NCBI RefSeq assembly: GCF_040448695.1 | Contig: NZ_CP159307.1 | Span: 868,001 to 932,000 of the forward strand | Source of the DNA: Dehalogenimonas sp. 4OHTPN | GTDB lineage: Bacteria; Chloroflexota; Dehalococcoidia; Dehalococcoidales; Dehalococcoidaceae | Length of the DNA stretch: 64,000 bases | Direction of reading: 5' to 3' | Translations under genes and position numbers: made by a program | The notes under the pieces: generated by a model | Databases searched by the model: none | Told to the model about the DNA's origin: nothing | What the model saw: only the letters and a program-made list of their open reading frames with translations | Part shown: positions 1 through 64,000 of the stretch, one piece after another | How positions within the stretch are numbered: position 1 is the stretch's first letter | Layout of the letters: each line of letters opens with the position of its first letter

Positions 1-158
1 GATAAGGTTATCGGTTGGCTCATTACGCGCTCAGCCACGTTGGTGAGGATGGAATCCATATTATCCAACCGTTCATCCAGCACAGAAAGCTGCTGCGAAA
101 GATTTTCCAGTGTCGGTTCGACAATTGCGTGAGTATGCTGTTTGGGTTTTTCTGCCAA
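1..158 (-). CDS. Partial hypothetical protein (N-terminal 52 residues)
   Basis: An open frame runs off the left edge of the window. It starts at a TTG (156-158) preceded by a CGGAG ribosome site six bases upstream and by a consensus promoter ending about 27 bases upstream, so it is likely real despite its small visible part. The visible protein begins MAEKPKQHTHAIVEPTLENL and continues as a polar, heptad-like helix (LDERLDNMDSILTNVAERV), suggesting a coiled coil. I do not recognise the family. It points away from the riboflavin operon's end and is transcribed separately from it. Confidence 0.55.
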   Translation of the reverse strand, partial: MAEKPKQHTHAIVEPTLENLSQQLSVLDERLDNMDSILTNVAERVMSQPITL

Positions 159-184
159 AATACGCTCCGGGGAATTGATGCCGT

Positions 185-214
185 ATTATAGGTATTCCAG
201 CCTGTGAGTGTCAA
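185..214 (-). promoter_or_regulatory. Sigma-70 type promoter for the partial gene
   Basis: On the minus strand TTGACA (214-209) and TATAAT (190-185) are both perfect consensus boxes, separated by 18 bases. The expected start of transcription near 178 leaves a short leader with a ribosome site before the TTG at 158. Confidence 0.7.
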
Positions 215-277
215 AAACCGCATGATGAATGCAGCACACTCTCGCCGTTAGAGGGAGGCCAATAGTTTGAACCGGGG

Positions 278-745
278 CTAAGTTAGGTTCTTAATTAAGT
301 TGGCCATTTCGATCGCCTGAACAGCGGCATCGAAACCTTTATTGCCCATCTTAGATCCAGCTCGTTCGATAGCTTGTTCTAAGGTTTCGGCGGTAATAAC
401 CCCGAATATTACCGGCAGACCCGTTTCAATGTTTACAGCGGCAACTCCTTTGGCAACTTCGTTAGCTATATAATCAAAATGTGGGGTGTTGCCTTTGATG
501 ACCGCTCCCAGACAAACTACGGCATTATATCGGCCTGAAACGGCAAGCTTTTTAGCCACCAGGGGAATTTCGAAAGCCCCTGGTACCCAGGCTAAGTCGA
601 TATCGGATTCAGTGACTCCGTGTCTGAGGAAGGCATCCTTGGCACCGGCAACCAGCTTGCCGGTCATGAATTCGTTGAAGCGTGACACTACTACGGCAAA
701 TTTGAGCCCCTGCCCGATTAGTGAACCTTCATAGCTAACCACCAC
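278..745 (-). CDS. ribH: 6,7-dimethyl-8-ribityllumazine synthase
   Basis: Cytosolic enzyme of the penultimate riboflavin step: it condenses 5-amino-6-ribitylamino-uracil with 3,4-dihydroxy-2-butanone 4-phosphate to give lumazine. The 155 residues match the family length. Visible hallmarks are the substrate-binding RFN near the N-terminus ([14 protein letters not shown]), [13 protein letters not shown], and [18 protein letters not shown] with the catalytic His. It is the last gene of a four-gene minus-strand rib operon, eight bases after ribBA. The start is GTG; two tandem GTG codons (745 and 742) follow an AAGGAG site, and the second has the better spacing. Confidence 0.96.
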
Positions 746-753
746 TTGCTCCT

Positions 754-1977
754 TCAGCCTTTGACGGCTTCCTTAAATAATAAATGCCCCATCTTTCGGC
801 GCTTGGTCTCGAGGTATTTTTTGTTATGCGGGTTGGGTGGCATTTCTATCGGTATAGTTTCTACCACTTTCAGCCCGTAACCTTCAAGACCAACAACTTT
901 TTTGGGGTTATTGGTAAGTAATTTGATCTGGCGCAAGCCAAGATCGGCGAGGATTTGGGCACCGATACCATAATCACGCAGGTCCGCTTCGAAACCGAGT
1001 TTTTCGTTGGCTTCCACCGTATCCAACCCTTGGTCCTGGAGTGCATAGGCGCAAATTTTATTGTGGAAACCGATGCCCCGGCCTTCCTGGCGCATATAGA
1101 GGAGGACACCAGCTCCAGCAGCGGCAATCTGCCGCAGCGCAAAATCGAGCTGCTCGCCGCAATCGCATCTCAAACTTCCTAGAACATCACCGGTCAGACA
1201 TTCGGAGTGAACGCGGGTTAGGATCGGCTTACTTTCGGTGGACAAGTTGATCTCACCATAAACCAGGGCTAAGTGCTCCCCGGGATCGACTTCACTGCGG
1301 TAGCCGATGGCGGTGAAGTCGCCGTACCGGGTGGGGAGCTTAGCCTCAGCTACTCTCTTAACGAGCTTTTCCGTACGCCGCCGATAGGCAATAAGGTCGG
1401 CGACGCTGCCTATTTTGAATCCCCATTCATCAGCCAGTTTTTCTAATTTGGGCAGTCGAGCCATGGTGCCGTCGTCATCCATGATTTCGCAAATAACTCC
1501 GGCGGGATAAAGACCAGCAAGACGCGACAGGTCGACTGAAGCTTCGGTATGTCCGGCGCGCACTAGCACGCCGCCGTCGCGGGCTCTCAACGGAAACGTA
1601 TGCCCTGGTTTAAGCAGATCTCCCGGAGAAGTTCGGGGGTCAATAAGCGTTCTTACCGTTTCAGCACGGTCTGCCGCAGAGATACCCGTTGACACCCGGT
1701 TCCGGGCTTCCACCGAAATAGTGAAAGCAGTGCAGTGTTTGGATGAATTCTCCTGTACCATCAGCGGGATGCCGAGCGCGTCCAGTCTGGCGCCGGTCAA
1801 CGAGACGCAGATAAGCCCGCGGGCGTTTTTAGCCATGAAATTGATCGCTTCCGGGGTTATCTTCTCAGCTGCGATGAATAAGTCGCCCTCGTTTTCCCGA
1901 TCGTCGTCATCGACGATAATCACGAATTTTCCCGATTGAATATCGGCGATGATCTCGGGTATTGTAGCTATGCCCAT
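754..1977 (-). CDS. ribBA: Bifunctional 3,4-dihydroxy-2-butanone 4-phosphate synthase / GTP cyclohydrolase II
   Basis: Supplies both precursors of the riboflavin ring. The N-terminal half (about residues 1-205) is the DHBP synthase, with the acidic metal site [11 protein letters not shown] and [11 protein letters not shown]. The C-terminal half is GTP cyclohydrolase II, with the zinc cysteines in [18 protein letters not shown] and the catalytic [10 protein letters not shown] loop. Both active sites look intact at 407 residues, the usual size of the fusion. It lies between ribE (12-base gap) and ribH (8-base gap), so translation is probably coupled along the operon. Confidence 0.97.
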
Positions 1978-1989
1978 TGAAATATGCTC

Positions 1990-2613
1990 CTAGGCGAAAC
2001 CGTGTTCGGTCAGGAAAGCCTCATTTATCGAGGCCATCGTTTTAGAAGTGAATTTTTCGACGTATTTGGCGATAATATCGGCTTCGAGGTTCAGGCGGTC
2101 GCCTTCCTTTTTCCCGCCGATCGTGGTATGGCTCCGGCTGAAGGCGACAAGAGAGACTGAAAATTGATCATTAGTCTTGTCTGTGACTGTCAGGCTGAGA
2201 CCATCGACTGTAATGAATCCTTTTTCCACTATATACCGCATCACTTCCGGCGGTGCGCCTATCGTCATGAGTTTGGCTTCACCGTCGCTGGTGATTCTTT
2301 TAATGGTGCCGGTGGCGTCGATATGCCCTTGTACCAGGTGACCTCCAATTCGTCCAGAGAGGGTGAGGGCACGTTCCAGGTTAACTTGACCGCCTGGCCG
2401 CAGATCGCCAAGGTTAGAACGCCTCAATGTTTCCGGCATTACGTCGGCCTGAAAGACTTTACCTTTAATCTCGGTAGCAGTGAGGCAGACTCCATTCACC
2501 GCTATAGAGTCGCCAGGTTTGAGATCCCCCATGATTAATTCAACTTTTATTGCCAGTCGGCTAGGCGAAACGCTGACAACAAGGCCGATTTCTTCGACGA
2601 TACCACTGAACAA
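1990..2613 (-). CDS. ribE: Riboflavin synthase alpha chain
   Basis: Catalyses the dismutation of two lumazine molecules to riboflavin and the diaminouracil that RibH re-uses. It is 207 residues with the two tandem lumazine-binding barrels expected of the family. The N-terminus MFSGIVEEIG is the conserved start and GDSIAVNGVCLTAT is the first barrel signature. GRIGGHLVQGHIDATGTI and GFITVDGLSLTVT mark the junction and second barrel. It sits four bases after ribD, so the two are certainly co-transcribed. The C-terminus is slightly extended by an acidic, unstructured-looking tail. Confidence 0.96.
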   Translation of the reverse strand: MFSGIVEEIGLVVSVSPSRLAIKVELIMGDLKPGDSIAVNGVCLTATEIKGKVFQADVMPETLRRSNLGDLRPGGQVNLERALTLSGRIGGHLVQGHIDATGTIKRITSDGEAKLMTIGAPPEVMRYIVEKGFITVDGLSLTVTDKTNDQFSVSLVAFSRSHTTIGGKKEGDRLNLEADIIAKYVEKFTSKTMASINEAFLTEHGFA

Positions 2614-2616
2614 CTG

Positions 2617-3726
2617 CTACTCCCTTGTGATATATCCGGAGATTACGGTGTCCGGCCCGTACTGGGCGACTTTGACATTCTCCAGGCGGGCGGCATCGGC
2701 AATCTTTTCCACTCCGCATCCCCCCACCGGCGTTCTGGCCTGAGCTCCCCCGATTATCATTGGAGCGATTATCGCGACCACTTTATCAATCAGTCCAAGA
2801 TCGAACAAGGTGCCGAGCAGCGTGCCGCCGCCCTCAACCAGGAGACTGGTCACCTGGCGCTCGCCCAGATGCCTCATGAGTGCCTTAAGGTCTACTCGAC
2901 CTTCGGCATCCGGTAAACGTAGTGTATCAGCGCCGGCGTTAAGGTAAGCTTGCTCCCGATCTTTCGATGTTTGTTTTCCAAGAACGATCAATGTCTTCCC
3001 CGGCTCGCTGAACATACAGGAATCCAGCGGCGTTCGCCCGCTTGAATCCACGATAACCCGGAGGGGTTGCTTGTGGGACGTGCCGCCCCGGCCGGCGCAG
3101 CCCCGAGCGGTGAGGTGCGGGTTATCCGCCAACACTGTGCCAATACCTACCATGATGGCGTCGGAAGCGTGGCGCAGTGTGTGAGCGTAATTGCGGGAGT
3201 CCTCCCCTGAAATCCATTTCGAGTCCATCACCCGGGTAGAGATCTTGCCGTCGAGACTCATGGCGTACTTGGCAGTGACCAGTGGCTGACCGGTGTTGAT
3301 ATATTTGAAGTAGGCTTCGTTGAGTTCCCGCGCCGCTTCCCGCCGATCGCCGACATGGACTTTGATGCCTGCGGCTTCCAGTTCTGCTTTCCCTTTACCG
3401 AAGACGACCGGATTATCATCCAGCGTCGCGATATGGACCTCTCGGATACCGGCGTTGATGATGGCGCCGGTACAGGGCGGGGTTCGACCGAAATGGCAGC
3501 AGGGCTCAAGAGTAACATACATCGTGGCGCCGCGGCTCTTTACCCCGGCTTGTTTCAGGGCTCCGATTTCAGCGTGGTCACCTCCGGGCGGTTGGGTAAA
3601 ACCCTCGCCGACAATTTCATCGCCCCGTACGATCACCGCGCCCACAGCTGGGTTTGGCGAGACTTCGCCGAGGGCTAGGCGCGCCAGCTTTAAGGCCTGC
3701 TCCATAAAATCCATCGTAACGGCCAT
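2617..3726 (-). CDS. ribD: Bifunctional diaminohydroxyphosphoribosylaminopyrimidine deaminase / 5-amino-6-(5-phosphoribosylamino)uracil reductase
   Basis: Carries out the second and third steps of riboflavin synthesis. The N-terminal deaminase has the zinc site DHAEIGAL with PCCHFGRTPPC. The C-terminal NADPH-dependent reductase contains KYAMSLDGKIST, a site near GIGTVLADNPHLT and the VEGGGTLLG nucleotide loop. The 369 residues are normal for the fusion. It heads the rib operon. The 83-base gap to pilT upstream contains no recognisable FMN riboswitch and no clear promoter, so read-through from pilT is possible. Confidence 0.96.
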   Translation of the reverse strand: MAVTMDFMEQALKLARLALGEVSPNPAVGAVIVRGDEIVGEGFTQPPGGDHAEIGALKQAGVKSRGATMYVTLEPCCHFGRTPPCTGAIINAGIREVHIATLDDNPVVFGKGKAELEAAGIKVHVGDRREAARELNEAYFKYINTGQPLVTAKYAMSLDGKISTRVMDSKWISGEDSRNYAHTLRHASDAIMVGIGTVLADNPHLTARGCAGRGGTSHKQPLRVIVDSSGRTPLDSCMFSEPGKTLIVLGKQTSKDREQAYLNAGADTLRLPDAEGRVDLKALMRHLGERQVTSLLVEGGGTLLGTLFDLGLIDKVVAIIAPMIIGGAQARTPVGGCGVEKIADAARLENVKVAQYGPDTVISGYITRE

Positions 3727-3809
3727 TCTAACACCCGTTACAGAATGGGCGCAAACGGAGAAGACTTATCGCTTATACCTTAGGCGTTGGAATCAAATAG
3801 TCTGACGGA

Positions 3810-4889
3810 TCAATACACGGTTCCGCGTTCGGACTGGAGCAGTTGCTGCAATCGTGCCGATGAGGTGCAGTGGAGCAGCGCTTCATCACGAGTGATGACC
3901 TTACGCTTGATAAGATCGGCTAACGCCTGATCCATTGTCTGCATGCCTTCTTTGTGGGACACTTCAATGTTGCTCTGTAGGTCGAAGACCTGTTGTTCCC
4001 TGATAAGCCTTGAAATGACCGGGTTGTTTAGCATGATCTCAAAAGCGGCGATCCGCCCGCCCCTGGCGCGGTGCGGCAATCGCTGCGACAAAACCGCCAG
4101 CAGGACCTGAGACAGCTGGTATCTGATCTGGCGCTGTTGTTCCGGCGGGAAAATATCTACGATGCGATCGATTGTCTGGGCGGCATCTACGGTATGCAGC
4201 GTGCTGATCACCAGGTGTCCTGTCTCCGCGGCGGTTAATGCAGTCTTCATCGTGTCCAGATCCCGCATCTCCCCGATCACCAGTACATCTGGGTCGTGGC
4301 GCAAGCAATGTACCAGGGCGGACTCGAATGACCGCGTATCATCTGCCATATCACGCTGCCGAATGAGGCATTGTTTATTGGAAAATAAGAACTCGATTGG
4401 ATCCTCAATTGTCACCACATTGCGCTTGGCTGTCTCATTCAAGTGATTGATCATGGCTGCCAGGGTAGTGGACTTGCCGGTACCGGCGGCGCCGGTAATT
4501 AGGATCAGACCTCTGGGTTTTAAAATCAGTTCTTTACAAATCTGCGGCAGTTCAAGCTGGTCGATGGTGGGCACCTTGAACGGTACCGGGCGTATGGCTA
4601 ACGATATCGAACCCCGTTGGCGGATGGCGCTGACGCGGAATCGCGACAAACCGCTCATCGAATAAGTGAAATCGAGCTCGCGGTTGGCTTTAAAAGCCGC
4701 CCTTTGGTCCTCGGTGGTGATCTTATTGAACATATTTTCGACTTCTTGAGGGGTGAATGGCGGCACTTCGGGAAGAGGAATCAATTCACCATCGATCCGC
4801 AGCACGGGCACGCTAGGTACTGTGATATGCAGGTCAGTGGCATTCCGCGCCACGATGAACTCCAGGAATTTTTCGATAGGTATGCTCAT
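3810..4889 (-). CDS. pilT: PilT/PilU-type retraction ATPase
   Basis: A hexameric secretion-superfamily ATPase of the kind that powers retraction of type IV pili. Visible in order are the N-terminal PAS-like domain (TDLHITVPSVPVLRIDGEL), Walker A GAAGTGKS at residues 133-140, the Asp box, Walker B around DVLVIGEMRD, and the His box TLHTVDAAQTIDRIVDIFPP. The canonical AIRQRG-like switch is present before the ATPase. Its 359 residues are the usual length. No pilin, PilB, PilC or PilM-Q gene is adjacent, so its role here cannot be deduced from context. It may retract a filament encoded elsewhere. Confidence 0.9.
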   Translation of the reverse strand: MSIPIEKFLEFIVARNATDLHITVPSVPVLRIDGELIPLPEVPPFTPQEVENMFNKITTEDQRAAFKANRELDFTYSMSGLSRFRVSAIRQRGSISLAIRPVPFKVPTIDQLELPQICKELILKPRGLILITGAAGTGKSTTLAAMINHLNETAKRNVVTIEDPIEFLFSNKQCLIRQRDMADDTRSFESALVHCLRHDPDVLVIGEMRDLDTMKTALTAAETGHLVISTLHTVDAAQTIDRIVDIFPPEQQRQIRYQLSQVLLAVLSQRLPHRARGGRIAAFEIMLNNPVISRLIREQQVFDLQSNIEVSHKEGMQTMDQALADLIKRKVITRDEALLHCTSSARLQQLLQSERGTVY

Positions 4890-5040
4890 AATTACACTCC
4901 CGCAACTAGAAATTAACAGACTGCAGGGTGATTAGCAATGGTACTTAAGTATATTTAAGCCATACCAATTAGTACTACAGGAATTCTTGAGCCCTCAAGG
5001 ACAATATTATGAATATTTAGATGGAATATTGGTAAACCTA

Positions 5041-5069
5041 TTGAAAACACCGCCCGTCGGAGGTACAAT
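5041..5069 (+). promoter_or_regulatory. Promoter of the lipoprotein gene
   Basis: TTGAAA (5041-5046) and TACAAT (5064-5069) are 17 bases apart, giving a start near 5076 and a leader of about 40 bases with an AAAGGAG ribosome site before 5118. The remainder of the 4890-5117 gap is AT-rich and shows no other gene. Confidence 0.6.
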
Positions 5070-5117
5070 CCTAGCACTCCCCCAGCCTGTTCCAATCCGG
5101 AAAAAAGGAGAACCGCG

Positions 5118-5666
5118 ATGAGCAAGGTGTTTTCGGGAGTTTTCGCCGTTTTATTCATTTTTTCGATGCTCTTGGTCGGAGGTTGCTCAGGTGAGGACAA
5201 AGCGCTGCTCGCGCAGGAGAGAGACGCCGCTAATTCACAGCTACAGCAGACTCAAGCCGAATTATCCACCGCCTGCGCTGACCTGGCAGTTGCCGAAACG
5301 GAACTCGCGGCACTGAAGGCTTCTTTTGACGCCGCCCAGAAAACCATAACCGAGTTGCAGGCAAAGGCAAGCCCAAGGTATTTTTCGTCACCAATTGAAC
5401 TGGCTAACTGGCTGGCAAAGGATCCGGTTTCCGAAGAGCCGGATGCCATGACATACGGGGCGTGGTATGCTAAAGCGCTTAGGGTGCAGCAGAACGCCGC
5501 CGCTGAGGGTTTCCTTGTTTCGGTGCAATACCACTATTGCGACGAACGCCATATTATTGAATACATAGCTTGCTTGACCGTGGTTAATGGATATATGTTC
5601 ATGTGGAACCCGGAGACCGATGATGTTGAATTGGATCCGCTCTGGGGCACCAGTAAAGTGATTTAA
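5118..5666 (+). CDS. Predicted lipoprotein with coiled-coil segment, unknown function
   Basis: The 182-residue protein starts with a lipoprotein signal peptide: a hydrophobic core (residues 5-20) followed by the lipobox LLVGGC with the lipidated Cys at 23. Residues 25-85 are Ala/Gln/Glu-rich with heptad character (SQLQQTQAELSTACADLAVA), a likely coiled coil. The C-terminal 90 residues form a small domain with several aromatic residues and two cysteines (YHYCDERHI and YIACLTVV). I do not recognise the domain. It has its own promoter and converges on the ferredoxin gene with a four-base gap. Confidence 0.75.
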   Translation: MSKVFSGVFAVLFIFSMLLVGGCSGEDKALLAQERDAANSQLQQTQAELSTACADLAVAETELAALKASFDAAQKTITELQAKASPRYFSSPIELANWLAKDPVSEEPDAMTYGAWYAKALRVQQNAAAEGFLVSVQYHYCDERHIIEYIACLTVVNGYMFMWNPETDDVELDPLWGTSKVI

Positions 5667-5670
5667 GAAC

Positions 5671-6522
5671 TCACCACAGTCCCGCCGCCGCGGGTATTGC
5701 CGCGCGGCTGACCAGTGTAATGGCGCCGGATGGGCAGGCTGCCCTGCAGACGCCGCAGCCGTAGCAATTGCGTGTATTTACTTTCGTCATCGCTGAAGTG
5801 CGGCTGTATTCAAGCGCGCCGAAGTGGCAGACGCTGAAGCAGTCGCGGCACCCGGTACAGGATTCCTCATCAATGGTCGCGGAGTATTCAGCCCGGAACA
5901 TAACCTTCGTGCTTAGATTGAGGCTGATGTTGAGCGCCTGGCAATCGGCGCGGTCGCAGTTGCAGATGCCGCCGATAAACGGCGTCTGGAAAGTCCAGAT
6001 GGTATGACACAAGCCTTCGTCATCGTGGCGAGTTATTGCGGCTAGCGCCTCTTTCGGAGATAAGACTTCAAATCCGGAGGTATCCGGCCCATTAAGAAAA
6101 GTTCCATCGAGTTCCGACAGGATCTCAAGGATTTTGCCCCCGCCGGGGGCCATTGACAACCCGTAACAATACCGGGCTTCGGTTTTAAGCTTCGAATAGC
6201 GGCAGATGCAGGCTAATCGAACCACCGAAGTTGTCATGTTCAACAATTCGGCCACATCTTCTATCGGCAGCACCTGACCAAAATGACTCGACTTTTGGCG
6301 CCCGGAAAGAACCGGCCGGATGATGTTTTTAACCAGTCCCGGTGTTTTATCGAGTGCCGCCAGCCGCTCAGCGCCGGAGGCAATGCCTTCGGGGTGCCGG
6401 AAAAAATCTTCTATATAACGGCGCCGCTTGAGATCGGCCAGCAACTCTTCGGAATAGTTTTCCGCCCTGAGGTACCACTTTTTTCCTTCACCGTGCTGAT
6501 GACAGAACTGGCACATGGGCAA
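5671..6522 (-). CDS. 4Fe-4S dicluster ferredoxin-domain protein
   Basis: A 283-residue protein with a C-terminal bacterial ferredoxin fold holding two cubane clusters, CTGCRDCFSVCHFGAL and CYGCGVCRAACPSGAI. Upstream lie CNCDRADCQAL and CICRYSKLKTEARYC, giving further cysteines that may bind another cofactor or zinc. The N-terminus has CQFCHQHG. There is no signal peptide, so it is probably a cytoplasmic electron-transfer or regulatory iron-sulfur protein. No partner oxidoreductase is adjacent. Similar stand-alone proteins occur in anaerobes, but I cannot assign a substrate. Confidence 0.8.
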   Translation of the reverse strand: MPMCQFCHQHGEGKKWYLRAENYSEELLADLKRRRYIEDFFRHPEGIASGAERLAALDKTPGLVKNIIRPVLSGRQKSSHFGQVLPIEDVAELLNMTTSVVRLACICRYSKLKTEARYCYGLSMAPGGGKILEILSELDGTFLNGPDTSGFEVLSPKEALAAITRHDDEGLCHTIWTFQTPFIGGICNCDRADCQALNISLNLSTKVMFRAEYSATIDEESCTGCRDCFSVCHFGALEYSRTSAMTKVNTRNCYGCGVCRAACPSGAITLVSRAAIPAAAGLW

Positions 6523-6576
6523 ACTGTAGAGTAATGACCATGTTTGGTCAAGGCCGGGTCAATTAATTTAGCTATA

Positions 6577-6604
6577 TTGACATATCAGAAAAGAAAGATA
6601 TAAT
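6577..6604 (+). promoter_or_regulatory. Strong consensus promoter of the opp operon
   Basis: TTGACA (6577-6582) and TATAAT (6599-6604) are perfect boxes with a 16-base spacer, the best promoter in the window. The leader of about 55 bases ends with AAGGAGG before the oppA ATG at 6669. Strong expression is normal for a binding protein. Confidence 0.85.
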
Positions 6605-6668
6605 AGTTCTTATTCTTATTGGACAGTGAGCCACCTGTCCGAATTCTAAAATTGTGAAGGAGGTAGTC

Positions 6669-8338
6669 ATGGATCCAACCCGTATCTCGAGGCGTGATTT
6701 CACCAAACGGATGGCAGTCGTTGGCAGCGGCATCATGGTGTTCGGAGTGATGAGCGCTTGCGACAACGACGAACCAGCTCAGACAACAACTCCAACGGCA
6801 ACCCTCCAACCGCTGCCTGCATTGAAATTCCAATTCTCGGACACTGCGGGCAACCGGACGATCGCCCAATACCTTCAAGGCCAGATGTCTCAGAATATGG
6901 GGATCATATCACTCTGGAGCCAATGGAGTCGGCCGCTTTCCAGAAGTTTGTTAACGAGGAGAACCATACCTGGGCATGGTTCGGCTGGGGCGCTGACTAT
7001 CCTGACCCGGAAAACTTCCTGGATTCGGTATTTATGACTGGTGCCGGGAATAACCACACACTATATTCTAACCCTCAATTTGACACACTGATGACCAATG
7101 CGCTCAAAGAACTGAACAACACCACGCGGCTTCAGTTGATCGACCAGGCCCATAAGATGGTGGTCGAAGATATGCCCATGGTCTTCATGTTCAACCGTGA
7201 ACGCTTCAACCTGGTCAAACCGGCCCTCAGACCCACCCTTAAACCCACCGGCCAAGATGGTCAGATTATGGGCGACCGCTTCTTCCGGCAGGTCAGCATG
7301 CCCAATAACATTCTGCGGGTCAACAGCAGCGGTGATCCCCCTACCCTCGATACCAACGCCGCCTCATGGGCAAGCAGCCTTTCCTGCTTGTATCAGATTT
7401 ATGACGGCCTGTTTAGCTTCGACCAGAACCTCAACGTTCAGGCGATGGTAGCCAGTGAGATCCCGACCACGGCCAACGGCGGCATTTCCGCTGACGGTAA
7501 AACCTACACCTTCAAATTGAAGTCAAACGTTACCTGGAGCGATGGCAAACCTGTTACTGCTCAGGACTTCGAGTACAGCATAAAACGCATGCTGGCGCCG
7601 GCCACCGCCGCTGAATATTCCTTCCTCTATCTCGCTATCGCTGGCGCCGAAGCCTACAATGCTGGCACTGGTCAGGAGAGCGCTGTTGGTGTGAAAGCCC
7701 TCAACGCGACTACTTTGGAGATTAAATTGGCTCAACCACAACCGACCTTTATCTCCAGGATGGCGTTGTGGCCGTGTTACCCGGTTCGCAAGGACATTGT
7801 TGATGCCAAGGGCGCCGACGCTTTCCTGCCGCCCAACCTGATTGGCAACGGTCCGTTTATGTTGACAGAATGGGTACCGCTGGATCACATGACCTTTAAA
7901 GTTAACCCGAACTATTGGGGCACTAAGCCCACTTTGACCGAGATTCGATTCCGCAATATTCCGGATCCCCAGGCATCGCTTGCGGCATACCAGAATAATG
8001 AACTGGATATGTCTGGTGTTCCAGTCGGCACTGAAAAAGCTACCATGGCCGACGCTACCCTTGGAGCTCAGGTCTTCCGCAACGCTGATCTGGTGACCTT
8101 CGGCTTCCAGTTCAACGTCAAGAAAGCTCCTTTTGACAATAAGAAGGTACGCCAGGCTATCTCCTGCGCCATTGACCGCGACACCTTTATCAACAACGTC
8201 AGAGGCGGGGTTGGTCGTGCTACCACTTCGTGGATACCTCCGGGAATGCCGGGCTTCGACGCCAATATCGGCGCCGACTACAAGTTCAACGTTGCCAAGG
8301 CTAAGCAGTTGCTGGCTGAGGGCGGTTACAAAGTCTAG
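6669..8338 (+). pseudogene. oppA: Family 5 oligopeptide-binding lipoprotein, frameshifted and with permuted halves
   Basis: The start is a Tat lipoprotein signal: SRRDFTK twin-arginine motif at residues 7-13 and lipobox VMSAC with Cys31. After a Thr/Pro linker the protein goes directly into what is normally the C-terminal third of an OppA/DppA protein (LKFQFSDTAGNRT, then FGWGADYPDPENF and FNRERFNLVKP). At about 7300 it switches to the normal mature N-terminus (NILRVNSSGDPPTLDTN) and runs through YTFKLKSNVTWSDGKPVTAQ to FNVAKAKQLLAEGGYKV, where it stops at the place the C-terminal third should begin. One base is missing between 6905 and 6906 (GGATCATATC; a G after GATC would restore GIDITLEP). 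With that base restored the protein would be 556 residues, the normal family length. It is either a decayed or rearranged gene, an assembly artefact, or a true circular permutation. Confidence 0.85.
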
Positions 8339-8377
8339 AATAAGTCGCTATTGTTGGAAAAATTCTGGCAGTGACGG

Positions 8378-8416
8378 GAGCAAGGGATTGGGGACTTCCA
8401 ATCCCTTGCTCTTTAT
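8378..8416 (+). terminator. Hairpin between oppA and oppB
   Basis: A perfect 14-bp stem (GAGCAAGGGATTGG pairing with 8398-8411) and 6-base loop is followed by a short T-rich stretch. It probably acts as a partial terminator or mRNA-stabilising structure that keeps binding-protein mRNA above permease mRNA, as is common in opp operons. Confidence 0.7.
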
Positions 8417-8428
8417 GAATTGAGGTAA

Positions 8429-9346
8429 ATGGGAAAATATATTCTCCGCCGGCTGTTATGGATGATGCTCACCCTCTTCGTGGTGGCGTTCATAACTTTT
8501 GTACTGATGCACCTGGTGCCCGGCGGCCCCTGGGACCGCGAGAAAGAGCTGCCTGCGCAAGTTATCGAAAACCTGAACCAAAAATACGGTCTTGATAAGC
8601 CGCTTTTCGTTCAATTCGGCAGTTATATTTGGAATGCCTTGAACGGCGATCTGGGGATCTCATATATTTACCAGGATCGAGGTGTAACAGACATTATTCT
8701 TGGGGGGTTGCCGGTAACCGCCACTCTTGGTCTGGTTGCATTTGCGCTGGCGATTGTGCTCGGTGTATCGCTGGGAGTTGCAGCGGCGCTTAAACAAAAT
8801 TCGGTCATTGACTATTTTTCAGTGGCTTATGCCACGGTTTTCGCCAGTGTGCCCGCTTTTGTGCTCGGTATTTTCCTAATGTACACCTTAGCGGTCCAGT
8901 TCCACTGGTTCCCAACGGGTGGGTGGGGTACCCTGCAACATATCGTCATGCCTGCAATTGCCCTGGCGGCACTCCCGGCTGCTTACACTGCCCGCATCAC
9001 CCGGGCTTCCATGCTTGAGGTCATCAGGCAGGATTACGTGCGAACAGCAAGGGCTAAAGGTTTAGCCGAGAGAGTTGTGTTATGGCGGCATATCAGCCGC
9101 AACGCCCTTATCCCGGTTGTCACTGTAGCTGGACCCGAATTGGCGGCCCTCGTTTCAGGATCATTCATTATTGAGACTCTGTTCTCGGTGCCAGGCATCG
9201 GCCGCCTGTTTGTTCAGGGTGTTTTCCAGCGTGACTATGGTCTTATTATGGGTGCCATCTTGTTTTATGCTTTCATCATCGCTATCGTCAACCTGGTAGT
9301 TGATATTGTTTATGCCATGATCGATCCGAGGATACGCTATGACTGA
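8429..9346 (+). CDS. oppB: Oligopeptide ABC transporter permease, OppB/DppB type
   Basis: One of the two membrane subunits of a peptide importer. The 305-residue protein opens with the family signature YILRRLLWMMLTLFVVAFITF, followed by the conserved LDKPLFVQFGSYIWNALNGDLG periplasmic segment. Six membrane spans are apparent. The ATPase-docking EAA loop reads YVRTARAKGLAERVVLWRH. It ends with VDIVYAMIDPRIRY, the standard C-terminus. It overlaps oppC by eight bases, so the two are translationally coupled. Confidence 0.95.
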   Translation: MGKYILRRLLWMMLTLFVVAFITFVLMHLVPGGPWDREKELPAQVIENLNQKYGLDKPLFVQFGSYIWNALNGDLGISYIYQDRGVTDIILGGLPVTATLGLVAFALAIVLGVSLGVAAALKQNSVIDYFSVAYATVFASVPAFVLGIFLMYTLAVQFHWFPTGGWGTLQHIVMPAIALAALPAAYTARITRASMLEVIRQDYVRTARAKGLAERVVLWRHISRNALIPVVTVAGPELAALVSGSFIIETLFSVPGIGRLFVQGVFQRDYGLIMGAILFYAFIIAIVNLVVDIVYAMIDPRIRYD

Positions 9347-10268
9347 AGTGGCTGCCGAATTCACACCAGCCCCAGCCAGTGCAAAGGTGTCAGCCCGTCC
9401 GCATCACACCTTGTGGGGTGACGCCTGGATACGACTTCGGCGTAATAAGCTCGCCGTCGTCGGCGGCATCATTATTATCATCATCGCCCTCGCGGCGGTG
9501 CTCGCACCTTGGATTACCGAGTATGATTTTGCCTTCCAGGATTATAGCGCTATACTCCAGCCTCCAAGCGCCCAGCATTGGTTCGGCACTGACGAATTAG
9601 GGCGCGATGTCTTCGCCAGGATGATCTACGGCGCCAGAACTTCCCTGGCGGTGGGTTTATTTACTCAGTTTATTGTTATTTTTGTTGGCCTGCCAATCGG
9701 CGCCTTTGCTGGTTTTATAGGCGGGAGGGTGGACAACCTCCTGATGCGGTTCGTCGATGTGATGTATGCCTTTCCTGATATACTCCTCATCATCCTGCTC
9801 TCCGCCGTCATGCGCGAAACAGACTTCGCCCGCTTCGGCGGCGGTATATTCGTCATCTTTCTCGCCATCGGTTTGGTAAACTGGGTGGGGATTTCCCGGC
9901 TGATCCGCGGGCAGATTCTATCATTGAAACAGCGTGATTTCGTCACCGCCGCCCGCGCTATGGGCGGGGGCAGCCGTTACATCACCTTTCGCCATTTACT
10001 GCCTAACGCTTTAGGGCCGATAATTGTCGCCGTGACTTTCGGTGTTCCAAGAGCCATCTTCGCCGAGGCTGCGTTGTCGTATATCGGGATTGGCATTCGC
10101 CCGCCCACCCCTAGCTGGGGCGCTATGATACGTGACGGCTTTAATGTGATGAACGCTTATCCCCACCTGGTCATCATCCCCGCTATTGCTATCGCCGTAC
10201 TTATGCTTGCGTTTACCTTCCTGGGTGATGGCCTGCGTGACGCTCTGGACCCGAGGTTGAGGCGGTAA
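9339..10268 (+). CDS. oppC: Oligopeptide ABC transporter permease, OppC/DppC type
   Basis: Second membrane subunit of the importer, 309 residues. The cytoplasmic N-terminus leads into WIRLRRNKLAVVGG and the first span, followed by the conserved HWFGTDELGRDVFARMIYGAR motif. The EAA loop is FVTAARAMGGGSRYITFRHLLPN, and the C-terminus LGDGLRDALDPRLRR is typical of the family. The start ATG lies inside the end of oppB. Both permeases look intact, in contrast to the disrupted oppA of the same operon. Confidence 0.95.
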   Translation: MTEVAAEFTPAPASAKVSARPHHTLWGDAWIRLRRNKLAVVGGIIIIIIALAAVLAPWITEYDFAFQDYSAILQPPSAQHWFGTDELGRDVFARMIYGARTSLAVGLFTQFIVIFVGLPIGAFAGFIGGRVDNLLMRFVDVMYAFPDILLIILLSAVMRETDFARFGGGIFVIFLAIGLVNWVGISRLIRGQILSLKQRDFVTAARAMGGGSRYITFRHLLPNALGPIIVAVTFGVPRAIFAEAALSYIGIGIRPPTPSWGAMIRDGFNVMNAYPHLVIIPAIAIAVLMLAFTFLGDGLRDALDPRLRR

Positions 10269-10269
10269 T

Positions 10270-11271
10270 ATGGCACTCCTTGAAGTTAAAAACCTGACTA
10301 CCGAGTTCCATACACAGGACGGCATCGTTCACGCTGTCAACGACGTATCTTTCTCCGTCAACCGCGGCGAACTGGTAGCGCTCGTTGGTGAAAGCGGCTG
10401 CGGCAAAACCGTTAGTTCGCTGTCCATCATGCGCCTGATCCCAGAACCGCCGGGTAAAATTACCAGCGGCAGCATTCTTTTTGAAGGCAAAGATCTTCTA
10501 AAGCTGACCAATGATGAAATGCGCCGGGTGCGCGGCTCCAAGATTTCAATGATTTTTCAAGAGCCGATGACCTCTTTGAATCCCGTTTTAACTATCGGAC
10601 GTCAGCTTACAGAGGCTTTAATACTTCACAAGGGCATGGATAAAAAAGCCGCTGAGGCCGAAGCGGTAAGCTTGCTGAACAAAGTAGGCATTCCGCAGGC
10701 GGAGAAGCGGATCAAGAGTTACCCACACCATTTTTCCGGCGGTATGCGCCAGCGGGTAATGATAGCCATGGCTATTTCATGCCAGCCGAAACTGGTGATT
10801 GCCGATGAACCTACCACAGCGGTGGACGTTACCATCCAGGCACAGCTTCTTGAATTGCTTAAGAGTATTATCCGCGATCTCAACAGCTCGCTTATTCTCA
10901 TTACCCATAACCTTGGCGTGGTGGCTAGGTACGCTCACCGTGTGTATGTGATGTATGCCGGTCGGGTGGTCGAACATGGCACCGCTGCCGAAATCTTTCA
11001 CCACCCACTCCACCCATATACTGCTGGATTGCTGGGTTCTGTGCCGAGGTTGGATGAACCCAGGAAACTTCGTCTGCGTTCGATCGAAGGGCAGCCGCCT
11101 GACTTAATTAGCCCGCCGAAAGGCTGTGCCTTCACCGCGCGCTGCGCTTACCGGCGCGAAGGCAAGTGTGAATCGCTTGAATTTAAAATGGTTGAAGCCA
11201 TCCCCGGACATTTCACCAGTTGTCTGGTAGCTTTTGAGGGAGAAACGCCTTGGCGCAAGACAACGTCCTAG
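10270..11271 (+). CDS. oppD: Oligopeptide ABC transporter ATP-binding protein OppD
   Basis: Cytoplasmic ATPase that drives peptide import with OppF. It has Walker A GESGCGKT near residue 40, the Q-loop [13 protein letters not shown], the ABC signature [11 protein letters not shown], Walker [13 protein letters not shown] and the switch His in [10 protein letters not shown]. The C-terminal peptide-transporter extension has [17 protein letters not shown], whose spaced cysteines suit the iron-sulfur cluster known in this subfamily. The 333 residues are standard. It begins one base after oppC ends. Confidence 0.95.
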
Positions 11272-12242
11272 TAGAAGTAACCGGACTGACCAAATATTTT
11301 CCGATCGCCTCGGGCGGTCTTTTACGCAAAAAGGTGACCGAACTCAAGGCTGTTGATGGAGTGACCTTCGCTGTCCACCAGGGAGAGACGCTGGGTCTGG
11401 TCGGTGAATCCGGCTCCGGCAAGACTACGGTCGGCAAATGTGTTCTGCAGCTTCATCGGCCAACCTCCGGCGAGGTCATCTTCAAAGGACAGGACTTGGC
11501 TTCTTTATCCGAAAAACAACTTCGGTCGTATCGTCCCAAGCTTCAGGTCATATTTCAGGACCCTTACGAATCATTGAACCCCCGTTTCACCGCTTACGAT
11601 ATTATCTCCGAACCGATGAAACTTCACGGGGCTACCAGGACCGAATGTCGGGAGCGGGTGGCCGAACTGTTGAACATCGTCGGCCTGGCGCCTTATATGG
11701 CCGAACGCTATCCTCACGAGTTCTCCGGCGGCCAGCGGCAACGACTAGGAGTGGCTAGAGCTCTGGCGCTGCAACCGGAATTTATCGTCTGTGACGAACC
11801 CTTGTCGGCTCTCGATGTTTCGATTCAGGCCCAGGTGCTTAATTTGCTGGATGACCTGCAGCGGCAGTTCGGTGTGGCCTATCTTTTTATTTCACATGAC
11901 CTGTCAGTAGTGCGCCACATCTCCCATCGGGTGGCGGTGATGTACCTTGGTAAAATTATGGAGATTGCCCCGCGCGATACCTTATACGAAAAACCCCTAC
12001 ACCCCTATACTCAAGCACTTTTATCAGCAGTGCCGGTCCCAGACCCCAGGGTGGAAGCTAAACGGCAAGTCATCCTGCTGCCTGGAGAGCCACCGTCCCC
12101 GTTGAATCCTCCATCCGGCTGCGTTTTTCATCCCCGGTGTCCAAAAGCCTTCGAAGCGTGTTCCTCGGTAGTTCCGCTACTCAACGATGATCGAAACGCT
12201 CATTTTGTAGCTTGTTTGTTATACAAGTCATCCTGGCCGTGA
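11250..12242 (+). CDS. oppF: Oligopeptide ABC transporter ATP-binding protein OppF
   Basis: Second ATPase subunit of the importer, 330 residues. It has Walker [11 protein letters not shown]-loop [13 protein letters not shown], signature [17 protein letters not shown], Walker [13 protein letters not shown] and switch [10 protein letters not shown]. The C-terminal region contains [15 protein letters not shown], a cysteine set like that in OppD. It starts at a TTG inside oppD (22-base overlap) after a GAGGGAG ribosome site, so translation is coupled. It closes the opp operon just before a strong terminator. Confidence 0.95.
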
Positions 12243-12261
12243 CATCCTGGATGCCAGAGGT

Positions 12262-12295
12262 ACAAGAGGGGCGCGGAATGCCGTGCCCCTCTTGT
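12262..12295 (+). terminator. Terminator shared by the opp operon and the convergent ars operon
   Basis: An 11-bp perfect stem (ACAAGAGGGGC with its complement), extended by an inner CGG/CCG, is followed by TTTCAG on the plus strand. It lies between convergent genes (oppF ends 12242, the selenoprotein ends 12311) and can work in both directions. Confidence 0.8.
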
Positions 12296-12310
12296 TTCAG
12301 ACCGAAATCA

Positions 12311-12646
12311 TCATCCAGCCGCTGGCTTTAATTCCTCTAACGCTTTGTCCAAAGCCTGCTCGATTCGCTCGGAATCGGCAGTACCCCAGCATGCGGCTAG
12401 GCCATCGACGAGGATAACCGGGAGAGCCCAGATTGAATATTCTTCAAACAACTTCACTACCGCTACAAAGTCCGGGTCTTCAGTGTTGATGGTTTCGATG
12501 TCGACAACATCGGCATCGATACCCAGCCTGCGAGCAACCGTATGCTTTATATCCGCAATCGTCTCCGACGATTGTCCAACCGGGCTTCAGCCGCTAGTAC
12601 AGCCGGCGTTTGGCAGGACGACGATGCTTACCTTGCGTTCTGACAT
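12311..12646 (-). CDS. Thioredoxin-like selenoprotein with in-frame UGA, ars operon
   Basis: Reading from ATG 12646, after the ribosome site GAGGAGG, the frame is open for 111 codons except for one TGA at codon 20 (12587-12589). Read as selenocysteine (U), the N-terminus is MSERKVSIVVLPNAGCTSGU, a beta strand ending in a Cys-xxx-Sec redox site where thioredoxin folds place CxxC. The rest fits that fold: helix (SETIADIKHTVARRLGI), strand (ADVVDIETI), helix, then a cis-Pro strand WALPVILVDG and a final helix. A SECIS-like hairpin lies immediately downstream of the TGA. The gene is 11 bases after acr3 and is the last of the operon, so it probably serves arsenic or selenium redox chemistry with the permeases. 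The alternative is a pseudogene, but the intact frame and hairpin argue against that. Confidence 0.82.
12556..12589 (-). promoter_or_regulatory. UGA codon plus bacterial SECIS-like hairpin
   Basis: The UGA is at 12589-12587. Twelve bases later a perfect 8-bp stem, CAATCGTC pairing with GACGATTG (12574-12556), encloses a GGA loop. The distance from UGA to apical loop is 20 nt and the loop begins with G. Both agree with the known requirements for SelB recruitment in bacteria (roughly 16-37 nt and a G in the first loop positions). Confidence 0.75.
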
Positions 12647-12657
12647 CCATACCTCCT

Positions 12658-13752
12658 CTATGATTTGATTACTGGTTGTTCGAAATAACGCCTTCGGAAG
12701 AAGTGGGCGACGTTGACCAGAGAGATTAGCACCGGCACCTCCACCAGCGGGCCGATGACCGCGGCGAAAGCTACTCCCGAACCGATGCCGAAAACGGCCA
12801 CGGCAACGGCTATAGCCAATTCGAAATTGTTGGAGGCGGCGGTGAAGGATATAGCTGCTGTCTGAGAATAGTCGGCGCCGATTTTCCAGCCTAAAAAGAA
12901 GCTGACCAGGAACATAATGACGAAATAGATTAGCAACGGCACGGCGATCCTGACAACATCGAGCGGCAGCTCGACGATGACGTCGCCCTTCAGGGAGAAC
13001 ATGACGACGATGGTGAAGAGCAAGGCGGTCAGGGTCATGGGGCTGATGCGGGGGATGAAACGCCTCTCGTACCAATCGCGGCCGCGTGCCTTGAGCAGGA
13101 AGTAGCGCGTCGCCATGCCGCCGAAGAACGGGATGCCCAGGTATATGAGGACGCTCCTGGCGATATCTGCGATGGAGACGTCGACGACAGCGCCGCCCAG
13201 GCCGAACCACTGCGGCGCCAAGGTGATGAAGACGTAAGCGTAGACTGAGAAGAAGAGTATCTGGAAGATGGAGTTGAAAGCCACCAGCCCAGCGGCGTAC
13301 TCGCAGTCGCCCTTGGCCAACTCGTTCCAGACGATGACCATGGCGATGCAGCGGGCCAAGCCGATCATGATCAGGCCTACCATGTAGTCCGGGAAATCAG
13401 CCAGGAAGATCACTGCCAGAGCGAACATCAGGACGGGGCCGATAACCCAGTTCTGCACCAGCGACAGGGCTAAAACCTTCCAGTTGCGGAAGACCTTGCC
13501 CAACTGCTCGTACTTCACTTTGGCCAGCGGCGGGTACATCATCAGGATTAGGCCGGCTGCGATGGGTATGGATGTGGTGCCCACCGACAGTGAATCGATG
13601 AAACTCCCGAAAGCCGGCAGGAAGAAGCCAAGACCTACGCCGCTAGCCATTGCCAGGAAGATCCACAGCGTGAGGTATCGGTCGAGGAATGATAGCGTCG
13701 TCGGACAACCGGCTTCCGGGGAAACGGCGCAGGAGACGTCAGGTCGGCTCAT
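12658..13752 (-). CDS. acr3: ACR3-family arsenite efflux permease
   Basis: Ten-span membrane carrier that exports arsenite. The 364-residue protein has the invariant Cys in [19 protein letters not shown] (Cys135) and the conserved Glu in [17 protein letters not shown], both needed for arsenite transport in studied homologues. The N-terminus contains two extra cysteines ([10 protein letters not shown]). The start ATG overlaps the end of the upstream permease by four bases and has a GAGGAGA ribosome site. It belongs to a five-gene minus-strand operon: arsR, two permeases, acr3, selenoprotein. Confidence 0.95.
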
Positions 13753-14327
13753 CTTTTCTCCTCAACCGGCCGCAGTTTGGACGGCGCCGGTGATTTCTCG
13801 CCTGGGTTCATCACCTCGAAGCTCTTGCCTTCTAAGTATTTTTCCAACATCAGGCCGATGCCGATGAAAAGAGGCAACGAGATGAGCGTCCGTGCCAGGG
13901 TGAATTCGACGCCCATATAACCGATCTCGATGCCCAGCATGGGTATTTTCATCGAGGAGAAGGCGCCCAGATAGATGAAGATGTTGCGTACACTGGTGCC
14001 TTTCTTATAGAGGACGTAGGCCACCGGGAAGGCGCCGTAAAGCGGCCCGGCCTGGAGCATGGCTAGGAGCACCACCAAGAACATGCCCTTAATGCCGGAT
14101 TCCGGGCCGAGATGCTTTTGTATCTGCTCCTTGGGCACCCAGACATCGAACAGGCCGATGATGATGAAAAGGAACGGAACGAAGGATATCATCTCCAGCA
14201 GCGAAACCCTGAAGTTGGTGAAGACCGTCTTGCCGGGGTCGAAACCCAGGGCGAAAGAGGTGATGGTCGCCACGCCGAAAGCGGCCACCCAAACGTACGG
14301 CTGGTATTTCTTGGCTATGGCTTTCAC
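13749..14327 (-). CDS. Half-size permease of the ArsP/UPF0718 superfamily (second half)
   Basis: A 192-residue membrane protein with about five spans. It shows the family pattern [38 protein letters not shown] followed by [17 protein letters not shown], with conserved Gly/Pro-rich turns. Full-length ArsP-type permeases have two such repeats in one chain. Here they are in two genes overlapping by the bases ATGA, so a heterodimer is likely. The C-terminus is a charged cytoplasmic tail. Substrate is inferred from context as an arsenic (perhaps organoarsenic) or related metalloid compound. Confidence 0.8.
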
Positions 14328-14806
14328 AGAATGACTCCGATGGCCAGTCCGATGATGATGGCGGCGAAGAAATTCAGGATGTTGCGGGCGACGGCGGCGC
14401 GTCGGCCGAAGTATTGTATCTCCAGCGGCAGGGTGACGATGCCAACCATGATCAGGGTGGTCATCAACGTGGCCACCACGGCGTAGCTGGCGCCCTGCTG
14501 CAGCAGCCCGGCGGCGATGGGATAGGAAATGAACGGCGGGATAAAGGCGACCGAACCGACGATGGCAGCGATGAAGAAGCCGCCGATGCCGGACCCGGCG
14601 CCGAGGTATTCATCGATGGCGCTGGGCGGGATGAGGTAGATGGCGATGCTGACGACGATAAGGATGTTCAGAAATGGCAGCAGCAGTTTCCGGAACATCT
14701 GCCAGCCTTTCTTGAAACCGGCGATCGTTTTCTGCCGGTCGAGAATGAATGAAACCGCCGATAACACGGAAGCCACGGAGATGAAGATGACGGCGTTTGA
14801 GCTCAC
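14324..14806 (-). CDS. Half-size permease of the ArsP/UPF0718 superfamily (first half)
   Basis: A 160-residue membrane protein with four to five spans and the repeat motif LGAGSGIGGFFIAAIVGSVAFIPPFISYPIAAGLLQQG, which mirrors the motif of the next gene. The start is GTG with a GAGGAG ribosome site. It is the first structural gene after arsR (30-base gap) and overlaps its partner by four bases. The pair probably form one transporter. The family is known as permeases of unknown or organoarsenical substrate. Confidence 0.8.
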   Translation of the reverse strand: MSSNAVIFISVASVLSAVSFILDRQKTIAGFKKGWQMFRKLLLPFLNILIVVSIAIYLIPPSAIDEYLGAGSGIGGFFIAAIVGSVAFIPPFISYPIAAGLLQQGASYAVVATLMTTLIMVGIVTLPLEIQYFGRRAAVARNILNFFAAIIIGLAIGVIL

Positions 14807-14836
14807 TGGGTCTCCTCTGTTCGTGTAACGATAGGG

Positions 14837-15253
14837 TTATCGGACGGTCGGTGGGCAGCTGGCCTCGGCTGGTTCAGCGGGCTCGCCAGTCGAAGACGGC
14901 GGGCAGAGCCGCCCGTTTTGGCGCAGTCTGCGGCGGTCGGCGGCGGCCAGATCGCTGTCGGCCAGCGCCAAATCCACGGCCTCGACCACCAGCTTCCGGT
15001 ATCCGGCGCCCGTTTCCGGCGAGAGGTAATAGATGGTCCATGGTCCATCTCGCCGGTACTCCAAGAGCCCGGCTTGGTAGAGTTGCGACAGGTTGCGCGA
15101 AGCCCGAGTCTGGGAAATGCCCAGCGCCTGCACCACCTCGCAGACACAGCATTCCCGCTCTATGAGCAGGTTCAAAACGCGCAGCCGGGTGACATCGGCC
15201 AATGCCTTCATCACCTCAGCCGGGTTTTCCAAGTCGTTATCTAATATGCGCAT
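14837..15253 (-). CDS. arsR: ArsR-family metalloregulatory repressor
   Basis: Winged-helix repressor of the ars operon, 138 residues. The recognition region ALGISQTRASRNLSQLYQAGLLEYRRDG is typical. The trivalent-arsenic site is ECCVCEV (Cys35, 36 and 38) in the first part of the DNA-binding helix, as in classical ArsR. Two further cysteines lie in the C-terminal tail (GRLCPP and SCPPTVR). The ATG at 15253 lies within a palindromic operator and has no ribosome site, so the mRNA is likely leaderless and autorepressed. Confidence 0.92.
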   Translation of the reverse strand: MRILDNDLENPAEVMKALADVTRLRVLNLLIERECCVCEVVQALGISQTRASRNLSQLYQAGLLEYRRDGPWTIYYLSPETGAGYRKLVVEAVDLALADSDLAAADRRRLRQNGRLCPPSSTGEPAEPAEASCPPTVR

Positions 15254-15293
15254 ATATGCATATAGTTTACGATATCGGCGGGGGATTCGTCAA
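15244..15293 (-). promoter_or_regulatory. ars promoter and ArsR operator
   Basis: On the minus strand TTGACG (15293-15288) and TAAACT (15269-15264) are 18 bases apart. Two adjoining perfect palindromes, ATATGCGCATAT (15244-15255) and ATATGCATAT (15254-15263), cover the start of transcription and the arsR ATG. They resemble the AT-rich inverted repeats bound by ArsR/SmtB repressors. Confidence 0.65.
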
Positions 15294-15295
15294 AC

Positions 15296-15324
15296 TTGGC
15301 TTGAACCCGCCGCCGTGCTATCCT
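15296..15324 (+). promoter_or_regulatory. Divergent promoter for the acetyltransferase-glycosyltransferase-deacetylase genes
   Basis: TTGGCT (15296-15301) and TATCCT (15319-15324) are spaced 17 bases. The ATG at 15333 is only eight bases beyond the -10, which again predicts a leaderless mRNA. Confidence 0.45.
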
Positions 15325-15332
15325 TTGGCTAT

Positions 15333-16313
15333 ATGCCAACCACTGTCACGCCGCTCACCCTCGACGAACTCAAGGCGAACTGGCCGAGCTACCAGCAGTC
15401 GTTCCAAGCACCCTTTCCTTTCATTCTGCCTCATTGGCTGGAGGCCTGGTGGGTGAGTTTCGGCGAGGGCGACAGCCTCCGCTTGGCATCAGTCGATCGC
15501 GATGGGCAGGCGATAGGGATAGCTCCGCTGAGAATCCGCGAGGGTGTTGCCCGATTCATCGGCAACGCCGACGTCTGCGACTACCTCGATTTCATCGTTA
15601 AACCCGGCGCCGAATCCGATTTCTTTGCCGCCGTCATCGATGACCTCGAGTCGGCCGGCGTCGAAAAGCTGGAACTGGAATCGCTGCGGTCTGACTCGAC
15701 AGTGCTGAAACACTTCCAGCCGCTGGTCCGGTCGAAGGGTTTCGCCGTCGAACTGGCCGATGCCGACATGACCCTGGAGATGCCGCTGCCCAAGACTTGG
15801 GACGAGTACCTGGCTGGACTTTCGACCCACCAGCGACACGAGATTGGTAGGAAGGGGCGGCGGCTGGCCGAGACCGGCGGTGTGGCGTTTGACATAAAAT
15901 CGGCGGAGGATCTCGAATCCGAATTGGCGACGCTCATTCGGCTGCTGCGAGAAAGCCGCAGCGACAAGGCCGATTTCATGACCGCCGAAATGGAGGCTTT
16001 TTTCCGGCGGCTGGCTGTGGCGATGCAACAGGCCAGCCTGCTGCGTTTCGGCCACCTGCGCCTCGGCGGCCGGGTGGTAGCCAGCATCATGTGTTTCGAC
16101 TATAATGGAACGCGCTACCTTTACAACAGCGGCTACGATCTGGAATACTCGTCTCTTTCGGTAGGGTTGCTGTCCAAGGTATATTCCATAAAAGACTCTA
16201 TCGAGCGTGGACTAGTAAGGTATGATTATCTCAAGGGCGCCGAAATCTACAAGTATCATCTTGGCGGTGTCGAGTCGCCTATCACTAGTGCCGTTATCAA
16301 ATTAAATGACTGA
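15333..16313 (+). CDS. GNAT/FemAB-like acetyltransferase
   Basis: The 326-residue protein resembles the CelD/BcsL and FemAB-like branch of the GNAT fold. It opens with FPFILPHWLEAWWVSFGEG and has the two-lobed layout of the family. The second lobe contains HQRHEIGRKGRRLAETGG, FRRLAVAMQQASLLRFGHL and a C-terminal YLKGAEIYKYHLGG. I chose ATG 15333 because the longer in-frame extension would run through the arsR promoter and gene. It overlaps the glycosyltransferase gene by eight bases. The acceptor is unknown; context suggests an amino-sugar conjugate. Confidence 0.75.
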   Translation: MPTTVTPLTLDELKANWPSYQQSFQAPFPFILPHWLEAWWVSFGEGDSLRLASVDRDGQAIGIAPLRIREGVARFIGNADVCDYLDFIVKPGAESDFFAAVIDDLESAGVEKLELESLRSDSTVLKHFQPLVRSKGFAVELADADMTLEMPLPKTWDEYLAGLSTHQRHEIGRKGRRLAETGGVAFDIKSAEDLESELATLIRLLRESRSDKADFMTAEMEAFFRRLAVAMQQASLLRFGHLRLGGRVVASIMCFDYNGTRYLYNSGYDLEYSSLSVGLLSKVYSIKDSIERGLVRYDYLKGAEIYKYHLGGVESPITSAVIKLND

Positions 16314-17532
16314 AAAATTACGCATTGCTATGCTATCCGTCCATTCCTGCCCGATAGGTCAGCCCGGGAGCAGGGACACCGGCGGGATGAACGTTTACAT
16401 CCGGGAGCTTGCCACCGCGCTTTGTCGCCGCGGCCACATCGTTGACATCTACACTCGGGCGCATGACCCACAGGACGCCCAGAGTGAGTATCTTTCACCG
16501 GGGGCCCACCTAGTCCACATTCGCGCCGGCGCCGTTGAAGAAATGGGCAAGCTGACCCAATACAACCATTTACGGGAGTTTCACGATAACCTTGAGGCTG
16601 TCCGCATCGCCGACCGGGCGGCCTATGACCTCATCCACAGCCATTATTGGCTGTCCGGCGAAGTCGGTTTGAAATTGTCGCAGGAATGGGCCGTTCCCCA
16701 AATCTTCGGCTTCCACACCATTGGCGCCGCTAAGAACGAACTGGGACTAGGTGAGAATGAGCCTGCTATAAGGTTATTGACCGAGCGTGAAATCGCCGAA
16801 ACCTGCCACCACATCACCGCCGGCACCGAGGGCGAAAAAGCGGCGATCTGTAAGCACCACGGCTGCGCTCGAGATAAGATTACCGTCGTGCCCTGTGGCG
16901 TCGACCTGGAGCTTTTTCGGCCTATGGACCGGGAGGAAGCTAGACGCGGCCTGGAGTTAGATGACTTACCCACCGTGCTTTTCGTTGGACGGTTGGATAA
17001 ATTGAAGGGCATTGACCGGCTGGTCGAAGCCGTCGCCTTGATTGCTGATCACGACTGCCGCCTTATTGTAATCGGCGGGGACGAGTATTCGAAACCGACG
17101 CTCGAGCGTCTGAAAGTCCTGGCCGCCGGCTTGGGTATCGCCGGCCGGGTCAAATTTATCGGCGCAGTGCCGCAGCGGGCATTGCCGCGTTACTACTCTG
17201 CTGCCGATGTAGTAGCCGTACCGTCATATGCGGAGACCTTCGGCATGGTGGCTTTGGAGGCGGTAGCCTGCGGTACACCGGTGGTGTCTGCCGATGTCGG
17301 CGCCGCCCGGCAGATTATCAAAGACGGATTCTCCGGCGCAGTCGTCGGCGGGAACGCACCGTATATGCTGGCTGAGGCGCTGGAAAACTGTCTAAAACAA
17401 ACGGTTGCCGACCGGATTCAACTGCATGACAGCGTCGTCGGCTATGGCTGGAACGCCGTGGCCGAGCGGATGGAAAGGGTTTATTTGAATGTACTGTCTA
17501 GAGTTCCGGCCGGGTCAGCCATCGATGGTTAA
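16306..17532 (+). CDS. GT4-family glycosyltransferase, MshA-like
   Basis: A 408-residue GT-B retaining glycosyltransferase. The N-terminal loop DTGGMNVYIRELATALCRRGH matches the donor/acceptor region of MshA and sucrose-phosphate-synthase-like enzymes. The C-terminal domain has VLFVGRLDKLKGIDRL and the E-x7-E motif AETFGMVALEAVACGTP. MshA joins UDP-GlcNAc to inositol 3-phosphate. Here the next gene is an MshB/LmbE-like deacetylase and an inositol-phosphate synthase is encoded at 31 kb, which favours such a role without proving it. Other GT4 substrates remain possible. Confidence 0.85.
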   Translation: MTEKLRIAMLSVHSCPIGQPGSRDTGGMNVYIRELATALCRRGHIVDIYTRAHDPQDAQSEYLSPGAHLVHIRAGAVEEMGKLTQYNHLREFHDNLEAVRIADRAAYDLIHSHYWLSGEVGLKLSQEWAVPQIFGFHTIGAAKNELGLGENEPAIRLLTEREIAETCHHITAGTEGEKAAICKHHGCARDKITVVPCGVDLELFRPMDREEARRGLELDDLPTVLFVGRLDKLKGIDRLVEAVALIADHDCRLIVIGGDEYSKPTLERLKVLAAGLGIAGRVKFIGAVPQRALPRYYSAADVVAVPSYAETFGMVALEAVACGTPVVSADVGAARQIIKDGFSGAVVGGNAPYMLAEALENCLKQTVADRIQLHDSVVGYGWNAVAERMERVYLNVLSRVPAGSAIDG

Positions 17533-18217
17533 GGCTGACGTACTGGTCATTATGGCCCATCCCGATGACCCGGAGTTTTCATCGGGGGCTACAATTGCCC
17601 GGTTGGCGCGCGATGGTAAAAAGATAGCCTATGTTATCTGCACCGCCGGAGACAAGGGCTCCTCTGATAGGGCGATGACTCCAGCCAAACTCATCGAGGT
17701 TCGCATGGAGGAGCAGCGGGCAGCAGCGGCAGTTCTTGGAGTCCAGGATGTGGTCTTCCTGGGTCACCCTGACCAGGCGCTTGAAGCTGACGATGAATTG
17801 CGCAAAGAGCTCGTGGCGTTGATTCGGGAGTACCGCCCGGATCTGGTGATCACCCATTCGCCTTATCAGCGCTATATCTGGTGGCACCGTGACCACCGGA
17901 TGTGCGGTGAAGCGGCCATGGACGCCGTTTTCCCTTATGCCCGTGACCACATGGCCTACCCCGACCTGCTGGCTCGCGGCTTGGAACCTCACAAGGTCTC
18001 CGAGATATGGCTGGCCGGCGCCGACGACGCCAATTACAAATCTGACATCACGGCTACATTCAACCTTAAAATAGACGCTATTAAATGCCACAGGAGCCAG
18101 GTCGAAGAAGACTTCTTTGCCCGACTCGACCGCATTAAAGCTCGGGCTTCGGCAGCGGCCGAGGGCGAGGAGTTTTTATTGGCGGAAGCCTTCCGGCGGG
18201 TTGAAATACCCTGGTAG
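17525..18217 (+). CDS. LmbE/PIG-L-family N-deacetylase
   Basis: Zinc-dependent deacetylase of the family that includes MshB and BshB, which remove acetate from GlcNAc conjugates. The 230-residue protein begins MVKADVLVIMAHPDDPEF, containing the signature AHPDD. The second zinc motif is WWHRDHRMCGEAAMDAV. ATG 17525 overlaps the stop of the glycosyltransferase (ATGGTTAA) and places the signature at the normal distance, whereas the longer frame would begin inside that gene. Coupled translation with the glycosyltransferase implies consecutive steps. Confidence 0.88.
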   Translation: MVKADVLVIMAHPDDPEFSSGATIARLARDGKKIAYVICTAGDKGSSDRAMTPAKLIEVRMEEQRAAAAVLGVQDVVFLGHPDQALEADDELRKELVALIREYRPDLVITHSPYQRYIWWHRDHRMCGEAAMDAVFPYARDHMAYPDLLARGLEPHKVSEIWLAGADDANYKSDITATFNLKIDAIKCHRSQVEEDFFARLDRIKARASAAAEGEEFLLAEAFRRVEIPW

Positions 18218-18272
18218 TCATTGAAACAAGAATTATCAAATCGTTCACAGACTCCATTTAAGCCCAACGCTC

Positions 18273-18302
18273 TTGACTTGAATGTTGGCGATTACATATA
18301 AT
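18273..18302 (+). promoter_or_regulatory. Promoter of the tRNA cluster
   Basis: TTGACT (18273-18278) and TATAAT (18297-18302) are 18 bases apart, about 50 bases before the first tRNA. Confidence 0.65.
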
Positions 18303-18353
18303 ATCTCTCTGTTTGAAAGCAGGACTGGGAATTCAACAGAGTTACCAGCTTCT

Positions 18354-18426
18354 GCCCGAGTGGCGCAATGGCAGCGCAACCGACTTGTAATCGGTAGGTT
18401 AGTGGGTTCGAATCCCCTCTCGGGCT
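18354..18426 (+). tRNA. tRNA-Thr (anticodon TGT)
   Basis: A full cloverleaf: acceptor GCCCGAG pairs with CTCGGGC, and the anticodon stem ACCGA/TCGGT encloses CTTGTAA, giving anticodon TGT. The T loop is TTCGAAT. The T stem has one mismatch. The 3' CCA is not encoded. Confidence 0.92.
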
Positions 18427-18438
18427 TGGTCACCGCGT

Positions 18439-18523
18439 GGAGAGGTGCCGGAGTGGCTAATCGGAGCAGTCTGTAAAACTGCCGCTCGAAAGGGCTTCAC
18501 TGGTTCGAATCCAGTCCTCTCCA
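18439..18523 (+). tRNA. tRNA-Tyr (anticodon GTA)
   Basis: Class II tRNA of about 85 nt with a long variable arm. Acceptor GGAGAGG pairs with CCTCTCC, and the anticodon loop CTGTAAA gives GTA. It follows the first tRNA by 12 bases and has no encoded CCA. Confidence 0.92.
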
Positions 18524-18537
18524 GATTTATAAACTGC

Positions 18538-18566
18538 TGGACAATGTATGATGGAAAACCTATAAT
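18538..18566 (+). promoter_or_regulatory. Internal promoter for tRNA-Thr(GGT) and tuf
   Basis: TGGACA (18538-18543) and TATAAT (18561-18566) are 17 bases apart. Transcription would start two or three bases before the third tRNA and continue into tuf, rpmG, secE and nusG. Confidence 0.65.
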
Positions 18567-18575
18567 AGCAGGGTT

Positions 18576-18651
18576 GCCCACATAGCTCAGCAGGTAGAGC
18601 ACGTTCTTGGTAAGAACGGGGTCATCGGTTCGAATCCGATTGTGGGCTCCA
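18576..18651 (+). tRNA. tRNA-Thr (anticodon GGT)
   Basis: Acceptor GCCCACA pairs with TGTGGGC, and the anticodon loop TTGGTAA gives GGT. Unlike the two preceding tRNAs it has an encoded CCA (18649-18651). It lies 33 bases before tuf, an arrangement like the thrT-tufB junction in many bacteria. Confidence 0.93.
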
Positions 18652-18684
18652 GAGTGAATTTAAAAAAGGGAGATATAAGTTCAA

Positions 18685-19887
18685 ATGGCTAAGCAGAAGT
18701 TCGACCGCAGCAAGCCGCACGTAAACGTCGGCACCATCGGGCACGTTGACCATGGTAAAACTACTTTGACCGCCGCCATCACCACAGTGCTGGCATCCGC
18801 TGGCCTGGCTGAGAAGCGCAGCTTCGATTCCATTGATAATGCGCCGGAAGAAAAAGCCCGCGGCATGACCATTTCCATCTCCCACGTTGAATACCAGACA
18901 GCGACTCGGCACTATGCCCACATCGACTGCCCTGGTCACGCCGATTTTGTAAAGAATATGATCACCGGAGCTGCTCAGATGGATGGCGCCATCCTGGTTG
19001 TTTCCGCTCCGGACGGTCCCATGCCCCAGACCCGCGAGCATGTACTGCTAGCCCGCCAGGTTCGAGTGCCGGCGATTGTCGTGGCCCTCAACAAGGTTGA
19101 CGTCATGGAAGACGAGGAACTCTTGGAACTGGTCGAAATGGAAGTCCGCGAGTTGCTGAATAAATATAAGTTTCCCGGCGATGATACGCCGGTGGTTCGC
19201 GTCGCCGCCGTCAAAGCTCTTGAGTGCGCTTGCGGTAAGAGAGAATGCCCCTGGTGCGGCAAGATTATGAAACTCATGGATGCCGTAGACACTTTCATTC
19301 CGCTGCCGGAACGTCCCAAAGATAAACCGTTCTTGATGCAGGTTGAAGATGTCTTCTCCATCAAAGGTCGCGGCACAGTAGCCACCGGCCGTGTGGAGCG
19401 TGGAACGGTTAAGGTTGGCGAAGAAGTTGAGATTGTCGGCTTGCACCATGATATCCGCAAGGTTGTGGTAACCGGCGTTGAGATGTTCCACAAACTATTG
19501 GATTACGCTGAACCCGGTGATGCCGTCGGCCTACTGCTGCGCGGCGTTGAACGCGAAGATATTGAACGTGGTCAGGTTTTAGCCAAACCCGGTTCCATCA
19601 AACCCCACACCAAAGCTGAGGCTGAGGTCTATGTTCTGTCCAAAGAAGAAGGTGGCCGCCATACGCCGTTCTTCAACGGGTACAAACCGCAGTTTTATAT
19701 TGGCACAACCGATGTTACTGGCAATATCGAACTTCCGGCCGGTGTTGAAATGGTTATGCCCGGCGACAATATCAAGATGAAGATCAGCCTGATCTATCCC
19801 GTGGCTATGGAAGCCGGTCTTCGCTTCGCTATTCGGGAAGGCGGCCGAACTGTAGGCGCCGGCGCTATCTCGAGCATTCTGGAGTAA
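18685..19887 (+). CDS. tuf: Elongation factor Tu
   Basis: GTPase that delivers aminoacyl-tRNA to the ribosome. The 400 residues show G1 [10 protein letters not shown]3 DCPGH, G4 NKVD, and intact domains 2 and 3 ending in [15 protein letters not shown]. At residues 181-191 it carries [11 protein letters not shown], where most EF-Tu proteins have a short cysteine-free loop before [10 protein letters not shown]. Four cysteines in this spacing could bind zinc. It leads a translation/secretion operon (tuf-rpmG-secE-nusG-rplK-rplA) behind tRNA-Thr. Confidence 0.98.
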
Positions 19888-19890
19888 TTA

Positions 19891-20055
19891 ATGCCAAAAA
19901 CGGAAAACCGGATTGTCATCACCTTCGCTTGCCCGGAGTGCAGTGAAAGGGTATATACTTCATCTAAAAACAAGCGAAACGACGCTAGGCGTTTAGAAAT
20001 TAAGAAGTATTGCCCACGTTGCCGCACCCACCGTTTGTTTAAAGAGACAAAGTAA
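19891..20055 (+). CDS. rpmG: 50S ribosomal protein L33
   Basis: A 54-residue zinc-ribbon ribosomal protein. The sequence starts MPKTENRIVITFACPECSER and has the second pair CPRC near the end (KKYCPRCRTHRLFKETK), so it is the zinc-binding C+ form. It starts three bases after the tuf stop. It is short and easily missed by size-limited gene calling. Confidence 0.95.
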   Translation: MPKTENRIVITFACPECSERVYTSSKNKRNDARRLEIKKYCPRCRTHRLFKETK

Positions 20056-20073
20056 CCGGGCTTAGGATATATA

Positions 20074-20325
20074 ATGCCAACGGAAAAAGCAGCAAACAAG
20101 CCGCCGGCCGCAAAGCCGGCGGCACCATCGAAGCCAGCCGCGGCTCCCAAGCCAAACTTCTTCGGTAATATCATTGCCGAGCTCAAGAAGGTTAATTGGC
20201 CAACCCGTGACGAAGTCAGAAAACTGACCGTGATGGTGTTGGTAGTGGCATTTACTGTGGGCTTGGTTTTAGGTGCTTTGGACTACGGACTTTCTTTCCT
20301 TGTCGATCAGTTCCTGCTTGACTGA
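20074..20325 (+). CDS. secE: Preprotein translocase subunit SecE
   Basis: Essential small membrane subunit that clamps SecY. It has 83 residues, with an Ala/Pro/Lys-rich N-terminal extension followed by the conserved amphipathic segment IIAELKKVNWPTRDEVRKLT and a single membrane span (MVLVVAFTVGLVLGALDYGL). The position between rpmG and nusG is the classical bacterial order. Confidence 0.95.
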   Translation: MPTEKAANKPPAAKPAAPSKPAAAPKPNFFGNIIAELKKVNWPTRDEVRKLTVMVLVVAFTVGLVLGALDYGLSFLVDQFLLD

Positions 20326-20354
20326 CGGACTCAGCGTTTTAGAGGATCAGAGTT

Positions 20355-20888
20355 TTGCCAGAGAACAATAGCAAATGGTACGTTGTGCACACTTACTCAG
20401 GGCATGAAGAGCGGGTGAAAAAGAACTTGGGTGAGCGCATTCAGACTCTGGATCTCGGCGCGGAGATACCAAGAGTTGAGGTACCTACTGAGGAAGAGGT
20501 TGAGGTCAAAAACGGCCAGCGCCGGAGCATCCGGCGCAAGATACTTCCAGGGTATGTCATCGTTCAAATGGTGATGAATGACCGCAACTGGCAAATCGTT
20601 CGCAACACGCCAGGCGTGACAGGTTTCGTTGGCACGGCAGGCAAACCGACGCCGCTTCATCAGCAAGAAGTTGACCGTATCATCACCCAGATGGAGGCAG
20701 AAGCGCCGCGGGTTAAGGTGGGTTTTAAAAAGGGTACCAGCGTTCGAGTCATCGACGGTCCTTTCATTGATTTTATAGGTGTTATCGATGAGGTCAATAC
20801 CGAAAAAGGCAAAGTCAAAGTGTTGCTTTCGCTTTTCGGGCGAGAGACCCCCGTCGAGCTTGACTTTTTACAGGTAGAGAAACTTTAA
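20355..20888 (+). CDS. nusG: Transcription termination/antitermination factor NusG
   Basis: Binds RNA polymerase and couples it to Rho or ribosomes. The 177 residues contain the NGN domain (KWYVVHTYSGHEERVKKNL and GYVIVQMVMNDRNWQIVRNT) and a C-terminal KOW domain (GTSVRVIDGPFIDFIGVIDE). Translation begins at TTG 20355 after GAGGATCAG. Order secE-nusG-rplK-rplA is conserved. Confidence 0.96.
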   Translation: MPENNSKWYVVHTYSGHEERVKKNLGERIQTLDLGAEIPRVEVPTEEEVEVKNGQRRSIRRKILPGYVIVQMVMNDRNWQIVRNTPGVTGFVGTAGKPTPLHQQEVDRIITQMEAEAPRVKVGFKKGTSVRVIDGPFIDFIGVIDEVNTEKGKVKVLLSLFGRETPVELDFLQVEKL

Positions 20889-20910
20889 CTGGCCTCCAAG
20901 GAGATAGGAT

Positions 20911-21333
20911 TTGGCTAAAAAGATTAAGGCAATTGTTAAACTGCAAATTCCGGCCGGCAAAGCCAACCCGGCGCCCCCCATCGGGCCGGCGCTTGGCCAA
21001 CACGGCGTCAATATCATGGGTTTCTGCAAAGAATATAATGAACGCACCGCTTCAATGGCGGGCACCGTCGTTCCGGTGGAAATCACAATCTTTGACGACC
21101 GGTCATTTACCTTCGTTACCAAGACCCCGCCGGCGACTGACTTGTTGAAAAAGGCGCTCGGAATAGATAAGGGCGCCGGCAATGCCGGTCATAACACTCC
21201 TCCGGTGCTGACCAGGAGTAAGTTAAAGGAAATCGCCGCTCTCAAATTGAAAGATCTTAACGCTGTTGACTTGGCTGGTGCCGAGCGTATCATCGAGGGT
21301 TCGGCTCGAAGTATGGGGATAAAGGTAGAATAA
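20911..21333 (+). CDS. rplK: 50S ribosomal protein L11
   Basis: Binds 23S rRNA at the GTPase centre. The 140 residues begin [20 protein letters not shown], with [20 protein letters not shown] and a normal C-terminal RNA-binding domain ([11 protein letters not shown]). The start is TTG, preceded by CAAGGAGATAGGAT. One base separates it from rplA. Confidence 0.97.
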
Positions 21334-21334
21334 C

Positions 21335-22048
21335 ATGGTTGACCATGGCAAACGCTATACTGAAGTAAAAAAATTAGCTGAAACCGGCAAGGTCTATACC
21401 CCTGCCGAGGCAGTTGGTCTGGCAAAAAAAGCGGCTACCTGCAAGTTTGACGAAACTGTTGAACTGCATCTCCGCATGGGATTAGATCCACGGAATTCCG
21501 CCCAGGTGGTGCGCGGTGTAGCCCTTATGCCGGCAGGCCTGGGCAAAAAGGTTCGTGTTTTAGTCTTCGCCCAGGGCGATGCCGAAAGGATCGCGCGCGA
21601 AGCCGGGGCAGATTTTGTCGGCGCAGATGACCTTATTGCCAAGATTAATGAAGGCTGGACTGAATTCGATATCGCCATCGCCACCCCAGATATGATGGGT
21701 AAAGTAGGTAAACTGGGTAAGGCGCTGGGCCGTAAAGGTCTTATGCCCAATCCCAAGGCCGGGACGGTGGTTGCCGCTGGCGATCTGCCGCAAACCATTA
21801 AGGAAGCACGAATGGGCCGGGTCGAGTTCAAACTGGATCGCACGGCGATTATTCATGTAACACTGGGCAAGGCTAGTTTTGAAGAAAGCGCGCTGATGGA
21901 GAATCTGACCTCGCTTATGGAAGCGGTAGTGCGCGCCAAACCAGCCGGTGCCAAAGGTCAATACATCAAGAGCGTTTGTTTAACCACCACTATGGGTCCG
22001 GGTTTCATGCTGGATCTTAGGCCGACAATGGCTTTGGCCGGCGCTTAA
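21335..22048 (+). CDS. rplA: 50S ribosomal protein L1
   Basis: Ribosomal stalk protein and, in studied bacteria, translational repressor of its own L11-L1 mRNA. The 237 residues are standard and include VELHLRMGLDPRNSAQVVRG and GKVGKLGKALGRKGLMPNPK. The last residues (GPGFMLDLRPTMALAGA) are slightly longer than in E. coli. Confidence 0.97.
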   Translation: MVDHGKRYTEVKKLAETGKVYTPAEAVGLAKKAATCKFDETVELHLRMGLDPRNSAQVVRGVALMPAGLGKKVRVLVFAQGDAERIAREAGADFVGADDLIAKINEGWTEFDIAIATPDMMGKVGKLGKALGRKGLMPNPKAGTVVAAGDLPQTIKEARMGRVEFKLDRTAIIHVTLGKASFEESALMENLTSLMEAVVRAKPAGAKGQYIKSVCLTTTMGPGFMLDLRPTMALAGA

Positions 22049-22056
22049 CAGAGGGT

Positions 22057-22085
22057 TTGCACTGAAAAACGGACCGTGGTAGTAT
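22057..22085 (+). promoter_or_regulatory. Promoter of the L10 leader and rplJL
   Basis: TTGCAC (22057-22062) and TAGTAT (22080-22085) are spaced 17 bases and sit just after rplA, giving rplJL its own transcription start near 22092. Confidence 0.55.
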
Positions 22086-22091
22086 AGCCAA

Positions 22092-22240
22092 TAGAAAAAG
22101 AATATCCGAAGACAGCCGGTGTCCCGTTGCTTTCGGGACTTAATGAACGCCAGCCGAGGAGACATTGAGACCTTGCAGAAGAGTCGCTTTGAGTCCTCGC
22201 GTGTGGCGCGAGGACTCAAGTATTTTTAAGGAAAGGAGTT
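22092..22240 (+). ncRNA. Ribosomal protein L10 leader with attenuator
   Basis: The roughly 150-base leader has the L10-leader features of a hairpin with GGTGTCCCGTTGCTTTCGGG, then the segment GAACGCCAGCCGAGGAGA. It ends in an 11-bp perfect hairpin GAGTCCTCGCG/CGCGAGGACTC (22191-22217) followed by a U-rich run. Binding of L10(L12)4 to the upstream part would favour the terminator, so ribosomal stalk proteins limit their own synthesis. Confidence 0.75.
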
Positions 22241-22248
22241 GAGAAGAA

Positions 22249-22788
22249 ATGGTAAACGCCAAGATCAGGCTAAAGAAACGGCAGACCATCGACGAACTCG
22301 AAAAGATTATCGCCGAATCCAGTGTCGCTATCATTGCCAATTATCGCGGTATTAAAACTGAAGAGCTTACGGCTTTGCGCGTCAAGCTGCGCCAGAAGCA
22401 GATGGGTTTTAAGGTCGTTAAAAATACCCTGGCCCGGAAGGCTGCCGGCGGGGCTAGAAAAGACAAGGTGACGCCGGTTTTTGACGGGCCGATCGCCATG
22501 GCTTACGGCTACGGCGATGACGTGGCCGCCCCGGCCAAACTGCTGCTGGAGCATATTCTGACTACCAAGTCCAATATGACCATTGCTGGCGGCTTCCTGG
22601 GTGACAGACCGCTAGCCGTTGACCAGGTGACCGAGCTTTCAAAACTGCCGCCCAAGAGCGTGCTGGTGGCAAAAATGCTGGGCGGCATCCAATCCCCGCT
22701 GTATCGCTTGGTCGGCACCCTGAACGCCCCTATACAGGGTTTGGTGACCGTGTTGAACGGGCAACTTGAAAAACTGCAACCAAAATAA
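22249..22788 (+). CDS. rplJ: 50S ribosomal protein L10
   Basis: Forms the base of the ribosomal stalk and carries L7/L12 dimers on its C-terminal helix. The 179 residues include SSVAIIANYRGIKTEELTAL and GFKVVKNTLARKA, with a C-terminal helix ending VTVLNGQLEKLQPK. A strong AAAGGAG ribosome site follows the leader's attenuator. Confidence 0.97.
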   Translation: MVNAKIRLKKRQTIDELEKIIAESSVAIIANYRGIKTEELTALRVKLRQKQMGFKVVKNTLARKAAGGARKDKVTPVFDGPIAMAYGYGDDVAAPAKLLLEHILTTKSNMTIAGGFLGDRPLAVDQVTELSKLPPKSVLVAKMLGGIQSPLYRLVGTLNAPIQGLVTVLNGQLEKLQPK

Positions 22789-22815
22789 ACAGATATAAAA
22801 CGGAGGGATTATCAA

Positions 22816-23196
22816 ATGACCACTACTGAGATCATTGCGGCAATCAAAGGACTTAACGTTATGGAACTGGCTGAACTGGTCAAGGCTCTGGAGGCAGAGT
22901 TCGGTGTCAGCGCGGCGGTGCCTATGGCCGCGGCGGCCCCGGCTTCGGGAGGAGCGGCTGCTGCGGCAGCGCCGGTTGAAGAGAAAACCGAGTTTGACGT
23001 CATTCTCAAAGACATCGGCGCCAATAAGATCAACGTTATCCGGGTGGTTCGGGAACTGACCAACCTAGGACTCAAAGAGTCCAAGGACCTGGTTGAAGCT
23101 GCGCCCAAAGCGGTGAAAGAAGCCGTCAGCAAGGAAGAAGCGGCGACCGTTAAATCCAAGCTGGAAGCTGTTGGCGCTACCGTCGAAATAAAATAA
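22816..23196 (+). CDS. rplL: 50S ribosomal protein L7/L12
   Basis: Multi-copy stalk protein that recruits translational GTPases. The 126 residues have the N-terminal dimerisation helix ([20 protein letters not shown]), an Ala-rich hinge (residues about 38-55) and the globular domain [20 protein letters not shown] to the end. An AACGGAGG ribosome site precedes ATG 22816. rpoBC, often next in other bacteria, does not follow. Confidence 0.97.
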
Positions 23197-23215
23197 AGAC
23201 TAGCAAAATCTGCCG

Positions 23216-23253
23216 GCAAGAACTCCCTTCGCATGAGGGGAGTTCTTGCTTTT
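23216..23253 (+). terminator. Rho-independent terminator after rplL
   Basis: A 12-bp stem GCAAGAACTCCC with its complement (23238-23249) is followed by CTTTTAT. Confidence 0.88.
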
Positions 23254-23296
23254 ATCGGAAAGTTCCGGCGTTGTTGAAGTACTCATGGAACACGTC

Positions 23297-23325
23297 TTGA
23301 TAACATCTGGGCAACAAACTATAAT
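23297..23325 (+). promoter_or_regulatory. Promoter of the small membrane protein gene
   Basis: TTGATA (23297-23302) and TATAAT (23320-23325) are separated by 17 bases, about 46 bases ahead of the ATG at 23371. Confidence 0.65.
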
Positions 23326-23370
23326 TTCGCCAGGATAAACCAAACCGCTGGCTCAGGAGGAGTCTCCTTC

Positions 23371-23619
23371 ATGGGTGAAAACGTGATCATCCTTGGCCTG
23401 GGGCTCCTTTTCATGATTATCGGTGTCATTCTGCTTTTTTCCGGTCACGGTGAAGAGCGATGGTATTATGACAGGCTGTCGCGAAAACGTGATCTCAGGG
23501 AGTTTGTGACTCATGACCCGGAACGTCCCGAACCCGGCTCACTGAGGACCGGCGGCTGGATAGCTTTGGCAGTTGGTTTGGTGATTATCGGCGTTTGGGT
23601 TTTTTTCGGCGCCGGATAA
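23371..23619 (+). CDS. Small two-span membrane protein, unknown function
   Basis: An 82-residue protein with membrane segments at about residues 5-24 (IILGLGLLFMIIGVILLFSG) and 61-80 (GWIALAVGLVIIGVWVFFGA). A charged cytoplasmic or exposed loop (GEERWYYDRLSRKRDLREFV) joins them. It has its own promoter and a CAGGAGGAG ribosome site, so it is likely real. I do not recognise the family. Confidence 0.7.
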   Translation: MGENVIILGLGLLFMIIGVILLFSGHGEERWYYDRLSRKRDLREFVTHDPERPEPGSLRTGGWIALAVGLVIIGVWVFFGAG

Positions 23620-23621
23620 TC

Positions 23622-24278
23622 TCATCGGCTATCCGGAATGGTTATATCGAGATCATGAGGCGCGGCGATACCTCCCGAAATCACCATCTTCATTGCCGTA
23701 TCAACCGGCATGTTGATGCGGGTAACCTCTAACTCAGGTACCACTATTAACCACCCGGAAGTAGGCACAGGAGTTGTTGGCAAGTAGACAGCGACCAGGC
23801 GTTTTCCTTTAGCATCCGAAAGTTCACCAGTTATAAACCCGATGGTGCGTAATCCCTTCCGGGGGTATTCCACCAGCACGACTTCCCTGAAAGCCGCCCT
23901 GCTGCGGGACATTCCGGAAAGGCTGGTAATCGCCTGCTTTGAAGCGTTGTAAAGCTGGCCAAGTACCGGCATTCGGCTGACTAACCACTCGCCGAATTGG
24001 ATAATTCGGGCGCCGACAATATTACTGGCCAGGATTCCCGCAAGGTATATCAAAACCACGGTAATACCGAACCCCAGTCCAATTATTTCTCGCCCGAAGA
24101 TAATGGCGATTATCGGCTGAAGTATACTGTCGATTGTGTTGAAAAACCAGATAAGTGCCAGGGTAACCAGAGCGGCCGGCACAATCACCAGCAGTCCGGT
24201 GATGAAATTACGTCGCATATTCCGGATCAGCCAGTGCTGATTTTCTTTGCCGCTTGGTGTTTGCTGGCGGTTTTCCAT
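23622..24278 (-). CDS. DUF502-family membrane protein
   Basis: A 218-residue protein of the DUF502 family, whose function is not known. It has two membrane spans (FITGLLVIVPAALVTLALIW and a second at about residues 65-88), then the conserved stretch RMPVLGQLYNASKQAITSL. A soluble domain follows with VVLVEYPRKGLRTIGFITGE and VYLPTTPVPTSGWLIVVPE. ATG 24278 is preferred because it has an AGAGGA site and avoids overlap with comM, which ends 16 bases upstream. It is probably co-transcribed with comM. Confidence 0.85.
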   Translation of the reverse strand: MENRQQTPSGKENQHWLIRNMRRNFITGLLVIVPAALVTLALIWFFNTIDSILQPIIAIIFGREIIGLGFGITVVLIYLAGILASNIVGARIIQFGEWLVSRMPVLGQLYNASKQAITSLSGMSRSRAAFREVVLVEYPRKGLRTIGFITGELSDAKGKRLVAVYLPTTPVPTSGWLIVVPELEVTRINMPVDTAMKMVISGGIAAPHDLDITIPDSR

Positions 24279-24294
24279 CAGATGTTTGTCCTCT

Positions 24295-25812
24295 CTAGAC
24301 CGCCAGTCGCGGTCTGTATTGAAGGGCTTCAGCCATGTGATGAGCCAGAATTGATTCGGCACCTTCCAGATCCGCAATTGTCCGAGCCAGGCGCTGAGTC
24401 CGGTGGAAGGCTCTGGCTGAGAGGGAAAGCTGGCGCATCGCGGTGCGCAGCAAGCTTTCGGCCGACGAGTCCAGTCTACAGTAACGCTTGATTTCGGGCG
24501 CCGTCATATCGTTATTGGCCACCAGCCTGGTACCGCTGAACCTCTTGGTTTGTAATAACCGTGCCGCCGTGACCCTGTAACTTATTAATTCTGAAGTCTC
24601 TCCGTAATGCTCGCCGGACAATTTATCGTAATCAACCCGAGGCACATCGATGAAGATGTCTACTCTGTCGAGGAAAGGTCCTGAAAGCCTTGCCTGGTAT
24701 TTCGTGATTGCTGAAGGCGGGCATCGGCATTCTTTCAGGTTGTCACCGAAATAACCGCATGGGCAGGGATTCATGGCGCCGACCATCATGAAATTTGAAG
24801 GGAAGGTAACTGACCCCTGGGATCTGGAAATGGTTACTACTCGGTCCTCTAGCGGTTGGCGGAGCACTTCCAGCATATTGTGGCCGAATTCCGGAAGTTC
24901 ATCCAGGAATAGTACCCCGCGGTGAGATAATGTAATTTCACCAGGCCGCGGCCAGTGGCCGCCGCCGACCAATCCGGCAGCGGAGGTAGTATAATGCGGC
25001 GATCTGAAAGGCCTCTCCCGGACTAAAGCCGTTCCAGGCCGAAGACAGCCTGCGACGCTCATGATTTTTGTCACTTCCAGCGCTTCGGTATTGGTCAAAG
25101 GCGGCAGGATGGTAGTCAGGGCACGGGCCAGCATAGTTTTACCCGAACCGGGCGGTCCGGACATGATTACATTGTGAGCCCCGGCTGCCGCCACTTCCAG
25201 GGCGCGTTTGACGTGTTCCTGACCTTTGATAAAAGACATGTCGACCCCTCTGGCTGGCAGATCGACAGATTCACTCAGCCGGGGCGGGCAGTCCGGAGTC
25301 GGGATATTGCCGGCCAGGAAGTCCGCCAGTTGTGTCAGGCTTTCCACCGGTATGATTTCAGCGCCCTCAACCAGAGAGGCTTCTAAGGCGTCATCAGCCG
25401 GAACTACGATGCGTCGGTAGCCTTTTTGAAGGGCAAGGGAGACCATGGGTAAAATACCGGTGGTGTGTCTTAGCTTACCTTCCAGAGATAATTCGCCGAG
25501 AACGATCAAACCGGTGACATCGGCGGTTAACTGCCCGGAACTTATAATGATGCCTAGAGCGATGGGCAGGTCGTAAGCAGGGCCGGTCTTTTTAAAATCT
25601 GCCGGAGCCAGACTGGCAACTATGCGTTTTGTTGGGAACATAAAACCGGAATTCCGGACGGCATAACGCACCCGTTCGCGGGCTTCCTGAATGGCGGTAT
25701 CGGGAAGCCCGACGACAAAAAAATTAGGTAGTCCGGGGGCAATGTCCACCTCGACCTCGACGATGGTGCCTTCGAGGCCGAGCAGGGCACAGGTCATGAC
25801 ACGCGCTAACAT
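24295..25812 (-). CDS. comM: YifB/ComM-type Mg-chelatase-like AAA ATPase
   Basis: A 505-residue protein with an N-terminal Lon-protease-like domain (residues about 1-175) and a Mg-chelatase-type AAA+ ATPase domain with Walker A GPPGSGKT (219-226). Near the middle is the zinc-like cluster CPCGYFGDNLKECRCP. The C-terminal domain has LSLSARAFHRTQRLARTIAD. In naturally competent bacteria ComM is a hexameric helicase that aids branch migration during transformation; here no com genes are adjacent. The gene is intact. Confidence 0.93.
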   Translation of the reverse strand: MLARVMTCALLGLEGTIVEVEVDIAPGLPNFFVVGLPDTAIQEARERVRYAVRNSGFMFPTKRIVASLAPADFKKTGPAYDLPIALGIIISSGQLTADVTGLIVLGELSLEGKLRHTTGILPMVSLALQKGYRRIVVPADDALEASLVEGAEIIPVESLTQLADFLAGNIPTPDCPPRLSESVDLPARGVDMSFIKGQEHVKRALEVAAAGAHNVIMSGPPGSGKTMLARALTTILPPLTNTEALEVTKIMSVAGCLRPGTALVRERPFRSPHYTTSAAGLVGGGHWPRPGEITLSHRGVLFLDELPEFGHNMLEVLRQPLEDRVVTISRSQGSVTFPSNFMMVGAMNPCPCGYFGDNLKECRCPPSAITKYQARLSGPFLDRVDIFIDVPRVDYDKLSGEHYGETSELISYRVTAARLLQTKRFSGTRLVANNDMTAPEIKRYCRLDSSAESLLRTAMRQLSLSARAFHRTQRLARTIADLEGAESILAHHMAEALQYRPRLAV

Positions 25813-25941
25813 AAAACCGCTCTATGTTAACCACACGGTCAGGTGGTGTCAAACGAAATATATCCAATTTTAAGGCCAAGAACATTGGGTTAGTCCATCG
25901 GCTGGTTTAATAGTTAAGGCGGTTACCACGTATAACATCTA

Positions 25942-25970
25942 TTGCATTCCTTGCCATGCCGTGATATACT
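25942..25970 (+). promoter_or_regulatory. Promoter of the nusA operon
   Basis: TTGCAT (25942-25947) and TATACT (25965-25970) are 17 bases apart, giving an 80-base leader before nusA. Confidence 0.65.
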
Positions 25971-25995
25971 CGGAAACAGTCGAAGAGAACCTGCG

Positions 25996-26019
25996 AAGTG
26001 GGTTAAATCCCACTTTTTT
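25996..26019 (+). terminator. Terminator-like attenuator in the nusA leader
   Basis: A 7-bp stem AAGTGGG/CCCACTT with a TTAAAT loop is followed by TTTTTTA, the form of an intrinsic terminator. It is about 20 bases after the predicted transcription start and 40 bases before nusA. NusA itself modulates such hairpins, so autoregulation by attenuation is likely. Confidence 0.65.
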
Positions 26020-26056
26020 ATTGCCGCGATATTATGAAGGAGGGTGCAAGACCGGG

Positions 26057-27538
26057 ATGAAGAGCGATTTCCTGCTCGCCATCACACAGCTCTCCGCCGA
26101 AAAGAACCTCTCGAAAGAAGTAGTTCTGGCGGCTGTCGAAGCAGCTCTGGTTTCCGCCTACCGCAAGGAGAGTTTTGCCCCCAACCAGAATATCCAGGCC
26201 AAGATAGATCCACAGACAGGCCGAGTCAGGGTCTGGGCTGAGAAGACGGTTGTTGAAGCCGTTGAAGATCCCCGCAAAGAAATCACTCTGATTGAAGCCC
26301 GAAAAGTCCAACCCGGCATACAGATGGGAGAGCCCGTTATCGTCGAAGCGACGCCGCATGATGCCGGTCGCATTGCTGCGCAAACGGCCAAGCAGGTCAT
26401 CCTTCAGCGGTTGCATGAAGCTGAAAATACCGCTATCGTCGATGAGTATGCCGGGAAGGCTGGAGATATCGTTTCCGGTATAGTTCAGAGGGTTGAGCCG
26501 AAACAGACCATCGTCGATCTCGGCCGGGCGGAAGCGGTGATGCCGTCTTCAGAGCAAGTATATTCGGAGCGACACCGCCCGGGGCAGCGTATCAGGGCTT
26601 ATCTTGTCGAGGTTGCCAAGGGAATCAAGGGACCACTGGTGATCTTGTCACGTTCTCATCCCGGGCTGCTGCGGCGTCTTTTCGAGATGGAAATCCCAGA
26701 GATATTTTCGGGCATGGTCGAGATCAAAGCTGTCGCCCGCGAAGCCGGTGCCAGAAGTAAAGTGGCGGTTTCAGCCCGCCAGTCGGGCATTGACCCAGTC
26801 GGTTGCTGCGTCGGTCTGCGCGGCATTCGCATCCAAAATATCGTTTCTGAATTAAACGGGGAAAAAATTGATGTGGTGCCCTGGAGTGGGGATTCCGCGG
26901 CGTTTATTGCCAATGCGTTGTCCCCGGCCCAGGTAGTGCGGGTTATATTAAATGAGAGTGAAAAATCCGCGACAGCTATTATTCCTGACCGGCAGCAGAG
27001 CCTGGCTATCGGCAAAGAAGGGCAAAACGTCCGTCTGGCGGTAAAACTGACCGGCTGGCGGATCGATATTAAGAGCGTTACAGAATACGAAGCCACACAC
27101 CCGGCAGTTCCTGAGGCGCCTCCGGTCAAGACGCCGGAACCGCCTGTCGTAACACAACCGAAAACCCCGGAGAAACCGCCGGAAAAGGCGCCGGAAAAAG
27201 CTCATGAAAAACCTGCCGCTAAACCGGTGGAAAAAATTGAAAAACATGTTGAGACTCCGGTTCCGGTGGTTATCGAACCTGTGGTTTTCACTGTGCCGGA
27301 AACAACCCCTGCGGCCGCTCCGGAAGAGGTCGGCGTGGCATTATCGCTTAATGTTCCTGAAAAGACGCCGGCTGCCGCCGGAAGCAAGTCAGGTGTACGT
27401 TTCGCTGAAGACATCCTCGGGCGGTCGGCCGACCGTGTGGACCGGAAGAAGAAAAAGAGCCGAGATGATGACGGCGGCAAGGGTAAGAAGAAACGTCATG
27501 GCGGCGCCGGTGAATTCGATACCGATGAATACGACTAA
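26057..27538 (+). CDS. nusA: Transcription termination/antitermination factor NusA
   Basis: RNA-polymerase-binding elongation factor. It has the N-terminal domain (residues about 1-125), an S1 domain (GDIVSGIVQRVEPKQTIVDL) and two KH domains (VGCCVGLRGIRIQNIVSELN and AIGKEGQNVRLAVKLTGWRI). A Pro/Glu-rich low-complexity tail of about 150 residues follows, with a final Lys/Arg-rich basic patch (DRKKKKSRDDDGGKGKKKRH). ATG 26057 gives the standard N-terminus; the AGGAGG site is 14 bases upstream, a long spacing. rimP, its usual upstream neighbour, is absent. It is first in the operon nusA-ylxR-infB-rbfA-truB. Confidence 0.93.
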   Translation: MKSDFLLAITQLSAEKNLSKEVVLAAVEAALVSAYRKESFAPNQNIQAKIDPQTGRVRVWAEKTVVEAVEDPRKEITLIEARKVQPGIQMGEPVIVEATPHDAGRIAAQTAKQVILQRLHEAENTAIVDEYAGKAGDIVSGIVQRVEPKQTIVDLGRAEAVMPSSEQVYSERHRPGQRIRAYLVEVAKGIKGPLVILSRSHPGLLRRLFEMEIPEIFSGMVEIKAVAREAGARSKVAVSARQSGIDPVGCCVGLRGIRIQNIVSELNGEKIDVVPWSGDSAAFIANALSPAQVVRVILNESEKSATAIIPDRQQSLAIGKEGQNVRLAVKLTGWRIDIKSVTEYEATHPAVPEAPPVKTPEPPVVTQPKTPEKPPEKAPEKAHEKPAAKPVEKIEKHVETPVPVVIEPVVFTVPETTPAAAPEEVGVALSLNVPEKTPAAAGSKSGVRFAEDILGRSADRVDRKKKKSRDDDGGKGKKKRHGGAGEFDTDEYD

Positions 27539-27815
27539 AAAGCAACCTCAGCGGACTTGCGTTGTCTGCCGTTCGGTCGGCGGCAAGCGGGGTCTGCTAC
27601 GCGTTGCGCGTACCCCGGAGGGGCGTGTATTGCTTGATGCTTCGGGGCGATTGCCTGGCCGCGGCGCTTATTTGTGCCGCGAAAACGCTTGTCTAGCAGC
27701 GGCAGTTAAAGGCGCCCAGTTGGAACATATTTTGAAAGTAAAAATGATTTCGGAAGATCGTGAAACCTTGAAAGCCGCGCTGGGCGAAATACTTAAGGAG
27801 CAGGCCGTTGTCTGA
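27525..27815 (+). CDS. ylxR: YlxR-family (DUF448) RNA-binding protein
   Basis: A 96-residue protein with the DUF448 signature [20 protein letters not shown] and the second motif [20 protein letters not shown]. The family is almost always found between nusA and infB. The ATG at 27525 lies inside the nusA tail (14-base overlap) and the stop overlaps infB. Members bind RNA and, in some bacteria, RNase P or regulate transcription. Confidence 0.88.
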
Positions 27816-29583
27816 GGAACGTAAAGAAGCGCCGGTCCGGGCAAGCCTACCGCAGGGTAAGATCGTCGAACTGCCGGCCGCTGTCAGCGTTCGTCAACTG
27901 TCTCAGGCTATCCGCCAGAATCCTATAGAAGTCATCAAGCAATTGATGCGGAATGGCTTGATGGCAAATATCAACGAAGTCATTGATTATGAAGCCGCCG
28001 CTAAAATAGCCGCGGATTTCGGCATCGAAGTCAGGCCGCAGGCTATCCGTTCCGCGGCCTCTCGGCGCAAAAAGCCGGAACATGAGGAAACAAAGCACCT
28101 CCCGCTGCGCCCGCCCGTCGTCACCATTATGGGTCACGTTGACCATGGAAAAACCCGCTTGCTTGATGCGATTCGGCAGACTCATGTTATGGAATCGGAA
28201 GCCGGCGGCATCACCCAGCATATCGGAGCTTATCAGGTAGAAGTCAAAGGTCAAAAAATTACTTTTTTGGATACCCCGGGTCATGAGGCTTTTACCGCCA
28301 TGCGCGCCCGCGGCGCCCGAGCCACCGACATCACTGTACTCGTGGTAGCCGCTGATGACGGCATTATGCCGCAAACATTGGAGGCAATAGATCACGCCCG
28401 GGCGGCCGGTGTGCCGATTATCGTAGCCATCAATAAAATTGATAAGCCCGGAGCCAACGCAGACCGGGTCAAGCAGCAGCTGGCTGACCATGGTCTGGTG
28501 GTCGAGGATTGGGGCGGTGACACCATCGCCGTCGGAACTTCAGCTAAGGAACGTCTGGGTATTGACGACTTGTTGGAGAACATCCTTCTGGTTGCTGAAA
28601 TGGAAGACCTGCATGCCGATCCGACCCTCCCCGGTACCGGAGTCGTTATCGAAGCCGAGATGGACAAAAGCCGGGGAGCGATGGCCACGGTCCTGGTGCA
28701 GAACGGTTCGCTTAAGGTAGGCGACATCGTCGTTGTAGGCGAAACCTTCGGCAAGGTCAAAGCCATGTTCAACGATCAAGGCAAGCACCTTAGGAAGGCG
28801 GAGCCAGCCACACCGGTAGTGATCATGGGTCTCCCGGTTGTTCCTGGCGTCGGCGATACCTTGGCATCGGTGGACTCTGAACGGCAAGCGCGCCAGATAC
28901 TATCGGAGAAGAAGGCAGTCAAAAAACCGGTTTCGGTCAGCCTGGCCAGCCTGCATGAGCAGATCGCTTCGGGTAAGGTCAAAGAACTCAATATTATTCT
29001 TAAAACCGACGTTCAGGGTTCCATTGAGCCGATTCGTACCTCCCTGGAGAAACTGGCAACTGATAAATTAACCGTTCACATCATTCACTCGGGTACCGGT
29101 AATATCACCGAAAATGATGTTATGCTTGCTATCGCTTCCCACGGTCTGGTCATAGGATTTTCCACAGGAGTCGAGTCCGGCGCCACCCGCCTGGCTGACC
29201 AAGAAAAAATTGACATCCGCAGGTATGACATCATCTACAATCTCATCGAAGATGTCGATAAGGCGCTTAAAGGATTGATTGAGCCTGAGATTGTCGAAGT
29301 TGTCGAAGGTCGGGCTGAAGTGCGCGCCGTTTTCCCGGCTGGTAAAAAGGCTAAGGTCGCCGGGGTCTACGTCAACGAAGGCAAAGCCGCTCGTGGAGCC
29401 CGCGTTCGGGTACTGCGCGGCAAAGACACACTGGCTGAGAGCCCCATCGTTTCCCTCCGGCGCTTCAAGGATGATGTCCGCGAGATCGCCGCTGGTTTTG
29501 AAGGCGGAGTTGGTTTAGAGACATTCAACGAATTTCAGCCCGGCGATGTGCTTGAGTTCATGCGCAAGGAAAAGAGTGCTTGA
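27808..29583 (+). CDS. infB: Translation initiation factor IF-2
   Basis: GTPase that positions initiator tRNA. The 591-residue form lacks the long N-terminal repeats of many IF-2 proteins but retains the conserved IF2-N helix ([20 protein letters not shown]). The G domain has [24 protein letters not shown] and NKIDKPGAN, and domains II, III and IV follow. Translation starts at TTG 27808 and the stop TGA overlaps the TTG start of rbfA. Confidence 0.96.
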
Positions 29584-29942
29584 GCCATCGCATAGAACGC
29601 ATCAATCAGTTGATCCGTAAGGAAATTAGCGAGCTTTTACAGCGCGAAGTCCGCGACCCTCGCCTGTCAGGTTTGATTTCAGTCACCGCCGTTGAGACAA
29701 TGGCGGATCTGCGTTTTGCTAAAGTATTTGTTAGCCATCTGGCAGGCAGTGAACATAAAGAAGAGTTACTTAGAACTTTGAATGCCGCCGCTCGCTTTTT
29801 CCGGGGCGAATTAGGCAAGGTCCTCGAACTGCGCTACGTACCTGAAATCGCTTTTTATTGGGATGATTCTATTGAACGCGGTGACCAGTTGTCCCGTTTG
29901 ATAGATCAGGCCAACAAATCCGACGCCCATATCGCGGGCTAA
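29580..29942 (+). CDS. rbfA: Ribosome-binding factor A
   Basis: Small KH-fold protein that matures the 30S subunit. Its 120 residues include [20 protein letters not shown] and the strand [20 protein letters not shown]. The start TTG shares bases with the infB stop (TTGA), an efficient coupling. The neighbouring order infB-rbfA-truB is widely conserved. Confidence 0.95.
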
Positions 29943-29959
29943 CGGTGGCGATGTAACCC

Positions 29960-30907
29960 ATGCAACAGGTCTCAGGTACCAAAAAACAGCTGCCTATAAG
30001 CAAGCTTGACGGGTGGCTAAACATCGACAAGCCACCTGGTATAACTTCCTACCAGGTAGTAGCCAGGCTTAAATACTTGACCGGTCAGCGGCACATCGGC
30101 CACGCCGGAACCCTTGACCCCGCCGCAACCGGGGTCCTGCCGATCGCCTTCGGTAAAGCCGCACGCACCATAGAATTCCTCCATCGGGTCTCCAAGACCT
30201 ACCGTGCCATCATAGAACTTGGGGTAGAGACCGATACCCTTGATGCCGAAGGTAAAATTGTATTTCGCCACAATCCATCTGGAGTCAGCCGTTCTGATAT
30301 GGAAGCAACACTCGGACAGTTTATCGGCGATATCCTGCAGGTACCGCCGCTATTCTCGGCTCTCAAAATCAATGGCCGGCCGCTGTACGAACTGGCCCGC
30401 CGCGGCGAAACAGTCGAGGTGGTTCCGCGGAAAGTGACCATTTACTGCATTGAACTGATAGAATTCGCCTCACCGCTGGTCACTATTGAAGTCGAATGCG
30501 GTTCGGGGACTTACATCAGGTCTCTAGCCCGCGACGTAGGGCAGACGTTAGGAGTGGGTGGCCATCTAAAATCTCTGTGTCGCACCCGTTACGGGCCGTT
30601 TGACATAATGAATGCTGTCGCCTTTGCCGGTCTGCAGTCTGCTTCTGATGTCGAGGCGTCCCTGCTACCCGTCACCGCTGGCATCGGATATCTCCCCATG
30701 TTGACACTTAATGAGGATATCGCAAGGAAAGTTGCCAACGGCATACTGCCGCCGGAATTTCTTTCCCAGCTAAACTGTGAAACAGCCTACAGCCTGTACT
30801 GGCCGAACGTTAGTTTATTGGGGCTTATTGATATAGGCATCGCTGGAAAGTATCGTTTAAAAGTGCTCGAAAGCTTGAATAACGTACCTGGCAGGGCAGA
30901 TTCTTGA
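29960..30907 (+). CDS. truB: tRNA pseudouridine(55) synthase
   Basis: Isomerises U55 of tRNA. Of 315 residues, GWLNIDKPPGITSYQVVARL and GHAGTLDPAATGVLP (catalytic Asp53) are diagnostic, and VECGSGTYIRSLARDVGQTL marks the later motif. The C-terminal PUA-like region is short and diverged. It is the last gene of the nusA operon; the 158 bases that follow contain no gene and only a weak TTGACA (30904-30909) promoter candidate. Confidence 0.95.
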   Translation: MQQVSGTKKQLPISKLDGWLNIDKPPGITSYQVVARLKYLTGQRHIGHAGTLDPAATGVLPIAFGKAARTIEFLHRVSKTYRAIIELGVETDTLDAEGKIVFRHNPSGVSRSDMEATLGQFIGDILQVPPLFSALKINGRPLYELARRGETVEVVPRKVTIYCIELIEFASPLVTIEVECGSGTYIRSLARDVGQTLGVGGHLKSLCRTRYGPFDIMNAVAFAGLQSASDVEASLLPVTAGIGYLPMLTLNEDIARKVANGILPPEFLSQLNCETAYSLYWPNVSLLGLIDIGIAGKYRLKVLESLNNVPGRADS

Positions 30908-31065
30908 CATTATCCTGCCAATGAATAATGATATGGGGCTGAAATTACGGACTGTTTTTCCGGTATCGGATGGAATATCGAGACCTGCTATCTCTTTGAA
31001 CCCGGGAAAAATTGCCCCATCCAACCAGCGTTTAAAACGGAATCTGAAAAAGGAGCTCTCAAAAC

Positions 31066-32184
31066 TTGGGTAAAATTAACGTAGCCATTATCGGAGTCGG
31101 CAATTGTGCCTCATCGTTCGTTCAGGGTGTTTACTACTACCGTAAAGCTAAGGAAACCGAATTCGTACCCGGTCTCATGCACGTCAACCTGGGTGGCTAC
31201 CATGTTTCCGATATTGAATTTGTAGCGGCTTTCGACATCGATAAAAATAAAGTCGGCAAAGATCTGTCAGAAGCCATTTTCACCGCCCCCAACAATACCT
31301 TCAAATTCACCGACGTACCCCTGTCGGGCGTTAAAGTTGAACGCGGTATGACTCACGACGGCCTGGGCAAGTACCTGTCTCAGGTCATTGAGAAAGCCCC
31401 TGGACCCACCGCCGATATCGCCGGTATCCTGAAAGCCAAAAAGGTTGATGTCGTTATCAACTATCTGCCGGTTGGATCCGAAGAAGCTACAAAATGGTAT
31501 GTCGAGCAGGTTTTAGAAGCCGGCTGTGCTTTCATCAATTGTATTCCGGTATTCATCGCTCGGGAAAAGTATTGGCAGGACAGGTTCATCAACAAAGGGC
31601 TGCCGATCATCGGGGACGACATTAAGAGCCAGGTAGGAGCTACCATTGTTCACCGTGTGCTGACCCACCTTTTCCGAGAACGCGGAGTCAAACTCGAGCG
31701 CACCTATCAACTTAACTTCGGCGGCAATACCGATTTTCTAAACATGCTGGAAAGGGAGCGCCTGGAGAGTAAAAAGATTTCCAAGACTAACGCTGTTTCT
31801 TCTCAACTCGATTACAAAATGAGTCCCAATGACATTCATGTCGGTCCCTCCGACTACGTTCCCTGGCTGCAGGACCGGAAATTCTGCCATATACGCATGG
31901 AAGGCCGCACCTTCGGCGACGTTCCCTTGCTTGTTGAATGTAAACTCGAAGTCTGGGACAGCCCCAACTCTGCTGGCGTGGTTATCGATGCAGTGCGCTG
32001 TGCTAAACTGGCGCTGGATCGCGGTCTTAAAGGGGCGCTTTTTGCGCCTTCGTCTTACTTTATGAAATCGCCGCCGGAGCAGTATACCGACGCACAGGCT
32101 CACGAAGCCACTGAAGCTTTTATTTCTGAAAGCGTCGCCGAACTTCAGTCCGCCAAGAAAACGCCTTCCAAAGAGGCTAAATAG
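31066..32184 (+). CDS. ino1: Inositol-1-phosphate synthase
   Basis: NAD-dependent enzyme that converts glucose 6-phosphate to myo-inositol 1-phosphate (equivalently 3-phosphate). The 372-residue protein is of the short prokaryotic/archaeal type. It begins with a Rossmann loop [20 protein letters not shown] and has the conserved [20 protein letters not shown] and [20 protein letters not shown] motifs. The start is TTG after AAGGAG. It precedes a PimA-like glycosyltransferase and a CDP-alcohol phosphatidyltransferase, indicating use of inositol phosphate in lipids. Confidence 0.95.
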
Positions 32185-32225
32185 GCATTCGCCGGCCTTA
32201 CAATGATTGATAGGGGCAGGGGTCG

Positions 32226-33377
32226 GTGAAGATAGCCCTGGTGGCGCCTTATGATTTCGCTTATCCAGGCGGGGTGGCTAATCATGTTGCCGCGCTGGCA
32301 AATCAACTCACAGCGCTGGGACATGAAGTACGCGTAATCGCCCCGGCTTCCGGTCCGGTGACGCTTTTCGGCGACCGCTTCATCCGGATTGGCACGCCCC
32401 GTCCGCTGCCGATGTCCGGTTCCGTGGCGAGGGTGACTCTTTCAGTCAGCCTGGCTAATACCATCAAAGCCACCCTGGCCAAAGAGCGATTCGACATAAT
32501 TCATCTCCACGAACCCTTCATGATCATGTTGTGCTCGGCAATGCTGCGTTTTTCTAATTCGACGAACATTGGGACCTTCCACGCTGCTGAAGCCAAGCCG
32601 GGTTACAATTTCGCTTGGCCGATAAGCCGGTTCATGCTCAACCGCCGAGCCCGCAAACTCCACGGACACATCGCTGTATCCCCTGCGGCACAAAATTACC
32701 ATTCAAGATTCGTTAAAGCTGAATACACTATCATCCCAAACGGTATCGACCTTGAGCACTTCAACCCTGCCGTTAAGCCGATGGAGCAGTATTGTGACGG
32801 CAGGATAAATATCGTTTTCGTCGGACGTCTTGAAAAAAGGAAGGGCGTCAAATATCTGATTGACGCCTTTAAAACAGTGCATAAACACTTCCCTGCTACC
32901 CGTCTGTTGATCGTAGGTCCGGGTACGCGTCTTCGGCCGAAATTCGAAAAAGTCGTTCGACAAGCGCACCTGGAGGATGATGTCATCTTCACCGGCGGCG
33001 TATCATTTGCCGATCTCCCGCGATATTACCAGACTGCCGATATCTGCTGTGCCCCGGCCACCGGGCAAGAGAGTTTCGGAATTGTCTTGCTCGAGGCGAT
33101 GGCTTTGGGCAAGCCGATCATAGCTTCCAATATTCCTGGGTACGCCGGGGTTCTGACCCATGAAGGCGAAGGACTGCTGGTCAAGCCAAAAAATGCCCGC
33201 GAACTGGCGTCCGGCCTCTCCCGTCTCGTCGAAGATAAGGCATTGCGGCAAAAACTGGGACGTCAGGGATTGGTGACGGTACAGAATTACACTTGGGACA
33301 AGGTTGCCCGCCGCGTTGAGTCCTACTACCGTCAGGTGCTGGATAAATGCGGTAAAACGGAGAGTGGCGGCGTATGA
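32226..33377 (+). CDS. GT4 glycosyltransferase, PimA-like
   Basis: The 383-residue GT-B enzyme begins MKIALVAPYDFAYPGGVANH and has IIHLHEPFMIMLCSAML, FHAAEAKPGYN and NGIDLEHFNP. The E-x7-E motif is TGQESFGIVLLEAMALGKP. This layout is close to PimA, the membrane-associated mannosyltransferase that adds mannose from GDP-mannose to phosphatidylinositol. The start is GTG. It overlaps the following phosphatidyltransferase gene by four bases and follows ino1. Donor and acceptor are inferred, not proved. Confidence 0.85.
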   Translation: MKIALVAPYDFAYPGGVANHVAALANQLTALGHEVRVIAPASGPVTLFGDRFIRIGTPRPLPMSGSVARVTLSVSLANTIKATLAKERFDIIHLHEPFMIMLCSAMLRFSNSTNIGTFHAAEAKPGYNFAWPISRFMLNRRARKLHGHIAVSPAAQNYHSRFVKAEYTIIPNGIDLEHFNPAVKPMEQYCDGRINIVFVGRLEKRKGVKYLIDAFKTVHKHFPATRLLIVGPGTRLRPKFEKVVRQAHLEDDVIFTGGVSFADLPRYYQTADICCAPATGQESFGIVLLEAMALGKPIIASNIPGYAGVLTHEGEGLLVKPKNARELASGLSRLVEDKALRQKLGRQGLVTVQNYTWDKVARRVESYYRQVLDKCGKTESGGV

Positions 33378-33958
33378 CGCTCAACGATGTCCGCCGCAGC
33401 CTCGGCGCCAGGTTGACCGGTGGAATTTCCCGAATACTGGTGAAAGGACGCATCAGCCCAAATTTTATTACCTGGGCTGGATTCCTTGTTACCGTCGGAG
33501 CTGCCGTGCTAATTGCCTCGGGAGAGTTACTTGCCGGCGGTCTGGTATTCTTGTTTGCCAGTTTTTTTGATATGCTTGATGGCGCGGTAGCCAGGGCATC
33601 AAACACGATCACCCGTTTTGGCGGCATCCTTGATGCCACACTTGACCGCCTTTCTGAAGCAACTGTATTCGTTGGAATCATGGCCTACTTCGCCCTCGCT
33701 GGCGACGTTTTTCCGGTGGTGCTTACCGGGGCCACTCTGGCTGGCTCGCAAGTTGTCAGCTACCTGCGAGCCCGCTCAGAAGCCACAGGACTAGAGGGGA
33801 AAGATGGCATCTTTACCCGTCCGGAGCGCGTCGTTGTCTTGAGCCTGGGATTGCTCACCAACTGGCTGGTGCTGGCTCTGGGTGTTATCTGTATCTTTTC
33901 TTTCATCACCGTAGCCCAGCGTTTGACCAGTGCTTACCGCCAACTCGGCGGTCAGTGA
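33374..33958 (+). CDS. CDP-alcohol phosphatidyltransferase, likely phosphatidylinositol-phosphate synthase
   Basis: A 194-residue integral membrane enzyme with six predicted spans and the complete catalytic motif D-x2-DG-x2-AR-x8-G-x3-D-x3-D, seen from DMLDGAVAR to GGILDATLDR. These enzymes swap CMP of CDP-diacylglycerol for an alcohol. The pairing with ino1 and a PimA-like gene suggests inositol phosphate as the alcohol, as in actinobacterial PIP synthase. A glycerol-phosphate acceptor (PgsA) is the main alternative. Confidence 0.85.
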   Translation: MTLNDVRRSLGARLTGGISRILVKGRISPNFITWAGFLVTVGAAVLIASGELLAGGLVFLFASFFDMLDGAVARASNTITRFGGILDATLDRLSEATVFVGIMAYFALAGDVFPVVLTGATLAGSQVVSYLRARSEATGLEGKDGIFTRPERVVVLSLGLLTNWLVLALGVICIFSFITVAQRLTSAYRQLGGQ

Positions 33959-34053
33959 CTTGACCTGTCAATTCTGCTAAAATGCTTTCTCGGCTTCCCC
34001 CCATTTCTTGAATGGGGAAGACGTGCCGAAACAGTTCTAGGGAGGGGACCACC

Positions 34054-35340
34054 ATGCCAGTGACAATCATCGTTGGCGCCCAATGGGGCGACGAGGGCAA
34101 GGGTAAAGTCATCGACATGCTGGCGGAACACGCTGATGCCGTCGTCCGCTTTTCCGGCGGCGATAATGCCGGCCACACGGTGATGAATTCCCAGGGCACC
34201 TTCAAACTCCATCTGATTCCCTCCGGTGTTTTCAACCCGGACTGCGCCTGCGTCATCGGCAACGGCGTTGTTGTCAATCCTGAGATATTTATCAGCGAGC
34301 GGCGGGAACTGAATGACCGTGGCGTGAGCACCGATAACGTTTTTATCAGCGACCGGGCTCATCTGGTGATGCCCTACCACATTCAACTAGACGGATTGGA
34401 GGAGCAGGCTCGGGGCAACAAGTCTTTGGGCACTACCCTGCGTGGCATCGGTCCAGCCTTCGCAGATAAAGTCGCCCGTATGGGCATCCGTGCCGGAGAC
34501 CTGCTGGATCGGGAGATCTTGCGCAACCGGCTGGAATATGTCCTGGAGTATAAGAATAAGATCCTGACCAAGCTCTATGACCAGCCAATAATAGATATTG
34601 AGGCACTTTACCACCGCTGCCTCTGTTACGCTGAGGCGCTGAGGGCAAACATTAAAGAGACTTCGTCCCTTTTGAACGAAATGGTGGATCAGGGCAAGTC
34701 CGTTATTCTTGAAGGCGCCCAAGGCGCTCTCCTGGATACCGATTTCGGTACTTATCCTTACGCCACCTCTTCCTCGCCGCTATCCGCCGGCGGTTGCCTC
34801 GGTGCTGGCATAGGCCCTACCAGGGTTGATAATGTGCTGGGTGTTTTCAAAGCTTATTGTTCGCGTGTCGGCGCCGGGCCTTTTCCCACCGAGTTGCTGG
34901 ACGCCACCGGTGATTGTATCCGTGAACTGGCCCACGAATACGGCACCACTACCGGCCGGCCCCGGCGCATTGGCTGGTTCGACGGCGTGGCGGCGCGTTT
35001 CTCCGCCCGCATTAACGGCATGACTGGGATGGCGGTCACCAGGCTCGACATCCTGGATTCATTCGATGAAATCAAGGTCTGCACCGCTTACCGGCTTGAT
35101 GGTGAAACTGTAACTGATTTCCCCGCCGAACCCGGAGCCCTCAACCGATGCCAGCCTGTTTACGAGACATTACCCGGGTGGAAACAGCGGACTACGGGGC
35201 TTACCAGGCTCACTGAACTTCCGCGGCAGGCTCGTGAATTCCTCTGCCGTCTCGAAGAACTGGCCGGGTGCCAGGCGTGCTACGTTTGTATCGGTCCGGT
35301 GAGGGAACAGACGATCGAACTGAGATCTCTGGCCCGATAA
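34054..35340 (+). CDS. purA: Adenylosuccinate synthetase
   Basis: First step from IMP to AMP: GTP-dependent joining of aspartate. The 428 residues contain the P-loop-like GAQWGDEGKGK, GGDNAGHTV, GNGVVVNPE and TTTGRPRRIGWFDGV motifs, all intact. ATG 34054 follows a GGAGGGG ribosome site; an in-frame ATG 42 bases upstream lacks one. It follows the lipid genes in the same direction but probably has its own transcript. Confidence 0.97.
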   Translation: MPVTIIVGAQWGDEGKGKVIDMLAEHADAVVRFSGGDNAGHTVMNSQGTFKLHLIPSGVFNPDCACVIGNGVVVNPEIFISERRELNDRGVSTDNVFISDRAHLVMPYHIQLDGLEEQARGNKSLGTTLRGIGPAFADKVARMGIRAGDLLDREILRNRLEYVLEYKNKILTKLYDQPIIDIEALYHRCLCYAEALRANIKETSSLLNEMVDQGKSVILEGAQGALLDTDFGTYPYATSSSPLSAGGCLGAGIGPTRVDNVLGVFKAYCSRVGAGPFPTELLDATGDCIRELAHEYGTTTGRPRRIGWFDGVAARFSARINGMTGMAVTRLDILDSFDEIKVCTAYRLDGETVTDFPAEPGALNRCQPVYETLPGWKQRTTGLTRLTELPRQAREFLCRLEELAGCQACYVCIGPVREQTIELRSLAR

Positions 35341-35363
35341 TTTATCCCGTCAGGCAACTTCAA

Positions 35364-35403
35364 GGGGGCGTGAATAAAGCGCCCCTCTTGTTTTTCGTTT
35401 TTT
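35364..35403 (+). terminator. Rho-independent terminator after purA
   Basis: A stem formed by GGGGCGT and GCGCCCC (with a terminal G-U pair) is followed by CTCTTGTTTTTCGTTTTTT. Confidence 0.8.
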
Positions 35404-35452
35404 AAACCCTTGTTGAGTGTTACAATGTGTTGGAGGCGTGAAACGGAAACGT

Positions 35453-36820
35453 GTGAAAGAATACGATGTCATTATAGTTGGATCAGGGGCGGGCCTGGAT
35501 ATTCTTGAGGCAGCTGTAGAACACGGCTTGAAAACCGCGCTGATCGATGACGGACCGGCAGGCGGCACCTGCCTTAATGTCGGCTGTATTCCGTCGAAAA
35601 TGCTCATTTTCCCTGCTGACCGGGTGATGGATGTCCGGGAGGCGGCCAGTCTCGGCATTGATGCCGAAATCAAGGGGATTGATTTCGCGGCGATAATGGA
35701 CCGATCCCGCCGTCTCGTAGAAGCAGATCACCGGGAGATTGAAGACCAGTTGAGAAAATCCCGGGCGCTGGATTTTTACCAGGATATCGCTGAGTTTGTT
35801 GACCGCAATACTTTCAGAGTCGGCAACCGCATGATCAAGGCCAATCTGATTTATCTGGCTTCAGGTTCCAGGCCGCTGATTCCTTCAATTCCTGGATTGG
35901 ATCAAGTTGATTACCTGACCAATGAATCTCTGCTGCAACTGCGGGAACTGCCAAAAAGTCTTATCATCATCGGCGGTGGATACGTCGGAGTTGAATACGC
36001 GCACTTTTTCCAGGCCATGGGCTCGGATGTCACCCTGCTGGAAATGGGACCTCGGCTTGTACCTTCAGAGGAACCAGAGATCTCGGATTTATTGCTTTCA
36101 TCACTTTCTCGAAGATTTGCGGTGCTTACGGGCAGTGTAGCTGAGTCGGTTGAGGAGACAGACTCAGGCAGGGTCGCCGTAAGAGTATCGACCCGCCATA
36201 TCGACAACCGCAGTGAAAAAATTACTGCGGCAAAGCTGCTTATCGCTGCCGGGCGGCGTTCCAACGCGGACCGGCTTAAAGTAGAAAATGCAGGCATCAA
36301 AACCGATTCTAAAGGTTATATCAAAGTCAATGCCCATCTAGAAACTAATGTAAAAGGGATTTATGCCATCGGCGACGCCAACGGGAGGGAGATGTTTACC
36401 CATACCTCCCACGCCGAAGCGGCGGTGGCTGCGGCCAACGGCATACATGGTCAGAAAAAAACCATTAACTACTGGGCGGCGCCACATGCTGTCTTCACCC
36501 ATCCACAGATAGCTTCGGTTGGGCTGACTGAACACCTGGCGAGGCAAAAATACAAGATCTCCGTCGGACGGACGGCATACGCTGATATCGCGCTGGGCGT
36601 CGCCATGATGCAGCAGGAGGGCTTTGCCAAGATAATCCTGGAGCAGGAAACCCGAAAAATCCTAGGCGGGCATGTCATCGGCCCGTGGGCGTCGGTTGTC
36701 ATCCAGGAGGTGGTCAACGTAATGGCCCGCCGCGGCGGTGTAGCAGATATCGGGCGGGGAATTCATATTCATCCGGCTCTGTCGGAATTGATAATCAAGG
36801 CTGTCTATAATGCGGTGTAA
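35453..36820 (+). CDS. FAD-dependent pyridine nucleotide-disulfide oxidoreductase, mycothione-reductase/Lpd-like
   Basis: A 455-residue homodimeric flavoprotein. It has the FAD loop VIIVGSGAGLDILEAAVE, redox disulfide GGTCLNVGCIPSKM, the NAD(P) loop IIIGGGYVGVEYAHF, GIYAIGDANG and the C-terminal His-Glu base HIHPALSELI. The short spacing between the FAD loop and the redox cysteines looks more like mycothione reductase than dihydrolipoamide dehydrogenase. No lipoyl enzyme complex is adjacent. GTG 35453 is the best start; a GGAGG lies 16 bases upstream, and GTG 35438 is an alternative. Confidence 0.82.
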   Translation: MKEYDVIIVGSGAGLDILEAAVEHGLKTALIDDGPAGGTCLNVGCIPSKMLIFPADRVMDVREAASLGIDAEIKGIDFAAIMDRSRRLVEADHREIEDQLRKSRALDFYQDIAEFVDRNTFRVGNRMIKANLIYLASGSRPLIPSIPGLDQVDYLTNESLLQLRELPKSLIIIGGGYVGVEYAHFFQAMGSDVTLLEMGPRLVPSEEPEISDLLLSSLSRRFAVLTGSVAESVEETDSGRVAVRVSTRHIDNRSEKITAAKLLIAAGRRSNADRLKVENAGIKTDSKGYIKVNAHLETNVKGIYAIGDANGREMFTHTSHAEAAVAAANGIHGQKKTINYWAAPHAVFTHPQIASVGLTEHLARQKYKISVGRTAYADIALGVAMMQQEGFAKIILEQETRKILGGHVIGPWASVVIQEVVNVMARRGGVADIGRGIHIHPALSELIIKAVYNAV

Positions 36821-36857
36821 GGGAGTCATCTACTAGAGGTGATTTGCTCTGGTGGTA

Positions 36858-36886
36858 TTCACAACGGCCAGGCTAACGATTATAAT
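36858..36886 (+). promoter_or_regulatory. Promoter of the two-component system
   Basis: TTCACA (36858-36863) and TATAAT (36881-36886) are spaced 17 bases. The histidine kinase ATG (36895) is eight bases past the -10, so a leaderless mRNA is expected. Confidence 0.6.
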
Positions 36887-36894
36887 CAACCTGT

Positions 36895-37683
36895 ATGAGA
36901 ACCTCTGCTGGTAAAAGGCTTGAAAGGCATTCGGGAAATGACGGGAACACCGACATTGGCGGTGGTATTATAGATTCAGAACTCTCGGGTCCGGAAGATC
37001 AGTTACGAAGGTTGCGTCAGTTCATTCCGGTTCTGGTTCATGAATTAAGGACGCCACTGACGCCTTTACTCGGTGCATCGGAGATGCTTTCGAGCGGAAT
37101 AACAGAGCAGCCGTGGGCAAACCTTGCCCGGAGCATACAGTTAAGCGCCGTAAAAATGGTGCGGATGATTGATGACCTGGCTGATCTGGGGAAGTGTGAT
37201 TGCGGCGAGCTGATTCTGGAAATCTCCGACATTGACCTATCCACGTTGCTCGGCGAGGTGGTTGAAAGCCGGCGAGTTCGCGCCGTACCGTTGGGGCTAG
37301 GACTGGTCATAGATATTCCGCAATCGTTACCGCGAATTCGAGGCGATGCCACTCGGTTGCGGCAGGTTGCTTTAGCCTTGCTGGAAAGTACCTTGCGACA
37401 GGTTCCCGAAGGGGGATTCGTCCGGGTTAGCGCTCGATCAATAGATCAAAGCGTTATGGTCACGGTAACAGGTGAAGACTCAAGTTCCCGACATCATGAC
37501 GACTTTCCCAGTCAATTCACTGAGGAGGATACACTGGAGAAAGCTCCTAGCCTGGCCCTGTTACTTGCCAGCTACCTGGTCCGGCTTCATGAAGGGCGGG
37601 CAGGCGTTGTTATTCAAGCTGGTGCGAATAGTATATATTGGTTTAGCGTCCCGGTTAATGGACCTCAGAGGAGGGCGGCATGA
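36895..37683 (+). CDS. Soluble sensor histidine kinase with degenerate ATPase domain
   Basis: A 262-residue protein without membrane spans or a recognisable sensor domain. The HisKA helix contains VLVHELRTPLTPLLGASEML with the phospho-acceptor His49. The following HATPase domain is eroded: the N-box region reads RLRQVALALLESTLRQVPEGG without the usual Asn, and no DxGxG is present where VTVTGEDSSSRHHDD lies. It overlaps the response-regulator gene by four bases. It may be an inactive kinase, a phosphatase or a scaffold. Confidence 0.8.
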   Translation: MRTSAGKRLERHSGNDGNTDIGGGIIDSELSGPEDQLRRLRQFIPVLVHELRTPLTPLLGASEMLSSGITEQPWANLARSIQLSAVKMVRMIDDLADLGKCDCGELILEISDIDLSTLLGEVVESRRVRAVPLGLGLVIDIPQSLPRIRGDATRLRQVALALLESTLRQVPEGGFVRVSARSIDQSVMVTVTGEDSSSRHHDDFPSQFTEEDTLEKAPSLALLLASYLVRLHEGRAGVVIQAGANSIYWFSVPVNGPQRRAA

Positions 37684-38378
37684 TTAAAATCCTTATCATT
37701 GAGGATGATGCAGAAATTGTCGAATATCTACGGCTAGCTTTTCAGGTCAACATACCGGAAGTTGAGTATATTCCAGCCCGCCTTGGCGCCGCGGGTTTGA
37801 AAAAAGCCTCCGAAGAAATCCCGGATCTGGTCATTCTGGACCTGGGACTGCCGGACATCGATGGCTTTGAAGTGCTTAAAGCGTTACGTAAGTTTCAGCG
37901 TATGTTAATTGTAGTGCTTACCGCCCGCGGCGATGAGAGGGACATTGTAAAAGGGCTGGAACTGGGTGCCGATGACTATGTTGTCAAACCATTCCGTCAA
38001 ATGGAACTGATCGCCAGAGTAAGAACGTTGCTGCGGCGCCAGCCCGGCATTCCTGAACGAGAGATTTTACATTGCGGTCGGTTGGTACTCGATACCGCCC
38101 GAAATGATGTCTCTATGCCTGACGGGCGCCAGGTTGAACTTACCCGGACAGAAAGCCTGATACTTGCTCGACTTATTCGGGACTGCGGCCGGGTTGTTGA
38201 GCATTCGAGGTTGGCTGAAATAATTTGGGGGGAAGATTACCCTGGATCGGTAAACGCCCTCAGGGTGTACATCGGGCGGCTACGCCGTAAACTTGAAGCT
38301 GACGCCGCTTCACCGTCCCTCATTGTGTCTAAACCGGGGCACGGCTACTATATTCCAGCCGGGGGTCTGACGGGATAA
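37680..38378 (+). CDS. OmpR/PhoB-family response regulator
   Basis: A 232-residue regulator with an N-terminal receiver (acidic pair EDD at 8-10, phospho-acceptor Asp54 in VILDLGLPD, Thr in VLTARG and Lys in YVVKPF). The C-terminal winged helix has SLILARLIRDCGRVVEHSRL and VYIGRLRRKLEADAASPSLI. It is translated from an ATG overlapping the kinase stop. Targets are unknown; no flanking gene shows an obvious repeated binding site. Confidence 0.92.
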   Translation: MIKILIIEDDAEIVEYLRLAFQVNIPEVEYIPARLGAAGLKKASEEIPDLVILDLGLPDIDGFEVLKALRKFQRMLIVVLTARGDERDIVKGLELGADDYVVKPFRQMELIARVRTLLRRQPGIPEREILHCGRLVLDTARNDVSMPDGRQVELTRTESLILARLIRDCGRVVEHSRLAEIIWGEDYPGSVNALRVYIGRLRRKLEADAASPSLIVSKPGHGYYIPAGGLTG

Positions 38379-38405
38379 TTTCATCGTGTCGCCGAGCGTC
38401 TTAAC

Positions 38406-38434
38406 TTGACGTAAACGTAAAAATAAGTTACCCT
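38406..38434 (+). promoter_or_regulatory. Possible promoter for the nitronate monooxygenase gene
   Basis: TTGACG (38406-38411) and TACCCT (38429-38434) are 17 bases apart. The -10 is poor. Confidence 0.4.
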
Positions 38435-38462
38435 TCATCGTGTTTCGTTCAATGGAGAACAG

Positions 38463-39671
38463 ATGGATATTCCCTTTGGCCGAGCTGCCGTTGCTGAAAT
38501 AGAAGAAATCCTGAAATGGCACCGGCCGCCGCCGCTGCGTATCGGTCAACATACAGCACGTCTGCCGATCGTCCAGGGAGGAATGGCGGTCGGTATTTCA
38601 CTTTCGGGTTTAGCGTCCGCAGTTGCTAATGCCGGAGGTATAGGTGTCATCGCCGCGCCGGGTGTCGGTTTGTTCGAACCGGATTTTTTCCAAAACTTTT
38701 TTCAGGCTAATATCCGGGGTCTGCGCCGTGAAATTCAAAAAGCCCGGGCAAAAACCCACGGCATCTTGGGTGTCAACATCATGGTGGCCTTGACCGATTT
38801 TGCCGATTTAGCCAAAGCAGCCATCGAAGAGGGCATAGACATCATCTTCGCCGGCGCCGGCCTGCCGCTAAAACTGCCGGAGTTGCTTGGAGAAAACCGT
38901 CACACTAAATTGGTTCCTATTGTGTCATCGGCCCGGGCGGCCCGCATCCTGTGTAAAAAATGGCAGGACGATTTCAGTTATACACCGGATGCTTTCGTCG
39001 TCGAGGGACCACTTGCCGGCGGCCATTTAGGCTTTAAAGCTGAGGAATTAAATTCACCTGAGAACCAGTTGGTACGCCTGGTGCCTGAGGTTATAGAAGC
39101 GGTCAAACCCTTCGCGGAGGCTGCCGGCCGACCAATTCCGGTTATTGCCGGTGGCGGTATTTTTACCGGCGATGATATTTACAACATGCTTCAGACCGGT
39201 GCCGCAGGCGTTCAGATGGCCACCCGTTTTGTAGCAACTGATGAATGCGACGCTTCGCCTGCGTTCAAGCAGGCCTACCTTGAATCAAAAGAAGGCGACG
39301 CCGTTATTATCAAAAGCCCGGTTGGCATGCCCGGGCGTGCGCTTCGCAACGACTTTATCGACAGCGTCAATGCCGGTGCCAAAAAGCCGTTCAAGTGCCC
39401 TCAGCACTGCGTCAAGACCTGCAATTACCTTGAAAGTCCTTACTGTATTTTCGTTGCGTTGCTAAATGCCCAGAGGGGACACTTGACCGGGGGTTTCGCT
39501 TTCTGCGGAGCTAATGTGCATCGGGTGAAAGAAATTATTCCGGTCAAAAAGCTGGTCGAAACCCTCGTCAAAGAGTACAAGACCCGGGCCGTTCAAGCGC
39601 TGATTGAAGCGATGACCCGCTACATGAACGGGCTAATGGCTTCTCCAGCGCTGGGTCGCGGTCTGGCTTGA
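38463..39671 (+). CDS. Nitronate monooxygenase / FabK-like FMN enzyme
   Basis: A 402-residue TIM-barrel flavoprotein. Visible motifs are LPIVQGGMAVGISLSGLASA, GGIGVIAAPG, VVEGPLAGGHLGF, IAGGGIFTGDDIYNML and GVQMATRFVATDEC. The family includes nitronate monooxygenases and the enoyl-ACP reductase FabK. The C-terminal region has several cysteines (FKCPQHCVKTCNYLESPYC) that are not usual in FabK and might bind a metal cluster. It overlaps the nitrilase gene by one base (TGATG). Confidence 0.85.
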   Translation: MDIPFGRAAVAEIEEILKWHRPPPLRIGQHTARLPIVQGGMAVGISLSGLASAVANAGGIGVIAAPGVGLFEPDFFQNFFQANIRGLRREIQKARAKTHGILGVNIMVALTDFADLAKAAIEEGIDIIFAGAGLPLKLPELLGENRHTKLVPIVSSARAARILCKKWQDDFSYTPDAFVVEGPLAGGHLGFKAEELNSPENQLVRLVPEVIEAVKPFAEAAGRPIPVIAGGGIFTGDDIYNMLQTGAAGVQMATRFVATDECDASPAFKQAYLESKEGDAVIIKSPVGMPGRALRNDFIDSVNAGAKKPFKCPQHCVKTCNYLESPYCIFVALLNAQRGHLTGGFAFCGANVHRVKEIIPVKKLVETLVKEYKTRAVQALIEAMTRYMNGLMASPALGRGLA

Positions 39672-40390
39672 TGAAGATCGCTGTCTACCAGATGGCCGAT
39701 TCCGGGGACCCGGTTCAGAATATTGCCCGAGCATACCAGGCCATCGTTAATACAGATGCCGATTTTTTTGCTTTGCCGGAGTTTTTCACCATTCCCGGTG
39801 GTGACTTCCGCCGGCCTTATACCCTCCAGACCTGCCTTGAAGAGACCGCCTTGCCTGCCTTGGAGATGTTCCGTCAGGCTAGTCGGCAGTTCCGCGGTTA
39901 TATTATCGGCGGCAGCATCGTCGAACGCGAGGCTGACTGCTATTACAACACCTGTTATGTATTTAAAGAAGGGGAAGAGATAACCAGGTATCGCAAGATC
40001 AATATAACTCATGAAGAAGTTGAGCTGAATATCTGTCGCGGTACGCGACCGGTGACTTTCGAGACGGAATTCGGTAAAGTCGGCTTGATGATCTGCGCTG
40101 ACTGCATTTCGTGGGATGTGGTCGAGGCTACCTGCGCCGGCGCCAAGCTGGTTTTCTTGCCGGTATCTTTAACCGATCCTAACCATCCCCCTTTTACCGG
40201 CCACCCGGTATCGGATATTATCGCCAGAAAATATGGTTCTACTGTGATTAAAATAACCCGGGTCGGCACCTTTGGCGGTAAGACGCTCTCATCCAGGAGT
40301 GCTATTACCACACCGGAGGGAACCTATTGGGAAGCCCCGGACGCCCGGGAGCATTTCGAAGTCATTGAAGTCTCGGAAACGGCCACCTAG
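39671..40390 (+). CDS. Carbon-nitrogen hydrolase (nitrilase superfamily)
   Basis: A 239-residue amidase-like enzyme with the Glu-Lys-Cys triad: FFALPEFFTIPGG (Glu37), YRKINITHEE and MICADCISWD. The substrate cannot be told from sequence. ATG 39671 directly follows the stop of the nitronate monooxygenase gene and is favoured over a TTG one codon earlier. It converges on epmA with a four-base overlap of the two ends. Confidence 0.85.
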   Translation: MKIAVYQMADSGDPVQNIARAYQAIVNTDADFFALPEFFTIPGGDFRRPYTLQTCLEETALPALEMFRQASRQFRGYIIGGSIVEREADCYYNTCYVFKEGEEITRYRKINITHEEVELNICRGTRPVTFETEFGKVGLMICADCISWDVVEATCAGAKLVFLPVSLTDPNHPPFTGHPVSDIIARKYGSTVIKITRVGTFGGKTLSSRSAITTPEGTYWEAPDAREHFEVIEVSETAT

Positions 40391-41286
40391 AACGCAACAA
40401 CCTCATCAATCGAGGCAGCGTCACAGGACAGCATCACCAATCGGTCAATTCCCAATGCCCCTCCCGCCGCCTCCGGCAGGCTTTTCAATGAGTCCAGAAA
40501 CTCCTCGGGTAGCGCCGCTGACCGGTTCTGTTTCTCTGCGCTTTTGATCTCAAGCTCGAATCTTTTTCGCTGCTCCCCCGGATCGGTAAGCTCGGAAAAA
40601 ATATTCGCTATCTCCAGCCCCCCGATGAAGATCTCCGTTCGCTCGGCCACTGACGGATCGCCAGGTTTCAGGCGCGCCAGCGAGGCCATCCCGGCAGGGA
40701 AATCATAAAGGATTAAAGGCCGCTCACAGCTTAAGCCAGCCACGCCTGTTGCCAGGTCCAAGTCAAACCGTTCTGGGTCGTCGGCTGTGACCGGGTTCCA
40801 GCCGCAAGCCGACATAAATGCCTCGGCGACGGACAGCCGCGGCCAGGGTGGCGAAAGGTCAATGGACATGCCCTGGTAGTTTATCTGAACCGATTTACGA
40901 GTCGCTTCGACCAGACCGATGACCAGAGCTTCGGTCTCGGCGGCCAGTTCGAGATAGTTTCCCCCAACGCGGTAATATTCCAGCATGGTGAATTCTTCTC
41001 GGTGGTGGCGTCCCTTTTCATTTTTTCTGAAGCTGTGGCAGATCTGATAAATATCTCCGCTGCCGGCTGCCAGCAGTTTCTTCATATAAAGCTCCGGAGA
41101 GGGCAGCAGCCAGCCGCATGCTGTCTCGATCGGCTCGATGCAGGCTTCAGGAATGGGACACTCCGCCAGCGCCGGAGTTTCGACTTCAAGGTAGCCGTGG
41201 GAATATAAAAAGCCCCGGGTGAGACGCAGAATCTCAGCCCGGAGCTTCAGATTATTGAATTTGGCGGAAAGACGCCCGGCGTCCAT
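40387..41286 (-). CDS. epmA: Elongation factor P--(R)-beta-lysine ligase
   Basis: A lysyl-tRNA-synthetase paralogue (GenX/PoxA) that attaches beta-lysine to EF-P instead of charging tRNA. The 299 residues consist of the class II catalytic core only: motif 2 in HSFRKNEKGRHHREEFTMLEYYRVG and motif 3 in GGALGIDRLVML, without an anticodon-binding domain. It lies five bases after efp, its substrate's gene. The aminomutase partner EpmB is not in the window. Confidence 0.92.
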   Translation of the reverse strand: MDAGRLSAKFNNLKLRAEILRLTRGFLYSHGYLEVETPALAECPIPEACIEPIETACGWLLPSPELYMKKLLAAGSGDIYQICHSFRKNEKGRHHREEFTMLEYYRVGGNYLELAAETEALVIGLVEATRKSVQINYQGMSIDLSPPWPRLSVAEAFMSACGWNPVTADDPERFDLDLATGVAGLSCERPLILYDFPAGMASLARLKPGDPSVAERTEIFIGGLEIANIFSELTDPGEQRKRFELEIKSAEKQNRSAALPEEFLDSLKSLPEAAGGALGIDRLVMLSCDAASIDEVVAF

Positions 41287-41291
41287 CGGCT

Positions 41292-41849
41292 TTAGCCGAC
41301 ACGCTCCACGTACGCCCCGGTGATGGTGCTGATTCGCACCGTATCACCTTCTTTTATGAAAGCCGGTACGCCGATCTCGAGGCCGGTCTCCAATCTGGCC
41401 AGCTTTTGCTGGGCGGTAACGGTGGCGCCTTTCATCGCCGACTCTGTTTCGATAATTTTGAGTTCAACCGCTTTGGGCAGGATCAGGTCAATTGGGCGGT
41501 CCTCCCACATCATAACCTGCACCCCCAGCGAATCCTTCAGGTAGAGCTTCTTGTCGCCGACGTTCTCCTCGTTCATGATGTGCTGCTCGAAAGATTCGGT
41601 ATCCATGAAATGGTAATGGCCGTGCTCTTCGTAAAGGTATTGCATGTCCCGGACGGTAATGGTAGCCTCGTCGAACTTATCTCCTGAATGATACGTAGGT
41701 TCAGAAAGGATTCCGTTCAGCAGGTTGCGCAGTTTTAAGTGATAAATCGCCCGGCCTTTGCCAGGCTTGACGAAATCCACGCTTTCGACGTTAAAGGGCA
41801 CGCCATCAATAAGCAGTTTTTTATTTTTTGAGACTTCAGAGACTTCCAC
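41292..41849 (-). CDS. efp: Translation elongation factor P
   Basis: Rescues ribosomes stalled at polyproline. The 185 residues have three beta-barrel domains. The modification loop is FVKPGKGRAIYHLKLRNL, with Lys31 as the site beta-lysylated in EpmA-containing bacteria. The C-terminal RNA-binding-like domain ends GDTVRISTITGAYVERVG. It begins with a short extension (MEVSEVSKN) and is followed directly by epmA. Confidence 0.95.
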   Translation of the reverse strand: MEVSEVSKNKKLLIDGVPFNVESVDFVKPGKGRAIYHLKLRNLLNGILSEPTYHSGDKFDEATITVRDMQYLYEEHGHYHFMDTESFEQHIMNEENVGDKKLYLKDSLGVQVMMWEDRPIDLILPKAVELKIIETESAMKGATVTAQQKLARLETGLEIGVPAFIKEGDTVRISTITGAYVERVG

Positions 41850-41950
41850 AGGTTTTGGGGTACTCCTCCGTTAATTTATATATTACAAACCGAGTGGATA
41901 TTATAGGCGCTTCAAATAGGCGGCGCAAATACTATTCCGCCCCGGAATTC

Positions 41951-41979
41951 GTGACTCAAAAGCCCAAGAATGTTAGAAT
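41951..41979 (+). promoter_or_regulatory. Promoter of the FAH-family gene
   Basis: GTGACT (41951-41956) and TAGAAT (41974-41979) are separated by 17 bases. The ATG at 41986 lies six bases beyond, which predicts leaderless translation. Confidence 0.45.
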
Positions 41980-41985
41980 GCCGGA

Positions 41986-42750
41986 ATGAAAATCGTCAGA
42001 TTTATTGCTCCAGATTGCTCAGAACGGTATGGTGTGCTCGAAGGCGAAATCATAAACGACCTGGCCGGCACTCCGTTCAAAACTATGGATTACTCCGGCG
42101 AAACCATTCCCCTGACCTCGGTTAAACTTCTGGCGCCTTGTGCGCCTTCAAAGATAGTATGCTTGGGGGTAAACTATCACGGGCATGCTCGTGAGATGGG
42201 TCACAACATTCCTAATGTGCCATTGATCTTTTTGAAACCTTCGACTGCTGTCATTGGTACCGGGGCTGATATTGTCTATCCACCGTCGTCTTCAAGGGTA
42301 GACTACGAGGCCGAGCTGGCGGCAGTTATCAGGAAATCCGGCTGGCGTATACCCCAGAAAGCGGCCCGTGACCATGTACTCGGTTATACATGTTTCAACG
42401 ATGTCACCGCCCGGGACTTGCAGCGGATTGATGGCCAGTGGACCCGGGCAAAAAGTTTCGATACCTTTGCCGCCGTGGGGCCGTGGATCGAGACCGAGGT
42501 TGATCCCTCCCGGCTGAACATCGAGACTTTTCTAAACGGCGAACGTAAACAACATGGCAATACCTCGGACCTGATCTATCACATTGATTTTCTGATCCAC
42601 TTTATCTCCCATGTGATGACTCTGCTGCCGGGTGATATCATCGCTACCGGCACTCCTTCAGGCATCGGACCGATGAAAATCGGCGATACCGTAGAAGTGC
42701 GCATTGACGGAATCGGTACGCTGCGGAACAAGGTCGTCAGGCAGGATTAA
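41986..42750 (+). CDS. Fumarylacetoacetate hydrolase-family protein
   Basis: A 254-residue enzyme with the FAH beta-roll. Motifs are CLGVNYHGHAREMG, VDYEAELAAVI (metal-binding acidic residues), GYTCFNDVTARDLQ and IIATGTPSGIGPM. Members act as oxaloacetate decarboxylases, acylpyruvate hydrolases or isomerases of 2-hydroxy-dienoates. An N-terminal domain of about 60 residues precedes the catalytic core. Nothing nearby specifies its substrate; an oxaloacetate or acylpyruvate housekeeping role is the simplest guess. Confidence 0.88.
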   Translation: MKIVRFIAPDCSERYGVLEGEIINDLAGTPFKTMDYSGETIPLTSVKLLAPCAPSKIVCLGVNYHGHAREMGHNIPNVPLIFLKPSTAVIGTGADIVYPPSSSRVDYEAELAAVIRKSGWRIPQKAARDHVLGYTCFNDVTARDLQRIDGQWTRAKSFDTFAAVGPWIETEVDPSRLNIETFLNGERKQHGNTSDLIYHIDFLIHFISHVMTLLPGDIIATGTPSGIGPMKIGDTVEVRIDGIGTLRNKVVRQD

Positions 42751-42787
42751 GCCTACCGCAGCAACGATTGAATAGATCTCGTTGGGC

Positions 42788-43165
42788 TCAATTCTTAAAG
42801 AAATCCCTAACATCAGTTCTTGTCAGGTACACGATCTGCAGCACCCCGATAACAGTTCCGATAGGGAAAAATAGCAGGCTGATGACTCCGTGAGCCAGGC
42901 TGGTAACCCGCCCGAAATCACGGCTGGCCAGTAAGCCCGCCGCTCCCGCAACGGAGACCATCAGGTACGCCAGCAGTGTCAGAGCCCCAACCGCCAGACC
43001 GAAATAAAAAAACGGACCGGAAAAATTGAAGTAGAGATCCCGGAGGAACAGCGCCTCAACCTGAAAACCGATCATCACCAGCACAGCAAGGCCGATCAAC
43101 GCAAAAAAGGCGGTCACCAATTCCCAAACAGCGATAAGCACCAGAAGATCTGGCTTTTTCATCAC
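42788..43165 (-). CDS. Four-span membrane protein, unknown function
   Basis: A 125-residue protein with hydrophobic segments at about 8-33, 50-72, 74-82 (continuing) and 93-113, then a short charged tail (YLTRTDVRDFFKN). It resembles small integral proteins of unknown function common in Chloroflexota. No catalytic motif is visible. It is transcribed away from cobO, and the 160-base gap between them contains the cobO promoter. Confidence 0.65.
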   Translation of the reverse strand: MMKKPDLLVLIAVWELVTAFFALIGLAVLVMIGFQVEALFLRDLYFNFSGPFFYFGLAVGALTLLAYLMVSVAGAAGLLASRDFGRVTSLAHGVISLLFFPIGTVIGVLQIVYLTRTDVRDFFKN

Positions 43166-43247
43166 AATCCCCTGAAGTGTCCTGTTTCATTCTAGTAATA
43201 GCTCGACTTTCAGTCAATAATAATGCTCTGGCTACGTGTGAATTGTC

Positions 43248-43276
43248 TTGACACTACTTTCCGGCCTTGTTAAACT
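43248..43276 (+). promoter_or_regulatory. Promoter of cobO and FBP aldolase/phosphatase
   Basis: TTGACA (43248-43253) and TAAACT (43271-43276) are 17 bases apart. The gap is too short for a cobalamin riboswitch and shows none of its conserved boxes. Confidence 0.6.
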
Positions 43277-43332
43277 TGGCTGTTGTCCTCTTATTTTGAC
43301 CCCGCATCGGCGCCCGCGTCCCGGAGGGATTG

Positions 43333-43896
43333 TTGATCCAAACTGAACCACTTAGCCAACGCTGCAAGCTGGAAAAAGGGCTGGTGTCCATCTTCACCGG
43401 CCACGGCAAGGGCAAAACCTCCGCTGCCATCGGCATCGCCGTCAGAGCGGCAGGGCACGGACTCAGGGTATATATGGTCTTCATGATGAAGGCCAACGAG
43501 TTTTTTGAGCACGGCGAATTCACCGTGTTAAAAAGCCTGCCCAATGTCCACGTAGAAGCATTTGGCTACCGCGGCTGGTCAAAAAAAGGCAATATAACCC
43601 CGGCGCATAAAGCGGAAGCTCAAAAGGCGCTTGAAGACGCGGAAAAAGCCATGTCCAGCGGCGAATACGACGTTATCGTTCTGGATGAGATCAACCACGC
43701 CGTCTCCGGTGGTTTAATTGACATAGAAAAGGTCATCGGTATGATTGATAAAAAGCCGGAGTGTGTCGAACTAATTCTCACCGGCAGAAACGCCGATCCC
43801 CGGCTGGTCGCCATAGCCGACCTGGTTTCAGAGATACTCATGATTAAACATCCGTTTAACGAAGGTATCCGCGCCCGAAAAGGTATTGATTATTAA
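43333..43896 (+). CDS. cobO: Cob(I)yrinic acid a,c-diamide adenosyltransferase
   Basis: Transfers the 5'-deoxyadenosyl group of ATP to reduced corrinoid. The 187-residue P-loop protein has GLVSIFTGHGKGKTSAAIGI near the N-terminus, VIVLDEINHAVSGGLID and ELILTGRNADPRL, all typical of CobO/BtuR. Two tandem TTG codons (43330 and 43333) follow GGAGGG; the second has the better spacing. Corrinoid handling suits an organism depending on vitamin B12. It is 18 bases before the FBP aldolase/phosphatase gene, probably one transcript. Confidence 0.93.
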   Translation: MIQTEPLSQRCKLEKGLVSIFTGHGKGKTSAAIGIAVRAAGHGLRVYMVFMMKANEFFEHGEFTVLKSLPNVHVEAFGYRGWSKKGNITPAHKAEAQKALEDAEKAMSSGEYDVIVLDEINHAVSGGLIDIEKVIGMIDKKPECVELILTGRNADPRLVAIADLVSEILMIKHPFNEGIRARKGIDY

Positions 43897-43914
43897 ATTA
43901 AGAAGGAGATATTG

Positions 43915-45006
43915 ATGAGAATCACCCTGAGCGTTATTAAAGCCGATATTGGCGGTTTCGTCGGCCATTCAGATTCCCATCCGGAATGTCTTTGCGAGGC
44001 TGATAACAAGCTGGCTAAAGCTAAGCAAAGCGGCCTGATAATAGATTACCATGTCACCAAATGCGGCGACGACCTGCAGCTGATCATGACTCACCAGAAG
44101 GGCGAAAACAACACCGACATCCACGAGACGGCCTGGAATACCTTTGTCTCCTGCACCGAAGTGGCCAAAAGACTGAAGCTTTATGGCGCCGGTCAGGACC
44201 TGCTGGCCGATGCTTTCTCCGGCAATATCAAGGGTATGGGACCCGGTGCCGCGGAGATGGAATTTGAAGAACGCATCTCAGAGCCGGTAGTCATCTTCAT
44301 GGCCGATAAGACCTCATCCGGTGCCTGGAATATGCCTCTGTACAAGATGTTCGCCGATCCCTTCAACACCATCGGTCTGGTTATCGCCGAGAATATGCAT
44401 CAGGGTTTTAAGTTCGAGGTGCATGACGTCAAAGATTCAAAGAAGATCATCTTCTCCACCCCGGAGGAGATCTACGACATGTTGGTTTTCATCGGCGCCC
44501 CCAATCGTTACCCTGTGAAAGCGGTCTACACCAGGAACGGCGAGATCGCAGCCTCCTCATCCACCCAGAAGTTGGCTTTCATCGCCGGCCGCTACGTCGG
44601 CAAGGATGACCCGGTATGCATCGTCCGCTGCCAGGGTGCCTTCCCGGCCGTTGGTGAGGTGTTGGAACCGTTTGCGACCCCTTATCTTGTCGAGGGTTGG
44701 ATGCGCGGTTCCCACTGGGGCCCGATCATGCCGACCGGAGTCGCCGACAGCCTGCCGACCCGTTTCGACGGCCCGCCTCGAGTTATCGCGCAGGGTTTCC
44801 AGCTGTCGCAAGGCAAGCTGATTGGACCGAGGGATTTCTTCGCTGATGTCTCTTATGATCAAGCCCGGGAGATGGCTAACAAAATGGCATACATGATGCG
44901 CCAGCATGGCCCCTTCGAACCACACCGCCTGCCGCTGGACGAGATGGAATACACCACCATGCCGCAAGTTTCCCGAAAACTGGCCGAACGTTTTAAGCCG
45001 CTCTAA
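43915..45006 (+). CDS. fbp: Fructose-1,6-bisphosphate aldolase/phosphatase (archaeal type)
   Basis: Bifunctional class V enzyme that joins triose phosphates and dephosphorylates the product, making gluconeogenesis unidirectional. The 363 residues include ITLSVIKADIGGFVGHSDSH, metal-binding KCGDDLQL, FSGNIKGMGPGAAEMEFEER and GWMRGSHWGPIMPTG. ATG 43915 follows AAGGAGATATTG. The enzyme is typical of archaea and deep-branching or autotrophic-like thermophilic bacteria, and is known in Dehalococcoidia. Confidence 0.95.
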   Translation: MRITLSVIKADIGGFVGHSDSHPECLCEADNKLAKAKQSGLIIDYHVTKCGDDLQLIMTHQKGENNTDIHETAWNTFVSCTEVAKRLKLYGAGQDLLADAFSGNIKGMGPGAAEMEFEERISEPVVIFMADKTSSGAWNMPLYKMFADPFNTIGLVIAENMHQGFKFEVHDVKDSKKIIFSTPEEIYDMLVFIGAPNRYPVKAVYTRNGEIAASSSTQKLAFIAGRYVGKDDPVCIVRCQGAFPAVGEVLEPFATPYLVEGWMRGSHWGPIMPTGVADSLPTRFDGPPRVIAQGFQLSQGKLIGPRDFFADVSYDQAREMANKMAYMMRQHGPFEPHRLPLDEMEYTTMPQVSRKLAERFKPL

Positions 45007-45023
45007 AAGTGCGATGGATTATG

Positions 45024-45065
45024 ATAACGAGGGACACGGCCGCATGCGGCCGTGTCCCTCGTTAT
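45024..45065 (+). terminator. Long perfect palindrome acting as terminator
   Basis: Forty-two bases form an uninterrupted palindrome centred on GCATGC, with arms beginning ATAACGAGGGACACGGCC. It is followed by TTCTG, so it probably terminates the cobO-fbp transcript. Confidence 0.75.
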
Positions 45066-45101
45066 TTCTGCTGGCATTGAAAGATAGCAATGTGAGTGAC
45101 T

Positions 45102-45716
45102 ATGGCGGAACTGTTGCTGGCGACCAACAACAAAGGAAAGATCCGGGAGTACCGGGAACTACTATCTGGTTGTGGGTTTGAACTGGTCACTCCCGCCGGG
45201 AGAGGCATCGATATCGCAATTGCCGAAACCGGTGAGACTTTCGGCGAAAATGCGGCCATCAAAGCTCGAGCATTCGCTGCCGCCTCCGGATTGCCGGCGC
45301 TGGCGGATGACTCCGGCCTGGAGGTTGATGCTCTAGATGGTGCTCCAGGAGTACTTTCAGCCCGTTATGCGGGCGAGGGCGCTTCGGATACCGAACGGAA
45401 TGCCCTTCTGCTTGAAAATCTCCGGCACGTGCCGCTACCCCGGCGGACCGCCCGGTTCCGCTGTGTCATCGCGATCGCTGAACCCTCTGGCGGCATCCAC
45501 CTTACTGACGGCGTCATTGAAGGCCTGATCAGCCTTGCGCCGCGGGGAACTTCTGGTTTCGGTTACGATCCGATCTTTTATTTGCCTGAACGCCATCTGA
45601 CGATTGCAGAGTTGGAGCCGGCAGAAAAAAATCGAATCAGCCACCGCGCCGCTGCCGCTGTGAAAGCCTGCCTCATATTGTGCCGTTTGTCCGCAGAGAA
45701 TAATAAAGAGCGTTAG
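45102..45716 (+). CDS. rdgB: XTP/dITP diphosphatase (Ham1/RdgB)
   Basis: Removes non-canonical purine nucleotides. The 204 residues begin MAELLLATNNKGKIREY, followed by GETFGENAAIKARAFA, LADDSGLEVDAL, and TSGFGYDPIFYLPE with SHRAAA near the end. ATG 45102 matches the family start; a GTG two codons earlier is possible. It lies after a strong terminator, so it has its own promoter, not clearly identified. Confidence 0.94.
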   Translation: MAELLLATNNKGKIREYRELLSGCGFELVTPAGRGIDIAIAETGETFGENAAIKARAFAAASGLPALADDSGLEVDALDGAPGVLSARYAGEGASDTERNALLLENLRHVPLPRRTARFRCVIAIAEPSGGIHLTDGVIEGLISLAPRGTSGFGYDPIFYLPERHLTIAELEPAEKNRISHRAAAAVKACLILCRLSAENNKER

Positions 45717-45856
45717 AATATACAAATGGATTGTTATGACCAGGTCTTCGCTTGGACTTGATTTAGTGGTACTAGTTCCGTTAAGATTATCATTACTCCT
45801 GCAGGTTTTATCAATCCCGCCCAACCGACATTGAAAGCGAGTGCCGGTATTTTTTT

Positions 45857-46945
45857 ATGAAAGCCCTGATTCTCGTAGGCGGCCTCGGCACCCGGCTGAG
45901 GCCTTTGACAATCAACACCCCCAAAGCGATGTTGCCGGTACTGAACCGTCCCTTCATGGCGCATGTTGTAGAAAATCTCACGCAGCATGGCATCACTGAA
46001 ATCATCTTCACCCGCGGCCATTTAGCCGGACAAATGGAATCGTATTTCAATGAGAATTATTCTTCCGGCGTGGAATTCATTTTTGTTGATGAGACACAAC
46101 CCCTGGGAACCGCCGGGGGCATCAAGAACTGCCAGGCTTACCTTGATAATGAAGCCTTTATTGTCCTGAACGGCGACGTTTACACCAACATTGATCTCAC
46201 ATCAATGCTGCGTTTTCATAAACATAAGGGTGCCATCGCCACTATCGCCCTAACACCGGTGGCCAATCCTTCCGCATTCGGGCTGGTAGAGGCTACAGCA
46301 GACGGCCGTATCCGGCGTTTTGTGGAAAAGCCGCTGCCTGAGGAAGTCACCACCGATATGATTAACGCTGGTTGTTATATCCTCGAACCAGAGGTGCTCG
46401 ATTTCATCAAGCCTGCAGCCAACGTCAGTATCGAAAAAGAGACCTTCCAATTATTCCTCAAAGACAAGCAACCGTTTTTCGGCTGGAGCGACCGGACTTC
46501 TTATTGGATTGACATGGGTTCCTGCGAAAAATATATCCAACTGGTTGCGGATATGCTGTCCGGGCGCTGCGCCTGTTCCACCGCGCCGCCGCCCGGGGTG
46601 CACTTCGGCGAAGATACGGCGGTTGAACCTTCCGCCCGGATTGAGGGTCATGTTGTCATTGGGCGTCACTGCCGCATCGGTGCCGGGGCAGAAATCACCG
46701 GACCGGCGGTCATCGGCGATAACTGCCTGATTGAGGACGGAGCTGTTATTTCCGCTTCTATCCTCTGGGATGGCTGCCAGTTGGCCGGCGGGTCGAGCGT
46801 CTTTGACTCTGTGGTAGCCGAAAAATGCTGTTTATCGCCGGGAAGCCGTGTATCAGGTTCCGCCCTGGCGGATGGAGTGTACGTTCCCTCAGGAGCATTC
46901 CTGGGAAATTGCCGGATTTGGCCGGGTACTATCATCAATAATTAA
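45857..46945 (+). CDS. Sugar-1-phosphate nucleotidyltransferase, mannose-1-phosphate guanylyltransferase-like
   Basis: A 362-residue enzyme with an N-terminal nucleotidyltransferase domain (KALILVGGLGTRLRPLTINT, PKAMLPVLNRPF, VLNGDVYTN and FVEKP) and a C-terminal left-handed beta-helix of hexapeptide repeats (IEGHVVIGRHCRIGAGAEI onward). This architecture fits GDP-mannose or related pyrophosphorylases. GDP-mannose would be the donor for the PimA-like transferase in this window, but glucose-1-phosphate is also possible. Confidence 0.85.
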   Translation: MKALILVGGLGTRLRPLTINTPKAMLPVLNRPFMAHVVENLTQHGITEIIFTRGHLAGQMESYFNENYSSGVEFIFVDETQPLGTAGGIKNCQAYLDNEAFIVLNGDVYTNIDLTSMLRFHKHKGAIATIALTPVANPSAFGLVEATADGRIRRFVEKPLPEEVTTDMINAGCYILEPEVLDFIKPAANVSIEKETFQLFLKDKQPFFGWSDRTSYWIDMGSCEKYIQLVADMLSGRCACSTAPPPGVHFGEDTAVEPSARIEGHVVIGRHCRIGAGAEITGPAVIGDNCLIEDGAVISASILWDGCQLAGGSSVFDSVVAEKCCLSPGSRVSGSALADGVYVPSGAFLGNCRIWPGTIINN

Positions 46946-46962
46946 TAGAAAGGAAGGACCAA

Positions 46963-48948
46963 ATGACTCAAGCCGATTCCCGTGTCGCCCATCTCCCCAC
47001 CACCAGTTATTTTTGCCCATCCGGGACCTATGATGAACTCTGGCGCCGCGCCGATGAGGACCCCGAAAGATTCTGGGCGGAGCAGGCGCTGGAACTGGAT
47101 TGGTTCAAGCGCTGGGACAAAGTTCTGGACTGGAAAGCGCCTTATGCCCGCTGGTTCGTCGGAGGCAAACTCAACCTGTCGGTACAATGTCTTGACCGGC
47201 ACATGAAGACCGAAGTCCGCAACAAGGTTGCTTTCTACTGGGAAGGCGAGCTGGGTGATTCCCAGGTGCTGACTTACGCGGAGATGTACCGCCAGGTCAA
47301 CAATACAGCCGGCGCCCTCAAGAGGCTGGGTGTTAAACGAGGCGACCGGGTGGCTATCTACCTACCGATGATTCCGGCGCTGCCGGTGATCATGCTAGCC
47401 TGCGCCCGCATCGGAGCGCCGTTTACCGTAGTGTTTTCAGCTTTCTCCGGCCAGGCGCTGGCCGACCGGGTTGAAGACACTGGCGCAAAAGTAATCGTCA
47501 CCGCTTCAGGAATGCACCGCCGCGGCAAGATCTTGCCGCTCAAGGAAAACGCCGTTGAGGCCGCCGCCAGGTGCGCCTGCGTTGAAAAAATCCTTGTCGT
47601 CAAACATACTCACCATCAGGTTGAAATGGATCCAAACCGTGACGTCTGGCTGTCGGACATTCTTTCTGGCTGCGACGAGTACGTTGCCCCGGAGGAAATG
47701 GACTCCAACGACCCGCTCTTCATCCTTTATACCTCAGGCTCGACGGGCAAACCGAAGGGCATCCTTCACGGCACCGGCGGCTATTCGCTGTGGATCGCCA
47801 AGACGATGCAGTGGGCTTTCGGTACCGATGCCCAGACTGTCTGGTGGTGCACTGCTGATGTCGGATGGATCACTGGCCACTCCTACGTCGTTTTCGCCCC
47901 GATGATCCTCGGCTTGACCTCGGTGATGTACGAAGGCGCCCCGGACTACCCGGCGCTGGACCGCTGGTGGGCTATCATCGCCAAGTACGGCGTTACCGCC
48001 TTCTACACATCGCCCACCGCCATCCGCATGTTCATGCGCCATGGCGAGGAATGGCCGGCTAAACACGACTTATCGTCTCTGAAGATTCTTGGCTCGGTCG
48101 GTGAGCCGATCAATCCGGAAGCCTGGTTGTGGTATTACCGCAACATCGGAAAAGAGCGCATCGGCATCTCCGATACTTGGTGGCAGACCGAGACCGGCGG
48201 ATTTATGATCTCGCCTACCCCGGGAATTCAGGCTCATGCCTTAAAGCCCGGCTCCGCAACGAAGCCAATGCCGGGTGTCGTACCGGCGGTGCTGGATGCG
48301 GAGGGTAAAGAATTGCCTAACGGGGAGACTGGCTTCATCGTCATCAAGAAGCCCTGGCCGGGGATGCTTCTGGATATTTACCGTAACCCGGAGCTTTACC
48401 AGAAGACCTACTGGTCGCGCTTCCCTGGCTATTACCTTCCCGGTGACTACTGCATGAAGGACCAGGACAACTTCCTGTGGTTGCTGGGCCGCGCTGATGA
48501 AGTCATCAAAGTGGCTGGCCACCGTATCTCCACCGCCGAACTTGAATCGGCCATTGTCGGTCATTCTGCTGTGGCTGAAGCCGCCGCCACCTCCCGCCCG
48601 GATGAGATCAAAGGCGAAGCCATTATCCTGTTCGTCACCCTGCGCAAGGGCACGCCGCCTTCGGTGGAAATCAAGAACGAACTGACCCGGCATCTCCGGG
48701 CTACCATCGGCACGCTGGCTACTCCTGAAGAAATCTTCTTTGTGAACCTTTTACCCAAGACCCGCTCCGGCAAGATCATGCGCCGCCTGCTGAAAGCTGT
48801 GGCCACCGGCGCCGCCGTCGGCGATACCACCACACTTGACGACGGCGCTTCGGTGGATGAAGCCAAAGCCGCCTTCGCTGAGTTGACAGAAAGCTCTCAC
48901 CACTACAAGTCGGCTGAAAAGAAACCGGAGACGAAACCGCTTCCTTAG
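46963..48948 (+). CDS. acs: Acetyl-CoA synthetase (AMP-forming)
   Basis: Activates acetate to acetyl-CoA through acetyl-AMP. The 661 residues show the adenylation motif ILYTSGSTGKPKGILHGTGG, VWWCTADVGWITGHSYVV, and the acetate-selective Trp motif DTWWQTETGGFMISPTPG. The catalytic and regulated Lys lies in KTRSGKIMRRLLK near the C-terminus. All domains are complete. In an anaerobe that uses acetate as carbon source this is a key assimilatory enzyme. It has a GGAAGG ribosome site and a terminator after it. Confidence 0.96.
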   Translation: MTQADSRVAHLPTTSYFCPSGTYDELWRRADEDPERFWAEQALELDWFKRWDKVLDWKAPYARWFVGGKLNLSVQCLDRHMKTEVRNKVAFYWEGELGDSQVLTYAEMYRQVNNTAGALKRLGVKRGDRVAIYLPMIPALPVIMLACARIGAPFTVVFSAFSGQALADRVEDTGAKVIVTASGMHRRGKILPLKENAVEAAARCACVEKILVVKHTHHQVEMDPNRDVWLSDILSGCDEYVAPEEMDSNDPLFILYTSGSTGKPKGILHGTGGYSLWIAKTMQWAFGTDAQTVWWCTADVGWITGHSYVVFAPMILGLTSVMYEGAPDYPALDRWWAIIAKYGVTAFYTSPTAIRMFMRHGEEWPAKHDLSSLKILGSVGEPINPEAWLWYYRNIGKERIGISDTWWQTETGGFMISPTPGIQAHALKPGSATKPMPGVVPAVLDAEGKELPNGETGFIVIKKPWPGMLLDIYRNPELYQKTYWSRFPGYYLPGDYCMKDQDNFLWLLGRADEVIKVAGHRISTAELESAIVGHSAVAEAAATSRPDEIKGEAIILFVTLRKGTPPSVEIKNELTRHLRATIGTLATPEEIFFVNLLPKTRSGKIMRRLLKAVATGAAVGDTTTLDDGASVDEAKAAFAELTESSHHYKSAEKKPETKPLP

Positions 48949-48967
48949 TCTTTAAAGGGCTGAAACA

Positions 48968-49003
48968 ACAGAAAGGGCGGGTTTTCCAACCCGCCCTTTC
49001 TGT
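48968..49003 (+). terminator. Terminator between acs and the convergent GNAT gene
   Basis: A 16-bp perfect stem (ACAGAAAGGGCGGGTT and complement) with a TTCC loop is followed by TTCATAT. It lies between convergent genes and may serve both. Confidence 0.85.
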
Positions 49004-49045
49004 TTCATATACCCCGGTTTGAAGGCTTGCACGGGGCATGGGTTC

Positions 49046-49690
49046 CTACTCAGTTCGACTCGGCTGCCGTGACATCAAGTATAACTTGAGATCTGAATCC
49101 GGCATCGGTTCTTCCCGTAGCAGTTCGAAACCCCATCTCCGATACATTTCTACGTTACGGGAAGTTTGGGTTTCCAGGTAGGCCGGTAATTGACGATCGT
49201 CGAGGTGACCCAGCATCGGCCGCATCAACTTGGATGCGAAACCCAGCCCGTGATATTCGGGATCTACTGCCAGGACCGCCAGGTACAGGTGGCGTGTCGG
49301 AACCAGTTCCTTCCGCAGGCGACTGAAGTGCAGGTCCAAAGCCGCTTCACGGAACAGGTGCCGCCAGCCGCAGCGCAGCGGTAGAAACGGGAAACCAGCG
49401 CGAATGTGGTTGAAAAAGTTATCTTTTCGCTCAGAATCAATCCACATCGCCAGACCTTCGCATTTCCCCGAGGTGACGAAGGTGCCGCCGCCGGCAATCA
49501 GTGAAAGCTTCAAATAGTATTCCTCGGCGAACCGCAGGTTTGATCGCTTGTCCGCATCGGGAATTAGGTAATCGGTAGTCGGGTCATTGGCAAAAGCCCG
49601 CGCGCAGGTGATTGACGCAGGGTGCACCAGTTCAGGTTTCAGCGGCATCAATCCCTCTAAAGCGTAAGGCAGCACTGGTGGTTCGGGCAT
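49046..49690 (-). CDS. GNAT-family N-acetyltransferase
   Basis: A 214-residue acetyltransferase with the acetyl-CoA-binding motif AVLAVDPEYHGLGFASKLMRP and the later ETQTSRNVEMYRRWGFELLR. The family pattern matches small-molecule or protein acetylases, and the substrate is unknown. It starts four bases after dapA ends, at the distal end of the lysine operon, so it may be co-transcribed by read-through rather than pathway logic. Confidence 0.85.
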   Translation of the reverse strand: MPEPPVLPYALEGLMPLKPELVHPASITCARAFANDPTTDYLIPDADKRSNLRFAEEYYLKLSLIAGGGTFVTSGKCEGLAMWIDSERKDNFFNHIRAGFPFLPLRCGWRHLFREAALDLHFSRLRKELVPTRHLYLAVLAVDPEYHGLGFASKLMRPMLGHLDDRQLPAYLETQTSRNVEMYRRWGFELLREEPMPDSDLKLYLMSRQPSRTE

Positions 49691-49693
49691 AGG

Positions 49694-50596
49694 TCAATTC
49701 AATGGCAGGTCGATGTGATAGCCCTTGAGCGTATCCCGGATAAACGCTGCCGTCTTCTCGTCCGGTTCGACCAGCGGCAGTCTCGGTGCCCCGACGCGGA
49801 AGCCAATATAGTTCAGGGCATATTTGACCGGAATTGGGTTGGCTACCACAAACAGGTTGTTGAAGATGGGCGTCAAGTGGCGGTGCAGCGCCGCCGCTTC
49901 ATCAAGTTTGCCGGCGGCGAAACTCTCCATCATCTGCTTGATCTGCAGCCCGACAAGGTGAGAGGCCACCGATATGACGCCGTGAGCGCCTATGGCCATC
50001 ATTGGCAAGGTGTCGGAGTCATTGCCGCTCCAAACGGTGAAATCAGGCCTCATCTTCTGGGTTTCATCGATGATACGGGCGATCTCGCCCAGGTTGCCGG
50101 AAGCCTCTTTGGTGCCGACGATATTGGGGATTTTTGACAACCGCACCGTTGTTTCGGCAGATAACGAGGTGATGGTGCGTGAGGGCACATTGTAAAGGAT
50201 GATGGGCATGGTGGTAGCGTCAGCCACCGCCTTGAAATGGCGGTACAATCCCTCCTGAGTGGGCTTGTTATAATAGGGCACTACCAGGAGGGCGGCGTCA
50301 ACCCCCAGCTTCTCGGCTTTAATCGTGTTCTCGACAGCTTCGGCGGTGGAATTGGAACCGGTGCCGGCGATGATCCTGGCCCCGTCGCCGACAGCCTCTT
50401 TGACTGCCTTGAACAGGGCGTGCTCTTCCTCCCAGGTGACGGTAGGTGATTCGCCGGTAGTTCCAGCGACAACAATGCCGTCGCTGCCGGAGGCAACCAG
50501 CGCCTTGGCCAGCTTCTTTGTCTGGTCGAAATCAATGCTGCCGTCAGCCTTGAACGGCGTCACCATTGCGGTTATCAGGCGCCCAAGTTCTTTCAT
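49694..50596 (-). CDS. dapA: 4-hydroxy-tetrahydrodipicolinate synthase
   Basis: Condenses pyruvate with aspartate semialdehyde, the first committed step to diaminopimelate and lysine. The 300 residues have GRLITAMVTPFKADGSID, GTTGESPTVTWEEE, VPYYNKPTQEGLYRHF and PIILYNVPSRT. The Schiff-base Lys is in GTKEASGNLGEI. ATG 50596 starts one base after the asd stop and matches the family; the longer frame would overlap asd. Confidence 0.96.
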   Translation of the reverse strand: MKELGRLITAMVTPFKADGSIDFDQTKKLAKALVASGSDGIVVAGTTGESPTVTWEEEHALFKAVKEAVGDGARIIAGTGSNSTAEAVENTIKAEKLGVDAALLVVPYYNKPTQEGLYRHFKAVADATTMPIILYNVPSRTITSLSAETTVRLSKIPNIVGTKEASGNLGEIARIIDETQKMRPDFTVWSGNDSDTLPMMAIGAHGVISVASHLVGLQIKQMMESFAAGKLDEAAALHRHLTPIFNNLFVVANPIPVKYALNYIGFRVGAPRLPLVEPDEKTAAFIRDTLKGYHIDLPLN

Positions 50597-50597
50597 A

Positions 50598-51617
50598 CTA
50601 TTCTCCCAGCCAACCTCGCTTGACCATCTCCTCGGCAATTTGGACAGCGTTCAGCGCCGCCCCTTTACGGACGTTGTCGGCTACAATCCACATCACCAAC
50701 CCGCCGGGATGCGATGAGTCCTCCCGTATGCGCCCTACAAAAGTTTCATCAGTGCCGGCGGCCATCCACGGGTGGGGGTAGAGATTTACGGTGGGGTCAT
50801 CAAGGACCCGCACCCCGGGGGCCTGGACAAGTATGGCACGGGCTTCGGTCGGGGGGAATGGCCGCTCGAACTCAACGTTAACCGCCTCGGAATGGCCGAT
50901 ATACACCGGCACCCGGACGCAGGTGGCGGAGACAGCAATGCCCGGTGCATGCATTATTTTGCGGGTTTCTACCAGCATTTTCCACTCTTCTTTAGTATAG
51001 CCGGTATCAAAAAAGACGTCGATTTCAGGTATCAGGTTGAAGGCAATCTGGTGAGGATATACATGCGGTGTCACCGGGTCGCCGGCCAATACCGTTTTGG
51101 CCTGGGCTGTCAGCACCTCCATGGCGGCACTACCGGTGCCGGACACCGCCTGGTAAGTCGAGACAATAATCCGTTTGATGGGATTGACCTTATGCAGAGG
51201 ATACAGCGCGGTTACCATTTGGATCGTGGAGCAGTTAGGATTGGCAATAATGCCCTTATGGTTCTTGGCATCCTCGATATTGACCTCAGGGACCACCAGC
51301 GGCACGTCGTTTTCATAGCGGAAAGCGGCGGAATTGTCGATGACCACCACACCTTTACCAGCCGCGATCGGTGAAAAATGCCGGGAGATGTCAGCCCCGG
51401 CTGAAAAGAGCGCCAAATCGACGTCGTTGAAGCTGTCGGGGGAAGTCTCTTTGACCTCAAACTCCTCGCCTCTGAACTGCAGCCTCTTGCCGGCGCTGCG
51501 GTCTGAGGCCAACAGTTTGATCGATTTGATCGGGAAGTTGCGCTGGGTCAGTACCTTGATGAATTCCTGGCCAACCAAGCCCGTAGCGCCGACGATAGCG
51601 ACTCTTAAACCATTCAC
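50598..51617 (-). CDS. asd: Aspartate-semialdehyde dehydrogenase
   Basis: Reduces aspartyl phosphate to the semialdehyde used by DapA. The 339 residues show the NADP loop VAIVGATGLVGQEFIKVL, the catalytic Cys in IANPNCSTIQMVTAL, and VSTYQAVSGTGSAAM. The His base lies in the CVRVPVYIGHSEAVNVEF region. It precedes dapA by one base. The 159-base gap to dapB contains only AT-rich sequence with no clear promoter or gene. Confidence 0.96.
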   Translation of the reverse strand: MNGLRVAIVGATGLVGQEFIKVLTQRNFPIKSIKLLASDRSAGKRLQFRGEEFEVKETSPDSFNDVDLALFSAGADISRHFSPIAAGKGVVVIDNSAAFRYENDVPLVVPEVNIEDAKNHKGIIANPNCSTIQMVTALYPLHKVNPIKRIIVSTYQAVSGTGSAAMEVLTAQAKTVLAGDPVTPHVYPHQIAFNLIPEIDVFFDTGYTKEEWKMLVETRKIMHAPGIAVSATCVRVPVYIGHSEAVNVEFERPFPPTEARAILVQAPGVRVLDDPTVNLYPHPWMAAGTDETFVGRIREDSSHPGGLVMWIVADNVRKGAALNAVQIAEEMVKRGWLGE

Positions 51618-51776
51618 CTTAGACCTCGCAGCGGAAGTTTAATTGCTGTATACGAGTAGCAATAATATCAAATTCAATAGTCAAATAAAATGACCGGTCC
51701 CACTTCCCACGTGCTGAGGCATTTTGACTAATGACGACATGGTAAATCAGATAACCGGTGGTGTCCGGCGGAGTTT

Positions 51777-52562
51777 CTAAAAACCCAGCAGTTTGTTGAG
51801 CCCGAAGATGAACTGACCGCGGCGTTTAGCTATTTCGCGTACCGCCAACAGCACGCCGGGCATGAAGCTTTCCCGGCTTATCGAATCGTGGCGGATTGAC
51901 AATGTCTGGCCAAGGGCGCCGAAAATGACTTCCTGGTGGGCCACCAATCCGGGCAGCCGAATGCTGTGGATGGGCACGCCGTAAAATTCCTCGCCGCGGC
52001 TTTTATAATCGGCCTCGTCTTTCGGTGACTCGAAAGGCACATCCCGGGCCGCCTGCATCATCCGCGCCGTGGCTATCGCCGTGCCGGAGGGCGCGTCAGC
52101 CTTCTTCTCATGGTGCAGTTCAATGATTTCTGCCCAATCGAGGTATTTGGATGCCGTGCGCGCCAACTCCATCATCACCACCGCGCCAAGAGCGAAATTA
52201 GGGGCGACCATGATACCGATGTTGTACTCATGGGTCAGCTCCTCGAGCCGCGCCAACACCTGCGGACTGAGACCGGTAGTACCAATCACCAGGGAAACTC
52301 CAGCCCGCGCCGCTGTCTCCGCCGTCTGCGGCACCGCTGAAGCCAGGCTGAAATCGACGATGACGTCCGGTTTAGTCTTGTCTAAGCACGTTTCAAGATT
52401 CGAACTGAGAAATATCGTGTTGCCGTTTATGGATAGAAAACCTTCGGTCGCCTTGGCATCGCAACCGCCGGACAGTTCTAAATCTTTGGCTTCGGCAACC
52501 GCCTTGATTACCTGCTGGCCCATCTGACCTAAGGCGCCCTGAACGGCAACTTTAACGCTCAT
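51777..52562 (-). CDS. dapB: 4-hydroxy-tetrahydrodipicolinate reductase
   Basis: NAD(P)H-dependent second step of the DAP pathway. The 261 residues begin VKVAVQGALGQMGQQVIKAV (nucleotide loop), with VDFSLASAV, GTTGLSPQ, and the catalytic ELHHEKKADAPSGTA. The C-terminus (FIFGLNKLLGF) is typical. It comes before asd and dapA in the same direction, making a compact lysine/peptidoglycan-precursor cluster even though many Dehalococcoidia lack peptidoglycan. Confidence 0.95.
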   Translation of the reverse strand: MSVKVAVQGALGQMGQQVIKAVAEAKDLELSGGCDAKATEGFLSINGNTIFLSSNLETCLDKTKPDVIVDFSLASAVPQTAETAARAGVSLVIGTTGLSPQVLARLEELTHEYNIGIMVAPNFALGAVVMMELARTASKYLDWAEIIELHHEKKADAPSGTAIATARMMQAARDVPFESPKDEADYKSRGEEFYGVPIHSIRLPGLVAHQEVIFGALGQTLSIRHDSISRESFMPGVLLAVREIAKRRGQFIFGLNKLLGF

Positions 52563-52622
52563 CCAATCATCCTGTTTGTAGAGATTGTTCTAACATAACT
52601 CATTAAAGAGGCTAAATCAAGC

Positions 52623-52646
52623 GGGGACACAGCGTGCTGTGTCCCC
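52623..52646 (-). terminator. Hairpin downstream of pnp
   Basis: A 10-bp perfect stem GGGGACACAG/CTGTGTCCCC with a four-base loop lies between pnp and dapB. The downstream tract on the minus strand (CGCTTGATTT) is weakly T-rich, so termination may be partial. Confidence 0.55.
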
Positions 52647-52685
52647 GAAGTAGATTCATCTGAGCGGCTGGCTTTGAACCGCGTT

Positions 52686-54884
52686 CTACCGCCTGAAGGG
52701 CGGCCGGCCACCGCGATCCATCGGCGCGCCAGGACCAGAGCGCCGGAAGCCGCCGGATTGAGGCGCATTTCGCATTTCCTCGGCTTCTTCGGGCGTCGGC
52801 GGCGCCAGCAGGGCGCGACGGGAAAGATTGATGCGTCCCTGTGAGTCAATTTCAGTCACCTTGACCTGTATCATGTCGCCGATCTTGACGACATCTTCGA
52901 CGCGGTCGACGCGGCGGTTGGCCAGCTCAGAGATATGAACCATACCTTCTTTGCCGGGCAGTATCTCCACAAAGGCCCCGAAACTCATGATGCGTGTCAC
53001 TTTGCCGGTATAAACGGTACCGGGTTCGATATCCTTGGTCATGCCCTCGATGATGGCAATCGCCCGGTTGGCCGAATCGGCGTCGGTGGCGCCTATGATC
53101 ACTGTACCGTCGTCTTCGATATCTATGGTTGTCTTGGTTTCCTCGATGATGCCACGGATAACCCGGCCGCCGGGACCGATAACGGTGCCGATCTTGCCCG
53201 GGTCGATCTTCAGCTTGTACATCCGCGGTGCGTAAGGAGAAAGCTCGGCTCGGTTGCGGGAAATGGCCTTGTCCATCACCTCAAGGATGATGCCCCGGGC
53301 GTCTTTGGCCTGCTTCAACGTCTGCTCGATGATGGCGAAGCTGATGCCTTTGAGTTTGATATCCAGCTGGATGGCGGTGATGCCGTCGCGGGTACCGGCC
53401 ACCTTGAAGTCCATATCGCCGTAATTGTCTTCCAAACCTTCGATGTCGGTCAGGGTGACAAACTTGTCGATGTTGTCATCTTCAGTTACCAAGCCGATGC
53501 TGATGCCGGCCACCGCTCTCTTAATGGGCACGCCGGCGTCCATCAGCGACAGGCTCGAGGCGCAGGTGGAAGCCATGGAGGTGGAGCCGTTAGATGACAC
53601 AGCTTCGGAGACCAGCCGGATGGCGTAGGGGAATTCGGCTTCACTGGGGATTACCGGCAGAAGCGCCCGTTCCGCCAACGCGCCGTGTCCAATCTCGCGC
53701 CGGCCGGTACCGCCGACACGCTTGACCTCGCCGGTGGAATAAGGCGGGAAGTTGTAATGGTGGATATATCGTTTCGACAACTCGGGAGAAATGTTGTCAA
53801 GCTTCTGCTCCATCTGCAGCGATCCCAGGGTGGTGATATTCAGTATCTGGGTCATGCCACGGGAAAACAGTGCGGACCCGTGGACCCTGGGCAGGATACC
53901 GACCTCGGCGGAGAGTTCGCGGATTTCGTTGATGCCGCGGCCGGAAACACGCTCGCCTTTATCAAGTATGCTGGAGCGGACCAGCTTTCGGATCTTCTTA
54001 TCATACGCGGCCATGACGGCGCCGGTATCATATTCACCAGCCAGGCCATCCATGAGTTCCTGGAGGATAACATCAAGATTGGCGGCACGCTGGGTCTTGT
54101 CGGCCTGAAAGAAGGCGGCGGGCAGCTTGTGGTCAATGGCCGCCGCCACCTTGGCCCACAACCCTTCGTCTACGGCCGGCGGGTCGACGTGCCATTTGAC
54201 CTTGCCGACGGCGGCGATAACCTCTTCCTGTAAAGCGATAATCTCCTGGTTGGCGGCGTGGCCGAATTTGATAGCCTCCATCATCAGGGCCTCGTCGGCC
54301 TCGTGGGCTCCGGCTTCCAGCATGGTCACCGCCTTTTTGGTGCTGGCGACCACTACGTCCAACTTGCTTTCGGGCATCTGAGAGAAAGTCGGGTTGATGA
54401 CGAACTCGCCGTTGATATAACCGACGTGAACCGCCGAAACCGGTCCCTCGAAAGGCATCTCGGAGATGCCTAGGGCGCACGACGCGCCGATAACCCCCAG
54501 AACATCCGGGTCGTTCTCCTGATCAGCAGCAAAAACAGTTACAATGACCTGGATCTCTCGGCGCCAGTGTTTTGGCAACAAGGGGCGGATCGGCCGGTCA
54601 GCCAGACGAGAGGCTAAAGTTGCCGCTTCGGTGGGTCGTCCCTCGCGGCGGATGAACCCCCCGGGGATCTTACCTGCGGCATACATCCTCTCCTCGACAT
54701 CAATGGTCAAAGGCAGAAAATCCACCCCCGGCCGAGCCTCTTTAGCGATAACCGCGGTGGCTAAAATCTGTGTATCGCCGTAGCGCAGAGTGACGGCGCC
54801 GTTGGCCTGCCAGGCGAGTTTACCGTGTTCGATGACAAGCTTTCGCCCGCCGATTGTGCGTTCAAATGTGCGTATCGATGCCAA
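52686..54884 (-). CDS. pnp: Polyribonucleotide nucleotidyltransferase
   Basis: Phosphorolytic 3'-5' exonuclease of the RNA degradosome. The 732 residues have two RNase PH domains (GKIPGGFIRREGRPTEAATL and EVGILPRVHGSALFSRGMTQ), with conserved TSMASTCASSLSLMDAGVP between. A KH domain (KIGTVIGPGGRVIRGIIEET) and an S1 domain (GTVYTGKVTRIMSFGAFVEI) follow. The tail is Gly/Arg/Pro-rich. It follows rpsO in the usual rpsO-pnp order. Confidence 0.97.
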   Translation of the reverse strand: MASIRTFERTIGGRKLVIEHGKLAWQANGAVTLRYGDTQILATAVIAKEARPGVDFLPLTIDVEERMYAAGKIPGGFIRREGRPTEAATLASRLADRPIRPLLPKHWRREIQVIVTVFAADQENDPDVLGVIGASCALGISEMPFEGPVSAVHVGYINGEFVINPTFSQMPESKLDVVVASTKKAVTMLEAGAHEADEALMMEAIKFGHAANQEIIALQEEVIAAVGKVKWHVDPPAVDEGLWAKVAAAIDHKLPAAFFQADKTQRAANLDVILQELMDGLAGEYDTGAVMAAYDKKIRKLVRSSILDKGERVSGRGINEIRELSAEVGILPRVHGSALFSRGMTQILNITTLGSLQMEQKLDNISPELSKRYIHHYNFPPYSTGEVKRVGGTGRREIGHGALAERALLPVIPSEAEFPYAIRLVSEAVSSNGSTSMASTCASSLSLMDAGVPIKRAVAGISIGLVTEDDNIDKFVTLTDIEGLEDNYGDMDFKVAGTRDGITAIQLDIKLKGISFAIIEQTLKQAKDARGIILEVMDKAISRNRAELSPYAPRMYKLKIDPGKIGTVIGPGGRVIRGIIEETKTTIDIEDDGTVIIGATDADSANRAIAIIEGMTKDIEPGTVYTGKVTRIMSFGAFVEILPGKEGMVHISELANRRVDRVEDVVKIGDMIQVKVTEIDSQGRINLSRRALLAPPTPEEAEEMRNAPQSGGFRRSGPGAPMDRGGRPPFRR

Positions 54885-54957
54885 TGGATTCTCCTTAAGC
54901 AGTTATTGGGGTTCAACCAGAGAGGTCGACCCGTGAAGGCGCCGTTGAGTCTGCGGG

Positions 54958-55221
54958 TTACTTGCGCAGACCGATCTTGGCAATAAGGTCCTGGTATCGG
55001 GTCGCGTCCTCGCGCCGCAGATAAGCCAGCATCCGGCGGCGCTGGCCGACCAGCCGCAGCAAGTTGCGTTTGGTATGGGCGTCTTGCTTGTTGGCAGCCA
55101 GGTGAGTGGTCAATTGGTTGATCCGGGCGGAAAGGATGGCCACCTGGACTTCGGCGGAACCGGTGTCCTTGGCATGCCGCTTGAAGGCATCGATGACGTT
55201 GATCTTGTCCTGTTTTTCCAA
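54958..55221 (-). CDS. rpsO: 30S ribosomal protein S15
   Basis: Primary 16S rRNA-binding protein. The 87 residues run from EKQDKINVIDAFKRHAKDTG through NLLRLVGQRRRMLAYLRRED to IAKIGLRK. The start is the TTG at 55221 after AGAGGAAG; the longer upstream frame crosses the promoter and an interspersed repeat and has no S15 character. The 73-base spacer to pnp shows no strong promoter, so the two are probably co-transcribed. Confidence 0.95.
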   Translation of the reverse strand: MEKQDKINVIDAFKRHAKDTGSAEVQVAILSARINQLTTHLAANKQDAHTKRNLLRLVGQRRRMLAYLRREDATRYQDLIAKIGLRK

Positions 55222-55256
55222 GTTCTCGTTCTTCCTCTTTCTTTTATCAAAGGTGA

Positions 55257-55284
55257 AGTATATCACAACCTGCTGTCCAGTAAA
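55257..55284 (-). promoter_or_regulatory. Likely promoter of rpsO-pnp
   Basis: On the minus strand TTTACT (55284-55279) and an extended TGATATACT (-10 at 55262-55257) are 16 bases apart. The start of transcription would be near 55250. Confidence 0.4.
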
Positions 55285-55298
55285 AGACTCACCCCTCC

Positions 55299-55332
55299 GT
55301 CTTTGCGAGGAGCGCAGCGACGCGGCAATCTC
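55299..55332. repeat. Interspersed REP-like element
   Basis: The segment TCTTTGCGAGGAGCGCAGCG followed by ACGCGGCAATCTC matches, from memory, a repeat seen dispersed in intergenic DNA of many bacteria, including Dehalococcoides-type genomes. It lies just upstream of the rpsO promoter. Confidence 0.6.
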
Positions 55333-55414
55333 TTGTGCGGTTTTTTGCAACTTCGGTAAGAATTAAAGAAGGATTTGGGCCGGGTCTGCGACAAGCCCGC
55401 TTCGTGGTTTCATT

Positions 55415-55434
55415 ATTCCGGCGAAAGCCGGAAT
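55415..55434. repeat. Short palindromic repeat with GAAA tetraloop
   Basis: ATTCCGGC, GAAA and GCCGGAAT form a perfect 8-bp hairpin followed by CCATCGGGGG. This form also resembles a widely dispersed intergenic repeat. The surrounding 55335-55589 holds no gene that I can support. Confidence 0.55.
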
Positions 55435-55589
55435 CCATCGGGGGAGTAACCTGGTTGGTGGGAAATGATATCTAAGAGGAAAGTTCCCCATCCCACCTGT
55501 TAGGGGGATCCATCGTAAAGGGCATCCTTCCACTGAACGACACCTTGCCCGCCGAGGTGGCTAATCGCTGATTGCTGAAAAATATCGCA

Positions 55590-56036
55590 CCAAAAACGAC
55601 AAAACTCGTTTGACAGCTCTAACGTACACATGTGCTATAATATGCGCCTGATGTCAACTTGCTTGCCAGCCGCCCGCCGTTTTACCGGGGCTCGTTGTAA
55701 CGTACCCACTTTCCGCCAAAAGACCATTCCGCCTGACCAATTGTTTGAACTGCCTGCGCTGCAGTTTAATGATGTCTCGCGTTCAGCCGGGATTTGTTTT
55801 CGCGGCGTGGTCGGAACCGTTGGCCGCCCGTTCCCGATGGGAAACACGTCGTTTTGGTCCGTTTTTACCGAAACGATAGGTTCGGGAACCCTTCGTTTTA
55901 CAAAACGACTCCAAGATGGATTTAATCGTGGAAATCAAGGTTCGTTCATGAAACCACTGAAAGTGCTTGGGAAATATCAAAAAACAAACCGCGGCGGCAG
56001 CGAGTCGTTTCAGTCGTTTTTCACAAGACTCACGAC
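55590..56036 (+). repeat. Unidentified repeated element, copy 1
   Basis: The head (55590-55615) CCAAAAACGACAAAACTCGT ending in TTGACA matches copy 2 at 24 of 26 positions. In both copies TTGACA is followed by 20 bases and then TGTGC-TATAAT (here 55636-55641), an extended -10. The tail (55999-56036) contains GAGTCGTTTCAGTCGTTTTT, also shared with copy 2. The interior is less alike but is crowded with TCGTTT/AAACGA motifs, including TCGTTTTACAAAACGA at 55893-55908. An open frame of 155 codons crosses it (55630-56097), but its reading frame is not preserved in copy 2, so I do not call a protein. Confidence 0.6.
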
Positions 56037-56055
56037 GCAAGACGCGCAATATTAT

Positions 56056-56084
56056 TTGACCCCCAGCCATGCTTGGACTAGAGT
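56056..56084 (+). promoter_or_regulatory. Possible promoter for DUF503 and the helicase
   Basis: TTGACC (56056-56061) and TAGAGT (56079-56084) are 17 bases apart, just before the ATG at 56110. Confidence 0.45.
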
Positions 56085-56109
56085 TTATCCTGAATGATGA
56101 GGTAACGCG

Positions 56110-56394
56110 ATGAATATCGGCGTTCTGCAGTTCAGTATTCGGCTCCCGGAGAGCCACTCCCTCAAGGAGAAGCGCCAGGTTGTCAAGTCGCTTGTGGCCC
56201 AGCTCCACAATCGCTTCAACGTCTCGGCCGCGGAGGTGGAAGACCAGGACCTGTGGCAGACGGCTGTCGTCGGCGTCGCCTGTATCAGTAACGACAAGAA
56301 GCACACCAACGAGGTGCTATCCAAAGCCTTGGTCTTCGCCACTACCTACGACATCGAGCTTCTCGAGTCCAACATCGAGATCATCGACTACTGA
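56110..56394 (+). CDS. DUF503 (YlxP-like) protein
   Basis: A 94-residue ferredoxin-fold-like small protein with the family start MNIGVLQFSIRLPESHSLKEKR and the middle FNVSAAEVEDQDLWQTAVVG. The family usually sits between infB and rbfA; here that place is empty and the gene lies 26 kb away, one base before a helicase gene. Function is unknown, perhaps in ribosome biogenesis. Confidence 0.85.
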   Translation: MNIGVLQFSIRLPESHSLKEKRQVVKSLVAQLHNRFNVSAAEVEDQDLWQTAVVGVACISNDKKHTNEVLSKALVFATTYDIELLESNIEIIDY

Positions 56395-56395
56395 C

Positions 56396-58693
56396 ATGGA
56401 CGTTCGGGAGTTCGTTGATTATCTTCATGCCCGGTCGGAAATGGCCGGCCAGATCGCGCATCTTGAGGAAATCCCGCCGAGAGGGGCGGTCTATGCGGAT
56501 CCCGAACAGCCGCTGGATTCCCGCCTGGAGGGCTGCCTCAGGGCAAAGGGCTTATGGCCGCTCTATAGCCACCAGGCTCAGGCGGTTGACGCCGCCCGGC
56601 GCGGCGAGAATGTCTTTATCGCTACACCGGCTGCCTCAGGCAAGACCTTGGGTTATTACATCCCGGTCATGCAAACCTTGCTGTCAGACGACGCTGCCAC
56701 CGCCCTGTACCTGTCGCCGACCAAAGCCTTGGCCCAGGACCAGAAGAAACATATCGACGACCTGTTCGCCCCGGAAGCCATTGTCCGGAGTGATTTTGCT
56801 ACCTTTGATGGCGATACGCCGGCAAGCGATCGGACAGCCATACGTGCCAAGGCCAGATTGATCCTTTCCAATCCGGACATGCTTCACGTCGGTATCCTGC
56901 CCAATCACCAGAGCTGGCGGCGTTTCCTGGCTAACCTTAAGTACGTCATCATCGATGAAGCCCATTTGTACCGGGGCGTCTTTGGCTCTCACGTGGGGCT
57001 CTTGTTGCGGCGACTGCGGCGCGTCTGCCTCCGTTACGGCGCAACCCCCCAGTTCCTGATGGCATCAGCGACGATAGGCAACCCCTTGAAGTTTGCTTCC
57101 CTCCTGACAGGGCTCGAATTTTCAGTTGTCGATGCTGACGGCTCGCCTTACGGGGGCAAGGATTTCATCTTCTGGAATCCGCCGCTGATCAGCCCGAACC
57201 AATCTACTCGCCGAAGCGCCTCGGCGGAGGCCACTTCTCTCCTTGCCGAACTCATCGCTCATGGGATCAGAACGCTGGCGTTCGCGCGCTCCCGGCGTTT
57301 GGCTGAGGTCATCTTCGTTCATGCCCGGGAGCGTCTCTTGAAAACAGCACCCGAAAAAGCGGCGCTTATCAAGCCATACCGAGCAGGCTATCTGGCAGAA
57401 GATCGCCGCCTTATTGAGAAAGAGTTGTTCGCGGGAAGACTGGAAGGAGCCGTGACTACATCGGCGCTGGAACTTGGCGTCGACATCGGTTCCCTGGATG
57501 CCACTTTAGTAACCGGTTATCCGGGATCATCCGCCAGCGTTTGGCAGCAGGCTGGCCGAAGCGGCCGGCGGCGGCAAAGGTCGTTGTCGGTACTGGTGGC
57601 CCGCAATGACCCGTTGGATCAATATTTCATGCGCCACCCGGACTTATTCTTTGGAGGGCTGCCTGAATATGCCCTGCTCAATCCCGATAATCCATATATT
57701 TCAAGCGCCCACTTGCTTTGTGCTGCATGGGAGATGCCGCTTTCAACCAGGGAAGCCGAGTTGTTCGGGCCACTTTTCAGAAAGAATCTGGATTCGCTGG
57801 TTCGCCGCGGGCTGTTGAAGGAGCGCCTCGGTCGTTATTATCCCACGGCAGATATATCTTATCCGGCCGGGGCGATCAGCCTAAGGGGCGTCGGCGGCCA
57901 GGAGTACACTGTCATAGATGGCGGTAGCGGCGCCCTGCTGGAGGTGCTGGACTCTGCCACCGCTATGTTCCAGTTGTTTCCCGGCGCCATCTACCTTCAT
58001 CAGGGCGAAAGCTACATTGTCCGCTCGCTCGACCTCGACACCCGCATCGTCCGGGCGGAGGCCACCGACGGCACTTATTACACCGAGGTCAAGGACATCA
58101 CTGAACTGGAGGTCAAGCGGATCCATCGCTCGGTCTTTATCCGCGGCGCGGCAGTGTACCTGGGCGAGGTGGAGGTCTCGGTGACCGTCATCGGTTTCAA
58201 ACGCAAGGCCCAGTACACCGAGGAGGTCTTAGGCGAAGAGCCGCTGTCACTGCCGCCTCAGCGTTTTGAGACGGTGGCTGTCTGGTATGAGGTGCCGGAC
58301 AGCCTGGCTGTTTCCATTCACGGCGATCTCGACCTTGCCGGGGCGCTGCACGCCGTTGAGCACGCAGCCATAGGCATCTTGCCACTCTACGCCCTGTGTG
58401 ATCGGAATGACATCGGCGGGCTGTCCACGCCGCTCCACCCGGATACTGGCGCGGCTACCGTCTTTGTCTACGACGCCCACGCCGGCGGTGTCGGCATCGC
58501 CGAGAAGGGTTTCGACATCATGGTACAGTGGTGGGAAGCCACCCTTCGGGCTATCGAGGAATGCCCCTGCGAGTCTGGCTGCCCGGCCTGCATTCAGTCG
58601 CCCAAGTGCGGCAGCAACAACGAACCTCTTGATAAGGCCGGGGCAACTGCACTTCTGAATGGATTGCTCGGCGTTACCTTATCCGGACAATAG
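56396..58693 (+). CDS. MrfA/Hrq1-type DEAH-box helicase with zinc cluster
   Basis: A 765-residue superfamily 2 helicase. It has Walker A ATPAASGKT at residues 77-84, DEAH at 187-190, SAT in LMASATIGNP, and motif VI QAGRSGRRRQ. Near the C-terminus lies the DUF1998-type four-cysteine zinc site CPCESGCPACIQSPKCG. This architecture matches Bacillus MrfA (YprA) and yeast Hrq1, 3'-5' helicases that repair DNA crosslinks and mitomycin damage. ATG 56396 follows DUF503 by one base; the longer frame overlaps that gene. Confidence 0.9.
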   Translation: MDVREFVDYLHARSEMAGQIAHLEEIPPRGAVYADPEQPLDSRLEGCLRAKGLWPLYSHQAQAVDAARRGENVFIATPAASGKTLGYYIPVMQTLLSDDAATALYLSPTKALAQDQKKHIDDLFAPEAIVRSDFATFDGDTPASDRTAIRAKARLILSNPDMLHVGILPNHQSWRRFLANLKYVIIDEAHLYRGVFGSHVGLLLRRLRRVCLRYGATPQFLMASATIGNPLKFASLLTGLEFSVVDADGSPYGGKDFIFWNPPLISPNQSTRRSASAEATSLLAELIAHGIRTLAFARSRRLAEVIFVHARERLLKTAPEKAALIKPYRAGYLAEDRRLIEKELFAGRLEGAVTTSALELGVDIGSLDATLVTGYPGSSASVWQQAGRSGRRRQRSLSVLVARNDPLDQYFMRHPDLFFGGLPEYALLNPDNPYISSAHLLCAAWEMPLSTREAELFGPLFRKNLDSLVRRGLLKERLGRYYPTADISYPAGAISLRGVGGQEYTVIDGGSGALLEVLDSATAMFQLFPGAIYLHQGESYIVRSLDLDTRIVRAEATDGTYYTEVKDITELEVKRIHRSVFIRGAAVYLGEVEVSVTVIGFKRKAQYTEEVLGEEPLSLPPQRFETVAVWYEVPDSLAVSIHGDLDLAGALHAVEHAAIGILPLYALCDRNDIGGLSTPLHPDTGAATVFVYDAHAGGVGIAEKGFDIMVQWWEATLRAIEECPCESGCPACIQSPKCGSNNEPLDKAGATALLNGLLGVTLSGQ

Positions 58694-58813
58694 TCGGATT
58701 AGGAAAAACATAGCCCCGATGATATACTTTTTAATCATTAAGTTACGCGTAGTTATCACGCTGGTGTTGATCAGGTACTTGACTGTAAATTTACGACCTG
58801 ATTTGAGCCCTGT

Positions 58814-59539
58814 ATGTTGAGTTATATCCGTTCGGGTATACCCTTGAAGCTTTTCCGCCGCCCGGAGTTCTGGGTGGTTACACTCCTCGGCGCGCTATTT
58901 GTTATCACCGTCTATGCGGATCTTCTGCGGGGACAGCAACTGTCCGGAGACGAATTCCAACTCGTGTTGTTCGCCTTACAGCAAGCCTTCTTCCTTTCAG
59001 TTATTGCCATCGCCACGTGGCGTTTCGGCTTCGCCGTGGGATTCTTTTTCTGGGGCGCTCTTGGCGCCGTGACCATTCCGTACGCTGCCATCTATCTAAC
59101 CGTTAACTGGCACCCGAATTTATTGCTTGAAATGATCGTTATCGGGTTGGTGGGCTTGGCTGAGGTCGGCCTCATTAACGCCTATGAGCAGGGCAAGAAA
59201 AAGCTGCTTGAGTACCAGCGTCACCTGGAGGACCGGGTGAAAGAGCGGACTGTTGACCTCACCAGAGCCAACCTGGCCCTGGAACGGGATATAATTGAGA
59301 GAAAGCGTATCGAAGGTGAACTCCGGGAAGCCCTGGCACAGGTGAAAACCCTCACCGGTCTGCTACCGATGTGCGCTAACTGTAAGAAGATCCGTGACGA
59401 CAAAGGCTACTGGAACAGCGTCGAAAAGTACATTAGTACCCACTCCGAAGCTGAATTTACCCATGGTATCTGTCCGGAATGTCTGGAAAAGCTTTATCCA
59501 AGCTACTATGGTCCGGGAAAGAAGAAACCGGCAGGATAA
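58814..59539 (+). CDS. Membrane protein with coiled coil and zinc-binding signalling tail
   Basis: A 241-residue protein with four membrane spans (about residues 18-37, 52-72, 73-95 and 100-122). A HAMP-like or coiled-coil helix follows (EYQRHLEDRVKERTVDLTRA). The C-terminal domain LLPMCANCKKIRDDKGYWNS to HGICPECLEKLYPS has two CxxC pairs. This tail is common after PAS domains in bacterial signalling proteins, but here no kinase, cyclase or other output is present. The gene may be an orphan receptor that signals through protein contacts. Confidence 0.75.
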   Translation: MLSYIRSGIPLKLFRRPEFWVVTLLGALFVITVYADLLRGQQLSGDEFQLVLFALQQAFFLSVIAIATWRFGFAVGFFFWGALGAVTIPYAAIYLTVNWHPNLLLEMIVIGLVGLAEVGLINAYEQGKKKLLEYQRHLEDRVKERTVDLTRANLALERDIIERKRIEGELREALAQVKTLTGLLPMCANCKKIRDDKGYWNSVEKYISTHSEAEFTHGICPECLEKLYPSYYGPGKKKPAG

Positions 59540-59546
59540 CAGTCCG

Positions 59547-59569
59547 CCGAATGGCTTTCAGCCATTCGG
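59547..59569. terminator. Hairpin between convergent genes
   Basis: CCGAATGGCT and AGCCATTCGG form a perfect 10-bp stem with a TTC loop between the zinc-tailed membrane gene and plsY. It lacks a T tract on either side. Confidence 0.5.
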
Positions 59570-59576
59570 GATATGT

Positions 59577-60203
59577 CTAGCGTCTGTCCCGCAAACTTTT
59601 CCGTAACACGGCGTCTTTGAAGCTGGTGGAGCGCTCGCCGATTTGCTTGACTCTCATGATATACTGCAAGCCCGGTATCATCAGCAGCGCAACTGGGTAG
59701 ATAATAAACGCGATCGAGTGGTATATCACCCAGCCGATAATGGGAAAGATGATGAAAGCGGCGCTATAGCTGAAAGTTGGGAAACGGGTTATTAGGAGTA
59801 TCAAGCCGAAAGTCGCGGCATAGATGGGTATACCCCATGGCATCAGGAACGCCAGAACTCCTATGCAGGTCGCACCACCTTTGCCCCCTTTGAATCTTAG
59901 CCAGACCGGGAGAACGTGGCCCATTACCGCCACTATCCCGGCCAGGAATTCGATAATTTGAGGTGTTTCGAGCAACCGGGCAACGGCTACCGCTGCAGCC
60001 CCCTTGGAAATATCTACAGTTAGAACGAGCATACCGGGCCAAAATCCCACTTCATAAAAAGTGTTCATCGTACCCATGTTTTTGGTGCCGACCTGCCGGA
60101 TATCAATCCCTTTCAGCCAGCGTCCCATGAGGTAAGCCAGGGGAATGCTACCGACCAGATACGCAGTGATGAGGGCAGTTACGATCGATAATGTTTCATT
60201 CAT
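59577..60203 (-). CDS. plsY: Acyl-phosphate glycerol-3-phosphate acyltransferase
   Basis: Membrane enzyme that makes lysophosphatidate from acyl phosphate. The 208 residues have the three PlsY motifs: LVGSIPLAYLMGR, GTKNMGTMNTFYEVGFWPG and GHVLPVWLRFKGGKGGAT. Five to seven spans are predicted. It ends a minus-strand operon fabF-recJ-plsY, linking it with fatty acid synthesis. No PlsX gene is visible. Confidence 0.94.
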   Translation of the reverse strand: MNETLSIVTALITAYLVGSIPLAYLMGRWLKGIDIRQVGTKNMGTMNTFYEVGFWPGMLVLTVDISKGAAAVAVARLLETPQIIEFLAGIVAVMGHVLPVWLRFKGGKGGATCIGVLAFLMPWGIPIYAATFGLILLITRFPTFSYSAAFIIFPIIGWVIYHSIAFIIYPVALLMIPGLQYIMRVKQIGERSTSFKDAVLRKSLRDRR

Positions 60204-60217
60204 AGGTATATCTTGGG

Positions 60218-61897
60218 TCAGACTGATGGGGCAAAGTCAACTATGTTCATTCGAAGAGTCGCTCGCCCGTTGTACCGGTCCAGTTCAAGATTATACACTA
60301 CATCCAGCGGACCGGGGAGAAATTTTTTAAGGCTGGTCGCTTGACGGAAAGCGACAGCTTCCCAAACCGAATTGCCCTGCGTCAACCGAAGTTTCATATG
60401 TTCTTCAGCTGTACCCATTAGTCGGTAATCCAACACTGTGACGCAACGGCTGACGAAAAGGGGAGGTCGGTTGCCTTCGCCAAATGGGGCAAGCTGGCTT
60501 AGCATTTCGTAAAGACCGCCACCAAGTTCGTGGAAGCGTGCCTCTGCATCGATCGACAGTACCGGTTGGAGGTCAAGCGAGGCTAGTTCGCGAGCGGTGA
60601 TATCGGAGATAAGCGACGACATCTCTGGCAGGTCGGCTGTTTTAAGGCTAAAGCCGGCTGCTTGGGCGTGGCCCCCATAGTGGCACAGCAGGTGGCCACA
60701 GCGGTCAATTGCCTTCGTAATGTTGAAGCCCGGGATGGAGCGGCATGAAGCGGTGGAGACGCTTTCCTCCCGGCGGATGACGATCGAGGGGCGGTAGAAC
60801 TCGTCTGTCAGACGCCCGGCCACCAGCCCGAGTATACCGGGTGGGCACTCCTCGTCCTCAACGAAGAGCAGCGGTGATATTGGCCCGGACAGTACCTGCT
60901 CGCGGGCCCGGGCGACATATTTTGCCGTCAAGCGCTGGCGCTCTGCGTTGCTGTTTTCCAACGCTGATGCCAGTGCCGCTGCCTCGCCGGCGGTGGCGGC
61001 CATGAGCAAGTTATAGCCAACCATAGCATGCTCCAGCCGTCCGGCGGCGTTAAGACGCGGCGCCACCGTCCAGGAGATGCTTTCGGCGTCGAGCTGGCCG
61101 GGCTTCAGACGCGACAAGGCCACGATCTCAAGAAGTCCCGGAGACGGGTGATCGTTCAGATGCTTCAATCCCTCTTTGACCAGGTAGCGGTTCTCGCCGG
61201 TAAGGGGCATAATGTCGGCCACCGTGCCGATGGCCGCAAGTTCCAGAAAATGTTCCTTGGGCAGCGGGCGGGCGGTTCCGGAAAAAAGCGCCTCGATTAG
61301 TTTGAAGGCGACGCCGACTCCTGCCAGTTCCTGGAAGGGATAGGCGGAATCAGAACGGCGGGGATCGATCACTGCCACCGCTGGCGGAAGGTCAGGGAGC
61401 GGCAGATGATGGTCGGTGACGATGATGTCTAGTCCGAAACCGCGGGCGGCGGCCACCTCGGACACAGCTGTGACGCCGCAGTCCACGGAAATCACCAGTG
61501 ATATGCCATCGGAGGCCAGTTTCCTTAACGCTTCGGTCTTGAGGCCGTAACCTTCTGTCAGGCGGTGTGGGATGTAGGGCACAACATCCGCTCCCAGGCG
61601 GCGGAGGCCAGTGACCATGAGTGCGGTAGCCGTGATCCCGTCGGTGTCGAAGTCGCCGTAGACGGCGACTTTCTCACCGGAAAGGACCGCCCGGTATATG
61701 CGGGCCATCGCCGGTTGGATGTCCGGTAGTAGCATCGGGTCATACGATAGCCGGGTGTCCCCGGACAGGAAAAGCTCGGCTTCTTCTGCTGTACGCAGTC
61801 CTCGGTTACCCAGGATTTGAGCCATGAGCGCCGGGTATTTTCCGGTCAGCCCGGTAGGTATGTCCGCCGGGGCTACCTGCCAGCGGGCGCCGCGCAT
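60218..61897 (-). CDS. recJ: Single-stranded-DNA-specific exonuclease RecJ
   Basis: 5'-3' exonuclease of recombination and mismatch repair. The 559 residues contain the DHH-family motifs VAVYGDFDTDGITATALMV, SVDCGVTAV, IVTDHHLPLPDLPPAVAVID and the DHHA1 motif CHYGGHAQAAGFSLKT. A C-terminal OB domain follows. It is 14 bases before plsY and 9 after fabF, so it is co-transcribed with lipid genes. Confidence 0.94.
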   Translation of the reverse strand: MRGARWQVAPADIPTGLTGKYPALMAQILGNRGLRTAEEAELFLSGDTRLSYDPMLLPDIQPAMARIYRAVLSGEKVAVYGDFDTDGITATALMVTGLRRLGADVVPYIPHRLTEGYGLKTEALRKLASDGISLVISVDCGVTAVSEVAAARGFGLDIIVTDHHLPLPDLPPAVAVIDPRRSDSAYPFQELAGVGVAFKLIEALFSGTARPLPKEHFLELAAIGTVADIMPLTGENRYLVKEGLKHLNDHPSPGLLEIVALSRLKPGQLDAESISWTVAPRLNAAGRLEHAMVGYNLLMAATAGEAAALASALENSNAERQRLTAKYVARAREQVLSGPISPLLFVEDEECPPGILGLVAGRLTDEFYRPSIVIRREESVSTASCRSIPGFNITKAIDRCGHLLCHYGGHAQAAGFSLKTADLPEMSSLISDITARELASLDLQPVLSIDAEARFHELGGGLYEMLSQLAPFGEGNRPPLFVSRCVTVLDYRLMGTAEEHMKLRLTQGNSVWEAVAFRQATSLKKFLPGPLDVVYNLELDRYNGRATLRMNIVDFAPSV

Positions 61898-61906
61898 GCC
61901 TTAACC

Positions 61907-63172
61907 TTATTCGTACTGACGCAGGATGATAACAGAGTTATGACCGCCGAAGCCAAAGGAGTTTGACAGCGTTGTGTCGACTTTCTTAATTCTTGCCGTA
62001 TTTGGTGTATAGTCAAGGTCACAATCAGGGTCCGGCGTAGTATAGTTGATTGTCGGCGGGATTATACCATTTTTTATGACCAACGCGCAGATTGCGCACT
62101 CAATCGCCCCAGCGCCGCCAATGAGATGCCCGAGCATTGACTTGGTCGAACTGATGGAGACTTTATAAGCGTGATCACCCAGCACCTGCTTGATAGCTGA
62201 CGTTTCCATCTTGTCATTGAGCTGGGTCGAGGTTCCGTGGGCGTTGATGTAGTCAATCTCTCCGGGTTCGATCCCGGCTCGTTTGACGGCCATCTTCATG
62301 GCACGGGCGGCGCCCTCCCCGGTCTCGATGGGCTGGACGATGTGGAATGCATCGCAGGAGTTGCCGTAGCCCAAAACTTCGGCGTAGATGTGAGCGCCCC
62401 GTTTGAGGGCTGCCGTGAGCTCCTCCAGGACAACAACGCAGGCACCTTCGCTCATGACGAAGCCGGAGCGTCCGGCATCGAAAGGCCGTGACGCGTGGTG
62501 CGGGTCGTCGTTGTTAGTTGATAAGGCGTTTAATGCGTTGAACGCGGCGAAAGCCAGGACGTTCATGCCGCTCTCAGTACCGCCGGCCAGCATGGTATCG
62601 GCGCGGCCTTCACGGATTGCCTCATAGGCGGTGCCGATGGCATCGGAACCCGAAGAGCAAGCGGAGGTGGTGCAGAAGTTGGGTCCCTTTAAGCCCATGG
62701 CGATAGCGATCTGGGCAGCGGCGATGTCCGAGATCATCATCGGGATGAGGAAAGGGGTGACCTTGGACGGCCCTTTTTCGATGCAGACTCTAGCCTGGTC
62801 AAACAGTGTGGTCAGGCCGCCGATACCGGAGCCGACAATGACGCCGATGTCGTCGCCCTTACCGTCGGCGATATCCAATTTTGACTCCTCGACAGCCATG
62901 CGCGCGGCGGCTACCGCCAGTTGGGCGAAGCGGTCCATCCGCCGGATGTCTTTCTTGTTGATGTAGTTGGCCGGTTCAAATCCCTTGCATTCTCCGCCGA
63001 AACGGGTTTCCAGGGATGAAGCGTCGAACAGGGTCAGCATCTCGATGCCGTTGCGGCCGTTTATCAAACCGTCCCAGGTGGTCAGAGTGTCAAGGCCGAG
63101 GGGGCTGACCATTCCGATGCCGGTGATGACCACTCGGCGGGAATAATCAGGTTTGAAACGGGTGTCCATCAT
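61907..63172 (-). CDS. fabF: 3-oxoacyl-ACP synthase II (KAS II)
   Basis: Elongates fatty acids by condensing malonyl-ACP with acyl-ACP. It has the nucleophile in TSACSSGSDAIGTAYEAI, the His in NAHGTSTQLNDKMET, and the second His in STKSMLGHLIGGAGAIE. The 421-residue form starts at ATG 63172; a GTG at 63187 overlaps the GAGGTGA ribosome site and is less likely as start. It leads the operon with recJ and plsY. No acpP, fabD or fabG is adjacent. Confidence 0.95.
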   Translation of the reverse strand: MMDTRFKPDYSRRVVITGIGMVSPLGLDTLTTWDGLINGRNGIEMLTLFDASSLETRFGGECKGFEPANYINKKDIRRMDRFAQLAVAAARMAVEESKLDIADGKGDDIGVIVGSGIGGLTTLFDQARVCIEKGPSKVTPFLIPMMISDIAAAQIAIAMGLKGPNFCTTSACSSGSDAIGTAYEAIREGRADTMLAGGTESGMNVLAFAAFNALNALSTNNDDPHHASRPFDAGRSGFVMSEGACVVVLEELTAALKRGAHIYAEVLGYGNSCDAFHIVQPIETGEGAARAMKMAVKRAGIEPGEIDYINAHGTSTQLNDKMETSAIKQVLGDHAYKVSISSTKSMLGHLIGGAGAIECAICALVIKNGIIPPTINYTTPDPDCDLDYTPNTARIKKVDTTLSNSFGFGGHNSVIILRQYE

Positions 63173-63272
63173 CGTGTTTACGTTCACCTCAATAGCGAAA
63201 CTGGCCTATTTATAGCACTTTTTGAATGATAGTTCAACGATTTCAGGGCTGTCCAGATCCGCGGATCCCGGG

Positions 63273-63626
63273 GTCGTGGAGCGTGTTGAAAAACGATTGA
63301 AACGATTCGTTGCCGGTTTGAAGTAGAGAGAATCGTTTTTGTTCATCTGCGAAAAGAGCCCTTTTTGGTGAAACGATACCAAAAAGCCGCGATCGGCCAG
63401 AAGAGGGGAACGGCTTTCGTCAGGTTGGGGAACAAAAACGGCTTTAGCCAGATTTTCGGAGCCCGAAACGCTGATTCCGGGAACGCCAGGTTGACCGGAG
63501 CCGCCAAAAAAGAAAGAAGAGCGCAGGAAGGCAGGCATAGAAAAAGGTACAGATGTGCTAATAATCATGCGGTTAATATAGCACAGGGGTTCCCAGTGAT
63601 TGTCAAGCGAGTCTTGTCGTTTTTGG
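63273..63626 (-). repeat. Unidentified repeated element, copy 2 (inverted)
   Basis: Read on the minus strand, the head (63626-63601) CCAAAAACGACAAGACTCGC ends with TTGACA. Then come 20 bases and TGTGC-TATATT (-10 at 63580-63575). The tail (about 63312-63273) contains GAATCGTTTCAATCGTTTTT, like copy 1. TCGTTT/AAACGA motifs recur seven or more times. An overlapping open frame (63206-63694) includes the promoter itself and is not judged to be a gene. The 63188-63671 gap holds nothing else that I can support. Confidence 0.6.
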
Positions 63627-63671
63627 CGAAAAATATTTCCAGTGGACGGCAGTCGGCAGTTCAGGTTGGGT

Positions 63672-63932
63672 TCAGCTGCTGATCCTGAATTCAAGTTGGG
63701 GATAAACCACGGGCACCAGTTTTTTTGTCTCTTCGGCGATCTCCTCCAGCCTTTCAGCCAAAAGAACCGACTGCATCTGCCCGTGATGCTTGTTGAAAGC
63801 CGAGGGGTCCAGAGCCATGCAGTGATACTGGTCGCGCAAGACGTAGTATTCTCCGGTCAGCTCGATCAGCCGCGCCTGGGCTTCTTCGCGGAGCTTATCT
63901 TCAGCCGGCATAACTTCGCTTTCATTTTCCAT
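63672..63932 (-). CDS. Small hypothetical protein
   Basis: An 86-residue acidic, mostly helical protein: EDKLREEAQARLIELTGEYY, then HCMALDPSAFNKHHGQMQSV and ERLEEIAEETKKLVPVVYPQ. A GGAGG ribosome site five bases before ATG 63932 and a promoter with a perfect -10 support it as real. I do not recognise the family. It is followed directly by the copy 2 element. Confidence 0.65.
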   Translation of the reverse strand: MENESEVMPAEDKLREEAQARLIELTGEYYVLRDQYHCMALDPSAFNKHHGQMQSVLLAERLEEIAEETKKLVPVVYPQLEFRISS

Positions 63933-63953
63933 AAAATCCTCCGCTGTTATCGG

Positions 63954-63982
63954 ATTATATGACTGATATGTCGAACTGTCAC
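63954..63982 (-). promoter_or_regulatory. Promoter of the small hypothetical gene
   Basis: On the minus strand GTGACA (63982-63977) and TATAAT (63959-63954) are 17 bases apart, with the start of transcription near 63947. Confidence 0.6.
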
Positions 63983-64000
63983 CGGTACCTTAGTAAGGGT

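Follow-up and report, generated by a model that had tools for sequence, protein, structure and literature searches.

The gene at 6669-8338 of the window, a 64,000-nucleotide stretch of the Dehalogenimonas sp. 4OHTPN genome, encodes a family 5 (OppA-like) solute-binding protein (SBP) with its C-terminal segment placed ahead of its N-terminal segment and a lipoprotein signal of Tat type in front of both. We conclude that this OppA-like lipoprotein (family 5, cluster C) is very probably a naturally occurring circular permutant, which would have arisen once, in place, in an ancestor of part of Dehalogenimonas, most likely by duplication. The swapped halves and the Tat lipoprotein signal had been described in a first-pass annotation of the DNA, and they were confirmed by the translation, the PF00496 match, the match positions in OppA (PDB 8are), and canonical orthologs. 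All parts of the gene lie on the plus strand. The translated signal peptide (6669-6761; MDPTRISRRDFTKRMAVVGSGIMVFGVMSA-C) contains an SRRDFTK motif and the lipobox VMSA-C, with the Cys codon at 6759-6761; intact homologous signals are present in three relatives, G007, G003, and G004. A Ser/Thr/Pro-rich tether (DNDEPAQTTTPTATLQP; 6762-6812, from the translation) leads from the lipid-anchor Cys to the fold, and the other permuted copies have similar tethers. The new N-terminal block comes next (6813-7300; LPALKFQFSD...GDRFFRQVSM); it is the segment with which family 5 SBPs normally end, and it matches residues 417-493 of OppA 8are and 411-494 of 1b05 as well as the 3' part of canonical orthologs. 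When permuted and canonical orthologs are aligned, the new joint between the old C-terminus and the old N-terminus falls at Pro-Asn-Asn (7301-7309), where the relatives have PNG or PSG. The segment that normally begins the mature protein follows as the new C-terminal block (7310-8338; PF00496; OppA 8are 19-356), running ILRVNSSGDPPTLD...AKQLLAEGGYKV and ending ...KQLLAEGGYKV at 8335, before a TAG stop codon (8336-8338).

Alignment with OppA, which the first-pass annotation had proposed as a check, returned two out-of-order blocks: query residues 131-470 correspond to 8are chain residues 19-356, and query residues 16-92 correspond to 417-493. These match positions are reversed, and the order is therefore inverted in the window SBP. 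There is no overlap between the halves, and each close canonical ortholog matches in two pieces with the opposite order. Once re-ordered, the permuted sequences can be aligned over their full length with canonical orthologs, with no segment missing or repeated, which bears out the earlier description of the two pieces as complementary. The PF00496 match scored 271.5 bits for the window frame P0002 and 296.8 for the intact G007 ortholog, against a cut-off of 32.4. The canonical N-then-C order of segments in SBP_bac_5 is absent from the window SBP; since membership of that family depends on sequence and fold, the out-of-order protein is a permuted variant of it. The conserved Asp of the GADYPDP motif (codon 6995-6997) aligns with Asp419 of OppA (1b05), and in Salmonella OppA this residue binds the alpha-amino group of the peptide (PMC5736914; PMC6305025). 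As called by inspection, the export signals of the permuted SBPs comprise SRRDFTK and a lipobox Cys in the window genome (G000) and G007, and RRDF and a lipobox in G003 and G004. Tat-like signals occur in the permuted copies and in canonical G049 and G011, and Sec-type lipoprotein signals occur in canonical G006, G008, G009, G024, and G054 (L007-L013).

The window gene is frameshifted as sequenced because one base is deleted after 6905. The window reads ATC-ATATC where G007, in which the base is present, has ATCAATATC, and the frame breaks at 6905-6906. The first-pass annotation had given a restored length of 556 residues without locating the lesion; that length agrees with the G007 ortholog, an intact frame of 556 amino acids.

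Among 61 genomes searched, a single colinear match to the whole permuted query was obtained in G007 (99% identity), G003 (71%), and G004 (67%), all three from the same genus, separately assembled, and each in one contig. The normal block order was found in G006 (same genus), in G008 and G009 (same family), and in G011, G024, G049, and G054. Across the order, an ortholog was present in 20 of 156 genomes (4 permuted and 16 canonical), permuted and canonical orthologs being 55-63% identical. No further permuted copy was found among 393 genomes of the class, and a scan of viral contigs for relatives of the window SBP returned none. The possibility that this order is simply normal for the clade holds only at close range: near members of the genus share the swap, but 16 of the 20 orthologs are canonical, and the permutation is therefore derived rather than the clade norm. 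For phylogenetic analysis, permuted sequences were rewritten to the normal order before tree building. In the whole-protein tree, the four permuted sequences (clade A) formed one clade with 100/100 support, nested among canonical orthologs; when the N-block and the C-block were analysed separately, each tree gave one permuted clade among the same orthologs. The permutation is thus stably inherited by the four genomes of this one clade. The clade A proteins also have a GTGQESAVGV loop that, in the alignment, is shortened relative to canonical orthologs. Between the window genome and G007, the SBP genes differ by about 95 synonymous and 8 nonsynonymous changes; the resulting dN/dS of 0.020 is similar to those of permease 1 (0.012) and ATPase 2 (0.026) in the same pair and indicates strong purifying selection on the permuted SBP.

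Downstream on the plus strand, the SBP gene is followed by genes for an OppB-type permease (8429-9346; PF00528, PF19300), an OppC-type permease (9339-10268; PF00528, PF12911 OppC_N), an OppD-type ATPase (10270-11271; PF00005 ABC_tran, PF08352 oligo_HPY), and an OppF-type ATPase (11250-12242; PF00005, PF08352). OppB, OppC, OppD, and OppF were the nearest NCBIfam models, all with scores below the curated cut-offs. The same SBP-permease-permease-ATPase-ATPase order surrounds the canonical genes examined. Upstream, on the minus strand, lies a gene for a 4Fe-4S protein (5671-6522), which also adjoins the canonical gene in G006 and marks the same locus. Inspection of this locus in sister genomes, suggested earlier, thus revealed the same swap in G007, G003, and G004 and a canonical gene in G006. 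A GAAAGATATAATAG stretch lies upstream of the SBP gene in the window genome, G007, and G006. An inverted repeat between the SBP gene and the first permease gene (8378-8411, plus strand) forms a hairpin with a fold energy z of -6.2, and a strong hairpin in this place is present in the window, G003, G006, and G011, canonical operons included. Given the shared gene order, upstream gene, and flanks, the permutation most likely took place inside an existing transcription unit. Different families of the order keep this very stable hairpin in the same position (L011 and other canonical loci) and share part of its sequence (GCAAGGGATTGG...CCAATCCCTTGC).

Duplication is a recognised route to permutation (PMC3320104) and would explain the window gene. 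A fused tandem SBP copy with C1-N2 in its middle would have formed at the existing opp-type operon and lost its outer pieces, leaving the signal peptide ahead of the C-terminal segment; the N-terminal segment would have gained a new stop at its end. The old termini are now joined by a tight three-residue turn, and the new termini lie in a domain III loop (about OppA residues 354-358). No duplication intermediate turned up in the window lineage. The one tandem fusion of two family 5 domains that was encountered, in an unrelated regulator-like protein of Chloroflexota (L114), shows that such fusions occur.

Mis-assembly and a deletion between tandem copies had both been raised as alternatives in the first-pass annotation. 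That a mis-assembly or cloning artefact swapped the halves is a general possibility, and the window copy is also frameshifted; but the same order recurs in four separately assembled genomes whose proteins have diverged by up to 33% (at most one-third of residues), and the joints lack any repeat that would mislead an assembler. Mis-assembly is therefore ruled out, with a residual likelihood that we regard as negligible. Repeats at the joints were likewise uninformative as a trace of mechanism. The single colinear match to the swapped order in these same diverged genomes, which supports circular permutation, also counts against a chance deletion product. Deletion between tandem copies would leave the swapped order and is itself part of the duplication route, but the reading that such a deletion between unrelated SBP copies made a non-functional chimera is contradicted by the placement of both halves with the same ortholog set, by complementary blocks with nothing missing or repeated, and by long-term purifying selection; we regard such a chimera as very improbable. 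Fission of the gene and re-fusion of two half-genes is, like duplication, a route recognised in general (PMC3320104). However, split SBP halves were not noticed among the genomes examined, and the gene has retained its promoter-side and hairpin flanks, so this origin appears unlikely and circular permutation through duplication remains the preferred reading.

Lesions in the permuted operons bear on a further alternative, that the permutation was once functional but use of the operon has recently been lost, with the SBP and transporter genes now becoming pseudogenes in individual strains. Of the four permuted operons, three contain one lesion each: the frameshift in the window and two in-frame TAG codons, one in permease 2 of G007 (codon 74; L037, gene 8723-9652) and one in ATPase 2 of G003 (codon 269; L038, gene 6218-5229, minus strand). 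In the five canonical operons checked, all four transporter genes were free of in-frame stops, and streamlining of genomes has been reported across the genus (PMC13390414). Against decay, dN/dS stays at about 0.02 down to the G000/G007 pair, no lesion was seen in the G004 operon, the lesions strike different genes, and nothing ties them to the permutation itself. They could be sequencing errors or mutations that arose in culture, and early decay is also possible; as a general account of the permuted operons, we consider decay somewhat unlikely. Pyrrolysine amber recoding was rejected as the reason for the two TAGs, as no PylS scored above the cut-off in the genus. The lesions lower confidence in a working transporter in every strain and leave the reality of the permutation untouched.

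A scan of the phylum with the permuted query gave one more colinear match that was clearly permuted (G335, query 23-467), and the same permuted form was found in seven genomes of another Chloroflexota lineage (clade B: G335, G538, G540, G558, G564, G570, and G728). The clade B proteins resemble the window SBP in being permuted family 5 SBPs with a short turn linking the old termini and, where the start is present, in having a lipoprotein signal. They differ in that this signal is of Sec type and the cut lies about 45 residues past that of the window, within a loop between two cysteines in canonical relatives (new N-terminus ...GLGAQCTYNAYRMGWVMDY; new C-terminus ...MEWGAYLEVLDSCND). Both loop cysteines are kept in clade B and could, as a disulfide, tie the new termini together. 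Because clade B branches separately in the tree, permutation must have originated at least twice, and this independent recurrence suggests that the fold tolerates cuts in the domain concerned. The G335 gene (L060 7371-9071, minus strand) is within an opp-type operon. A third permuted form was observed in a MAG, G614 (L113 4419-6206, minus strand; 595 amino acids), between two ATPases and two permeases, with the cut in an NSG...VGVKA loop. This SBP groups with clade B (100/99) and adjoins G728 (95/92); such nesting suggests, from one MAG, that a gene already permuted was permuted again. A second copy of the G614 form was absent from the 120 relatives searched. Very large, extracellular-looking Chloroflexota proteins (L102, L103, L104, and L105; open frames of over 1200 to over 2500 amino acids) have a family 5 SBP domain beside repeat regions and lie near clade B in the tree; they were rejected as permutants, as their SBP domains are canonical within large multi-domain proteins. 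Nor are the SARP/AAA-like regulators L114, L115, and L116 permutants; they have C-terminal family 5 SBP domains, two in tandem in L114.

Alignment to Salmonella OppA (1b05) placed the cuts at about residues 354-358 in the window SBP, 402-408 (about 405) in clade B, and 130-135 in G614. OppA domain I comprises residues 1-44, 189-269, and 487-517, domain II residues 45-188, and domain III residues 270-486 (PMC6305025). The window and clade B cuts thus fall in domain III and the G614 cut in domain II, and both old termini are in domain I. With the new termini in domain III or II, the lipid tether would leave domain I, moving to domain III in the window and clade B proteins and to domain II in G614. 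A joint as short as PNN would be expected if the first and last strands are neighbours. The permuted SBP would fold into the usual bilobed, three-domain cluster C receptor and may bind peptides, dock, and deliver them to the downstream permeases and ATPases. The AlphaFold model of the 474-residue frame P0002, built from a shallow 13-row alignment and with 31 residues missing, was of low confidence, with a pLDDT of 60.5 and a pTM of 0.54.

Compared with OppA/DppA SBPs (family 5, SBP_bac_5, cluster C, type II), the window SBP retains the PF00496 match (272-297 bits), all segments, the Asp419 equivalent, the lipoprotein signal, and an operon with OppB/C permeases and OppD/F ATPases, but has a permuted order, with new termini and, by prediction, its lipid tether on domain III. 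A natural permuted, lipid-anchored SBP of an ABC importer is already known in TpMglB-2 (Tp0684) of Treponema pallidum, for which a crystal structure and function in vitro were described, and whose authors raised a possible relation of topology to membrane anchoring (PMC4990184). Like the window SBP, TpMglB-2 is common to a group of related bacteria. It differs in class, being a type I cluster B sugar SBP ("type Ic / cluster Bc"; PMC4990184), and in its cut, which moved the first three strands of one lobe to the C-terminus; the window SBP lacks a type I (cluster B) sugar-binding sequence, the Pfam and PDB matches listed for it being family 5. Other natural permutants, including swaposin and DNA methyltransferases, are of the same evolutionary kind and explained by duplication (PMC3320104), but their folds and functions are unrelated to those of the window SBP. 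The open-licence literature searched yielded no account of circular permutation in a family 5 SBP.

Pfam labels the permuted proteins as ordinary SBPs, and such cases can therefore pass unnoticed. Circular permutation is rare in nature, and most cases come to light only long after they happened. In the present case, sister species have permuted and normal orthologs in the same operon, and a second lineage is cut elsewhere. It is possible, though on balance doubtful, that the repeated permutation of Chloroflexota family 5 SBPs (at least two origins and a re-permutation) reflects cuts that were favoured as the tether leaves domain I, in which case anchor placement would be evolvable and selected. 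The permuted SBPs also provide templates from which permuted OppA scaffolds for biosensors could be designed, and the natural matched pairs allow one to ask whether the position of the anchor on an SBP matters for docking to its importer.

Follow-up and report, generated by a model that had tools for sequence, protein, structure and literature searches.

Introduction

ArsD is a known arsenite chaperone. Arsenite usually takes three ligands, whereas methylarsenite needs two. The C. jejuni permease ArsP exports methylarsenite (PMC6205960). The published model of the bacterial SECIS comprises a loop of 3-9 nt with G in the first two places, a stem of 4-16 bp, a distance of 16-37 nt from the UGA and an MFE of at most -7.5 (PMC13188914). 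For Dehalogenimonas, the gene order selC-D-A-B as well as a Sec-containing SelD and formate dehydrogenase have been reported (PMC13390414, PMC4918011). Sec.1 and Sec.2 of Brachyspira are the nearest entries in a 119-family catalogue of prokaryotic selenoproteins (PMC13188914) to the protein described here. Its gene follows acr3 in the window (the whole stretch of DNA analysed, 64 kb), and the protein probably serves the pumps by binding or reducing arsenic.

The TGA codon and its downstream hairpin

The features of the locus are listed in Table 1. The minus-strand translation of 12646..12311 reads MSERKVSIVVLPNAGCTSG-U-SPVGQSSETI...LKPAAG. The initial annotation had named the TGA at codon 20 as the sole interruption of the frame after acr3, and the same coordinates were obtained here; the frame is otherwise open. 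The strong ribosome binding site and the perfect 8-bp hairpin with a GGA loop that it had described were likewise recovered. Only 11 nt separate the acr3 stop (12660-12658) from the start of the gene.

Table 1. Features of the candidate selenoprotein locus (window coordinates)
Feature	Position	Strand	Details
Selenoprotein gene (predicted)	12311..12646	minus	111 aa, Sec = residue 20; terminal stop TGA at 12311-12313
TGA codon, predicted to be read as Sec	12587..12589	minus	codon 20; TGA in 9/9 copies
Ribosome binding site AGGAGG	12652..12657	minus	5 nt ahead of ATG
Putative SECIS hairpin CAATCGTC-GGA-GACGATTG	12556..12574	minus	8-bp perfect stem, 3-nt loop GGA, 20 nt UGA-to-loop
acr3, arsenite efflux transporter	12658..13752	minus	TIGR00832, 464.9 bits vs cut-off 282.8
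ArsP-type half permease	13749..14327	minus	PF03773, 46.3 bits vs cut-off 32.3
Second ArsP-type half permease	14324..14806	minus	PF03773, E 1.4e-5, below cut-off
arsR-type metalloregulator	14837..15253	minus	ECCVCE motif
Inverted repeat, 15-nt arms	12262..12295	.	terminator-like, between convergent ars and opp operons

The stem of the hairpin begins 12 nt past the TGA. Loop, stem, distance and MFE all lie within the limits of the published model (PMC13188914), which agrees with the SECIS geometry claimed initially. When folded, the window sequence and three relatives form an identical 8-bp stem (-9.2 to -15.7 kcal/mol); the RNA-fold z-scores, -1.3 to -2.0, are modest. Rfam yields no match in the region. 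Geometry alone was dropped as evidence of recoding: a screen of the 64-kb window for a TGA with a perfect stem of at least 8 bp behind it returns 20 listings, corresponding to about ten places.

The evidence beyond chance is instead provided by the retained TGA, the synonymously frozen hairpin codons and a pattern that is unique to the gene. The six codons of the hairpin (Gln-Ser-Ser-Glu-Thr-Ile) are identical in 208/208 synonymous comparisons. In the rest of the gene the synonymous identity is 632/1507 (42%), and the highest value of any other six-codon stretch is at most 68%. The pattern CAATCGTCNNNGACGATTG is present in 8 of 393 genomes of the class, all from this genus, where every gene copy has it once and no other site does. 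As the stem is identical in all copies, it gives no covariation evidence. The second copy in genome G200 has the loop GTC in place of GGA with an unchanged stem, and this loop fits the G[G/U] rule of the published model. Additionally, the hairpins of SelD (loop CGGGU, 16 nt after the UGA) and formate dehydrogenase (loop AGUUU, 18 nt after the UGA), both read from the sequences of the same genomes, are similarly placed, which supports a SECIS function of the window hairpin.

Conservation within the genus

The gene is present in all eight genomes analysed from the genus (apparently Dehalogenimonas), in nine copies with two in G200 (L027 7845-8198 and L028 7837-8136). Each copy contains exactly one in-frame TGA, and these fall in the same alignment column. 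The initial annotation had proposed to align homologues and inspect the column of the U residue; every copy has the Sec TGA there, no Cys homologue was found at this column and all known members carry TGA. At 26-52% identity to the window protein, the homologues are too divergent for recent copying to explain the conservation. Several residues straight after the TGA are invariant. Among the 71 fully aligned codons past the hairpin, the third position varies in all 71 and the second in 52. Past the UGA, the median dN is 0.52 and the median dS 1.90 (half of the pairs are saturated), which indicates purifying selection downstream of the UGA.

The genome of the window (G000; 1.75 Mb, one contig, 99% complete) encodes the complete Sec machinery in the order selC-D-A-B: tRNA-Sec (selC, anticodon UCA), SelD (226104-227021), SelA (227170-228504, 534 bits) and SelB (228582-230432, 353 bits). 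These are the four genes whose absence had been named initially as an argument against a selenoprotein. SelD itself contains one TGA in 8/8 genomes of the genus and a formate dehydrogenase with one TGA was found in 7/8. Both selenoproteins and the gene order agree with the published description of Dehalogenimonas. In G068, no full-length formate dehydrogenase scores above the family cut-off. This genome encodes a short formate-dehydrogenase-like molybdoprotein (G068:C1:1435585-1436295, L053) with TGA (Sec) at the catalytic position; Cys (TGC) stands at this position in four further members of the genus (L056-L059).

Standard ORF calling of the window terminates the frame at the TGA, as would be expected of a true stop that leaves a pseudogene, or a short leader peptide with re-initiation. 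Nine copies that each keep one TGA at one column, the invariant residues right after it, the synonymously frozen hairpin and the full Sec machinery make this explanation very improbable. Judged from the sequences, UGA codon 20 is almost certainly recoded as Sec, with the hairpin as SECIS.

Outside the genus, no homologue was found among 294 genomes of the class searched with the protein, nor among 400 genomes of the phylum in a profile search, bar one weak partial match. That match (G318, Chloroflexota; E 6.7e-4, 44 columns) has a TAG inside and was set aside as probably chance. Pattern-based scans gave no relatives, neither in genome contigs (queried with the single protein and the alignment) nor in viral contigs (queried with the single protein); the alignment scan rested on one SECIS-overlapping peptide and is weak evidence outside the phylum. 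No relatives were obtained by tblastn against plasmids and phages.

Operon and genomic neighborhood

The order in the window is arsR, two ArsP-type half permeases, acr3 and the selenoprotein gene, which is thus located at the end of an ars operon as initially described. The ECCVCE motif of the regulator resembles the arsenite site of ArsR, ELCVCDLC (PMC2440759). The two ArsP-type half genes (13749-14327 / 14324-14806) overlap, are 23-28% alike and resemble an unfused internal duplication. Most of the genus has this split arrangement.

In seven of the eight genomes acr3 is directly upstream of the selenoprotein gene. In G200, one copy stands alone between opp and downstream genes (the syntenic place) with no ars genes beside it. 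The other, 28% alike to the window protein and carrying the GTC loop, directly precedes the ArsP-type half genes. Canonical ArsD is absent from G000. Canonical ArsD and ArsA-type genes follow the selenoprotein gene in G189 and G083 (ArsA named from sequence), so the protein is not simply a replacement for ArsD in these two genomes. Downstream of the gene in G146, G135 and G124 come a full ArsP-type permease and an ArsE-type thioredoxin with CPKC/CAKC (profiles tested for G146). Beside ArsD or ArsE-type genes, the selenoprotein would be a third thioredoxin-fold component next to two known ones.

The ArsD directly downstream in G083 (L034 6039-6950) is fused behind a DUF2703 domain. This domain is a weak match to the model of the DF (seleno)protein family (35.5 bits; the cut-off is 70) and apparently contains no Sec, its frame having no internal stop. 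G000 also encodes an ArsC-like protein (L075 1432-1941, near 72943-73299), situated by phosphate-transport and PhoU-like genes and off the ars operon. Its scores of 66-72 bits fall far short of the cut-offs for arsenate reductases.

The copy outside any ars cluster would suit a carrier or buffer not of arsenic but of selenium or another chalcophile (selenide, selenite or a metal such as Hg), encoded in the operon because these stresses arise together. Sec also occurs in predicted organometallic systems (SAO) and in metal-binding selenoproteins (PMC13188914). Such a role is improbable, however, since acr3, a family annotated as arsenite exporter, is the fixed partner in 7/8 genomes and ArsD and ArsA share the operon in two.

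Cys-Sec center and predicted fold

The loop with Sec also contains at least one nearby Cys in every member. In seven of the nine members this Cys is at -1, giving adjacent Cys-Sec. The Cys-xxx-Sec center of the initial annotation (Cys at -4) holds for the window protein and G200 copy 1, whereas the other seven members depart from it. The conserved center takes either form, Cys-Sec or Cys-xxx-Sec, instead of a fixed CxxxU, and the spacings CxxU and UxxC are found in none of the nine members.

AlphaFold2 models of the window protein and of the relative L012 (pLDDT 84.5 and 85.2) have the layout beta-alpha-beta-alpha-beta-beta-alpha of the thioredoxin type, in accordance with the thioredoxin-like fold that had been suggested from the sequence. 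Cys and Sec are predicted to sit close together in the beta1-alpha1 loop of this fold; the Sec-bearing loop is the least certain internal part of both models. An invariant Leu-Pro occupies the cis-Pro place in the family alignment.

In a Foldseek search of the PDB, ArsD ranks first for both models (3ktb, 3mwh, 3kgk), although these matches are weak (E about 2e-3, TM 0.45-0.60). In VIA-align, ArsD (Z 6.1-6.7) is tied with SelW-like and other thioredoxin folds, which reach up to 7.4. By hhalign, the family matches ArsD with an E of 4.3e-5 and a probability of 69 over the C-terminal half only, compared to an E of 0.024 and a probability of 2 for the ArsE type. Thus, the modelled fold class is firmly that of thioredoxin and the kinship to ArsD is suggestive.

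A Cys beside Sec in a thioredoxin-fold loop, together with the Leu-Pro at the cis-Pro place, is compatible with catalysis, and a redox function is assumed for most of the thioredoxin-fold selenoproteins in the catalogue (PMC13188914). The Cys-Sec pair could then cycle via a selenenylsulfide and reduce an oxidised arsenical (arsenate or methylarsonate) or keep cysteines of the pumps or the regulator reduced. TlpA/thioredoxin-like and CcdA-like proteins (CcdA named from sequence) are encoded in the operons of some relatives, which is in line with such an enzyme. Against it stand the missing CxxU and UxxC spacings and the shift of the partner Cys between -1 and -4, which is unusual for a catalytic pair. 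Furthermore, arsenate reduction as a needed role of the selenoprotein is weakened by the ArsC-like protein, as this reaction need not fall to the selenoprotein. A Sec redox enzyme is a strong rival to a carrier, though with less than an even chance.

Proposed function

The best reading, with a probability of about 0.5, is a Sec-dependent, ArsD-like metalloid carrier that works with the Acr3 and ArsP-type permeases. A small cytoplasmic selenoprotein would be made by reading UGA codon 20 as Sec via the downstream hairpin as SECIS. Trivalent arsenic, perhaps in the form of methylarsenite, would be bound by its Cys-Sec pair and handed to the Acr3 and ArsP-type permeases of the same operon. Methylarsenite is favored because the site holds only two ligands (Cys and Sec), which is reasoning, not data. 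Under strict anaerobiosis, selenium may confer tighter binding and be the more reactive ligand.

A partner Cys that changes place is easier to reconcile with a ligand than with a catalytic pair. Adjacency to acr3, the position of the second G200 copy upstream of ArsP-type half genes, the ECCVCE regulator and the lack of a canonical ArsD in G000 also point to a carrier, as do the first rank of ArsD in Foldseek and the preference of hhalign for ArsD over ArsE. The weakness of the Foldseek matches, the tie in VIA-align, the restriction of the hhalign match to the C-terminal half, the absence of the ArsD Cys triad, the presence of canonical ArsD and ArsA next to the gene in two genomes and the G200 copy with no ars genes beside it argue against a carrier. 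The fuller claim, that of the first selenocysteine-based arsenic metallochaperone, apparently restricted to the genus and passing As(III) or methylarsenite via Cys-Sec to Acr3/ArsP-type pumps, is tentative and falls somewhat short of an even chance.

If the findings are true, a selenoprotein family missing from current annotation is added, and selenium supply is directly linked to arsenic tolerance in bacteria of chlorinated-solvent clean-up. At such sites arsenic may also be mobilised. If the protein is a metallochaperone, the arsenic resistance of these organohalide-respiring bacteria would depend on selenium. It would also offer a concrete test of whether a carrier protein can use selenium to ligate a metalloid, beyond the role of selenium as a redox catalyst. 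UGA-truncated genes beside transporters are worth re-examination.

Comparison with known families

The family scores below the cut-off of every model in NCBIfam (June 2026) and Pfam, and the 119-family catalogue (2026, PMC13188914) contains no ArsD-like or acr3-linked family. With the families of Haft and Gwadz 2023 and Haft and Tolstoy 2025 compared via NCBIfam models only, this is a new, uncatalogued selenoprotein family.

Membership in ArsD was rejected. The best member scores 20.0 bits with PF06953 (cut-off 27; E 8.8e-4), NF033727 gives a best E of 0.0047, in two of nine members, and the three-cysteine motif AMCCxTGVCG (CC..C triad) is absent from the members. Membership in MTH895/ArsE was rejected as well, with 14.6 bits for TIGR00412 (cut-off 62), 24.5 bits for the best member with Thioredoxin_3 (PF13192; cut-off 24.8, E 2.7e-5) and no CxxC active site.

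The link to Sao proposed in the initial annotation was not upheld. Like the SAO system with SaoT, the locus combines a thioredoxin-like selenoprotein with a metal(loid)-linked operon, but SaoT (NF040730) gives no profile match, its UxxC motif is missing here and no sao genes were identified in the window operon. Sec.1 and Sec.2 of Brachyspira (PF13192) are also small thioredoxin-domain selenoproteins with the UGA near the start and the SECIS just after it. Their Sec, however, is part of an extension that precedes the thioredoxin domain, and its motif is CxU or UxC (PMC5330540). With MTH895/ArsE the protein shares a small thioredoxin fold beside ArsP-type permeases. It differs in having no CxxC and in being about 30 residues longer, and true ArsE genes share operons with the selenoprotein gene in other species.

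ArsD has three Cys where the selenoprotein has one Cys and one Sec, and in two genomes the selenoprotein sits alongside a true ArsD. In one MAFFT alignment Sec tentatively falls on the third ArsD cysteine, in C/U-G-P. Both proteins share their size, the predicted thioredoxin fold, Cys-type ligands in the beta1-alpha1 loop, the LP-hhh-DG strand and a place in ars operons, and ArsD is the best neighbor of the selenoprotein in Foldseek and hhalign.
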